From positions 1 through 36,451 of IMG/VR virus record IMGVR_UViG_3300025889_013646: a DNA stretch of 36,451 nucleotides; one strand, 5' to 3'. The stretch is from a virus. The notes beneath the pieces are model-generated. The model saw nothing but the letters and a program-made list of their open reading frames with translations. It was not told the origin of the DNA and made no database searches. Below are positions 1 through 36,451 of the stretch, piece by piece; within the stretch, counting starts at the first letter, position 1, and the number at the start of each line of letters is the position of its first letter. Position numbers and translations under genes: made by a program.

Positions 1-280
1 CCAGTTTCATTTCGGGCATATGTTGGGCTTAGTAGCTTAACGGGTTGCGGGGTCTGGCAATACATTGGCGTTTATTGGCTGTTTTAGGTATGTTTTAGGG
101 TGGTTGGGTATTGGTGTAGGGGGGTAATACCATTTTGAAAAAATAGGGGCTTTAATGGGCTTTATTTTGAATATTTTGGATTTAGGTCTAAATTAGGCTG
201 TTTTATAGCCTATTTAAGTTAATTTTTCTAAGACAATTAAGTTAAATATATTAATTTAAATGCGATTATTAAATTAATTT
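1..280. other. Non-coding G/T-rich segment, possible origin or packaging region
   Basis: I see no credible gene in the first 361 bases. The + strand is strongly G/T-biased over about 1-240 and carries runs of G. At 98-124 five G runs (GGG, GG, GGG, GG, GGGGGG) lie close together and could form a two-tier G-quadruplex. A hairpin with perfect 6-bp arms (TAGGCT/AGCCTA, 7-nt loop) sits at 194-212. From about 215 the sequence becomes A/T-rich and leads into the operator cluster. Strand-biased, gene-free DNA next to early genes can be a replication origin or packaging site, but nothing here proves either role. Confidence 0.4.
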
Positions 281-351
281 TTGTAGCTACAAGTGGATAT
301 CTTTACAACTTTTGTAGTAAAATAAATTTTTTATTTACAACTTTTGTAGTA
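281..351. promoter_or_regulatory. Cluster of three palindromic operator-like sites
   Basis: TTGTAGCTACAA at 281-292 is a perfect 12-bp palindrome. An 18-bp sequence, TTTACAACTTTTGTAGTA, occurs identically at 302-319 and 334-351; each copy contains TACAA-CTT-TTGTA arms. The copies are 32 bp apart, about three helical turns, which would put two bound dimers on the same DNA face. The last copy runs into the -7 box of the promoter for the gene at 362. Related arms (TACA-TTTT-TGTA) occur at 3026-3037 in front of the XRE-type gene at 3081. A repressor operator is inferred. Confidence 0.6.
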
Positions 352-357
352 TTTTTG
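350..357 (+). promoter_or_regulatory. Bacteroidota-type -7 box, early promoter
   Basis: TATTTTTG matches the TAnnTTTG -7 consensus of Bacteroidota sigma factors. No TTTG -33 box is present at the usual distance, so the promoter may be weak or activator-dependent. The ATG of the next gene begins after only four more bases, so the message may be leaderless. The box overlaps the end of the 334-351 operator-like repeat. Confidence 0.5.
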
Positions 358-361
358 TTAA

Positions 362-655
362 ATGGAAAAAAAGACACTAAGACAGATACTTTATACTAAA
401 GAATCAAAAAGCGATTTTATTGTAAAAGATAAAGAAGTTACAAAGATTAAAGTTTCGGAGCAATCCGAAGATGAAAGATGCAATCGTATACTTTTATGGA
501 TTAAATCTCATAATAAGTTTAAATGGTCAACCATGTGTTTGGAAATAGGGTTAGATAAAGGCAATTTTCAAAAAATGCTAAAAAAAGACAAAATAAGTCT
601 TGCCTTAGACTATATTACTAAAATAGAAACAGAACTTAAAAAATATGGATTCTAA
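362..655 (+). CDS. Small early protein with possible helix-turn-helix
   Basis: A 97-aa, lysine-rich protein that I cannot assign to a named family. The N-terminal 45 residues are charged and probably flexible. Residues about 55-97 (STMCLEIGLDKGNFQKMLKK and the following helix) have the spacing of a helix-turn-helix of the kind seen in small phage regulators, ending in KKYGF. It is the first gene after the operator cluster and its start codon lies four bases after the -7 box, so it is probably an early, repressible gene. The next gene overlaps it by 11 bases, which suggests coupled translation. The DNA-binding role is inference from the pattern only. Confidence 0.7.
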   Translation: MEKKTLRQILYTKESKSDFIVKDKEVTKIKVSEQSEDERCNRILLWIKSHNKFKWSTMCLEIGLDKGNFQKMLKKDKISLALDYITKIETELKKYGF

Positions 656-839
656 TAAATACCATTTAAGGTTAAATTACGAAAATCAGGTAATTAAATT
701 ATCTCTGATAGCAAACGAAAAGGTTAAAAACCTTAAATACCTATCCGACTACCAGCTTCTTTGCAGGTTGAATGAGCTTCTTATAAAGCTTAATTTAATA
801 CCATTCACAATAGAGGAGCTAGAAATGGACCTTGTATAA
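645..839 (+). CDS. Small hypothetical protein
   Basis: A 64-aa protein without a recognised domain. It is leucine- and asparagine-rich and probably helical in its second half. The start overlaps the end of the preceding gene by 11 bases in a different frame, so the pair probably forms a two-gene early operon. The stop codon TAA at 837-839 overlaps the A-tract that serves as the U-tract of the converging leftward terminator. Confidence 0.6.
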   Translation: MDSNKYHLRLNYENQVIKLSLIANEKVKNLKYLSDYQLLCRLNELLIKLNLIPFTIEELEMDLV

Positions 840-867
840 AAAAGCCCCCATTAAGAATAATAGGGGC
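838..867 (-). terminator. Intrinsic terminator of the leftward operon
   Basis: Read on the minus strand, arms at 859-867 and 844-852 form a GC-rich stem with one mismatch and a 6-nt loop, followed by six T (838-843 on the minus strand). On the plus strand no T-run follows the stem, so it should act mainly on transcription from the leftward operon. It lies exactly where the rightward and leftward genes converge. Confidence 0.75.
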
Positions 868-870
868 CCT

Positions 871-937
871 AACTAAATCAAACCAAAAAACACACATGAG
901 AACTGTGTAAAATTATATTATTTTTTTGGTTTTTGAT
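871..937. repeat. Orphan copy of a leader motif within a long hairpin
   Basis: AACTAAATCAAACCAAA at 871-887 is identical to 6514-6530, where it precedes a real gene; in both places ACACATGA follows. Here the ATG at 896 opens a frame of only four codons (MRTV, stop). Bases 877-890 can pair with 922-937 (2-nt bulge), and ACAC 892-895 with GTGT 905-908, putting the ATG in a loop. It looks like the leader of a lost gene or a small structured RNA in the convergent gap. Confidence 0.45.
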
Positions 938-943
938 ATATTT

Positions 944-1474
944 TTAGTTTAACACTAAATCTTTTTTGGTAAATTTTTCTTTTAATTTAATTACTAAGTC
1001 TAAATATATATCCCTAAACTGTTCGTTTGTATTAATTAAATCGTCAAATGACTTACATCCATACATGACAGTAGTGTGGTCGTACTTCCTTGTTTTGCTT
1101 GTGGCTATTGTTTGACCTATGGCTGCAAATCCATTACCCATTATTCTAGCTAACTTAAAGTATATAAATCTATAATTAACAATTTCACGATTACGGCTTC
1201 CGTTTGCAAGTCTAGCAATATCATTACCGAATTTTTCATTACCGAATTTTTCTTTCATTACACCATCTACAAACTCCCTTAACATTAAAATTGGAATTTT
1301 AGGTATATCAGAACTTTCATCTATCATTGTTAATACTTGTGGCTCATAACCAATTTTTTCCTTAAATTCTTTTTTAAATTTTTCAATAATTTTTGCCTCC
1401 AATCTTCTTTTGTAAAGCAATGTTTCTGTTTCAACTTCTGGTCTTTCTAAATAATCATTTAACTCTACTCTCAT
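944..1474 (-). CDS. DnaA domain IV-like DNA-binding protein
   Basis: A 176-aa protein whose C-terminal half matches the DNA-binding domain IV of the bacterial initiator DnaA. Residues 93-99 (SRNREIV) and 102-110 give the conserved Arg-rich helix, and DHTTV at 132-136 followed by YGC matches the DnaA signature that contacts the DnaA box. The AAA+ ATPase domain (domain III) is absent: the first 90 residues are a charged, probably helical region. Full-length DnaA is about 450 aa. The protein could bind host or phage origins, compete with host DnaA, or recruit the replisome. It is the last gene of the leftward operon. Residues 75-84 hold a direct repeat (EKFGN twice) encoded by a perfect 15-bp tandem duplication. 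Confidence 0.8.
   Translation of the reverse strand: MRVELNDYLERPEVETETLLYKRRLEAKIIEKFKKEFKEKIGYEPQVLTMIDESSDIPKIPILMLREFVDGVMKEKFGNEKFGNDIARLANGSRNREIVNYRFIYFKLARIMGNGFAAIGQTIATSKTRKYDHTTVMYGCKSFDDLINTNEQFRDIYLDLVIKLKEKFTKKDLVLN
1222..1251 (-). repeat. Perfect 15-bp tandem duplication
   Basis: CATTACCGAATTTTT occurs twice without a gap (1222-1236 and 1237-1251). It keeps the reading frame and duplicates five residues of the DnaA-domain protein, just before its DNA-binding helices. A recent slippage event is the simplest explanation. Confidence 0.9.
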
Positions 1475-1524
1475 TTTTCAAATTTTTCTATTGTTTTTAA
1501 ATATTTCGTATACTACTCGTGCAG

Positions 1525-1617
1525 CTAAAACGGCTTAAAATCTAGTTTCCACTTCCTATGAAATTGATGTATCTCTACAAAGAAAATTGCAAAGCATATT
1601 GCTGCTATAATTATCAT
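1525..1617 (-). CDS. 30-aa small membrane protein
   Basis: A short frame coding 30 residues. Residues 1-14 (MIIIAAICFAIFFV) are strongly hydrophobic and form a likely membrane segment; the rest is basic and aromatic (HRKWKLDFKPF), so the C-terminus would face the cytoplasm. Its ATG overlaps the TGA stop of the preceding gene in an ATGA quartet, and the same arrangement recurs three times in this operon, which is the main support for it being real. Function unknown; a small inner-membrane effector or host-takeover peptide is possible. Confidence 0.65.
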   Translation of the reverse strand: MIIIAAICFAIFFVEIHQFHRKWKLDFKPF

Positions 1618-1856
1618 AAATTACTATTAACTAATTCAATAAATTGTTTGTATTCTAACAAGGTAATAACAGTTACACCACCTAAATAAATTTCTGTATA
1701 TTCGTTATCATTATTGTATGTCGGGTGTGCAGCATCAAAATTTACAAGATATAATGGTCTTACTTCTAGTAATCTCCAATCAAATTCAATTCCCATATCT
1801 CTGTTATTTCTTGTTTCAGAGTTATGGTATAAAATATTTATTTCTATTCCTTTCAT
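1614..1856 (-). CDS. 80-aa hypothetical protein
   Basis: An 80-aa acidic protein of unknown family with a mixed pattern of strands and aromatic residues (DWRLLEVRPLYLVNF, EIYLGGVTVITLLEY). Its start overlaps the upstream 27-aa frame and its stop overlaps the downstream 30-aa frame, both as ATGA, so it belongs to the same translationally coupled leftward operon as ninG. I do not recognise it. Confidence 0.65.
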   Translation of the reverse strand: MKGIEINILYHNSETRNNRDMGIEFDWRLLEVRPLYLVNFDAAHPTYNNDNEYTEIYLGGVTVITLLEYKQFIELVNSNL

Positions 1857-1936
1857 TTGCGTAATTGTTTTTTAAGTTCTCGTTTAGTTAGTTTTAATAA
1901 TCCACCAATGCTTGAAAATAAACTTCCATGCTTCAT
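1853..1936 (-). CDS. 27-aa basic peptide
   Basis: A 27-residue frame, very basic in its second half (KLTKRELKKQLRK) after a short Ser/Gly/Leu-rich start. It is bounded on both sides by ATGA overlaps: its ATG lies within the end of ninG, and its TGA lies within the start of the 80-aa gene. It fills the gap that would otherwise separate them. The double overlap favours true translation; the peptide could also serve mainly to couple its neighbours. Function unknown; the amphipathic helix might bind nucleic acid or membrane. Confidence 0.55.
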   Translation of the reverse strand: MKHGSLFSSIGGLLKLTKRELKKQLRK

Positions 1937-2475
1937 TTTTCAAATTTTTTCTTTACTAAATTTAATTTGTGTCTGTATTCTATTATTAAAGATTTTAATT
2001 CATCTCTTGTTGGTTTTGAAATCTGCCTAGCCTCCTCTTGCAAGTACTCTACAATACCCGGTTCTTCTTCTTCTAATTTACTCCTATAAACATCAATGTT
2101 TCCTGATAGAAAACAATTATCGTATTCTGATTGTGGCCGGCAATTTTGAGGAAGCCATCTTGTTGCGTAATTTTTCCTGCTTATAAAATGTCCACATTGA
2201 GCATCTTGCCATCTCATTAACTTTCCAGATGTATAACAAGCAACCATACCATCTTTGTTTGCGTATTTGCATCTTATATATTGGCTAAATACTGAATCTA
2301 AATCTTCAACTAAATGCGAAACACTTTCATCGTGCTGTTGTTCTTCGTATTTCTCAACTCTTTTAGATGTGCTTTTTACTGTTGCGCATTGCTTACACAT
2401 TTTTTTAGAAAAATGATAATCTAAAACACCGCAGGATATACAAATCTTTTTTTTATTAATTATTGTACTTCTCAT
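1933..2475 (-). CDS. ninG: NinG/Rap-like recombination protein
   Basis: A 180-aa protein matching phage NinG (lambda Rap), a structure-specific nuclease that acts on Holliday junctions and D-loops during phage recombination. Cysteines 12, 15, 27 and 30 form an N-terminal zinc-ribbon-like CxxC/CxxC pair. The core has the family motif CGHFISR at 94-100, then ATRW at 104-107 and NCRPQ at 111-115, followed by SGN and a Tyr-Arg pair, as in the HNH-like active site. The length is close to other NinG proteins. Its start overlaps the preceding nuclease-like gene by ATGA, so the two are probably made together and may act on the same replication or recombination intermediates. Confidence 0.88.
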   Translation of the reverse strand: MRSTIINKKKICISCGVLDYHFSKKMCKQCATVKSTSKRVEKYEEQQHDESVSHLVEDLDSVFSQYIRCKYANKDGMVACYTSGKLMRWQDAQCGHFISRKNYATRWLPQNCRPQSEYDNCFLSGNIDVYRSKLEEEEPGIVEYLQEEARQISKPTRDELKSLIIEYRHKLNLVKKKFEK

Positions 2476-2834
2476 TTTTTAAATAATTGTATAATTGGTA
2501 TTAAAAATCCTTTTGACGTATCGTTATCTCCGCCTTTTTTTAAATACATTCCATCTGTGTAATATTTTCTAAGTTTAGCTTTTAATATTTCAACTTCAAA
2601 TATAATAGCAAACCCAACCTCATCTATTTTATAAACCCAATAATCAGCATCAGTAGTTGCTATACCTGATGGCTTCCCCCTTGATTCATACTCTATAAAA
2701 ACATTACCAGTTTTATGTGTCATTCGGTCTGTTTTTACTTCAACTTTTTTACCCTTTGCAAATATTTCATTTACCCAATCCTCACCTGATTCACCAAAAT
2801 TTAAATCATGAGTAAAACTTGAAGAATACTTCAT
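2472..2834 (-). CDS. PD-(D/E)XK-like phage nuclease
   Basis: A 120-aa protein with the layout of a small PD-(D/E)XK endonuclease: an acidic residue in the first helix (E15 or E18), then the E-x-K motif at 32-34 (VEVKTD), followed by GNVFIEYESRGKPSGI and a TDADYWVY stretch typical of phage members of this superfamily. Such proteins are Holliday-junction resolvases or general DNA nucleases. It sits next to NinG, which supports a recombination or DNA-processing job. Its ATG directly follows the stop of the upstream 42-aa frame, and its TGA overlaps the ninG start. The fold is inferred from motifs; the substrate is unknown. Confidence 0.75.
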   Translation of the reverse strand: MKYSSSFTHDLNFGESGEDWVNEIFAKGKKVEVKTDRMTHKTGNVFIEYESRGKPSGIATTDADYWVYKIDEVGFAIIFEVEILKAKLRKYYTDGMYLKKGGDNDTSKGFLIPIIQLFKK

Positions 2835-2963
2835 TTAATCAATTTTTGTTACTTTCCCGTTTATATATCTATATTTACCAATAAATACACCATTCCTATA
2901 AACTTCTATTACAAAATCAAGAAGTTCTGCTAGCTTGTAGATATTATCTCTATTTTCAGTCAT
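2835..2963 (-). CDS. 42-aa leading protein of the leftward operon
   Basis: A 42-aa frame (MTENRDNIYKLAELL...). It is the first gene after the leftward promoter; its ATG begins four bases past the -7 box, so the transcript is probably leaderless. Its TAA is followed immediately by the ATG of the nuclease gene. Residues 7-21 look like an amphipathic helix and the remainder like a small beta hairpin (GVFIGKYRYINGKVTKI). No family is recognised. Position and tight coupling are the reasons to accept it. Confidence 0.65.
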   Translation of the reverse strand: MTENRDNIYKLAELLDFVIEVYRNGVFIGKYRYINGKVTKID

Positions 2964-2967
2964 AAAG

Positions 2968-2998
2968 CAAAAGTAATATAATTAAATTAATAAACAAA
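2968..2998 (-). promoter_or_regulatory. Leftward promoter, TTTG-N19-TACTTTTG
   Basis: On the minus strand TTTG (2998-2995) is followed after 19 bases by TACTTTTG (2975-2968), an excellent match to the -33/-7 consensus of Bacteroidota. The ATG at 2963 follows after four bases. It drives the nuclease-ninG-DnaA-like operon and diverges from the promoter of the XRE gene. Confidence 0.8.
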
Positions 2999-3025
2999 TA
3001 TTTTTTCATAAAAAATTTATTTATC

Positions 3026-3063
3026 TACATTTTTGTAATTATGAAAATTTATTACTTACTTTG
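3026..3063 (+). promoter_or_regulatory. Rightward promoter with overlapping operator-like palindrome
   Basis: TTTG at 3032-3035 lies 20 bases before TTACTTTG (3056-3063), which fits the Bacteroidota -7 box except at its second position. The palindrome TACA-TTTT-TGTA at 3026-3037 covers the -33 box and resembles the arms of the repeats at 302-351. This suggests that the XRE protein encoded at 3081 represses its own promoter and the early promoter at 350. Confidence 0.55.
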
Positions 3064-3080
3064 CATAAATAACTATAAAC

Positions 3081-3269
3081 ATGGAACCAAGAAAAAATCT
3101 TACAGAGTTATTAAAAATAGCTTTAGATGGCAGGACTAATAGGTGGCTTGCCAATAAAACGGGTATTCAGGAGTCTGAAATATCAAGGATTGTGTCTGGT
3201 AGACTAATCCCAACAGAGAAGCAGTTAGAGAAAATAAGAGCTGCATTTCCGTACCAAGTTAATTTCTAA
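3081..3269 (+). CDS. XRE-family helix-turn-helix regulator
   Basis: A 62-aa, single-domain DNA-binding protein of the Cro/C1 (XRE) type. The recognition motif spans about residues 22-42 (LANKTGIQESEISRIVSGR), followed by IPTEKQLEKI for the last helices. There is no extra dimerisation or cleavage domain, so it is more Cro-like than CI-like. It is the first gene of the rightward replication operon and is transcribed divergently from the leftward operon, the usual place for a phage switch regulator. Palindromes at 3026-3037 and 281-351 are candidate binding sites. Whether the phage can be temperate cannot be judged; no integrase is present here. Confidence 0.85.
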   Translation: MEPRKNLTELLKIALDGRTNRWLANKTGIQESEISRIVSGRLIPTEKQLEKIRAAFPYQVNF

Positions 3270-3287
3270 TACCTATAAAATATTGCA

Positions 3288-4055
3288 ATGGCAAAGGATG
3301 CTTATTATTTTTCACATGATAGTAACTCTCAGGATGACCCTAAGTGTATGATACTTATTGACCAATTAGGGATGGAGGGTTATGGTATATTTTGGGCTTT
3401 AATTGAAAAATTAAGGAATGAAACTGACTATAGATTACCAATAGCTTTAACTGGAAGTTACGCTAAAAGATGGGGCACTTCCAAAGAAAAAGTAGAAACA
3501 GTTATAAAAAACTACGAATTATTTACCGTAGATGATACACATTTTTTTTCCGAAAGATTATGTCGTTCCATGCAGAAAAAAACAGAATCTGCACGTAATG
3601 CGGCTAATTTAAGATGGTCTAATAGTATTGATAATCAATTAGTTAATGCAAAAGCAATGCAAACGCATAGCAAAAGCAATGCAAATGATATGCGAAATGA
3701 TGCTACTAAAGGAAAGGAAAGGAAAGGAAAAGAAAGTAAAGAAAAGGAAAGTAAAGAAAAGGAAATATTATACCGAGATAACATCAGTTTGTTAGAAAAT
3801 GAAAATCAAAAGTTAATATCAGAGTATGGACAAGATTTTATAGATGCTTGTTATGATTTATTATCTTCTTACAAAATTGAAAAATCTTATAAAACCAAGT
3901 CTGATTATTTAACCATAAAAAGATGGGTTATTGATGCGGTTACCGAAAAGGGTAAAGTAAAACCAAAAATAATTAAATTAAATACTGAAAATAAATTAAA
4001 CGCTGAATTAGAGGAGTACAAAAAAAGACAATCTGAATTAGGCCAATCTTTATAA
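3288..4055 (+). CDS. DUF4373 (Lin1244/Lin1753-like) replication protein
   Basis: A 255-aa protein whose first 95 residues match the Lin1244/Lin1753-like N-terminal domain (DUF4373): YFSHDSNSQDDPKCMILI, then GMEGYGIFWALIEKLR and a winged-helix-like segment. The family occurs in phages and mobile elements of Firmicutes and Bacteroidota near replication genes and is thought to act in initiation or helicase loading, much like DnaD-type proteins. A purine-only Lys/Glu linker (about residues 142-162) joins it to a C-terminal helical domain (about 180-255). The next gene is a primase-helicase, which fits a loader or initiator role. The linker DNA is a run of GGAAA/GAAAG repeats that may vary in length. 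Confidence 0.8.
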   Translation: MAKDAYYFSHDSNSQDDPKCMILIDQLGMEGYGIFWALIEKLRNETDYRLPIALTGSYAKRWGTSKEKVETVIKNYELFTVDDTHFFSERLCRSMQKKTESARNAANLRWSNSIDNQLVNAKAMQTHSKSNANDMRNDATKGKERKGKESKEKESKEKEILYRDNISLLENENQKLISEYGQDFIDACYDLLSSYKIEKSYKTKSDYLTIKRWVIDAVTEKGKVKPKIIKLNTENKLNAELEEYKKRQSELGQSL

Positions 4056-4064
4056 AATAAAACA

Positions 4065-5954
4065 ATGCAAGTAACAATATTCGAAAATATATTTTCAAAG
4101 AATCCATTTTACATTTCCGTAAATGATGCTTTATCTAGAATATCTTCAGGTAAAAGCATGGCTTTGGTTAATGATATTCGTGCAACATTGGATAAAAGTA
4201 AATCTCAAAAATTAAAATCCAATTTGCCTAGCGTATGTTTTAGTGGAAAATTTGGAGCAGACAGAAAAGATGAACAAATTATTGAGCATAGTGGTTTTAT
4301 TGTTCTTGATTTTGATGATGTTTTTAATTTAAGAGAAAAGCAAACGGATATAATTTCAAAACCATTTGTTTACGCTTGTTGGGTAAGCCCATCTGGTAAT
4401 GGATTAAAAGCGCTAGTAAAGATAGCTGATGGGAAAAAACACAGGGAGCATTTTCAATCACTTCAAGAAGTTTTTCCTGAAATAGATAAAAGTGGAATTA
4501 ATCCAAGTCGTGTTTGCTACGAAAGTTACGATAAAGAAATTTACATTAATGAAAATGCGGAAGTTTTTACTAAAATAAAATCAGTAGAAAAGAAAATAGT
4601 AAAGCAAGAGTCTAACGGAACAGATTCTGAAAATTTTATTAAGATATTAAAATGGTTAACAAATAGAAACGATGCTTTTGTTAGTGGTGAAAGAAATATT
4701 TACATTTTTAAATTAGCTTCTGCTTGTTGTCGTTTTGGTATTGAAGAAGATTCTGCAATTAATTTGATTTCATCAGAGTATACAGTTAGTAATGATTTTA
4801 CTATGAGTGAAATGAGGAACGCAATTAAGAGCGCTTATAGAGCTAGTCGTTCTAATTTCAATACAGCTACTTTACAAAAAGAAGTTTTAATAGATAATGT
4901 AACTAGAAGTGAAATAAATGTAAAAAAAGATTTTCAGGAACATCAAGATGAGAATTATAGAGTTGAGGATGTTGTTTACGGTATTGATGTAAAAGAGAGG
5001 GCTTTACAGATTAATGAAAAAGGTTTTGAAAAGGTTATTGGTATAGGTGTACCTGAAATAGATTTTCATTTTAAACCAAAAAGAGGAGAGATTACATTAC
5101 TTACTGGTATTGGTAACTACGGAAAGAGCGCATTTAAAAAATGGTATATACTAACTAGGATTTTATTGTTTGGAGAAAAGATTGCTACGTTTTCACCAGA
5201 AGATACTCCTGCCGAAGAATATTTTCATGATTATGTTGAAATGATTTTAGGATGCGAGTGCACTCCATATAATCCAAACAGGCCACCAAATAAAGTTTAT
5301 GAAGCAGCTTATGATTTTGTATCAAAACATATATTCTACATAAGCGCTGAAATGCTATCGCCAACTCCTCAATATGTAAAAGAAAAATTTTTAGAGTTAA
5401 TTATACAAGAGAAAGTTGACTTTTGCTGTATTGACCCATTTAATCAGCTTACAAATGATTACAAAGGATTTGGCGGTAGAACCGATAAGTATTTAGAAAC
5501 ATTTTTAGCGGATTGTGCAAGGTTTGCTCAAAAGAATGATGTTTATTTTTGGATTATTGCGCATCCTAAATCAATGTTAAAAGATAAATCAGGAAACTAT
5601 GAGTGCCCAGATGTTTTTGATATTGCAGATGGTGCAATGTGGAATAATAAGATGAATAATATTATGGTTTATCATAGACCGTTTGCTCAAATAGATACTA
5701 ATAATCCATTAGCAGAAGTTCACTTTAAAAAGATAAAAAAGAAAAGTGTAGGCAAAAGAGGATTTATGACAATTGAGTATATATGGAATACTAGAAGATT
5801 TTTTGTTCAAGGTAGAGATATTATTCAGGATATTTTGAATAAAAGAAAATATGATTTTTGGAATAGCTGGAAAGGTAAACAAGCAACATTAGATTTATCA
5901 TCTAATTGGGATAATCAAGGTGTTGTAGATGATGTTAGTCAAATAGATTTTTAA
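4065..5954 (+). CDS. Primase-helicase fusion: BT4734-like domain plus RecA/DnaB-like ATPase
   Basis: A 629-aa two-domain replication enzyme. Residues 1-170 match the BT4734-like/VirE N-terminal family, which has been placed near archaeo-eukaryotic primases: FIVLDFDDV at 78-86 gives the paired aspartates D82 and D84, and SPSGNGLK at 108-115 the following Ser/Gly motif. Residues about 190-265 form a helical PriCT-like linker. Residues about 310-600 are a RecA-fold ATPase of the DnaB/Twinkle type with Walker A G348-IGNYGKS-355, a catalytic-glutamate-like segment (SPEDTPAEE), Walker B FCCID457 and an IIAHPKS motif. It probably makes primers and unwinds DNA at the fork. Primase activity is less certain than the ATPase. 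The SSB gene follows 20 bases downstream. Confidence 0.85.
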   Translation: MQVTIFENIFSKNPFYISVNDALSRISSGKSMALVNDIRATLDKSKSQKLKSNLPSVCFSGKFGADRKDEQIIEHSGFIVLDFDDVFNLREKQTDIISKPFVYACWVSPSGNGLKALVKIADGKKHREHFQSLQEVFPEIDKSGINPSRVCYESYDKEIYINENAEVFTKIKSVEKKIVKQESNGTDSENFIKILKWLTNRNDAFVSGERNIYIFKLASACCRFGIEEDSAINLISSEYTVSNDFTMSEMRNAIKSAYRASRSNFNTATLQKEVLIDNVTRSEINVKKDFQEHQDENYRVEDVVYGIDVKERALQINEKGFEKVIGIGVPEIDFHFKPKRGEITLLTGIGNYGKSAFKKWYILTRILLFGEKIATFSPEDTPAEEYFHDYVEMILGCECTPYNPNRPPNKVYEAAYDFVSKHIFYISAEMLSPTPQYVKEKFLELIIQEKVDFCCIDPFNQLTNDYKGFGGRTDKYLETFLADCARFAQKNDVYFWIIAHPKSMLKDKSGNYECPDVFDIADGAMWNNKMNNIMVYHRPFAQIDTNNPLAEVHFKKIKKKSVGKRGFMTIEYIWNTRRFFVQGRDIIQDILNKRKYDFWNSWKGKQATLDLSSNWDNQGVVDDVSQIDF

Positions 5955-5973
5955 TAATAAAAAACAAAAAACA

Positions 5974-6321
5974 ATGTTAAAGTTACAGTTAATCGGAAAT
6001 TTAGGACAAGATGCAGTAGTCAACAATGTTGGCGGTAAAAATGTAATTAATTTTTCAGTTGCGCACACGGAGAAATATAAAAACTCCGAAAACAATGAAG
6101 TTTCAAAAACAACTTGGGTAAGCTGCGCTTATTGGTCTGAAAAAGTCAATTTAGCAAATTATTTAAAGAAAGGAACGCAAGTTTACTTAGAAGGTAAGCC
6201 AGAAGCCAAAACATACTCTAACAGCGCAAAAGAGGTTGTGCCTCAATTATCGGTTAGGGTTTCTGGGTTACAGCTACTTTCGGGTTCTAAATCTGAAAAA
6301 GAAGAAGAAGTTCCATTTTAA
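5974..6321 (+). CDS. ssb: Single-stranded DNA-binding protein
   Basis: A 115-aa OB-fold protein that starts MLKLQLIGNLGQDA, the classic SSB N-terminus, with NFSVAHTEK and TTWVSCAYWSEKVNLANYLKKG later in the domain and VYLEGKPEAKTYS before its end. It finishes with the acidic tip EEEVPF, like the DDIPF tip through which SSBs recruit partner proteins. The disordered linker is very short compared with host SSBs of about 170 aa. It coats ssDNA at phage forks and follows the primase-helicase in the same operon. There is no Shine-Dalgarno site; the start is preceded by an A-rich stretch. Confidence 0.93.
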   Translation: MLKLQLIGNLGQDAVVNNVGGKNVINFSVAHTEKYKNSENNEVSKTTWVSCAYWSEKVNLANYLKKGTQVYLEGKPEAKTYSNSAKEVVPQLSVRVSGLQLLSGSKSEKEEEVPF

Positions 6322-6351
6322 ATTAAATATTAATTAAATTAAAATTTTTAG

Positions 6352-6389
6352 TAGTTTTGTAAAAATGATTAATTTTATTAAAAATTAAT
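6352..6389 (+). promoter_or_regulatory. Probable promoter and AT-rich hairpin leader
   Basis: TAGTTTTG at 6352-6359 fits the TAnnTTTG -7 box; no clear -33 box is visible. Five bases later an ATG opens a 7-codon frame (6365-6388), and the same stretch can fold into a 9-bp hairpin (6368-6376 with 6381-6389, loop ATTA). The hairpin ends three bases before the ATG of the 40-aa gene, so it may control translation of that gene. Confidence 0.5.
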
Positions 6390-6392
6390 TTT

Positions 6393-6515
6393 ATGGCAAA
6401 AGCTACAGGAAATTCAACAAAACTAAGCTTCGGGAAAAGAAAGGGCGGAAAAGCACAAAAAACACGAGGACCAAAACAAAAAGCCGTTTCTCAGTACCGA
6501 GGTCAAGGAAAATAA
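6393..6515 (+). CDS. 40-aa highly basic small protein
   Basis: A 40-aa protein rich in Lys, Arg, Gly and Ser, with cores KLSFGKRKGGKAQK and QYRGQGK. The short C-terminal YRGQGK and central SFGKRKxGKA resemble tiny conserved proteins I remember from Bacteroidota phages; I could not test this. The charge (no acidic residue at all) suggests binding to nucleic acid or to ribosomes. It sits behind its own likely promoter and shares the AACTAAATCAAA leader boundary with the next gene. It is absent from the opposite frames, where only a low-complexity shadow exists. Confidence 0.7.
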   Translation: MAKATGNSTKLSFGKRKGGKAQKTRGPKQKAVSQYRGQGK

Positions 6516-6540
6516 CTAAATCAAACCAAATACACATGAA
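6514..6540 (+). repeat. Repeated leader motif before a start codon
   Basis: AACTAAATCAAACCAAA (6514-6530) is identical to 871-887, and the first 12 bases recur at 14877-14888 ahead of the gene at 14899. In all three cases an ATG lies within about 25 bases downstream. The motif may be a translation-enhancing leader that substitutes for a Shine-Dalgarno site. It overlaps the stop codon of the 40-aa gene. Confidence 0.55.
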
Positions 6541-6817
6541 CAAGAAATGCGCTTTAATTAAATCGTTATTGAAGGGTGACATCATCAACGTAAGTAATTC
6601 TATTAAACTTACCGGATATAGTAATCCTGCTAGGGAAATACCAAGAGAAGTTGAAAAACCATTTGGTTGCGTTATTAGTAGGGTTAAGATGGAGGGTAGG
6701 GACCAATTTGGTAATTACGTTATGTGGTACGACTATCGTTTTAATCCTAGAATAGATGCTAACAAGCGTGCTACTAAGAAAATGAAAGAATATTTAGAAA
6801 AAGAAACAGGTAGATAA
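6536..6817 (+). CDS. Helix-turn-helix/winged-helix-like small protein
   Basis: A 93-aa protein. Residues 1-30 (ALIKSLLKGDIINVSNSIKLTGYSNP) followed by REIPREVEKPFGCVISRVKMEGRD and WYDYRF resemble a conserved class of phage winged-helix proteins: a helix, a turn, a recognition helix, then two strands of a wing. It would be a transcription or replication regulator. The start follows the leader motif at 6514, and the gene ends directly against the next ATG (TAAATG). No named family can be given with certainty. Confidence 0.65.
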   Translation: MNKKCALIKSLLKGDIINVSNSIKLTGYSNPAREIPREVEKPFGCVISRVKMEGRDQFGNYVMWYDYRFNPRIDANKRATKKMKEYLEKETGR

Positions 6818-7093
6818 ATGGCTTTTAAATCAGGTAAAAATAACCCAAGGCAGTATATAGGCAAAGCGGAGTTTATTGGTGAAATAGAAAAAGAGCTGAC
6901 ACATTTGGTTTATGATTGCTCCTTGGATTTAGAAGAAAGAAAGAAAAAGGTTATCACATTAGATTCAGCAGCAGAAGTGGCAGCTTTACTAGGTGTTAAG
7001 ATTGATTCTGTATTTAAAAACCGAAAAGTTGGCAAAAGAATCAAGGCTATAAATGGAAAGTATTATGCAGTAAGGGTTTTAAACAATAAATAA
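6818..7093 (+). CDS. 91-aa protein with possible HTH
   Basis: A basic 91-aa protein. Residues about 50-72 (DSAAEVAALLGVKIDSVFKNRK) look like a helix-turn-helix in which an alanine-rich helix is followed by the turn LLGV and a recognition helix, then a strand pair KRIKAINGKYYAVRVL that could be a wing. It starts at the base after the previous stop codon, and its TAA shares one base with the next ATG (TAATG), so it is tightly coupled on both sides. DNA binding is inferred; no partner is known. Confidence 0.6.
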   Translation: MAFKSGKNNPRQYIGKAEFIGEIEKELTHLVYDCSLDLEERKKKVITLDSAAEVAALLGVKIDSVFKNRKVGKRIKAINGKYYAVRVLNNK

Positions 7094-7245
7094 TGAATGA
7101 TATAAACAAAAAATATTACCAAATGGGTTTTTATGCTGGCAAAGAGTATCAAAAAACCGAATTTAATATTTTGTCATTTTTTTTAGGCACAGCTATTTCT
7201 GCGACTATTAGCTGGATTGTTTTATATTTATATTTTGTGATATGA
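7093..7245 (+). CDS. 50-aa single-span membrane protein
   Basis: A 50-aa frame. The first 24 residues are polar (MNDINKKYYQMGFYAGKEYQ...) and residues about 26-50 are almost entirely hydrophobic (ILSFFLGTAISATISWIVLYLYFVI), one membrane span reaching the C-terminus. It is joined to both neighbours by overlaps: TAATG at the start and ATGA at the end. Small one-span proteins of this kind can be holin-like, immunity or superinfection factors, but nothing here decides between them. An in-frame ATG four codons upstream of no other candidate exists, so the start at the TAATG overlap is chosen. Confidence 0.7.
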   Translation: MNDINKKYYQMGFYAGKEYQKTEFNILSFFLGTAISATISWIVLYLYFVI

Positions 7246-7460
7246 TACATGAATTTTCAACCCCTATAAAGGTTCATACTCCACATGGCTTGGGAGAGTG
7301 TATCTTATTGATTGACTATGGGTTAAATGTAAACTCTGTTTGGTTAGTTAGGTTAAAGGGAGGTGTTGTTAAGCATTATTATTCAGAAGATATAAGGGTT
7401 TATGGGAACGCTATGAATGGCATGGGAACCGATGTAGATATACCTCACAATTGGAAATAA
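7242..7460 (+). CDS. 72-aa hypothetical protein
   Basis: A 72-aa protein of unknown family, predicted to be beta-rich (IKVHTPHGLGECILLIDYG, SVWLVRLKGGVVKHYYSEDIRVYG), in the style of small SH3-like barrels. Its ATG overlaps the stop of the 50-aa membrane protein. It ends 28 bases before the GroES homologue. I do not recognise it and propose no function. Confidence 0.6.
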   Translation: MIHEFSTPIKVHTPHGLGECILLIDYGLNVNSVWLVRLKGGVVKHYYSEDIRVYGNAMNGMGTDVDIPHNWK

Positions 7461-7488
7461 ATTAGTAATTTTACAAAAATTAAATTAA

Positions 7489-7755
7489 ATGAAACAAAAA
7501 TTCACACCATTAGGTAAAAGGGTTCTAGTTAAGCTGGATGCTCCAAAAGACAAGACAGATAGCGGCCTATATTTGCCTGAAACAGCTCAAAAAGACTTTA
7601 TCACAGGGGTTGTAGAAATGGCCGGTAAAGAGGCTGAAAATGTATCAAAAGGAGATAAAATCATGTTTGCTAGTAGCGTGGGGGTTGACATTGAAGTCAA
7701 TGGGCAGCAGTTTAGACTTATTCCTGATGAGCTTTATATTGACGCAATAATCTAA
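7489..7755 (+). CDS. groES: Phage co-chaperonin, GroES (Cpn10) homologue
   Basis: An 88-aa protein with full GroES architecture: PLGKRVLVKLD at 7-17, a mobile loop DKTDSGLYLPE at about 21-31 (as in bacterial GroES before GGIVLP), ITGVVEMAGKE, KGDKIMFASSVGVDIEVNGQQF and a C-terminal LIPDELYIDAII strand. GroES forms the seven-membered lid of GroEL. Phage versions such as T4 gp31 adapt the host chaperonin to fold capsid proteins. No GroEL is encoded here, so host GroEL would be used. A terminator at 7774-7810 follows, and the next gene carries two further GroES-like segments. Confidence 0.93.
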   Translation: MKQKFTPLGKRVLVKLDAPKDKTDSGLYLPETAQKDFITGVVEMAGKEAENVSKGDKIMFASSVGVDIEVNGQQFRLIPDELYIDAII

Positions 7756-7773
7756 TGATTTAACCAATTAATA

Positions 7774-7810
7774 AAAATGCCTTCAAAATTTTGGGGGCAT
7801 TTTATTTTTA
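7774..7810 (+). terminator. Intrinsic terminator after groES
   Basis: AAAATGCC at 7774-7781 pairs with GGCATTTT at 7796-7803, followed by ATTTTTA. The loop itself holds the self-complementary CAAAATTTTG. The hairpin contains an in-frame ATG at 7777 that would extend the next gene upstream; I reject that start because the hairpin spans it. Confidence 0.7.
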
Positions 7811-7842
7811 TATCCTATAAAAAACTTAATTTTATACCATCT

Positions 7843-8694
7843 ATGAGCGCACAACCGATAAACCATATTTTTCTTAATTTAGACAAGCCTATTCAAGATA
7901 CAATCAAAATAGGTGATTTAGAGTTATACCTAGACGGTTCTTTTCGTCCAGAATGGAACGCAACAGTTGTTGGTGAAATAGCTGCATTACCGGAAAATCC
8001 AAAAGGCGAATATTCGGAAACTGTTTCTAAATTAAAAGTTGGAGATAAAGTTTTATTTGATTATTCAGTGGTTGCTGAAAGAAAATTTGAATCAGATGGA
8101 GCTTATTTTACAGAGGTAACAAAAGATAGCCCCTATTATCAAAAATTTATTAATGGTAAAGGTGAGAAAATATTTATTGTAGCGATGCCGGGTAAAATTA
8201 CTCATACTTGGTCTGGGACTTTTAGTGATAATCGTGGAAATTTTGTTCATGGATGCCAAGGTTCTGAAAGCGAATTAAGCAGGTGGAAATCTCAATTTAG
8301 TTTTGGGGAAACACAGCAGTTCTTTTTTACAAATCTTTTAGACACGGGAAACGGAGATGTATGGAAAGCTTCGTATAGAGATATTTATGCAAAGTTTGAT
8401 GGTGAAGAATTAAAAACAGTTGGTGATAGAATTATTCTTGAACCAATAGATTTAGATATTCCAAAAGAAGTATTAACCCAAATGGGAATAGAGTTGCCAC
8501 AAAGTACATTTAAAGCTAGGCTAGGGGACAGAGCAAAAGTAATTTCAGCTCCCGAAAATTCTGGTTTAAAAGAAGGCGATGTTGTTGGTTTTGAGGAAAA
8601 GTATTTGGAGAAATACGAATACAACGGTAAAAATTATTATTTAATAAAATCCCGCAGAGCGCTGGGAATTTGGGAGGAAGAAGATGGCTTATAA
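7843..8694 (+). CDS. Protein with two GroES-like domains
   Basis: A 283-aa protein starting at MSAQPINHIF. Two segments look like GroES folds. The first, about residues 20-125, has IKIGDLELYLD, WNATVVGEIAALP and LKVGDKVLFDYSVV, like the GroES strands around the mobile loop and the KxGDxVxF strand. The second, about 193-283, has VGDRIILEPIDL, FKARLGDRAKVISAPENSGLKEGDVVGFEE and a closing strand ending in ALGIW. The middle (about 125-190) is aromatic and unique. It may be a fused co-chaperonin variant or a structural protein built on this fold. It directly precedes the neck genes and overlaps the next start by 11 bases. The domain call rests on motif spacing. Confidence 0.65.
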   Translation: MSAQPINHIFLNLDKPIQDTIKIGDLELYLDGSFRPEWNATVVGEIAALPENPKGEYSETVSKLKVGDKVLFDYSVVAERKFESDGAYFTEVTKDSPYYQKFINGKGEKIFIVAMPGKITHTWSGTFSDNRGNFVHGCQGSESELSRWKSQFSFGETQQFFFTNLLDTGNGDVWKASYRDIYAKFDGEELKTVGDRIILEPIDLDIPKEVLTQMGIELPQSTFKARLGDRAKVISAPENSGLKEGDVVGFEEKYLEKYEYNGKNYYLIKSRRALGIWEEEDGL

Positions 8695-9325
8695 TATAAA
8701 CGACATATACAATCAAATGATATTCATTGTTCGTAAGGAACGTGGAGTTTTTGTGACTATACCAGAAGCTATGCAAACGCTAGATAATGCACAATTAGAA
8801 GCGGTTGAAGAATGGTTTTCAACTTATGGTACAACACAAATAATTCATGATGCAATTAGGAAGCTAAGAGTTCAAAAGAGCTTTACTTCTGATGCAACAG
8901 GATTAGTAACTTTTGATGCTGACTATCTTCACCTTATTGGAGGTGCTTACACTGTAAGTGGCAGTACAATTAATAACGTAAGATTTTTAAATGAAGATGA
9001 ATTGGCGTTAGCGCTAAAAAGTCAGTTAAGAACAGTTTCAACTAGTAATCCTATAGCTATAGACGCATCAGTTGGTTTTAGATTGTATCCTGCTGCTACA
9101 CAATCTGGATTTTATAATTATTTAAGAAGGCCGGCAACTCCGGTATTAGGTTATACTCAAAGCGGAAGAAATATCACATACGACCCGTTGACAAGTACTC
9201 AATTGGAGTTTACGGATGTTTATATTAACAATATTATATCAAGAGCGTTGAAGTTTTGGGGTATTAACATGGCTGAACAAGATATTCAGCAATTCGCTCA
9301 AATTCAAACTCAAGAAACTAAATAA
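8684..9325 (+). CDS. Neck/tail ring-like structural protein
   Basis: A 213-aa protein without a motif that names it. Residues about 70-90 are strand-rich (FTSDATGLVTFDADYLHLIG), and the segment 130-175 has the prolines, Tyr and GYTQSGRNITYDP repeats found in podovirus neck and ring proteins. The last 40 residues are helical and Gln-rich. It opens a run of three similarly sized genes before a 1151-aa nozzle-like protein, the order of adaptor or ring proteins in crAss-like and P22/T7-like phages. A head-to-tail adaptor is the best guess; similarity could not be computed. Confidence 0.55.
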   Translation: MAYNINDIYNQMIFIVRKERGVFVTIPEAMQTLDNAQLEAVEEWFSTYGTTQIIHDAIRKLRVQKSFTSDATGLVTFDADYLHLIGGAYTVSGSTINNVRFLNEDELALALKSQLRTVSTSNPIAIDASVGFRLYPAATQSGFYNYLRRPATPVLGYTQSGRNITYDPLTSTQLEFTDVYINNIISRALKFWGINMAEQDIQQFAQIQTQETK

Positions 9326-9327
9326 AA

Positions 9328-9969
9328 ATGGCAGGCACTACTAAATACTTAATGGCGGAACAAGTCTTAATGAGGCTTGCTGGTGGTTATAGAGATAACA
9401 ACCAACCCGTTCAAATGGAAGATGTTGTAAAAGCAATTGAGCAAGTTGTTAATTCAACTTTTCAAATGCAATACTATTCTGCAACATTACCTACTGGTGA
9501 AACGATACCAGATAATTTAATGGTTGCGTTTTACGAAAATATACCTGTTTCTAGTTATGGAGATAAAGCTAAGGCCACATTGCCTGTAATGCCAATATCA
9601 CTTCCAAGAAATATGGGTGTGTATAGGGTTACTGATGATAATGATAATGATTACATACCTGTTCCATTAGGTCAAGGGGCTTTAATTAAAGCGGATAAGT
9701 TATTAAATGATTTATTAGGAAATGTTTGGTATGAATTAAGAAACTTTACTGTTGTTTTTTCTAAAGATATTACTCTTTTAGGAGTAACCTCAGTAAATAT
9801 GTATTTAGTAGTAATGGATATTTCTCTTTACTCAAATACAGACCCATTACCAATTCCTGCGGGGGCCGAAGATGAAATTATAGAAAAAGTATATGCTAAA
9901 TTCGCAATAGTTACACCAGAAACAGGAATAGTAGATAATTATAGCGCAGCAACAAATAAAATTAATTAA
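9328..9969 (+). CDS. Second neck/ring-like protein
   Basis: A 213-aa protein with no recognised domain: helical at 1-45 (LMAEQVLMRLAGGYRDNNQPVQMEDVVKAIEQVVN), then beta-rich (VMPISLPRNMGVYRV, YIPVPLGQGALIKAD). It starts two bases after the preceding stop and is nearly the same length as that protein, but I see no clear sequence likeness between them. Position between two other small structural genes suggests another ring, adaptor or stopper subunit of the neck. Confidence 0.5.
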   Translation: MAGTTKYLMAEQVLMRLAGGYRDNNQPVQMEDVVKAIEQVVNSTFQMQYYSATLPTGETIPDNLMVAFYENIPVSSYGDKAKATLPVMPISLPRNMGVYRVTDDNDNDYIPVPLGQGALIKADKLLNDLLGNVWYELRNFTVVFSKDITLLGVTSVNMYLVVMDISLYSNTDPLPIPAGAEDEIIEKVYAKFAIVTPETGIVDNYSAATNKIN

Positions 9970-9971
9970 CA

Positions 9972-10760
9972 ATGACTACCGCATCACTAGATTATATAGT
10001 AAAAAATTTCCTACTTAAAAAAGGATATCCATTGCATTGGTATATGCAGTCTTTGGTTTACGCAGCAGATTGTTTACGTGATATTACGTTTGATGATTTG
10101 CGTGTTATTAATACAAAAATATTGCCAGTAGACCAAACAATTAATGCGGCAGAATTACCGAGCGATTATCAGGATTATGTAACAGTAGGTGTTATGGTTG
10201 GACAAAGAATTAGGCCTTTGACTCCTACAAATACATTAAATCCATTAATTAATCTTAATGAAAATTCCAATTTTGCAGAACAACCTTGGAATGAAAATGT
10301 AACTTCTTCGGATTCAAATTCTGCTCAATTATATTATGGCGCTTTGCCTTACGCTCAATGGTTTACTGTAAGATATAATGATTATGGTGAAAATATTGGT
10401 AGAAGTTTTGGTTTTGGCGCAGGTCATCAAGAAGATACCTTTCAAATTTTTAAAGAAAGAAATCAAATTCAATTAGACCAATCTTATTCTGTTGAAAATA
10501 TTGTTCTTCAATATGTATCTGATGGACAAGAGGCTGATGCAGCTACTCAAATAGACCCATACGCTATAAAAACAATACAGGCTTATATTGGATGGCAAAC
10601 AAGAGAGAATAACAGAAATTATAATATGGGCGAAAGACAAATGGCTCAAAACGAATATGTGCGTGAAAGAAAAATCCTAAGAGCTAGAAAAGCTGATTGG
10701 AGCGTTGAGAAAATTAAAAGAATTGTTCAAAAGAATAGTCAAGCATCTCCTAAATACTAA
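9972..10760 (+). CDS. Third neck/ring-like protein
   Basis: A 262-aa protein. The N-terminus (LDYIVKNFLLKKGYPLHWYMQSLVYAADCLRDI) is helical and aromatic, followed by a strand region with ELPSDYQDYVTVGVMVGQRIRPLTP, a pattern found in tail-completion and stabilisation proteins of podoviruses. The C-terminal 60 residues are Arg/Glu-rich, helical and charged (YVRERKILRARKADWSVEKIKRI). It precedes the giant nozzle-like gene by four bases. The most likely role is a tail stabilisation or ring protein; there is no catalytic motif. Confidence 0.55.
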   Translation: MTTASLDYIVKNFLLKKGYPLHWYMQSLVYAADCLRDITFDDLRVINTKILPVDQTINAAELPSDYQDYVTVGVMVGQRIRPLTPTNTLNPLINLNENSNFAEQPWNENVTSSDSNSAQLYYGALPYAQWFTVRYNDYGENIGRSFGFGAGHQEDTFQIFKERNQIQLDQSYSVENIVLQYVSDGQEADAATQIDPYAIKTIQAYIGWQTRENNRNYNMGERQMAQNEYVRERKILRARKADWSVEKIKRIVQKNSQASPKY

Positions 10761-10764
10761 TTAG

Positions 10765-13700
10765 ATGATTAGAAGTAAAAAGATATTTACGGCCGGAGCG
10801 AATCAGGATGATTCGTTGCATTTACTAGAAGATGCGCAATATTTAAGATTGATGAACGGTCGTGTTGGGGTAACTCAATATGGTCGCAATGCTAGGGTTG
10901 AAAATGTTCCGGGAACTACATTAATTTCACAAGCTGTATATCCTCCATACGGAACTAATATTTGTATTGGTAGTTGTATAGATACTGAGGGGCAAAGAAT
11001 GTTATGGTTTATATGTAACACATTTGGTGACCACGGTATTTATTGTTTTGATTTTGCGGCCAATCAGGTTTACGCTGTTATATACGATAGTCAAGTTCAA
11101 GAAGGTCTTAATTTTAATAAAAATTACAGAATTGACAAAAACTGTAGAGTTATTAATGGTATTCTATATTGGTCTGATAATTACAACGAACCAAAGAAAA
11201 TAAATATAGACAAGGGTATAAAAACAAATCATGCAGGATATCAAACAGATGAAACACCTTATGACTTATATCCTAACGGAATACCTTACACTACATTAAC
11301 TATAATTCGCAGACCTCCATTTTATTCATTACAAGTAGCTAAATCAAATGATGCTACTTATAATAATAATTTTATCGAAAGGTCCGCTTTTCAGATGTGT
11401 TATTACTATGAGTTTGTGGATGATGAAAAATCTAGACTCTCTGCTTTTAGTGACTTGTTAAATTTTAATTCTCCTGATAGTAGCGCTAATTATATAGCCG
11501 CAGAATTACCATATTCTGAATATATTGAAGATGAAATTCAAAGGATTAATATATGCGCTAAAGATGTTTTAAATAATGTGATATTTATTGTTAAAACATT
11601 TGATAAAGCAAATGCAAACGATTTAGCTGCGATAAATGCGCACAATGCTGGAACTGCACAATTAGCATTTGATTTTTATAATAACATAGCAGGTGCTAAC
11701 TTAGATTCAAGTCAATCTAATATACCTTTTGATTCTGTTCCTATTTTAACTAAAACATTAGAAACAGCAACAAGCAGGTTGTTTATGGGTAATAACCTAT
11801 CTGGTTATGATACTCCGGTAGAAACAAGTTTGACTATTCCAACCTCTACTACTACGGCTCCGGCAAGTAATACTTTTACTTCAGAGGTAACAAGTTACTA
11901 TATACCTATCAAAAGAACCACATTCCCATTTGATACGACCGTAGAGGAAGTTAACTTTATGTATACTTCTTCTTACTTTAATAAAGTTCTTTATTATAAT
12001 ACATATAGAAATACACCTCCGGCACTTATACCCACTCCTTTAAATTTAGCTGATGTAACAATTGAAGATTATAATTTAACATTCTTCTTAAATAATTTTA
12101 CATCTACATATAGCCCAAATACAAGTGGGTATGATTGGGATTATGCTAATTTATCTACAGCTTATACTTTACCAAGAGGTTATTATATTCTTATAAATAA
12201 TAATACTGGACAGTTTATTAGTCAAAATATATACAAAACGGGTGCTTCTTATAATATATCTATAGGTTTTTATGATAGATTTAGAAGAAAGTGCGGTGTT
12301 GTTAGCGACTTTACTAATTATAATATACCTGAATACTCTTTTGGTCAATCATCATTTGTTAGTTATTTAAACTGGGCTTTAAGTAATTCAAACGCTATTA
12401 ATGAAATACCAGATTGGGCTCATTATTATCAAATACTAAGTACCAAGAATTTAAATAGTACATCATTTTTACAAGTAAAAATAGCAGGAGCACAGTACGC
12501 TACTCGTTCAACAAGTACCACAGACTTGACCTACGGAAATGCTTATTCTAGTGGCATATATGCTGTTGGTTTAAATATATCCCCATTAAACTCAATAGGT
12601 ATTGGTTATAATTATCAAGAAGGTGACATGGTTAAGGTTTATATATCATCAACACCAACTATTAATTTAAGAATAATAGGACAAGATGGTGATTATATAC
12701 TTGTTGATGGCTATGATTTTGGTACACTTAACGCAACAACTTCAAATTTCTTTATCGAGATATATACTCCTAAAAAAACATTTGTAAATGAACCTTTCTT
12801 TGAAGTTTCTGATTGTTATGCAATAACTAATCCGGGAACTGTATCAAGAGAGTATAGTACACTTGCTGGTCAATTAAGTGGAGATGTTTATACATTAGAA
12901 AGAACAGACACTTCATCTGCCTTGTATTATACTCAAAATATGTCACCAAACGATAGTATGTGGCAATATTGGAATACAAACACAGGATGGCCAAACTTTA
13001 TAACTACACTTGGGCAGACTAGAAATGAGCACGAAATAAGATATTCAAATGTATATACTGCCGGAACTGCAAATAATGGATTAAGCACATTTGAGGCTCT
13101 AAACTTCAAAAATGTTCCATTGGGAACCGGTTCTATACAGAAATTACAACTTGCTTCAAAAACTGCAGAACAGGGTGTTATTATGTTGGCCGTATGCGCT
13201 TTCCAAACAGCATCTTGCTATTTGGGTGAGGTTCAATTAGTTGGCTCATCTCAAAATGCTTTTTTAGCTCAGGACCCTTCTGTAATTGGTACAATAAACG
13301 TATTAAAAGGTATGTTTGGTACTACATCACCAGAAACCGTTGTTGAATATTTAGGCAATGTTTTTTGGTATGACTTGAATAATGGTCAAGTTGTTCAATA
13401 TAGTTCAAATGGATTATTCCCTATTAGTAGCTTTAAAATGGAGCGTTTATTTAAAAATTACGCAAAAGGATATTTAGCAGCTAATAACAATAACCTAGAT
13501 AATATTAATGGATTTCACCATTTACCTACATTTGTTGACCCATTCCATAAGGAGTTTGGTATTTCCCTCGTTGGTTTAACATACGAAAACTATGCATATA
13601 CATTGCCTAGTTACGCTACCGTCCCCTCTTATGCAAGTTCTATTATCAATAGATTTGACATATCAGATAATCTAGCAAAAACAGTAGTATTTAGCCTACC

Positions 13701-14220
13701 TGAAAACAAATGGGTAAGTGACTATCAATTTATGGGTGAGCAATATGACTATTTTGACAATAGGTTTTTTGGTTTCAAAAATGGTGCTCCTTATGAGTTT
13801 AACACAAATACTTCCACGTGGAACACTTGGTTTGGTACTCAATACCCAGTTAGGGTTTGTTGGGTAGTAAATAAGCCATTAAGCGGATTAAAAGATATGT
13901 CTGAGATAGTTATGGAAAGTAGCGTAGCGCCTGATTTTACGGTAGTTTACACTACATTGCCTAATACCCAAATCACAGACTTGATAAATACTGATTATAT
14001 CAATCAAGAGGGCATTTTGTATGCTAGATTGTTTAGGGATAGATTATCTCCAAATGCATCAGGTTCGGTTGACCAAAAGCTATTAAATGGGGATATAGTT
14101 ATTTCACAAATACCTCAAATAATGGCTGAATTTCAACAGTATTCATCAATAATTTATATTAATTTTGTAGACGTAGGGTTTAACTTATCAAGGGGTCAAA
14201 ATTTTATTTTGGCTGAATAG
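10765..14220 (+). CDS. Large nozzle/muzzle-like tail protein
   Basis: A 1151-aa protein, almost all beta-strand in pattern and rich in Tyr, Asn, Ser and Thr. Its first 60 residues (KIFTAGANQDDSLHLLEDAQYLRLMNGRVG, then NVPGTTLI) have the layout that opens tail-tube or nozzle proteins of podoviruses such as T7 gp12 and the crAss-like muzzle: a short NxD-type motif, a helix with an aromatic LMN and a Gly-rich turn. No cysteine-rich or enzymatic motif was seen. The rest could form propeller or barrel repeats. It is the biggest protein of the tail module and probably makes the tail nozzle or host-contact part. Family membership is by resemblance only. Confidence 0.6.
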   Translation: MIRSKKIFTAGANQDDSLHLLEDAQYLRLMNGRVGVTQYGRNARVENVPGTTLISQAVYPPYGTNICIGSCIDTEGQRMLWFICNTFGDHGIYCFDFAANQVYAVIYDSQVQEGLNFNKNYRIDKNCRVINGILYWSDNYNEPKKINIDKGIKTNHAGYQTDETPYDLYPNGIPYTTLTIIRRPPFYSLQVAKSNDATYNNNFIERSAFQMCYYYEFVDDEKSRLSAFSDLLNFNSPDSSANYIAAELPYSEYIEDEIQRINICAKDVLNNVIFIVKTFDKANANDLAAINAHNAGTAQLAFDFYNNIAGANLDSSQSNIPFDSVPILTKTLETATSRLFMGNNLSGYDTPVETSLTIPTSTTTAPASNTFTSEVTSYYIPIKRTTFPFDTTVEEVNFMYTSSYFNKVLYYNTYRNTPPALIPTPLNLADVTIEDYNLTFFLNNFTSTYSPNTSGYDWDYANLSTAYTLPRGYYILINNNTGQFISQNIYKTGASYNISIGFYDRFRRKCGVVSDFTNYNIPEYSFGQSSFVSYLNWALSNSNAINEIPDWAHYYQILSTKNLNSTSFLQVKIAGAQYATRSTSTTDLTYGNAYSSGIYAVGLNISPLNSIGIGYNYQEGDMVKVYISSTPTINLRIIGQDGDYILVDGYDFGTLNATTSNFFIEIYTPKKTFVNEPFFEVSDCYAITNPGTVSREYSTLAGQLSGDVYTLERTDTSSALYYTQNMSPNDSMWQYWNTNTGWPNFITTLGQTRNEHEIRYSNVYTAGTANNGLSTFEALNFKNVPLGTGSIQKLQLASKTAEQGVIMLAVCAFQTASCYLGEVQLVGSSQNAFLAQDPSVIGTINVLKGMFGTTSPETVVEYLGNVFWYDLNNGQVVQYSSNGLFPISSFKMERLFKNYAKGYLAANNNNLDNINGFHHLPTFVDPFHKEFGISLVGLTYENYAYTLPSYATVPSYASSIINRFDISDNLAKTVVFSLPENKWVSDYQFMGEQYDYFDNRFFGFKNGAPYEFNTNTSTWNTWFGTQYPVRVCWVVNKPLSGLKDMSEIVMESSVAPDFTVVYTTLPNTQITDLINTDYINQEGILYARLFRDRLSPNASGSVDQKLLNGDIVISQIPQIMAEFQQYSSIIYINFVDVGFNLSRGQNFILAE

Positions 14221-14269
14221 TTAAATTTGAAAAATAAATAGTAATTTTAAACATCTAAATTAGATATAT
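14221..14269 (+). promoter_or_regulatory. Short AT-rich leader with a palindrome
   Basis: Between the nozzle-like gene and the 201-aa gene lies TAATTTTA (14242-14249), which recurs before the genes at 7489 (in 7466-7473 neighbourhood) and 7843. A perfect inverted repeat ATCTAA-A-TTAGAT lies at 14253-14265, four bases before the ATG. No good -33 box is present. A weak promoter or translation-control element is possible. Confidence 0.35.
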
Positions 14270-14875
14270 ATGGACCCGTTCATGATAGGAGGTGCTGTAA
14301 CAAGTGGCCTTGGCGCATTAGGTAAAATATTTGCAGGAGCAAAGCAAAATAAGCTTGCTAATCAAATCAATCCTTTCTTTCAGCAGTATCAAAAAAATCC
14401 ATTAGCGCAGGAAAATTTAGCTGTAAATAAAAATATGTTCTATGGTCGTATGCCGGGAGCACAAAAAGCTGAATCTAATATCATGCAATTGCAGTCTAAT
14501 CTATTTTCAAACGCACAAAGAGGGGCAACTGATGCTTCTCAGTTGATAGCTGTTGGTTCAGGATTGCAGGGTGGAACTAATGAAGCGTTTTCTAATTTAG
14601 CTGCTGCTGAGGGTCAAAGCAAAGCAGGTTTACTTACTAATTTAGGTCAAGCATATAGAGGGGCAATTTCAGAAGCAGATAAGGCTTATGAAAGTATGGC
14701 TCAAAAATTTCAAATGGATAATCAAGCTAAGGCTGCTCTTAGACAATCTGGTATGCAGAATATATTTGGCGGTATTGGAGATATTGGAGCGGGTGCTATG
14801 CAATTTGGTATGCTTAAAAATCCAACGAAATACGGAAATTTTTTATCTAAAACTGGTAACTCGTCTTTAGGATAA
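14270..14875 (+). CDS. Small internal/ejection-like virion protein
   Basis: A 201-aa protein rich in Ala, Gly, Gln and Asn. It opens with a Gly/Ala-rich hydrophobic segment (MIGGAVTSGLGALGKIFAGA), and the C-terminal part has a second such segment (IFGGIGDIGAGAMQFGM). The middle is an Ala/Gln helix with a FSNAQRGATDASQLI motif. This makeup, position after the tail module, and size match small ejected core proteins such as T7 gp14 or P22 gp7, which enter the host membrane when DNA is delivered. There is no direct sequence evidence for ejection. The following genes look like partners. Confidence 0.6.
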   Translation: MDPFMIGGAVTSGLGALGKIFAGAKQNKLANQINPFFQQYQKNPLAQENLAVNKNMFYGRMPGAQKAESNIMQLQSNLFSNAQRGATDASQLIAVGSGLQGGTNEAFSNLAAAEGQSKAGLLTNLGQAYRGAISEADKAYESMAQKFQMDNQAKAALRQSGMQNIFGGIGDIGAGAMQFGMLKNPTKYGNFLSKTGNSSLG

Positions 14876-14898
14876 AAACTAAATCAAAAGGATAAATC

Positions 14899-16410
14899 AT
14901 GGCAGACGGATATAACAACGCAGATTACGCATTTACTTTACCAAACTATTTCCCAGCTCCGGGTCAAGTTTTGCAATCAGCTATTGCTAGACAAGATAAG
15001 CAAGCTGAAATTGATTATGAAAATCAAATGAGAGCAATGCTGGCCGCTCAAAAGAAAGCGGAAGAAGATAGAATGAGGAATCTTGGCGTATTATCAAAAG
15101 AAACTGAATTTGGTACTCAATATGCTACCCCTGATTTGCAGGTTAATTCTATAACTCAGAAAAACTTACAAAGAATAAAAAACAAAGGTTATGAATTAAT
15201 CGGCCAAAGTCCAGAAAGTTTTAATAATTGGTTAAATTCAGAAGTTTCTAAAGTTGCTCAATGGAACAACATGGCAAAAACAGATGCCAATAATATAAAA
15301 GAAAGAACAAAGGAAATAAATTCAACATATAAAAATATTGATATAAATAAAGCTAATTCTTTAGTATCAAAAAGTTTTTTAGAAAATTATACGCAAGTAA
15401 ACCCTGCAACGGGTGAATTGGAAATAAAAGAAATTTCTTCAGTTGTTCCAAATAAAAATTATTTTGAGCAATTTGATAATCCAAAAAATTTGGCTTCAAT
15501 AGTTACAGATGTAAGTCCTTTTCGTGATTTATGGGGAAAGGTCCCTACCGAAAGAGCTGGGGATAAGAACTATACTAATAAAAAAGGTGAAGTAAAAGGT
15601 TTCAAATGGAGTGCTGTTGTTACTCCGTTTACAACTGTAGAAGAAGATGAAAAAGGCATGCCCGTAGTATCTGTTACAGCTATGGAGGTTCCGTATAAAA
15701 ACCCGACAACAGGTAAGATAGAGTCAATGAAAGTAGCTGATGATAAATTAATGAGTTATGTTTTAGCTAATCCCGCTGAAAAGATAGCCGCATATAAAGC
15801 ATGGGAAGATGAGAAAGCTAGAACAAAAGCTGATTATAAAGACCCTGCTGTAGAAGATACTATGTTTAGGAATTTTATCTATAAGCAAGCACAAGAAAAT
15901 TTACCACATGAAGTAGTTACAGAAGAAGTTTCTAAAACACCTGTGATAAATGTTGGAACTGGTGGGCCTACATCTAAAACCGTTGATTATGATTATATAA
16001 CAAATATTCAAAAATCAATAAAAAATAATGATTCTGATTCATTGAAATCTCTTGCTGATTATCTTGCAGGATTAAGAGGCGGAAAATTTATTTATGAATC
16101 ATCAAAGCCATACAAAAGACCAGACGGAACAATAACAGGTGTTGAATTTAGTTTAACGGATGAGTATGGTGAGCCTATTACTAGAATAGTAAAATCAGAT
16201 GATACAAATTTAAAAGCTAAACTCGTGGGTTTATATCAAGATATTACCGGAGCTTCATCAAAAGCTGAAAAGGGTTTAGTTTCAGGTAAGCCAAAAACCG
16301 TTACCTATAAGGTGGGTGATAAATCTTTTACTAGATTACAATTAAATAAAATGGGTTATACTGATGCCCAAATCGAACAAGCTATAAAATTAGGTACTAT
16401 TAAAAAATAA
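14899..16410 (+). CDS. Internal/ejection-like virion protein, 503 aa
   Basis: A 503-aa hydrophilic protein. Residues 30-70 form a Gln/Glu/Met-rich helix; most of the rest is Lys/Glu-rich with a central beta-type region (about 215-300) carrying AVVTPFTTVEEDEKGMPVVSVTAMEVPY. The last 25 residues (KSFTRLQLNKMGYTDAQIEQAIKLG) resemble a peptide-binding or LysM-like tail helix often found at the ends of phage virion proteins. It starts after a copy of the AACTAAATCAAA leader. Its place between the 201-aa and 2231-aa genes suggests the second member of the three-protein ejection set. No enzymatic motif is visible. Confidence 0.55.
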   Translation: MADGYNNADYAFTLPNYFPAPGQVLQSAIARQDKQAEIDYENQMRAMLAAQKKAEEDRMRNLGVLSKETEFGTQYATPDLQVNSITQKNLQRIKNKGYELIGQSPESFNNWLNSEVSKVAQWNNMAKTDANNIKERTKEINSTYKNIDINKANSLVSKSFLENYTQVNPATGELEIKEISSVVPNKNYFEQFDNPKNLASIVTDVSPFRDLWGKVPTERAGDKNYTNKKGEVKGFKWSAVVTPFTTVEEDEKGMPVVSVTAMEVPYKNPTTGKIESMKVADDKLMSYVLANPAEKIAAYKAWEDEKARTKADYKDPAVEDTMFRNFIYKQAQENLPHEVVTEEVSKTPVINVGTGGPTSKTVDYDYITNIQKSIKNNDSDSLKSLADYLAGLRGGKFIYESSKPYKRPDGTITGVEFSLTDEYGEPITRIVKSDDTNLKAKLVGLYQDITGASSKAEKGLVSGKPKTVTYKVGDKSFTRLQLNKMGYTDAQIEQAIKLGTIKK

Positions 16411-16412
16411 CA

Positions 16413-19400
16413 ATGGCAGAAGAATTTGTAGACATAGAGCAAAATGGTGACCCATTAGGTATTCTTTCTAAAAAAACAGTTTCTCCTAAAGTTCAAGAAG
16501 CTGCTCCTGTAGATAGTGACCCATTGGGTATTTTAAAAAAAAAATCTACTCCTGTAGTATCTTCGGGTACACCATCACAATTACCAAGTCAGCCTGATTT
16601 TTTAAAGCAAGGGGCTTCATTAGCTGATAATAGTTTCTTAAAAGAGATTAGTAAGTCTATACCAAAAGGACCTGCTCAACCTGCTGCTCCTGAAGGAAAA
16701 TGGTCAAATATTGTTCAGAATGTATTTGCTAATTTTGAAAAAGCAGGAACAGATTTAGCCGCAAATGCCCTTACATTAGTTAAAGACTTATCTAAAAATC
16801 CTTATATTCCTGATGTATCTTCTGCTATGAAAGAAGTAGAAAAAAGTACAGGAAAGTCAGTCCCTACTCCGTGGGAGCTGGACCCTCTTGGTGGCGTAAT
16901 CAGAGGACTGCACGGTAATCAAGAAAGGATGCAGCAAGTTATTGCTAACAATCCTTTGCCTAATACATTTTGGGGTAAAGCCGTATCATCTGTTGCTAGT
17001 TTTGCTCCGGATATTGCAGCTACCGCATTATTGCCAGAAGCAAAATTATCGCAAGGAGCAAGTTTTTTAGCTAAAACCGGTAACTTATTATTTAATAATT
17101 TTACCAAATACATGATAGCTAAGGAAGGTTTAGCTGGATATGGTGAAGCTAGAAAGGAAGGTAAGGATATTGGTGAAGCTGCATTAGGAGGTGTTAAAGG
17201 TGCTGGTAAAGGAGCTGTGACCGGTATTGAACTAGCGCTTTTAGGAGCTGGAAGTAATTTAGCTACAAAATCAATAATGACTCAGGCTGAAAGAATAGGA
17301 TTAACCGGAGCAAAAGGTATGGCAGCTAAAGAACTCGTTAATTTGGGTACAGATGTTCTTGCTTATGGTGTAGTTAGTCCATTTGCTCACGCAACATTAG
17401 AGGGAAGGCCTTTAACTGGTGAGGAAATAGCTAATGGAACCGGTGTTGCAGCTTTATTTAGATTAAAAGGTGGATTAGAAAATATTAAATCTAATGCAGA
17501 ATTAAATAAGGCAATAAAAGAAACCTTAGCAATGAAGCAGGGTGTTGCTATTTCAAACTTTGTAGATGCGACTCCAGAAAGTATTGTTGAAGTTTATAAC
17601 TCAAAAGGAAGTGCAGATGAGCTTAATTTAAGAGCGTTAGAAGCTGCTAAAAAAGCAAAAGAAACAACTGATTTACAAAAGAAAGCTCAATATACTGCGG
17701 AGGCTGGTGTTCTTGGTAGAGCTGCTGGAGTTAAGCAGGTTGCCGACATGGTTATTAATAACAGAGATGGATTTGCTGAATTGAAGGCAAGTGACTTACC
17801 TGAGAGTGCTAAAAACGAATTTTTACAAAAAGCTGAGGAAATAAATAAACTTCTAAATCCATTTGAAAAAGCAAAGACAGATTTAGATAATAAAATAAAA
17901 GAATCAGAGGGTTTATTCTCTCAATTATCTCAACAAGCAGAACAATCTCAAGACCCAAATGAAAGAGCTCAACTTGAATCTCAGGCAAGAGAAGCAAAAG
18001 ATAGTGCAGAAAAATTTAGAAATGAATTAGCAGAAGTTAAGTTTAATCAAAATAGACCAGATGCTAATGCAGGTAAAGAACCTGTAATGGAAGGAGAGGT
18101 TACTCCTACGGAAGTTAAGATAACAGAAGAAGTTGAACCAATAAGACAATTGGGAACGGGAGCTAATGTTTATTTTGAAAATAATAAATATAGGGTTAAC
18201 GATAGTTCTAAAGGTAAAGTTCTATTAAACATAGAAGGTAAAGAAGAAGGCGGTATGGCTATTGCTAATATTGAATTTGACAGTCCAAAAGAAGCCGTAG
18301 AAGTAGCTAAGGAATTATCTAAAATATATCCCAACGGGGTTCCTGATGCTGTATTAATTGATAAGGTTGTAGATAATATTAGAAATAGAATTAAAGAAAG
18401 TATAACAGAAGAAGTTAAACCAACCGAAGTAAAGTCTATAGAGCAACTAAGAGCAGAAGAACAAGCCGAACTTGATTCTAAAATACCAAATGCAGAACAA
18501 TACAGAGTAGAAGGTAAGGTAGAAAGAGAAAAGTTAACTAATGAAGAAGATATAAAAGCTTTTGATGAAGTTTATAATAAATATGATAAGTTAATATCTC
18601 CTTTATTAAAAAAACCAGCGGAACAAAAAATAACAGTTGAATTATTATCATCTCAAGAGCCTCCTCAAAAAGAAGGTGAAACCATAGTTACTTTAAGTGG
18701 TAAAACAGAGGCAGAAAGATTATCTTCTATTGAGCAAAGACAAAAAGATACTAAGGTTTCAGATAAAGTAGTGTCAGATAATGAAATAGTTCAAGCTGCT
18801 GAGTCTTATTTTAAGAAAAGCGGAAACTATAAAAATAGTGCAGATGGGAGAGCTGAATTAAATAATTTAAGAATTAAGGCTAGGGAAAATGGATTAACAA
18901 TAGATACCGAAAGAGATGCTGTTACAAAGTTAAATAAAGCAGGCAGACCTAGAAAGGTTCTTTACAATAATAAGGCTGATGGCGAAGCTGTTGTTGAGCC
19001 AAATGCTAAAACTTTAAGAGATAGGGATATAAATACTCAAAAAGTATATGAAGAACTTACGGATTCTGGAGTATTTTTAGATGTTGAATCTGGGTCTGGA
19101 AAAAGAATGAGTGCTTCTCAAATAGAGGCAGCTATTAAAGATATTAATGAAGGTATACCAAGCAAGCGTGCTAATAAGTATTTAGATGCTTTAGAAAAAG
19201 GTATTGCAGAAGATGCCTTTCCTTTATACGATAAAGGTATGGGAGGATTTGCTCCTAAATTGGCTGATATTAGAGCTCAATTAGGTGTTGAAAAAGAAGT
19301 AGTTGGAGAGCCAATGGATGAGGCTGCATTAAATAAATTCTTAGATGAAGAATCAAAACTTACCCCTGAAGAAGAACAAGACCTATTAGATAACGTAGAA

Positions 19401-22400
19401 AATTTACTTTATGAATACGAAACAACAGAAGCAGGACCTGAAGGAAAGGTTCAACCAATTGAAGCCGGAGCAAAAGAAGGAGTTCCTTCAGAGGCTAAAC
19501 CGACTGAACCTACTAAAAGCGAAAGACAGGCAGAATATGAAAAAATAAAATCTAATAAAAAGAAAAAGGATTTTGTAAGAAATAATCTACCTGAAGAATT
19601 TAAGCCATTGGCAGATGAATTAACAGAAGCCCAAATGTCTGAAATAGTAGATAGTAATTTTGATTCAAAAACAATTAAAAATATACAAGATGCCATACAA
19701 AAGCAAAGCGCAGCAGAAGTACTTCAACCTAAACAGGAAGAAGTTGGAGGCACAGGGGGTGGACGTGAACGAGTGGAACAAGGAAAGCAAGGGTATGAGT
19801 CTACCGGAGAAGGCAAAGCAAAAGTCGCAGAAGAAGCACAACCCAAGGGTTCTGAGAAAGTAGAGGTAGAAAAAATTAAAACTAATGATAAATCAATCTT
19901 AAACAGAATAAATAGTAGTGAAAATATACCAGATTCTGTAAAAGAGAAATTTAAAGACAATTTAAGATACGAAGTAAAAAGTAAGGAAGAAGCTAAAATT
20001 ATTGCTAAAAACATAATTAAAGAATATGGCACAAATGATGCTGTTACACTAGCCGAAGCCAATAAGTTTCACGGAGATGTAAATTCTTTTATATTTAGTG
20101 AAGCTATAAATGATACTTATGTTAAGGAAACCGAAGCTAAAACACCAGAGGAAAAATTAAAGTATGCTGAACAATGGGCTGATTACGCAATTAGATTTGA
20201 CGAGTCAGCTAGGTCTAAGGGTAGGTTCATATCTGCGATTTCAGATTTCTACAAAAAATCACCTTTAGGTATAAAATTTGTAGAAAACGAAAGAAGAAGC
20301 GAAGATTTTAAGAAATGGTATAAGGCCAAAGAGGGTTCGTATAAAGAGGTGTTTGATGAATTGGTTCAAGACCCTAAGTTTAAATCTTTGATTGGTGAAG
20401 AAGTTCAAAAAGGACTAAAAGAAGAAAGAGCAGCTCAAAGACAAGCAAACAGAAAGAAAATTGAAGATTTCTTTGAAAATGCTAAATTAAAAGGAAATAA
20501 TTTATATGCAGTACCTATTCCTCCTAAAGTTATTAATGGAGCATTAGAAATAATGAAACAATCTGTATTAGCAGGGGAAAGTGTAGTTTATTCTGTAAAT
20601 AAAGCTATTGAGCACATATCTAAAGAAGTAAAAGACTGGGATAAGGAAAAGTTCAGAAAAGAGTATGAAACAAAATTATCTTCAATTGAAGGTAAATCTG
20701 GTAAAACAGAAAAAGAAGAACTTCCTGAAGATGCTAAAAATAGAATACTTGATAAATTTAGGAAAAAATTAAAGGGTCTTAATGAAAGTCAAAAAGAGCA
20801 AGTAATTAGAAGGTCATTTAAACAACTTGTTGAAAATGGAGCCTTAGAATATAATGACTTCAAAAAAATTATTTCTGAAACAATTGGATATGGTGAAATT
20901 ACTCCAGAAGAAGCTGCAAAAATAACTAAGCTTGTTAATGATATTAATTCAGTTGATGAATTAGCATCATCAATAAGAGATGAGGGGAATAGAAGTGAGG
21001 CAAATCTATTAAAATACCAAAAGGCGAAAAAAGAAGCTGAAAAGTCGGCTACTGAATTAAATAAGATGGTATATAATAAGACTAATATATCTAATAGATT
21101 ATTGTCTATTATGCAATTAAATACATTAGGTATACCTTCTTTGGTAAATAACCCTATTTTCAATATATGGAATCAGGCAACCGTAAGGTTCCCAAATGCT
21201 GTTTCTATGACAGTATTAGACCAAATTTTATATGGAGGAAGTAAAGTTTCTAATAAACTATTTGGAACAGGTATTTTATTACCAGAAAACAATGTGCTTA
21301 CTTCACAAAAAGAATTTTTTAAAAAAGGATTACAAGGAGGTAAACTTTCAGCAGAACAATTATTTACAGGATTAACCAATAGGGATTATTTCCAAAAAGA
21401 AATATATAGCTCTCAGATTCATCCATTTACATCTATTAAGGATTTATGGGATTGGAAATTTAAAGGTAAGAATTTAACTCCGGCTCAGGTTGCCGACAAA
21501 TCAATACAGGCAACAGTAGGTTTACCTGCTGAGATAGTAGCTAGGGCTTTGAATATTGGTGATAAACCTCAAAGATTTGCAGCAGAAGGTGCTCAGGCAT
21601 CAGTATTTGCTAAAAACCTTGGATTAAAAGATATTGATTATGAATATTTCTTAGAATTTCCAAAAGAAGAAGCTTATCGAGCTTTTAAAAGACAAGGTTT
21701 TTCTGATGATGTTGCAATGAAAAAAGCAGAAGAAATACAAGAAAGAATTATTAAACAAGGAGAAGAATCTACATTCCAGCAAGATAATTTATTAAATGAT
21801 GCGGTAAATTCAGCATTTAAAGTATTCGGAACACCCGGTGAGATTTTTAAGAAGTTTAATATGCCTTATCTTAAAATACCTTTAAATGCATTTTGGTCTG
21901 TTTATAATTTAGTTAATCCAGAAGTCGCCTTTTTACAGTCTGCGGTATATGGAACAAAAGCCATAAAATCAGGTTCATCATTAGATATTCAGCAATCAAA
22001 AAAATGGTTTGCTCACGGAGTTACAGGTATTGCATTAACCGGTGTTGCCGGAGCATTGGCTTCAAACGGAATAGTAAATTCTAATAACGCAGATGATACA
22101 ACTAAAAAAGAGAGAATAGGAGAAAAAACCTATGAACAACAAAATAGTATTAATGTAACTAAATTAAATGCATATTTAAGAGGAGAAAATCCTGATGATG
22201 TTAAAAATAGTTTAAATGTTGATTTAAAATGGTTTGGTAATGTTGGTAATATACTTAATGTAGAGTCAAGAAAGCTAGAAGAAATGACACCAGAGCAAAG
22301 AAAAAATGGTATGTCATATATGGAAGATATGTTCTCTAGTATGAAAATATCTAGTATTGAGTTAATAGAAAATGGAGTATTTTCAAATACATCTGGTTTG

Positions 22401-23108
22401 TTAACAGCAATAGATAGGGGCGGAAATTTTGCTGATGCCTATGTATTGAATTTAATAAATATGGGAACAAATATTGTTCAACCTGCAATGTTTGCTCAAA
22501 TGTCAAGGGCTGAATTGCCGTACTATTCTCAGCAAAAAGCTGATACTTTTATGGAGCAATTAAAAAACAATTTACTTACTAGGTCATCAACATTAAGAGC
22601 TTTATCTGGAAAATACCCTCCTTCTCAAATAGGAGTATGGGGAGATAAGTTAGATAGAAAAGATAATATAGCAATGAAGTTGTTTGGAATAAGTTCTAAT
22701 AACAATGATAATTTTGCGCAACCCATATATAATGATTATAAAAAAACAGATAATACTGCATTTTTACCTCCATCAGTAAAACCAGAAGTTAACGGTTTTA
22801 AATTAAATACATCTGAGGCTAATAAATTAGAGATATTAGTTGGTCAAGCTAGAAAGAATTTGGTTGCCCCATTTGTAAATGATGGAGCTAAACTTAGTGG
22901 TTTTAAAGATAGGTATAGTAAATTATCTGAAGAAGATAAGGTAAAAGCATTGGGTATTATATATAAAATGGGATACCAAGTTGGAGAAAAGCAATTTACT
23001 GACTTATACCCGCAATTTTATAAATCAGATAAAAAAACACCTGAACAAAAGAAAGAGTCTAAGGAGAGTTCAATTTTTAGAAAATCATTAAAAAAGTTTA
23101 TTAGATGA
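16413..23108 (+). CDS. Giant internal virion/ejection-like protein, 2231 aa
   Basis: The largest protein of the window. The N-terminus carries a repeated short motif DPLGIL(S/K)KK at residues 13-21 and 36-44. Residues about 170-330 hold Ala/Gly-rich hydrophobic segments, about 400-1150 Lys/Glu-rich, coiled-coil and linker stretches, about 1150-1560 further charged helices, and about 1560-1900 a more hydrophobic, aromatic part that includes GVTGIALTGVAGALASNGIV, a likely membrane span. This plan fits large podovirus core proteins (T7 gp16-like size or LPD-type polyvalent proteins) ejected with DNA. I saw no transglycosylase or polymerase motif. A ten-A homopolymer (16535-16544) and a possible overprinted gene (19690-19863) lie within it. 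Confidence 0.65.
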   Translation: MAEEFVDIEQNGDPLGILSKKTVSPKVQEAAPVDSDPLGILKKKSTPVVSSGTPSQLPSQPDFLKQGASLADNSFLKEISKSIPKGPAQPAAPEGKWSNIVQNVFANFEKAGTDLAANALTLVKDLSKNPYIPDVSSAMKEVEKSTGKSVPTPWELDPLGGVIRGLHGNQERMQQVIANNPLPNTFWGKAVSSVASFAPDIAATALLPEAKLSQGASFLAKTGNLLFNNFTKYMIAKEGLAGYGEARKEGKDIGEAALGGVKGAGKGAVTGIELALLGAGSNLATKSIMTQAERIGLTGAKGMAAKELVNLGTDVLAYGVVSPFAHATLEGRPLTGEEIANGTGVAALFRLKGGLENIKSNAELNKAIKETLAMKQGVAISNFVDATPESIVEVYNSKGSADELNLRALEAAKKAKETTDLQKKAQYTAEAGVLGRAAGVKQVADMVINNRDGFAELKASDLPESAKNEFLQKAEEINKLLNPFEKAKTDLDNKIKESEGLFSQLSQQAEQSQDPNERAQLESQAREAKDSAEKFRNELAEVKFNQNRPDANAGKEPVMEGEVTPTEVKITEEVEPIRQLGTGANVYFENNKYRVNDSSKGKVLLNIEGKEEGGMAIANIEFDSPKEAVEVAKELSKIYPNGVPDAVLIDKVVDNIRNRIKESITEEVKPTEVKSIEQLRAEEQAELDSKIPNAEQYRVEGKVEREKLTNEEDIKAFDEVYNKYDKLISPLLKKPAEQKITVELLSSQEPPQKEGETIVTLSGKTEAERLSSIEQRQKDTKVSDKVVSDNEIVQAAESYFKKSGNYKNSADGRAELNNLRIKARENGLTIDTERDAVTKLNKAGRPRKVLYNNKADGEAVVEPNAKTLRDRDINTQKVYEELTDSGVFLDVESGSGKRMSASQIEAAIKDINEGIPSKRANKYLDALEKGIAEDAFPLYDKGMGGFAPKLADIRAQLGVEKEVVGEPMDEAALNKFLDEESKLTPEEEQDLLDNVENLLYEYETTEAGPEGKVQPIEAGAKEGVPSEAKPTEPTKSERQAEYEKIKSNKKKKDFVRNNLPEEFKPLADELTEAQMSEIVDSNFDSKTIKNIQDAIQKQSAAEVLQPKQEEVGGTGGGRERVEQGKQGYESTGEGKAKVAEEAQPKGSEKVEVEKIKTNDKSILNRINSSENIPDSVKEKFKDNLRYEVKSKEEAKIIAKNIIKEYGTNDAVTLAEANKFHGDVNSFIFSEAINDTYVKETEAKTPEEKLKYAEQWADYAIRFDESARSKGRFISAISDFYKKSPLGIKFVENERRSEDFKKWYKAKEGSYKEVFDELVQDPKFKSLIGEEVQKGLKEERAAQRQANRKKIEDFFENAKLKGNNLYAVPIPPKVINGALEIMKQSVLAGESVVYSVNKAIEHISKEVKDWDKEKFRKEYETKLSSIEGKSGKTEKEELPEDAKNRILDKFRKKLKGLNESQKEQVIRRSFKQLVENGALEYNDFKKIISETIGYGEITPEEAAKITKLVNDINSVDELASSIRDEGNRSEANLLKYQKAKKEAEKSATELNKMVYNKTNISNRLLSIMQLNTLGIPSLVNNPIFNIWNQATVRFPNAVSMTVLDQILYGGSKVSNKLFGTGILLPENNVLTSQKEFFKKGLQGGKLSAEQLFTGLTNRDYFQKEIYSSQIHPFTSIKDLWDWKFKGKNLTPAQVADKSIQATVGLPAEIVARALNIGDKPQRFAAEGAQASVFAKNLGLKDIDYEYFLEFPKEEAYRAFKRQGFSDDVAMKKAEEIQERIIKQGEESTFQQDNLLNDAVNSAFKVFGTPGEIFKKFNMPYLKIPLNAFWSVYNLVNPEVAFLQSAVYGTKAIKSGSSLDIQQSKKWFAHGVTGIALTGVAGALASNGIVNSNNADDTTKKERIGEKTYEQQNSINVTKLNAYLRGENPDDVKNSLNVDLKWFGNVGNILNVESRKLEEMTPEQRKNGMSYMEDMFSSMKISSIELIENGVFSNTSGLLTAIDRGGNFADAYVLNLINMGTNIVQPAMFAQMSRAELPYYSQQKADTFMEQLKNNLLTRSSTLRALSGKYPPSQIGVWGDKLDRKDNIAMKLFGISSNNNDNFAQPIYNDYKKTDNTAFLPPSVKPEVNGFKLNTSEANKLEILVGQARKNLVAPFVNDGAKLSGFKDRYSKLSEEDKVKALGIIYKMGYQVGEKQFTDLYPQFYKSDKKTPEQKKESKESSIFRKSLKKFIR
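19690..19863 (+). CDS. Possible overprinted 57-aa gene inside the 2231-aa gene
   Basis: In the +1 frame relative to the big gene, a frame starting MPYKSKAQQKYFN runs for 57 residues to TAG. It has aromatic residues, an internal GVDVNEWNKESKG motif and a Lys/Arg-rich tail. It resembles small phage proteins starting MP(Y/F)KSKAQ that I remember, though I could not check. The big gene's own frame here is low-complexity Glu/Gly/Gln linker. By hand count the segment is 85 of 174 G+C (49%), against 22-30% in two flanking 60-base pieces, but another linker piece at 19441-19500 also reaches 45%. Of the 57 codons, 43 end in G or C, unlike the rest of the phage. An upstream ATG at 19660 extends it by ten residues; I prefer 19690. 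Confidence 0.45.
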   Translation: MPYKSKAQQKYFNLNRKKLEAQGVDVNEWNKESKGMSLPEKAKQKSQKKHNPRVLRK

Positions 23109-23326
23109 CGTTAGAAGATTTCAGAGAATTGACAGCAGGCCTTAATGGTGACACAGAAATGTATATATTTGCAAATGACACACTATTCCCTATATGTATA
23201 GAAGATAGTGGTATTTTGGATTTAACTAATGATAATCATGAAATTACGGTAATATCCCTAACGGCTTGTGACCATAATGAAGGAGGCAAGTATAAGGTAG
23301 GGTTGCCGGATATAATACTAAATTAA
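23105..23326 (+). CDS. 73-aa hypothetical protein
   Basis: An acidic 73-aa protein starting MTLEDFRELTAGLNGDTEM with a beta-type core (YIFANDTLFPICI). Its start overlaps the end of the 2231-aa gene by four bases (ATGA), so it is translationally coupled to it. I recognise no family. It lies between the ejection and terminase genes and might be a small virion or packaging factor. Confidence 0.55.
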   Translation: MTLEDFRELTAGLNGDTEMYIFANDTLFPICIEDSGILDLTNDNHEITVISLTACDHNEGGKYKVGLPDIILN

Positions 23327-23329
23327 CAC

Positions 23330-23641
23330 ATGGAAACACTTGAAGAACTAAAACAAAAACTACTACTTTACGAACAAAATGGAGCGGCTAAGTTATTTTA
23401 CGCTTTGAATCGTAAAGCTAACGAGATGGCGGATTTGTTGAATAAGACAAACTTATCCCATTTACAATTAGAAGATAAGAACGATAAGACGTTTGAAAGA
23501 TTGAAGATTTTATGGAATGATAGCGCAAGCATATCAACTGCTATTAGGGATTTGGGTATATCTGCCGGTGTTACAGGTGATGAGCAAAAAGACATTGCTA
23601 AGAAACCATTTGTAGAAACCATTGCTGAAAGCAGAAAATAA
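23330..23641 (+). CDS. 103-aa helical protein, possible small terminase
   Basis: A 103-aa, all-helical, charged protein (METLEELKQKLLLYEQ..., then KANEMADLLNKTNLSHLQLEDKNDKTFERLKILW). It sits three bases upstream of the large terminase, where phages usually encode the small subunit. Typical TerS proteins have an N-terminal helix-turn-helix; here the helix pattern is a coiled coil rather than an obvious HTH, so the call is weak. It may instead be a coiled-coil adaptor. Confidence 0.4.
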   Translation: METLEELKQKLLLYEQNGAAKLFYALNRKANEMADLLNKTNLSHLQLEDKNDKTFERLKILWNDSASISTAIRDLGISAGVTGDEQKDIAKKPFVETIAESRK

Positions 23642-23644
23642 CCT

Positions 23645-25696
23645 ATGCTAGAAACCATAAAAATATACGGCACGGAAATTCAACTTCCGGAAAGGCCTGA
23701 TGCATCTGATATAGAAAATTGGGGTACAGACGACCCTAATGAGCAATATTGGAGAAGAAAAGAAATACCTGCATTTTTATCTCTTGTAGAATATGATAGT
23801 GAGGGTAATGCCCTGTTAAACGCAGAGCAAGCCGCTTACGCTAATAGAGAAGTTTTAAGATGCAAGAAAGGATTTTGGTTTTACAATAACGGTGTTCCAA
23901 CTTACATAACAGGTAAAAATTACTTTTATTTAAGCTTTTGGAAATTAGAGGATGATATATACCCTGATTATAGGGATACAGATAGAAGGTACTTTTTATT
24001 TTTGGACCACTGGGAAAGAACCCCTTGGTGCTTAGGCATCATAAGAGGTAAGAAAAGACGTGAGGGTGCTACTTCGGTGGCTACTTCTAACTTAGTTTAT
24101 GAATGTATATTTTACAAAAATAGCTTCTGCGGTTTAACGAGTAAAACTCAAATAGATGCTAAGGCTGCATTTACGAACATGGTTTCTTTTGGTTATAGAC
24201 AGTTGCCAGTATTTTTAAAACCTAAGCAATTAAATAATAAAGATAGCGTTAGTGAATTAGTATTTGCTCATAAATCAGTAGAAGTAAGGGGAGCTAAGGG
24301 AAGTATAGTAGATACAGATACAGGGCATAGGTCTAGGATTGATTATAGGGCCCCTTCTTTGAACTCTTATGATTCAGGACGACTAAGTAGAGGGTTATTT
24401 GATGAGGGCGGAAAATGGGCCAAAGAAAACCCTTTTTCTACATTTATATCAATCGTAAGTAAGACTCTTGTAAAGGGTGCTAAAAGGGTTGGATTTATAG
24501 AGTGTCCATCTACATCAAACTCAATGACAAGTGGTGGTGAGGAATTTAAGAATGTATGGGATGGAGCAGACCACTTCAAGTATCCAAAGACACCTAACCG
24601 ATTGGTTAAATACTTTGCTCCGGCTTATGATGGATACTTAGGTTTTATTGACAAGTTTGGAATGAGTGTTATTAATGAGCCTACGGAAGAACAATATAAA
24701 TTTCTAGTTGAATATTATGTTGGAGCAGGTGACTTGGATGAAAGTGATATAAGATTGGGAGCCAAGAAGTATTTAGAACAAAAGAGAAAGCAATTAGAAG
24801 GCGTACAATTAGAAGAAGAAATAAGGATGAATCCTTTTGATGAAAGGGAAATGTTTATGCTCCGGAACAATAATTGTCACTTCGATGCCGTTGTATTGAA
24901 TGACCTGTATGAACTAGCAAAGGTGAACGAAAGTTCGGCTGTTGAATATGGCAATTATGTTTGGGAGAGTGGAATACCTTTTACAAAAGCTGTTTGGCAT
25001 AAATGTGATAAAGAGAGCGCAAGGTGGCATAGAGCTAAGGATTTTAAAACACCAGAAGAAACATACGAAAAAAGAGGCAGCTTGTTTATACCCAAGAACT
25101 ATGTTCAGTTTGTAAGTGCAGTTGACCCCTTTCAAAACTCAGTAGTTGAATCAGGAGAGGGTTCTAAGGCTAGTAGCTTTGTAATGAATAGATATGACAA
25201 AGGAGATAATGACCCGATATTTGACAGGATGCTAGTTTCAAAGTACCACGCTAGGCCTAAAATGGTAGAGCTTTTTCACATGGATATGGCTTTGCAATGC
25301 TTTGCATACGGAGGTCAATTACTTGTGGAGGCTAAGATGGACGGTGGTTTAAGGAAGTTCTTTATAGATAATTACTTAGAAATGTTTCTGATGAAGTTGC
25401 CAAATAAAGATACTTATGGTGTTGACCCTAATTCTGATAACAAGGCTCTAATGGTTAATTTATGGGAGCAGTATATACTTACGAGCGGTAAAGACGGTAA
25501 AATAATATACCCTAATTTGATAGATGATAAATATGATGGATTATTAAAGTTCAATGTTAATGATACGGAAGTATCGGATTTGGTAATGGGAGGCGGATGG
25601 ACTTTATTTGCAGATTATTATAAAAAGGTAAATTTGAAAAAAGTAGAAAATAAAACTAAACTTTCTGATTTTTTCGCCATGAAACCAACACGCTAA
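23645..25696 (+). CDS. terL: Large terminase subunit (TerL)
   Basis: A 683-aa packaging motor ATPase/nuclease. The N-terminal segment TYITGKNYFYLSFWKLED at 86-103, followed by DYRDTDRRYF, is close to the start of TerL in crAss-like phages. The ATP-binding loop at 134-144 (RGKKRREGATS) is a deviant Walker A in which the key lysines come first, as in that group. Walker B with its catalytic glutamate is GLFDEGGKW near 255-262. The nuclease half begins near 480 with a strand ending in D (FVSAVDPFQ), followed later by LLVEAKMDGG, the acidic pocket. It would cut and translocate concatemeric DNA into the portal. The stop codon shares its A with the next ATG. Confidence 0.9.
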   Translation: MLETIKIYGTEIQLPERPDASDIENWGTDDPNEQYWRRKEIPAFLSLVEYDSEGNALLNAEQAAYANREVLRCKKGFWFYNNGVPTYITGKNYFYLSFWKLEDDIYPDYRDTDRRYFLFLDHWERTPWCLGIIRGKKRREGATSVATSNLVYECIFYKNSFCGLTSKTQIDAKAAFTNMVSFGYRQLPVFLKPKQLNNKDSVSELVFAHKSVEVRGAKGSIVDTDTGHRSRIDYRAPSLNSYDSGRLSRGLFDEGGKWAKENPFSTFISIVSKTLVKGAKRVGFIECPSTSNSMTSGGEEFKNVWDGADHFKYPKTPNRLVKYFAPAYDGYLGFIDKFGMSVINEPTEEQYKFLVEYYVGAGDLDESDIRLGAKKYLEQKRKQLEGVQLEEEIRMNPFDEREMFMLRNNNCHFDAVVLNDLYELAKVNESSAVEYGNYVWESGIPFTKAVWHKCDKESARWHRAKDFKTPEETYEKRGSLFIPKNYVQFVSAVDPFQNSVVESGEGSKASSFVMNRYDKGDNDPIFDRMLVSKYHARPKMVELFHMDMALQCFAYGGQLLVEAKMDGGLRKFFIDNYLEMFLMKLPNKDTYGVDPNSDNKALMVNLWEQYILTSGKDGKIIYPNLIDDKYDGLLKFNVNDTEVSDLVMGGGWTLFADYYKKVNLKKVENKTKLSDFFAMKPTR

Positions 25697-26319
25697 TGTG
25701 GACAAATTTTTTTGATAAAATACTTGTTATAAATCTACCAAGTAGAACAGATAGGTTATTGCAAATAGCTGAAGAACTTTATAAATGGGGTATACCATAC
25801 GAATTGGTTAATGCAACCCCTCACGAAAATGGAGCAGAAGGTTTAAGAATTACCGTAGAAAAGATATTCAGAGATGCAGTAGCAGCTAATTTAAAATCTG
25901 TTTTAATATTTGAAGATGATGCAATGTTTGTAGATAGTTGCGGTAACCCTAATGATACTATGGAGCAGGTGGTAAAACAATTGCCTCCTACTTGGCAAAT
26001 ACTATATTTAGGAGCGCAATGCACAAACGGTTTCAAGGCAAAGCCATCAAATAATTTACTTTTATTAGATATGGCATTTGCAACTCATGCATGGGCTGTA
26101 TCGCTTGATGGAATGAAGGAAATACTATCAGCAGGATTAGAAGCCCCGATAGATAATTCTGTTGTGAAAACAGTACAGCCGAAAGGGCATACTTATATAA
26201 CATATCCATTACTTTGTACTCAAAGACCGGGATATAGCGACATAGGAAGAACCGAAATAAATTGGCAGCCATTTATAGAACAGCGATATTATCAAAAATT
26301 TTCTGAATCAAACCTTTAA
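25696..26319 (+). CDS. GT25-like glycosyltransferase
   Basis: A 207-aa protein matching the GT25 family (LPS-type sugar transferases): KILVINLPSRTDRLL at 8-22, then SVLIFEDDAMFVD with the catalytic acidic triplet E73-D74-D75, followed by WQILYLGAQC and ATHAWAVSLDGM, the family layout. Members transfer galactose or related sugars from nucleotide sugars. The gene starts on the last base of the terminase stop (TAATG), so the sugar cassette is read as one unit with packaging genes. A second GT25-like gene closes the cassette at 31441. Substrate and acceptor are unknown. Confidence 0.8.
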   Translation: MWTNFFDKILVINLPSRTDRLLQIAEELYKWGIPYELVNATPHENGAEGLRITVEKIFRDAVAANLKSVLIFEDDAMFVDSCGNPNDTMEQVVKQLPPTWQILYLGAQCTNGFKAKPSNNLLLLDMAFATHAWAVSLDGMKEILSAGLEAPIDNSVVKTVQPKGHTYITYPLLCTQRPGYSDIGRTEINWQPFIEQRYYQKFSESNL

Positions 26320-26321
26320 AA

Positions 26322-27017
26322 ATGCAACAGATAAGTATTTGTATCCCAACTTGGAATAGGGTAGAAATGACCCTAAATAGCTTTAAAAAAGTTTATAATG
26401 ATGCTAGAATAGACACTATTGTAATAGTAGATGACGCTAGTGATATTGATGTTTATACTAGATTAAAGGAAGAATGTGATAAGTTAAGTAAGGTTAAGCT
26501 TTATAGAAACGTCACAAATCAGGACTGTTATGCAAATAAATTCGTAGCCGTTAGTTATTCACCAACTGATTATTGTATACTTTTAGATAGCGATAATCAG
26601 ATAGATGAAACATACATAGATAAGATATATTCTCAAAATTGGGATAAGAAAACCATATTAGCTCCTGATTTTGCAAAACCATTATTTGATTACACAGAAT
26701 TTAGTGGGTTAACAATATCTAAGGAAAATGTAGCAAAATATATGGATAGACCATTCTTTGCCACCTGTTTGAATTGCATGAATTATTTTGTTTCTGCAAT
26801 GGATTATGTAAAGGTTTGGGATGCAAATACGGACCCACATAGTTCAGATAGTATATATCAAAACATGAATTGGTTTAAGTGGGGCAATAAAATGCACATA
26901 GTGCCGGGTATGCAATATGAACACTTGGTTCACGATGAGTCACACTACAAGCTAAATTGTAACATAGACCCAGAATTTTATCAAAAAGTTGAAGAAGAAC
27001 TTAGAAATATGAAATAA
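26322..27017 (+). CDS. GT2-type (GT-A fold) glycosyltransferase
   Basis: A 231-aa inverting glycosyltransferase of the GT2 type. The N-terminal ISICIPTWNRVEMTLNSF and IVIVDDASD (with D37 and D38) form the nucleotide-binding half; LLDSDNQ with D89-S90-D91 is the metal-binding DxD motif. It lacks any membrane segment, unlike many polysaccharide GT2 enzymes, so it probably glycosylates a soluble acceptor. It starts two bases after the first GT25 gene. A structured terminator-like region follows the stop. Confidence 0.85.
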   Translation: MQQISICIPTWNRVEMTLNSFKKVYNDARIDTIVIVDDASDIDVYTRLKEECDKLSKVKLYRNVTNQDCYANKFVAVSYSPTDYCILLDSDNQIDETYIDKIYSQNWDKKTILAPDFAKPLFDYTEFSGLTISKENVAKYMDRPFFATCLNCMNYFVSAMDYVKVWDANTDPHSSDSIYQNMNWFKWGNKMHIVPGMQYEHLVHDESHYKLNCNIDPEFYQKVEEELRNMK

Positions 27018-27035
27018 ATTATTTATTTTAGTATC

Positions 27036-27140
27036 GCTTAATTCATAAATAAATGGTTAGTTGTTAAATAAGACATACCCCCGAAAACAAGACGTTCAAG
27101 CCCCCCTGCGTGAATTAAGCCGTCTTGTCGTAGGGGGCTT
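27036..27140 (+). ncRNA. Structured RNA with three mutually exclusive stems and a terminator
   Basis: Three perfect pairings exist in the gap between the GT2 and GT11 genes. Stem a: GCTTAATTCA 27036-27045 with 27111-27120 (10 bp, plus a G-U). Stem b: ACAAGACG 27087-27094 with 27121-27128 (8 bp). Stem c: AAGCCCCC 27098-27105 with GGGGGCTT 27133-27140, followed by TTTTAATT, an intrinsic terminator. The arms occur in the order a b c a' b' c', so each stem crosses the other two: they can form only as pseudoknots or as alternatives. The three right arms lie nearly end to end. This suggests a conformational switch, such as attenuation ahead of the GT11 gene, whose ATG is at 27147. Confidence 0.5.
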
Positions 27141-27146
27141 TTAATT

Positions 27147-27884
27147 ATGGTAACATTTACAAACGCTGGAAGAATGGGCAACTGGTGCTTTGAAGCAGCC
27201 ACCGCAATAGCTTATGCATTAAAGCATGACCTAGATTTTACTGTTCCATCTCATAGCGACCACCCTAAATGGAATCCCATATATTGCTTACACTTGGTTA
27301 ACCCAAATTATAATCCTAACTTAGAGAAGATTAATTTATGGGAAGGTAAGCATAATTACGAAGAACTGCCTTTTAACGAAGAATGGAGAGATAAGAATAT
27401 TTCAATAGAAGGATATAGGCAAACGGCTAAATACTTTGACGATTACAGAAACGAGATACTTTATTTGTTTAATTTCCCATACACTAAAAAAGAAGGATAT
27501 GTTGCTTGCCATGTCCGTAGAGGAGATTATGTTCAATTAAGGGATAAGCACCCTGAAGTAAAAGTAGAATGGTATGAAAAAGCTATGGCTGAATTTCCGG
27601 GATACAAGTTTAAATTCTTTTCTGATGACATTCAGTGGTGTATGGAGAACTTTAAGCACAGAAATGATTGCGAATTTTCTGGTAACACTGATGAGGTATC
27701 AGACCTATTAGAAATGAGTTGGTGTGAGCATCAGATATGTAGCCCTAGTACATTTAGTTGGTGGGGTGGATGGCTCAATAGAAACGAAAACAAGAAAGTT
27801 ATATTTCCTACATTTTGGTTTAGCCCCGGTTGGGATGGCCTAGATACTAGCGATATTGTTCCACCTTATTTTATAAAGATGTAA
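27147..27884 (+). CDS. GT11-family (alpha-1,2-fucosyltransferase-like) glycosyltransferase
   Basis: A 245-aa GT-B enzyme of family GT11. The signature motif is HVRRGDY with H122 and D127 (HxRRxDY), the N-terminal GRMGNW (8-13) matches the family GxxGN loop, FKFFSDDIQWC and SPSTFSWWGGWL near 199-210 the other conserved blocks. GT11 enzymes move L-fucose from GDP-fucose to galactose; some accept close analogues such as GDP-L-galactose. The epimerase gene at 29025 would make GDP-L-galactose. Its start follows the structured terminator, and the FkbM and epimerase genes follow. Donor choice is not visible in the sequence. Confidence 0.88.
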   Translation: MVTFTNAGRMGNWCFEAATAIAYALKHDLDFTVPSHSDHPKWNPIYCLHLVNPNYNPNLEKINLWEGKHNYEELPFNEEWRDKNISIEGYRQTAKYFDDYRNEILYLFNFPYTKKEGYVACHVRRGDYVQLRDKHPEVKVEWYEKAMAEFPGYKFKFFSDDIQWCMENFKHRNDCEFSGNTDEVSDLLEMSWCEHQICSPSTFSWWGGWLNRNENKKVIFPTFWFSPGWDGLDTSDIVPPYFIKM

Positions 27885-27886
27885 TT

Positions 27887-28474
27887 ATGAGTGATTTTTT
27901 AATGTTTGATTTTCCGCACTTCTATCAAAGAATAGCAAAAGAGCTACCAAACGATTGCAAGGTTTGCGAAGTTGGTGTTGCAGACGGTGACAGTGCTTTG
28001 TATTTAGCTCAAGAGTTAAATAGACTTGGAAAGAAGTTTAAGTTATATATGGTTGATAACATGGATTATGGAAAGTATCTTCAAATGAAAACCATTTACC
28101 AAAACATAATTAAAAGCGGATTAGGTGAATTTATAGAAGTAGTTCCATTTGGTAGCTTAGAAGCATCTGAGATGTTTAATGACGGATACTTGGATTTTTG
28201 TTATATAGATTCATCACATACATACGAAGAAACTAAAAAAGAAATTAGAGCTTGGTATCCAAAAGTTAAAGATGAATGTATACTAGCAGGGCATGATTAT
28301 AATGCAGATGAAGTACGTAGAGCTGTTGAAGAAGTTGTGCCTAAAGTATTTGTGAGAGATGATATTAGTGATAGGAGCTTTAATCCTGAAAATGTATTAC
28401 AATCAGAAGATACTTTAAATAATTTTGGAGTATGGTTTTTTAGAAAACAATGGTATTTAAAACTAAATAAATAA
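27887..28474 (+). CDS. Class I SAM-dependent methyltransferase
   Basis: A 195-aa methyltransferase of the class I (Rossmann) type. Motif I is CEVGVADGDS at 27-36, with its acidic partner in YMVDN about 20 residues later; the segment LDFCYIDSSHTYEETKKEIRAWYPKV matches the motif IV/post-motif region of sugar or macrocin O-methyltransferase-like enzymes (methyltransferase 24 group). It probably methylates a sugar. It lies between the GT11 gene and the HNH gene and reads in the same direction. Regiospecificity is not visible. Confidence 0.8.
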   Translation: MSDFLMFDFPHFYQRIAKELPNDCKVCEVGVADGDSALYLAQELNRLGKKFKLYMVDNMDYGKYLQMKTIYQNIIKSGLGEFIEVVPFGSLEASEMFNDGYLDFCYIDSSHTYEETKKEIRAWYPKVKDECILAGHDYNADEVRRAVEEVVPKVFVRDDISDRSFNPENVLQSEDTLNNFGVWFFRKQWYLKLNK

Positions 28475-28476
28475 AC

Positions 28477-29028
28477 ATGGCTAGAGTTTATAAAGATTTT
28501 ACTAATCAAAGATTTGGATTTATAGAAGTTATTGGTAAAAATGGAGTAGCAGGTCATAATACTATTTGGAAATGTTTTTGCCATAATTGCAATAGTTACA
28601 AGGATTTGATATCTCCTTTGTTAAATTCAAGAAGAAAATCTTGTGGATGCTATAAGTTAACAAGGGGAAGTAAATCTCCTTATTGGAAAGGCGTAGGAGA
28701 TATACCTAAAGTTTATCTTAATCAATTAAAAAATAATGCTTCAAAAAGAAATCTTGAATATAATATTTCTAAAGAATATTTGTGGGATTTATTTGAAAAA
28801 CAAGAAAAAAAATGCGCTTTAAGCGGAATTGATTTAATTTTTGGAAGATTTGGTAGAGATAATATAACCGCATCTTTAGATAGGATAAATAGTTCTATTG
28901 GATACGTAGAAGGAAATGTTCAATGGGTTCATAAACATGTAAATTATATGAAATTAAATCATACTCAAGAATATTTTTTAGAATTATGTAATAAAATAAT
29001 AGAATATAATAAAAATAAACAAATATGA
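28477..29028 (+). CDS. Free-standing HNH homing endonuclease
   Basis: A 183-aa protein of the phage HNH type. Residues about 10-60 are a DNA-binding region with cysteines (WKCFCHNCNS and RKSCGCYK) before a linker; the nuclease domain spans about 108-165: KKCALSGIDLIF, ASLDRINSSIGYVEGNVQWVHKHVNYMK, with the conserved Asp-Arg, Gly-Tyr and Asn-Val-x-Trp-Val-His pattern. Such enzymes spread by cutting alleles that lack them. It is inserted between the methyltransferase and the epimerase, overlapping the epimerase ATG by the TGA (ATGA). No intron surrounds it. Confidence 0.88.
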   Translation: MARVYKDFTNQRFGFIEVIGKNGVAGHNTIWKCFCHNCNSYKDLISPLLNSRRKSCGCYKLTRGSKSPYWKGVGDIPKVYLNQLKNNASKRNLEYNISKEYLWDLFEKQEKKCALSGIDLIFGRFGRDNITASLDRINSSIGYVEGNVQWVHKHVNYMKLNHTQEYFLELCNKIIEYNKNKQI

Positions 29029-30013
29029 AAACAGCATGTGTACTGGGTGGTCATGGAATGATTGGCGTCCAGTTGGTAAATAGACTTAAACAAGAAGGAT
29101 TTGGGTTCGCTCGGTGGATATTAAATATCCAGAATATTCAATACCTGAAGCAGATAGTGTATTAATAGCCGATTTAAGAAATATAAATGAGGTTAGTAAG
29201 GCTTTGTTTAGCCCTGCCCAATCCAAGGTATTTGATAAAGAAAATAGTTTTGATGAAGTGTATATGCTAGCCGCTCAAATGGGTGGTGCATTATACGTTT
29301 TTACTGGAGAAAATGATGCAGATATTATACATGATTCAGCATTAATGAATCTAAATGTTGCTAAAAAATCATCTGAATTAGGTGTTAAAAAATTATTTTT
29401 TAGTTCAAGCGCATGCGCTTATTCTGAAAGACTTCAAGAAAATTTAAATAGCGCAGCTTTAAAAGAAACAACAGCTTGGGATGGTAAACCTGATAGTGTA
29501 TATGGTATTGAGAAATTAATATCTGAGCAATTGTATGATGCCTATAGAAGGAATTATGGATTAGATATAAGAATTGCTAGGTTTCATAATATTTTTTCAA
29601 CAGAATGCACTTATAAAGGTGGTAGAGAAAAAGCACCGGCTGCAATTTGCAGAAAAGTCGCAGAGGCAAAAAATGGAGGATATATTGAGATATTTGGAGA
29701 TGGGTTGCAGCAAAGAAGTTTTTTATGGATTGAGGAATGTTTAGATGGGGTTAGAAAATTAATGGATTCTGAATATGTGTATCCAATTAATATTGGCTCA
29801 AATGAAATGATTGCTATTAATGATTTAGCTAAAATGGTTATTGATATTTCTGGTAAAAAATTAAGTATAAAAAATGTAGAATCAAATGCTGTTGGTGTTC
29901 GTGGTAGAAATTCTGATAATACATTGATAGAAGAAAAATTAGGATGGAAGCCATCAAGACCACTTCGTGAAGGAATGGAAAAATTATATAACTGGATTAA
30001 TCAAAAAGTATAA
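29025..30013 (+). pseudogene. GDP-mannose 3,5-epimerase, frameshifted near the N-terminus
   Basis: A 330-aa epimerase split by a single-base loss at about 29100-29105. Frame one starts at ATG 29025 with VLGGHGMIGVQLVNRL, the NAD-binding Gly motif, but stops in that frame soon after. Adding one T to the TTT restores EGFWVRSVDIKYPEY, exactly joining the frame that continues from 29114. The body matches GDP-mannose 3,5-epimerase: AAQMGGALYVFTGEN, SSSACAY, YGIEK and KGGREKAPAA. With restored numbering C131, Y160, K164 and K203 keep the spacing of Arabidopsis C145, Y174, K178 and K217. The enzyme would turn GDP-mannose into GDP-L-galactose. As printed, translation from a GTG at 29114 would lose NAD binding. 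Confidence 0.85.
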
Positions 30014-30014
30014 T

Positions 30015-30638
30015 ATGCTAATACCATTAAAGCCCATACTTGAAAAATATAATATTGAACTAAACGGAGTAGCCCATGTAGGCGCTCATTGGGCCGAAGA
30101 ACATGATGACTATATTGATTGTGGGCTAAGAGGTTTTTTGTACGTAGAGCCAATTAAAGAAGCATTTGAAGTTTTAGTTCAAAGATTTGCCGGTGACTCT
30201 AATGTAAAATTAGAAAATGTTGCAATTGGTAGTAAATCAGATGTAGGAGTAATGTGCGTAGATACAACTAATCAAGGGCAAAGTAATAGCTTGTTAGAAC
30301 CATTTGTGCACTTAGAACAGCACTCCGAAGTTATTTTTAATGGTGACCCACAGATTGTTAAGATAGTAACATTAGATAGCATAGATTTCCCTTCTTGGTA
30401 TAATCTATTTATGGTTGATACTCAGGGTTATGAATTAGAAGTTTTAAAGGGGTCAGTGAAAGTATTGCCTCAATTTGATTTATTATACTTAGAAGTTAAT
30501 AGACAGGAAACGTACAAGGGTTGCCCTATGGTAGAAGAACTAGATGAGTTTCTTTTGCCTTTTGGGTTTCACAGAGTAGAAACAAAATGGGCCTCACATT
30601 ATCACTCTTGGGGTGATGCAATTTGGATAAAAAAATAA
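30015..30638 (+). CDS. FkbM-family methyltransferase
   Basis: A 207-aa protein, started at MLIPLKPILEKY one base after the epimerase stop rather than at a longer in-frame codon inside that gene. Features of the FkbM family: HVGAHWAEE at 21-29 in place of the family DVGANxG, VEPI, a VKIVTLDSIDF segment, and MVDTQGYELEVLKG, closely matching the family iDvqGaElevLkG box. FkbM enzymes are SAM-dependent O-methyltransferases of sugars and natural products. It probably methylates a residue of the same glycan made by the neighbouring transferases. Motif I reads GAH instead of GAN, so activity is likely but unproved. Confidence 0.82.
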   Translation: MLIPLKPILEKYNIELNGVAHVGAHWAEEHDDYIDCGLRGFLYVEPIKEAFEVLVQRFAGDSNVKLENVAIGSKSDVGVMCVDTTNQGQSNSLLEPFVHLEQHSEVIFNGDPQIVKIVTLDSIDFPSWYNLFMVDTQGYELEVLKGSVKVLPQFDLLYLEVNRQETYKGCPMVEELDEFLLPFGFHRVETKWASHYHSWGDAIWIKK

Positions 30639-30640
30639 TC

Positions 30641-31444
30641 ATGATAAATGTACCTTCAGAATTTACACCAACAATAAATACGATTTATCCTTTTGAGAAT
30701 CTTTTTATTTTTGAAGATTGGGTAACAAGACAATATATACCTCAAACCGAAAGAGAGTATTTACCAATACAATGGACCGCATACCATGTTAATAACAATT
30801 ATGGTAATGATAAGCAAGCTATTGATAAGCTTCAAAAATATGTGGATAACCTACCGAGAGATAAAAAGTATTGGACAATTTGCCAATATGATGACGGTAT
30901 TATTATTGACCTGAAAGACTTAGATGTACTTCAATTCAGTATGAGTAAGAAGGTAGGCGTTGAAATACCACTTCTTTGTATGCCTCACTCTTTTGAATGG
31001 GATGGACGTAAGCGCAGATTCGCTTCGTTTATTGGTACGCATACGCACCCGGTAAGAGAGCACGTATTTAATATATTTAATCCAGACTATTATATATCAG
31101 ATAGAGGTCATGATATAAACCAATTTTGTGATATTATATCAGAATCATTGTTTGGATTGTGCCCTAGAGGTTATGGACTAAATAGCTTCAGGATAGCAGA
31201 ATGTATGCAGTATTTAACCATACCGGTATATATATCTGATGAATTTTTAAACCCTTTTGATTTGGATTTCAGGGATTTTGGTATTATAATAGAAGAAAGG
31301 GACGCTGATAGAATAGAACAAATTCTAGGAAGTATATCTTACTTAGAAATAATAGACAAACAGGAAAGAATAGGGGAAATATACAAAGAATATTATACTT
31401 ACGAAGGAGCGCTTAATAACATAATTAAGATTTTAGAGAAGTGA
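30641..31444 (+). CDS. Exostosin-like (GT47) glycosyltransferase
   Basis: A 267-aa protein resembling exostosin-type GT47 transferases: RRFASFIGTHTHPVREHVF, and a C-terminal nucleotide-sugar site SLFGLCPRGYGLNSFRIAECMQYLTIPVYISDEF that carries the family arrangement of Cys-Pro-Arg-Gly, Ser-x-Arg and a closing Pro-Val. The ATG at 30641 lies two bases after the FkbM stop; an upstream TTG at 30623 is inside the previous gene and I reject it. GT47 members add GlcA, galactose or xylose in eukaryotes; bacterial and viral members use diverse sugars. The donor cannot be read from the sequence. Confidence 0.78.
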   Translation: MINVPSEFTPTINTIYPFENLFIFEDWVTRQYIPQTEREYLPIQWTAYHVNNNYGNDKQAIDKLQKYVDNLPRDKKYWTICQYDDGIIIDLKDLDVLQFSMSKKVGVEIPLLCMPHSFEWDGRKRRFASFIGTHTHPVREHVFNIFNPDYYISDRGHDINQFCDIISESLFGLCPRGYGLNSFRIAECMQYLTIPVYISDEFLNPFDLDFRDFGIIIEERDADRIEQILGSISYLEIIDKQERIGEIYKEYYTYEGALNNIIKILEK

Positions 31445-31986
31445 AAATAGCAGTTATCCACAATTTTGACTCTCATGATAGGTTTGACAGGCTTATGCAA
31501 GAGTTTATTGGACAAGGGATAAGGGATTATCAAATATTCCCAGCCATCCATGACCAATATTCTGTTATGAAGGGTATCAATCTAGCTCATAAACAATGCG
31601 TTAAGTTTGCAAAAGATAATGGACTTAAAGAAATATGCATAATGGAGGACGATGTAAGGTTTACAAATCCTAATAGTTTTAAATATTTCTTAGAAAATAA
31701 GCCAAAAGATTTTGATATTTATTTAAGTGGGATATACTTAGGGGAAATTTTAGAGGATAATTCTGTTAAATCATTTACCGGATTCCATTGTTATATAGTT
31801 AATGAAAGGTTTTATGATGAATATTTAAGTGTTCCAGATGATGAGCATATAGATAGGGCATTGTCAAATCTAGGAAAATACTATGTTTGTAGCCCATTTA
31901 TAGCCATCCAATATAATGGATTTTCCTATAACACAAAGATGGATATGAATTATGATGATTTACTTAAAGAGCGTGAATTATATTAA
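31441..31986 (+). CDS. GT25-like glycosyltransferase, second copy type
   Basis: A 181-aa protein that starts KIAVIHNFDSHDRFDRL and carries CIMEDDVRF with the acidic triplet E69-D70-D71, followed by DFDIYLSGIYLGEI, like the GT25 pattern of the gene at 25696 but shorter. The start is GTG in a GTGA overlap with the exostosin-like gene, so coupling explains the unusual start codon. The cassette ends here: a fresh promoter follows at 32008-32040. A perfect DnaA-box-like TTATCCACA falls within its first codons (31454-31462). Confidence 0.72.
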   Translation: MKIAVIHNFDSHDRFDRLMQEFIGQGIRDYQIFPAIHDQYSVMKGINLAHKQCVKFAKDNGLKEICIMEDDVRFTNPNSFKYFLENKPKDFDIYLSGIYLGEILEDNSVKSFTGFHCYIVNERFYDEYLSVPDDEHIDRALSNLGKYYVCSPFIAIQYNGFSYNTKMDMNYDDLLKERELY

Positions 31987-32007
31987 ATTAATTTTTAAAT
32001 AAATTAT

Positions 32008-32040
32008 TTTGTATTTTTAACATAGTTTTAAGTATTTTTG
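32008..32040 (+). promoter_or_regulatory. Promoter of the head-gene operon, TTTG-N21-TATTTTTG
   Basis: TTTG (32008-32011) is followed after 21 bases by TATTTTTG (32033-32040), matching the Bacteroidota -33/-7 consensus. It lies 24 bases before the portal ATG at 32065. The separate promoter shows that head genes can be expressed independently of the sugar cassette. Confidence 0.75.
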
Positions 32041-32064
32041 GTTAATCTTAAATTTAGCATAATA

Positions 32065-34392
32065 ATGCAGCAGCAAACAAATACATACCCTAATCAACAA
32101 GTAGACCCAAAAAGTAAAGGATACGATTGGATTTTATCTTATGTTAAGGCAGCTTGGGGTGATTCTCGAGGTTATGTACCTAACAATATGCTCAATTTCG
32201 GTCAATCAAAAATGAACGAGATTAGAGAATATGCATTAGGTAGACAAAGTACAACTAAATATAAAAAAATGTTGCTCGCAGATGAGCAAACAGATAAAAG
32301 CTGGTTGAATATCGATTGGACTCCGCCATCTTTCTTAACTAAATTTAGAGAGATTGCTATTTCAAAATTAGTGCAAAGGAGATATGATATTCAAGCGTTT
32401 GCTGTAGACCCATTAGCTAAAAGTGAAGAAGATGCTTACTTCAATGAAATGAAGGTTAAGATTATGATGCGTGAAGCATTGAAGAAAGCCGGAGGGGAAG
32501 AACTTGCAGATAGCCCTGTATTAGCACCAGCTCCCGGAGAGCCACAAGATATGGAGCAATTAGAAATGGAGCAACAGTTCGGATATAAGCACGTAATGTC
32601 TATGGAGGCAGAGCAAGCTGTATCATTAGCTTTTTATCAAAATAAATTTGATGACAAAAGAAAAAGAACTATAGAAAATTTATTTGATTTTGGAATGGGT
32701 GGTTATACTCAATGGATTGATGAAAACGGTCACGTAAAGCTAAGAGAGATTAATCCTGAAAACATGGTTTTATCTTATTGTGCAAAAAGTGATTTTTCTG
32801 ATTTAGTGCATTGGGGTGAAGTGAGAGAGATGTATATTGGAGATTTAGCTCCGTATTTTACAGCAGACCAAATGAATCAAATGGTTACTTCTGTCGCAGG
32901 AAGATTTGGTAACCCATCAAACTTTATGTACGGAACTGACTATTCTAAATATTGGAATAGATTTAAAATATTAGTTTTAGATTTTGAATTTTTATCATGG
33001 AACGATTACACTTACAAAGAAGAAGTAGATAGTCGTGGTAATACAAGATTTGGTAAAACTAAATATCAGGCTGCATCAAGAATGGCTGTTAATCAATTAG
33101 GTTCATTAGAAGATGAATTTAATAAGCCAATGAGTCAAACTGAAAGTAAAGGTCAAGCAGAACCTGTTTTTATGCCTGTAACCAAAAAGGTTGTTTACAA
33201 GTGTAAATGGGTTGTAATGACAGACTTTATGTATGACTGGGGTATGTCTGAAAACCAAATTAGAAAACCATCATCTTGGTGGGATACTCAATTGAATATT
33301 CAGTTATATGCTTGGAACTTCTATAAGATGCGTTTCGCTGGTGTTACAGAAAGACTTATCCCATTAGAAGATAAAGCTTGTTTAGCTTGGTTTAGATTAC
33401 AGAATATGGCTAATAAGCTTATTCCGTATTTAATCAATATTGACCTAAATGCGCTTGAAGGTGTAGACTTTGGTGGTGGTGGAGAAAAAATGAATCCTAC
33501 TAAGGTAATGGACTTCATTTTCTCAAACTTTGTTGTTCCTTATCGTTCAACAGACTTGTTAAGCCAAAATCCTAACTACAAGCCAGTAAGTATTGAAGCT
33601 TCGGGTCAGTTAGCTGTATTCGGACAATTGTATGATGACTTGATGCGCACTATTGATTTAATGCGTCAAGTATCTGGATTGAATGAATTAACAGATAGTT
33701 CTACTCCAAATGCAAGAACATTAGTTCCGGTTGCAAATGCAGCAATAGAAAGCACAAACAATGCACTTTATTTATTGAGCTTTGCAGATAAGCAATTGAT
33801 TCAAGGTTTAGCAGATGCGGTTGTTGCAAAAGTTCAAATAGCTGTTAAGCTAGGTAAGGTTCAAGGTGTAGCTAAAGCTTTAGGAGAGGAAACAGTTAAG
33901 TTTTTACAAATTAATCCTAATCTATCTATTCACGAGTTTGGTATTTTCATTGAAGATGCGCCTCAGGATTATGAAAGACAACAATTAATTCAGGAACTAA
34001 ATATTCGTGACTCTCAAGGTTTAATTGAGCCCGAAGATAAGATTTTAGTAATGAGCTGCCGTAATTTGAAAATGGCTTCTATGATTTTGGCTTACAGAAT
34101 TAAGAAGCGCAGAGAACAAATGCAGCAGTATGAATTACAAAAGATTCAACAGCAAACGCAAGGTAATGCTCAGGCAGCCCAAGTTGCAGAACAAGAGAGA
34201 AGAATCACTTTGCAAACTCAATTAGATGTAGATATTGCTAAGATAAATGCTGAAAAGCAATGGGAATATATTATCCAAATGGGTAAGAAAGAAAGCGATA
34301 TTCAGGAAGCTAAGATTCAAAGTGATGCAAAAGTTATTGCTCAAAGAATTTCAGCAGAAGCTAAAATAACAGTTAACAACAATAAAAAATAA
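32065..34392 (+). CDS. Portal protein
   Basis: A 775-aa protein at the head of the capsid operon, followed by a ferritin-like gene, a scaffold-like gene and the probable capsid gene. The start at ATG 32065 is used because the TTG that would extend it overlaps the -7 box. The length, helix-rich body (with a Gln-rich C-terminal helix of about 90 residues, barrel-like) and the position fit podovirus portals; the ALGRQSTTKYKKMLLADEQTDKSW segment near residue 50 and the aromatic MYIGDLAPYFTADQM part look like crAss-like portal proteins. It would form the 12-subunit ring through which DNA passes and bind the TerL motor. There is no motif that proves it. Confidence 0.75.
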   Translation: MQQQTNTYPNQQVDPKSKGYDWILSYVKAAWGDSRGYVPNNMLNFGQSKMNEIREYALGRQSTTKYKKMLLADEQTDKSWLNIDWTPPSFLTKFREIAISKLVQRRYDIQAFAVDPLAKSEEDAYFNEMKVKIMMREALKKAGGEELADSPVLAPAPGEPQDMEQLEMEQQFGYKHVMSMEAEQAVSLAFYQNKFDDKRKRTIENLFDFGMGGYTQWIDENGHVKLREINPENMVLSYCAKSDFSDLVHWGEVREMYIGDLAPYFTADQMNQMVTSVAGRFGNPSNFMYGTDYSKYWNRFKILVLDFEFLSWNDYTYKEEVDSRGNTRFGKTKYQAASRMAVNQLGSLEDEFNKPMSQTESKGQAEPVFMPVTKKVVYKCKWVVMTDFMYDWGMSENQIRKPSSWWDTQLNIQLYAWNFYKMRFAGVTERLIPLEDKACLAWFRLQNMANKLIPYLINIDLNALEGVDFGGGGEKMNPTKVMDFIFSNFVVPYRSTDLLSQNPNYKPVSIEASGQLAVFGQLYDDLMRTIDLMRQVSGLNELTDSSTPNARTLVPVANAAIESTNNALYLLSFADKQLIQGLADAVVAKVQIAVKLGKVQGVAKALGEETVKFLQINPNLSIHEFGIFIEDAPQDYERQQLIQELNIRDSQGLIEPEDKILVMSCRNLKMASMILAYRIKKRREQMQQYELQKIQQQTQGNAQAAQVAEQERRITLQTQLDVDIAKINAEKQWEYIIQMGKKESDIQEAKIQSDAKVIAQRISAEAKITVNNNKK

Positions 34393-34399
34393 AAATAAG

Positions 34400-34894
34400 A
34401 TGGAAGTTAAATCATTACTTAACGGTAAAATGAGAAAGGGTCTACAGGATGCTTTGTACGTAGAACTATATCAATCTAACTTATGGAAAAGCCTAGCTAA
34501 TCAATTACAAAGATTAGGTTTGTTTGGCACTCAATCATACTTTTTAGCAGAAAGCGCTGAGGAGCTAACCCACTATCAAATGATTGTTGAGTTTATGAAC
34601 GACATGGGTGACTGTGCAGACGTTCCTAAGATTGACGCAATTACCGATAAAATAAATACACTTGGAGATTCATTGGAAATTGGTTATGAAACTGAATTAG
34701 AGGTTTACAATCAATATAAAAAATTCTATGAAATGGCAGAGCAAGAAGATTGTGTAGTTGCTCAATTTTTATTGCAGTTTATAGAGATTCAGAGGAAGGC
34801 CGTTGGTGAATATGGTGATTTATTAGCTAAATACAAAATCGCTGAAGAAAACAAAGAGATTTTGTTCTTTGATAAAGGAATGAGAAAAAATTAA
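34400..34894 (+). CDS. Ferritin-like protein
   Basis: A 164-aa four-helix protein of the ferritin type. Residue E22 in the first helix, E55 and H58 in ESAEELTHY (51-59), an acidic cluster E97-E101 in the third helix, and Q131 in FLLQFIEIQRKAV match the ferroxidase pattern of bacterial ferritins (E17, E50, H53, E94, Q127), although the last metal-binding Glu is A134 here. Length and helix spacing fit. It would store or oxidise iron, or act as a structural cage. It lies eight bases after the portal gene and before scaffold and capsid, an uncommon position for such a gene. Confidence 0.8.
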   Translation: MEVKSLLNGKMRKGLQDALYVELYQSNLWKSLANQLQRLGLFGTQSYFLAESAEELTHYQMIVEFMNDMGDCADVPKIDAITDKINTLGDSLEIGYETELEVYNQYKKFYEMAEQEDCVVAQFLLQFIEIQRKAVGEYGDLLAKYKIAEENKEILFFDKGMRKN

Positions 34895-34925
34895 ATAAAT
34901 TTATTTTTTTAACTAAATTTTATTA

Positions 34926-34940
34926 TTTTCGTAACGAAAA
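34926..34940. promoter_or_regulatory. Perfect palindrome before the scaffold-like gene
   Basis: TTTTCGT-A-ACGAAAA is a perfect 15-bp inverted repeat eight bases upstream of the ATG at 34949. The TATTTTCG part is close to a TAnnTTTG -7 box with one mismatch. It might be an operator or a translation-controlling hairpin. Confidence 0.35.
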
Positions 34941-34948
34941 ACACAATT

Positions 34949-36088
34949 ATGTCAGAACTAGAACAAGAACAACCACAAGAACAAAAACCAGTTTATAGAA
35001 TGAGTACCGGTATTCCTATGCCTCAAGATGAGTTTGTAGAGCCTGCCGTACCAGTTCAAACTGAAAGTGCAGAACCAGTAGTTAATGAAGAACCTTCTTC
35101 TACAGTTGTAACGGAGCCGGAAGCTCAGGTTGAAGAAAATGTAACAGCCTTTTCTATGCCTAGTTTCGGTGAAGAATCTGTTGAAGATAGTAATGAAGAA
35201 GCTCAATCATCTGCAACAGTTCAGGTAACTGATTGGAAGGAGCAATTAAAAAAGTCAGACCCAAAAGAAATTTTAAAAGAATTAGGGTATGATGAATTTG
35301 TTGCCGATTTCGCAGAATTTAGAAAAAATGGTGGTGATGCATATAAATTCCTTGAAGCAAAGGCTTTTGACTGGAACAATGTATCTCATACCGATTTGGT
35401 ATTTGACGAATTAAAATTACAATATCCTAATCTTAGTGATGATAAGATTGAGAAATTGTATCAATCAAGATATAAGCAAACTGATTTTGCGTCTGATGAA
35501 GATAGAGAAGTTGGATTAATTCAACTAGAAGCAGATGCAGAATTAGTTAGACAAAAGAGAATACAAGAACAGCAACAGTTTCGTATACCAGAAGTCAGTA
35601 GGCCACAAGAGGTGGACAACCAACTTCAATATGCAGAACAAGAGCGACTTCTTGCAGAACAACAACAACAAGTTCTCCAATTTTTCAGGGAACATGATGC
35701 TACGAAATCCTTATTAGAAAGCAAAAGAGTTGCGATTGATTTAGGAGATAATGGCAAATTCAATTTTAATATTGATAAACCTGAAAATTTAATGGCAGTA
35801 GCGTTGGATGGAGAAAAGTGGCAAAGAGCAATTTCTGTAAATCCGCAAGAGGCGGACCCAGCAAAGCTTATTCCAGATGTGGCTAAATTGCAAAAAATTG
35901 CATTAGTCGCTCTTAATCCAAACTATGAAAAGGACCTTGTGAATTATGGAAAGTCATTGGGATTGAAAGCTATCATTGAAGAAGGACAAAACGCACGCAG
36001 ACCTGTTGGTAGTGCACCTGCCCAACCCAATGAATCATTAGGCGAAGCTTTCGGCTCAAGAGCTAAAGTGAGCACATTAGGCAGGTAA
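34949..36088 (+). CDS. Scaffold-like protein
   Basis: A 379-aa acidic, Glu/Gln-rich, mostly disordered protein. Residues 1-90 are Pro/Glu-rich and low-complexity, the middle has helices rich in Gln and Arg (about 200-250, with a poly-Gln EQQQQVLQFF stretch), and a short ordered part around 255-345. Position directly before the capsid gene and composition match capsid scaffolding proteins, which fold the prohead shell and then leave. There is no protease motif. An alternative is a disordered structural head protein. Confidence 0.65.
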   Translation: MSELEQEQPQEQKPVYRMSTGIPMPQDEFVEPAVPVQTESAEPVVNEEPSSTVVTEPEAQVEENVTAFSMPSFGEESVEDSNEEAQSSATVQVTDWKEQLKKSDPKEILKELGYDEFVADFAEFRKNGGDAYKFLEAKAFDWNNVSHTDLVFDELKLQYPNLSDDKIEKLYQSRYKQTDFASDEDREVGLIQLEADAELVRQKRIQEQQQFRIPEVSRPQEVDNQLQYAEQERLLAEQQQQVLQFFREHDATKSLLESKRVAIDLGDNGKFNFNIDKPENLMAVALDGEKWQRAISVNPQEADPAKLIPDVAKLQKIALVALNPNYEKDLVNYGKSLGLKAIIEEGQNARRPVGSAPAQPNESLGEAFGSRAKVSTLGR

Positions 36089-36130
36089 AAATTAAAAACT
36101 TTTACTTAAAAAAAATTAAAAAGATTAAAA

Positions 36131-36451
36131 ATGGCAAACAATTTAGGTAATATTACCAAAGCCTACGTCAGCGCAATTGACCCTGTGCTAGACACGAGAG
36201 AGATTAACAAGCTCGTTACTGATATTCAGAACGATGATGCTTTAACAGACATTTTGTGGTTAGGTGACAGAAAGAAGCCTATCACTACTGGTCAACCTAT
36301 TTATTACACTTTTGTAAACGAAGCTTTATTCAAACTTCTTGATACAACTGGTGGTACTGTAAATGGTTCTGGTACAACTTCTATCAACTTTACTTGTACT
36401 ACTGCGACTTCTGGTCAAGCACGTAAGGATGATTTAGTTCTAGTTCCAACT
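36131..36451 (+). CDS. Probable major capsid protein, 5' part, truncated by the window edge
   Basis: The first 107 codons of a frame that stays open to the window end: MANNLGNITKAYVSAIDPVLDTREINKL, then DILWLGDRKKPITTGQPIYYTFVNE and a Thr/Gly/Ser-rich segment. The N-terminus resembles HK97-fold capsid N-arms of podoviruses. It follows the scaffold-like gene by 42 bases, the usual order. The A-rich leader lacks a Shine-Dalgarno site. The major capsid role is inferred from position and start pattern. Confidence 0.65.
   Translation, partial: MANNLGNITKAYVSAIDPVLDTREINKLVTDIQNDDALTDILWLGDRKKPITTGQPIYYTFVNEALFKLLDTTGGTVNGSGTTSINFTCTTATSGQARKDDLVLVPT

Follow-up and report, generated by a model that had tools for sequence, protein, structure and literature searches.

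Among phages, fully nested genes are known from phiX174, in which E lies within D and K within A/C, and from lambda, in which Rz1 lies within Rz; such genes are usually viewed as newly arisen frames in pre-existing genes. Overprinting has been described as a form of de novo gene birth, in which a novel frame arises within an older gene (PMC8227390). Polyvalent proteins of phages are very large, multidomain proteins whose genes adjoin virion genes (Iyer et al. 2017, PMC5512222); the word "overlap" was not found in the main text of that paper.

The sequence studied here (the window) is IMG/VR record IMGVR_UViG_3300025889_013646, positions 1–36,451, a 36,451-nucleotide stretch of DNA from an uncultivated virus. 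It contains a 57-codon gene nested in a much longer one, and the following features are referred to below:

16413..23108, + strand: giant host gene (2231 aa), mosaic in structure, with G1-like, linker, and G2-like parts
19411..19548, + strand: second embedded frame (small2), 45 aa (MNTKQQKQDLKERFNQLKPEQKKEFLQRLNRL...), an ATG frame in the same register as the 57-aa gene
19515..19723, + strand: helical, conserved G1 end of the giant, residues 1035–1103, mostly predicted with pLDDT 92–94
19690..19863, + strand: embedded small gene (MPYKSKAQ family, 57 aa), in the +1 frame of the giant 16413–23108
19722..19889, + strand: giant-frame linker, residues 1104–1159, predicted to be disordered (pLDDT ~30)
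19868, + strand: position beyond which the giants of L084, L086, and L087 are no longer homologous at the DNA level, which is the stop codon of their small genes

The small gene runs from an ATG at 19690 to a TAG at 19861–19863 (57 codons) and lies wholly within the giant, such that position 3 of the small-frame codons is position 1 of the giant codons. The G+C content is 49.1% in the segment and 33.1% in the giant, and G or C occupies 43 of the 57 third positions of the small frame; the position, length, frame, and composition reported by a first-pass annotation of this DNA were thus reproduced when recomputed. ORF length was dropped as evidence for a gene, since 46% of synonymous-codon shuffles of the giant contained an ATG ORF as long as 57 codons or longer in the +1 frame (none did in the +2 frame); the mean longest ORF in these giant-preserving shuffles was 54 codons in the +1 frame and 21 codons in the +2 frame. 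The +1 frame is therefore the naturally open alternative frame of giants, which partly explains why all nested copies described below occupy it. What exceeds chance is the homology of the small frame and the selection acting on it, not its length.

The small gene family and its giant host

The scan of IMG/VR with the 57-aa protein, a search proposed in the first-pass annotation, recovered relatives with clear identity along the full length, and a profile scan of viral contigs recovered at least 323 family relatives (homologue data comprised IMG/VR contigs and MAG contigs, and locus-scan E-values refer to the candidate stretches). The family consensus is MPYKSKAQ..YFN....LE.QGV.V.EWN..SKG..LP; the window's small protein matches the conserved core M1–P39 of the family profile, including the invariant residues (E ~1e-29), and embedded copies in general retain the family-invariant residues. 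Among 132 distinct copies, 30 lie wholly inside a same-strand giant ORF (862–3729 aa), with a single frame relation throughout, and the remaining copies are stand-alone or form the N-terminal domain of a longer protein. About 100 distinct stand-alone copies have their own start and their own stop, so that the stand-alone homologues looked for as support for a true gene exist in large numbers. In relatives with a nested copy, both frames are open across the entire overlap; no antisense nesting was found among ORFs of at least 250 aa. These homologues indicate that the small gene belongs to an undescribed, widespread phage gene family whose members are mostly stand-alone. The papers searched included no text containing "MPYKSKAQ" and no account of such nesting, and the cultured-phage collection contained no relative of the small protein; a VP4B match from cultured phages (E = 1) was discarded because it sits in a longer ORF. 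Searches of Pfam, PHROGs, NCBIfam, and PDB sequences gave no convincing match for the 57-aa protein, and single family members gave scattered weak matches in Pfam, PHROGs, and NCBIfam.

Stand-alone copies are mostly found in the virion module (the terL–portal–capsid region), near head genes. The small gene is located between terL and portal in L063, downstream of terL and portal in L026, L032, L043, and L060, and about 11 nt downstream of a G2-type giant in L016, L031, and L190 (12 nt in L190). Going by position, the small protein could conceivably be a late virion-assembly or ejection factor that acts with head, portal, or ejected polyvalent proteins; this is the most tentative of our proposals. 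In seven other contigs (L039, L123, L141, L162, L165, L171, and L104), the MPYKSKAQ domain is N-terminal in longer proteins of ~210–640 aa, several of them on very large phage contigs, and has the look of a binding or targeting module. Some family members are carried by bacterial MAG contigs; two with nested copies (L097 and L110) fall in Acidobacteriota bins, and some other relatives fall in Bacteroidota bins. One copy per phage was found in 48 of 48 records, a biased sample in that all were fetched via the small gene. Five new records fetched via the giant alone included one with an embedded copy, one with a stand-alone copy, one with only a 14-residue match, and two with none; giant-fetched records can thus lack the small gene, and "exactly one copy in every phage" was replaced by "at most one".

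The giant sits between virion structural genes and terL. Its G1-like part extends to about codon 1093; the linker, formed by the embedded gene, and the G2-like part come next. Relatives carrying the small gene have LPD38, ART-PolyVal, RNA ligase, RelA_SpoT, and His_Phos (phosphatase) domains, although no Pfam family matched the window's giant itself; this giant probably belongs to the virion module as a protein of polyvalent type. One relative from an Acidobacteria bin encodes a 3104-aa giant with a nested small gene (L097, 4244–13555) and matches to 2′-5′ RNA ligase, RelA/SpoT-like, and Acb1-like (anti-CBASS) proteins. In the window, the helical G1 end lies immediately upstream of the embedded gene and extends over its start, and the predicted disordered linker is nearly coextensive with that gene; the giant frame has a recurring Q..G.GG.R motif. 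The small protein is modelled as three short helices with a confident core at residues 1–30 (pLDDT ~91). No match with E < 0.001 to this model was found among PDB and BFVD folds; the best BFVD match, an uncharacterised phage protein (E = 0.12), was not convincing. The overlap is thus predicted to be folded as read in the small frame and tolerant as read in the giant frame, which fits the earlier description of the giant's segment as a tolerant linker.

Selection on the two reading frames

When the window and six close relatives were compared, only 6 of 122 pairwise differences in the overlap fell at giant codon position 3 and 74 fell at small-frame position 3; in the 150-base upstream flank, 71 of 105 pairwise differences were at giant codon position 3. 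Of 14 differences in four near-independent pairs, 12 were silent in the small frame and changed the giant (2.3 expected); a broader set of ten pairs, which included very divergent ones, showed a weaker effect in the same direction (45 of 92 such changes, as compared to 15.8 expected). A blind scan of all 2231 giant codons found only two places where position 3 is the conserved one, namely codons 1076–1145, which correspond to the small gene (third-position rate down to 0.007, as compared to 0.38 overall), and codons 986–1045, which correspond to the second embedded frame. Across relatives, third positions of the small frame vary freely, second positions are frozen, and the start and stop are kept; stand-alone homologues use different codons for the same amino acids. 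None of the close relatives has a stop in the small frame; such stops had been named in advance as evidence against a gene. The substitutions in close relatives, the codon-level check suggested at the outset, show that purifying selection acts on the small frame and that the giant frame over the overlap mainly has to stay open. When the window's giant codons were resampled with its protein fixed, the small-frame profile score had a mean of 16 bits and a maximum of 39 bits, as compared to 94 bits for the real sequence; the same resampling in 16 lineages gave means of 0–18 bits against observed scores of 72–97 bits. Judged by these comparisons, the inner frame is selected beyond what the outer frame explains, as expected of a nested gene.

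The second embedded frame, small2, has relatives on ~10 other phage contigs, always nested in a G1-type giant and in the same register, and shows the same inverted substitution pattern, its protein being conserved while the giant frame changes; no stand-alone copy was found in homologue searches. A GC-rich piece at 19441–19500 had been held against the proposal of a nested gene; it falls within small2 and, as part of a second embedded frame with the same selection signature, does not count against it. The blind scan gave no such pattern for a third, similarly long +1 ORF (21232–21375), which represents a negative control. As far as these patterns indicate, small2 fits the direction of classical overprinting, unlike the 57-aa gene.

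Embedded copies in AT-rich genomes had a GC3 of 0.76 and a T3 of 0.015, as compared to a GC3 of 0.36 and a T3 of 0.25 in stand-alone copies; of 101 stand-alone copies, only 2 are free of stops in the giant's frame. The embedded segment is GC-rich because T is avoided at small-frame position 3 (i.e., giant position 1), which keeps the giant open, and the Glu/Gly/Gln-rich linker is therefore the small gene's DNA as read in the giant frame. In GC-rich lineages, the internal ATG is preceded by a Shine-Dalgarno motif stronger than those of most internal ATGs of the same giant (combined p = 0.003 over five lineages); for example, an AAGGAGG precedes the internal ATG in L089 and is equalled at none of 84 other internal ATGs. 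Small-gene starts lie in weakly structured RNA across 16 lineages (combined p = 1.7e-6), and in L090, where the usual ATG is gone, an ATG is present one codon downstream instead. These start-site features are signs, short of proof, that the small protein is translated. In the AT-rich lineages, including the window, no Shine-Dalgarno motif is present upstream of the small-gene start, which counts against the explanation favoured below; this absence in an AT-rich genome, together with relatives in Bacteroidota bins, suggests that the host of the window phage belongs to the Bacteroidota.

Two explanations would dispense with a selected small protein. The segment could be conserved as DNA or RNA, for example, as a recombination anchor, a packaging site, or an RNA signal, given that its DNA conservation is very high and that modules are exchanged at its edge; however, conservation tracks the codons of the small frame (position 3 free, position 2 frozen), and stand-alone homologues encode the same amino acids by other codons with start and stop kept, which makes this explanation very improbable. 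It is even harder to credit that the giant-frame linker is the selected product and the small frame a chance by-product. Although ORF length is non-significant in the +1 frame and the giant frame does have its recurring motif, changes to the giant frame dominate (those 12 of 14 differences in the near-independent pairs), fixing the giant protein and resampling its codons destroys the small-frame match, and stand-alone homologues occur where there is no giant frame.

Origin of the nested arrangement

Giants with a nested small gene occur in about a dozen to about 16 divergent phage lineages, and the frame relation is the same in all of them. The first half of the window's giant matches separate G1 genes of L146 and L181, and the G1 C-terminal motif (..VDKNFDSIIKQL..) lies directly upstream of the embedded gene in the window. 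The C-terminal halves of other nested giants (L117, L139, and L095) match G2 giants, separate or fused, of L031, L024, and L190, which lie upstream of a stand-alone small gene. L181 encodes G1 and G2 separately, and its small gene is nested within G2, close to the N-terminus; the arrangement in L065 is similar. Between G1 and G2, L181 also has a gene of ~165 aa (9362–9859) with a ferritin-type four-helix look, and a gene of similar length occupies this position in L146 and L031. Fusion with an empty site is represented by L190, whose giant aligns to that of L091 on both sides and has ~100 residues missing. Beyond 19868, the close relatives L084, L086, and L087 have unrelated G2 modules as C-terminal halves, joined exactly where the nested gene ends. 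On the family tree, the nested/stand-alone label switches 15 times, at least six of them on well-supported branches; the tree has only ~45 columns, and the number of embedding events is hence uncertain. A locus with the exact presumed ancestral order, G1–stand-alone small gene–G2, was not found among the relatives, which counts against the explanation that follows.

The sequence comparisons show that an independently selected small gene lies inside the giant; the favoured explanation, very probable in our view, is that the giant was fused across this neighbouring gene, with both products presumably still made. The small gene would originally have been located at the gene boundary between G1 and G2; the G1 ORF, with the N-terminal linker of its neighbour G2, may then have been extended and fused across it, with silent third-position changes (loss of T) clearing stops from the giant's frame. 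The overlap region would thereby have become the disordered Glu/Gly/Gln linker of the giant, and the small protein would be made by internal initiation on the giant's late mRNA. The first-pass annotation had suggested a small gene that entered a linker and is read in two frames; its nested, selected gene stands, and its "entered" is probably better replaced by fusion across the gene, because the small gene sits at a G1/G2 module junction. The rival reading, insertion as a recombination cassette into the linker of a giant that had been fused beforehand, is on balance doubtful. It would account for the comparison of L190 and L091, in which the same giant is present on both sides, ~100 residues are absent, and the gene is elsewhere in L190, as well as for the conserved block in the window's group (~19490/19532–19868), which resembles a moving module, and for the at least six label switches on the tree. 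However, the gene lies where G1 meets G2 or, as in L181 and L065, close to the G2 N-terminus, beside the G1 C-terminal motif, as expected for an old boundary, and an incoming copy would need a stop-free giant frame, for which only those two of the 101 stand-alone copies qualify.

Comparison with known nested genes

The history of this arrangement can be read from relatives: the gene stands by itself in some, is nested in others either close to the start of a giant or midway along a fused one, and is absent from an empty site in another. These relatives offer many cases, comparable with one another, in which an established gene became nested, and thus a natural test of how genes share DNA; they also show what the code demands of nesting, namely loss of T at third positions and a disordered linker in the other frame. 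The findings suggest that gene callers miss a conserved phage gene when it is nested, and suggest a simple screen for third-position conservation in giant phage genes, by which a second nested gene was found at the first try. More broadly, and only just short of what we would call probable, the family may repeatedly move between stand-alone and nested life in polyvalent giants, in which case the nested gene would mark a joint of module exchange and, if the phage needs the small gene, tie the giant's frame to its own survival; small2 would then point to a general habit.

As in polyvalent proteins (PMC5512222), the giant is very large and lies beside virion genes, and polyvalent domains occur in relatives carrying the small gene; unlike those proteins, the window's giant has no Pfam match. 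As in overprinting (PMC8227390), there are two functional frames, one tolerant or disordered and one constrained; unlike in overprinting, the small gene has stand-alone homologues and it is the giant's frame that looks newer, so that the 57-aa gene differs from classical overprinting, in which any homologues of the inner protein are confined to the overlap. Like the nested genes of phiX174 and lambda, the small protein is encoded in another frame of a longer gene, with both frames selected. However, while those nested genes are bound to one host gene, the small gene described here belongs to a mostly stand-alone family and is nested in giants of many lineages, always in the same frame.
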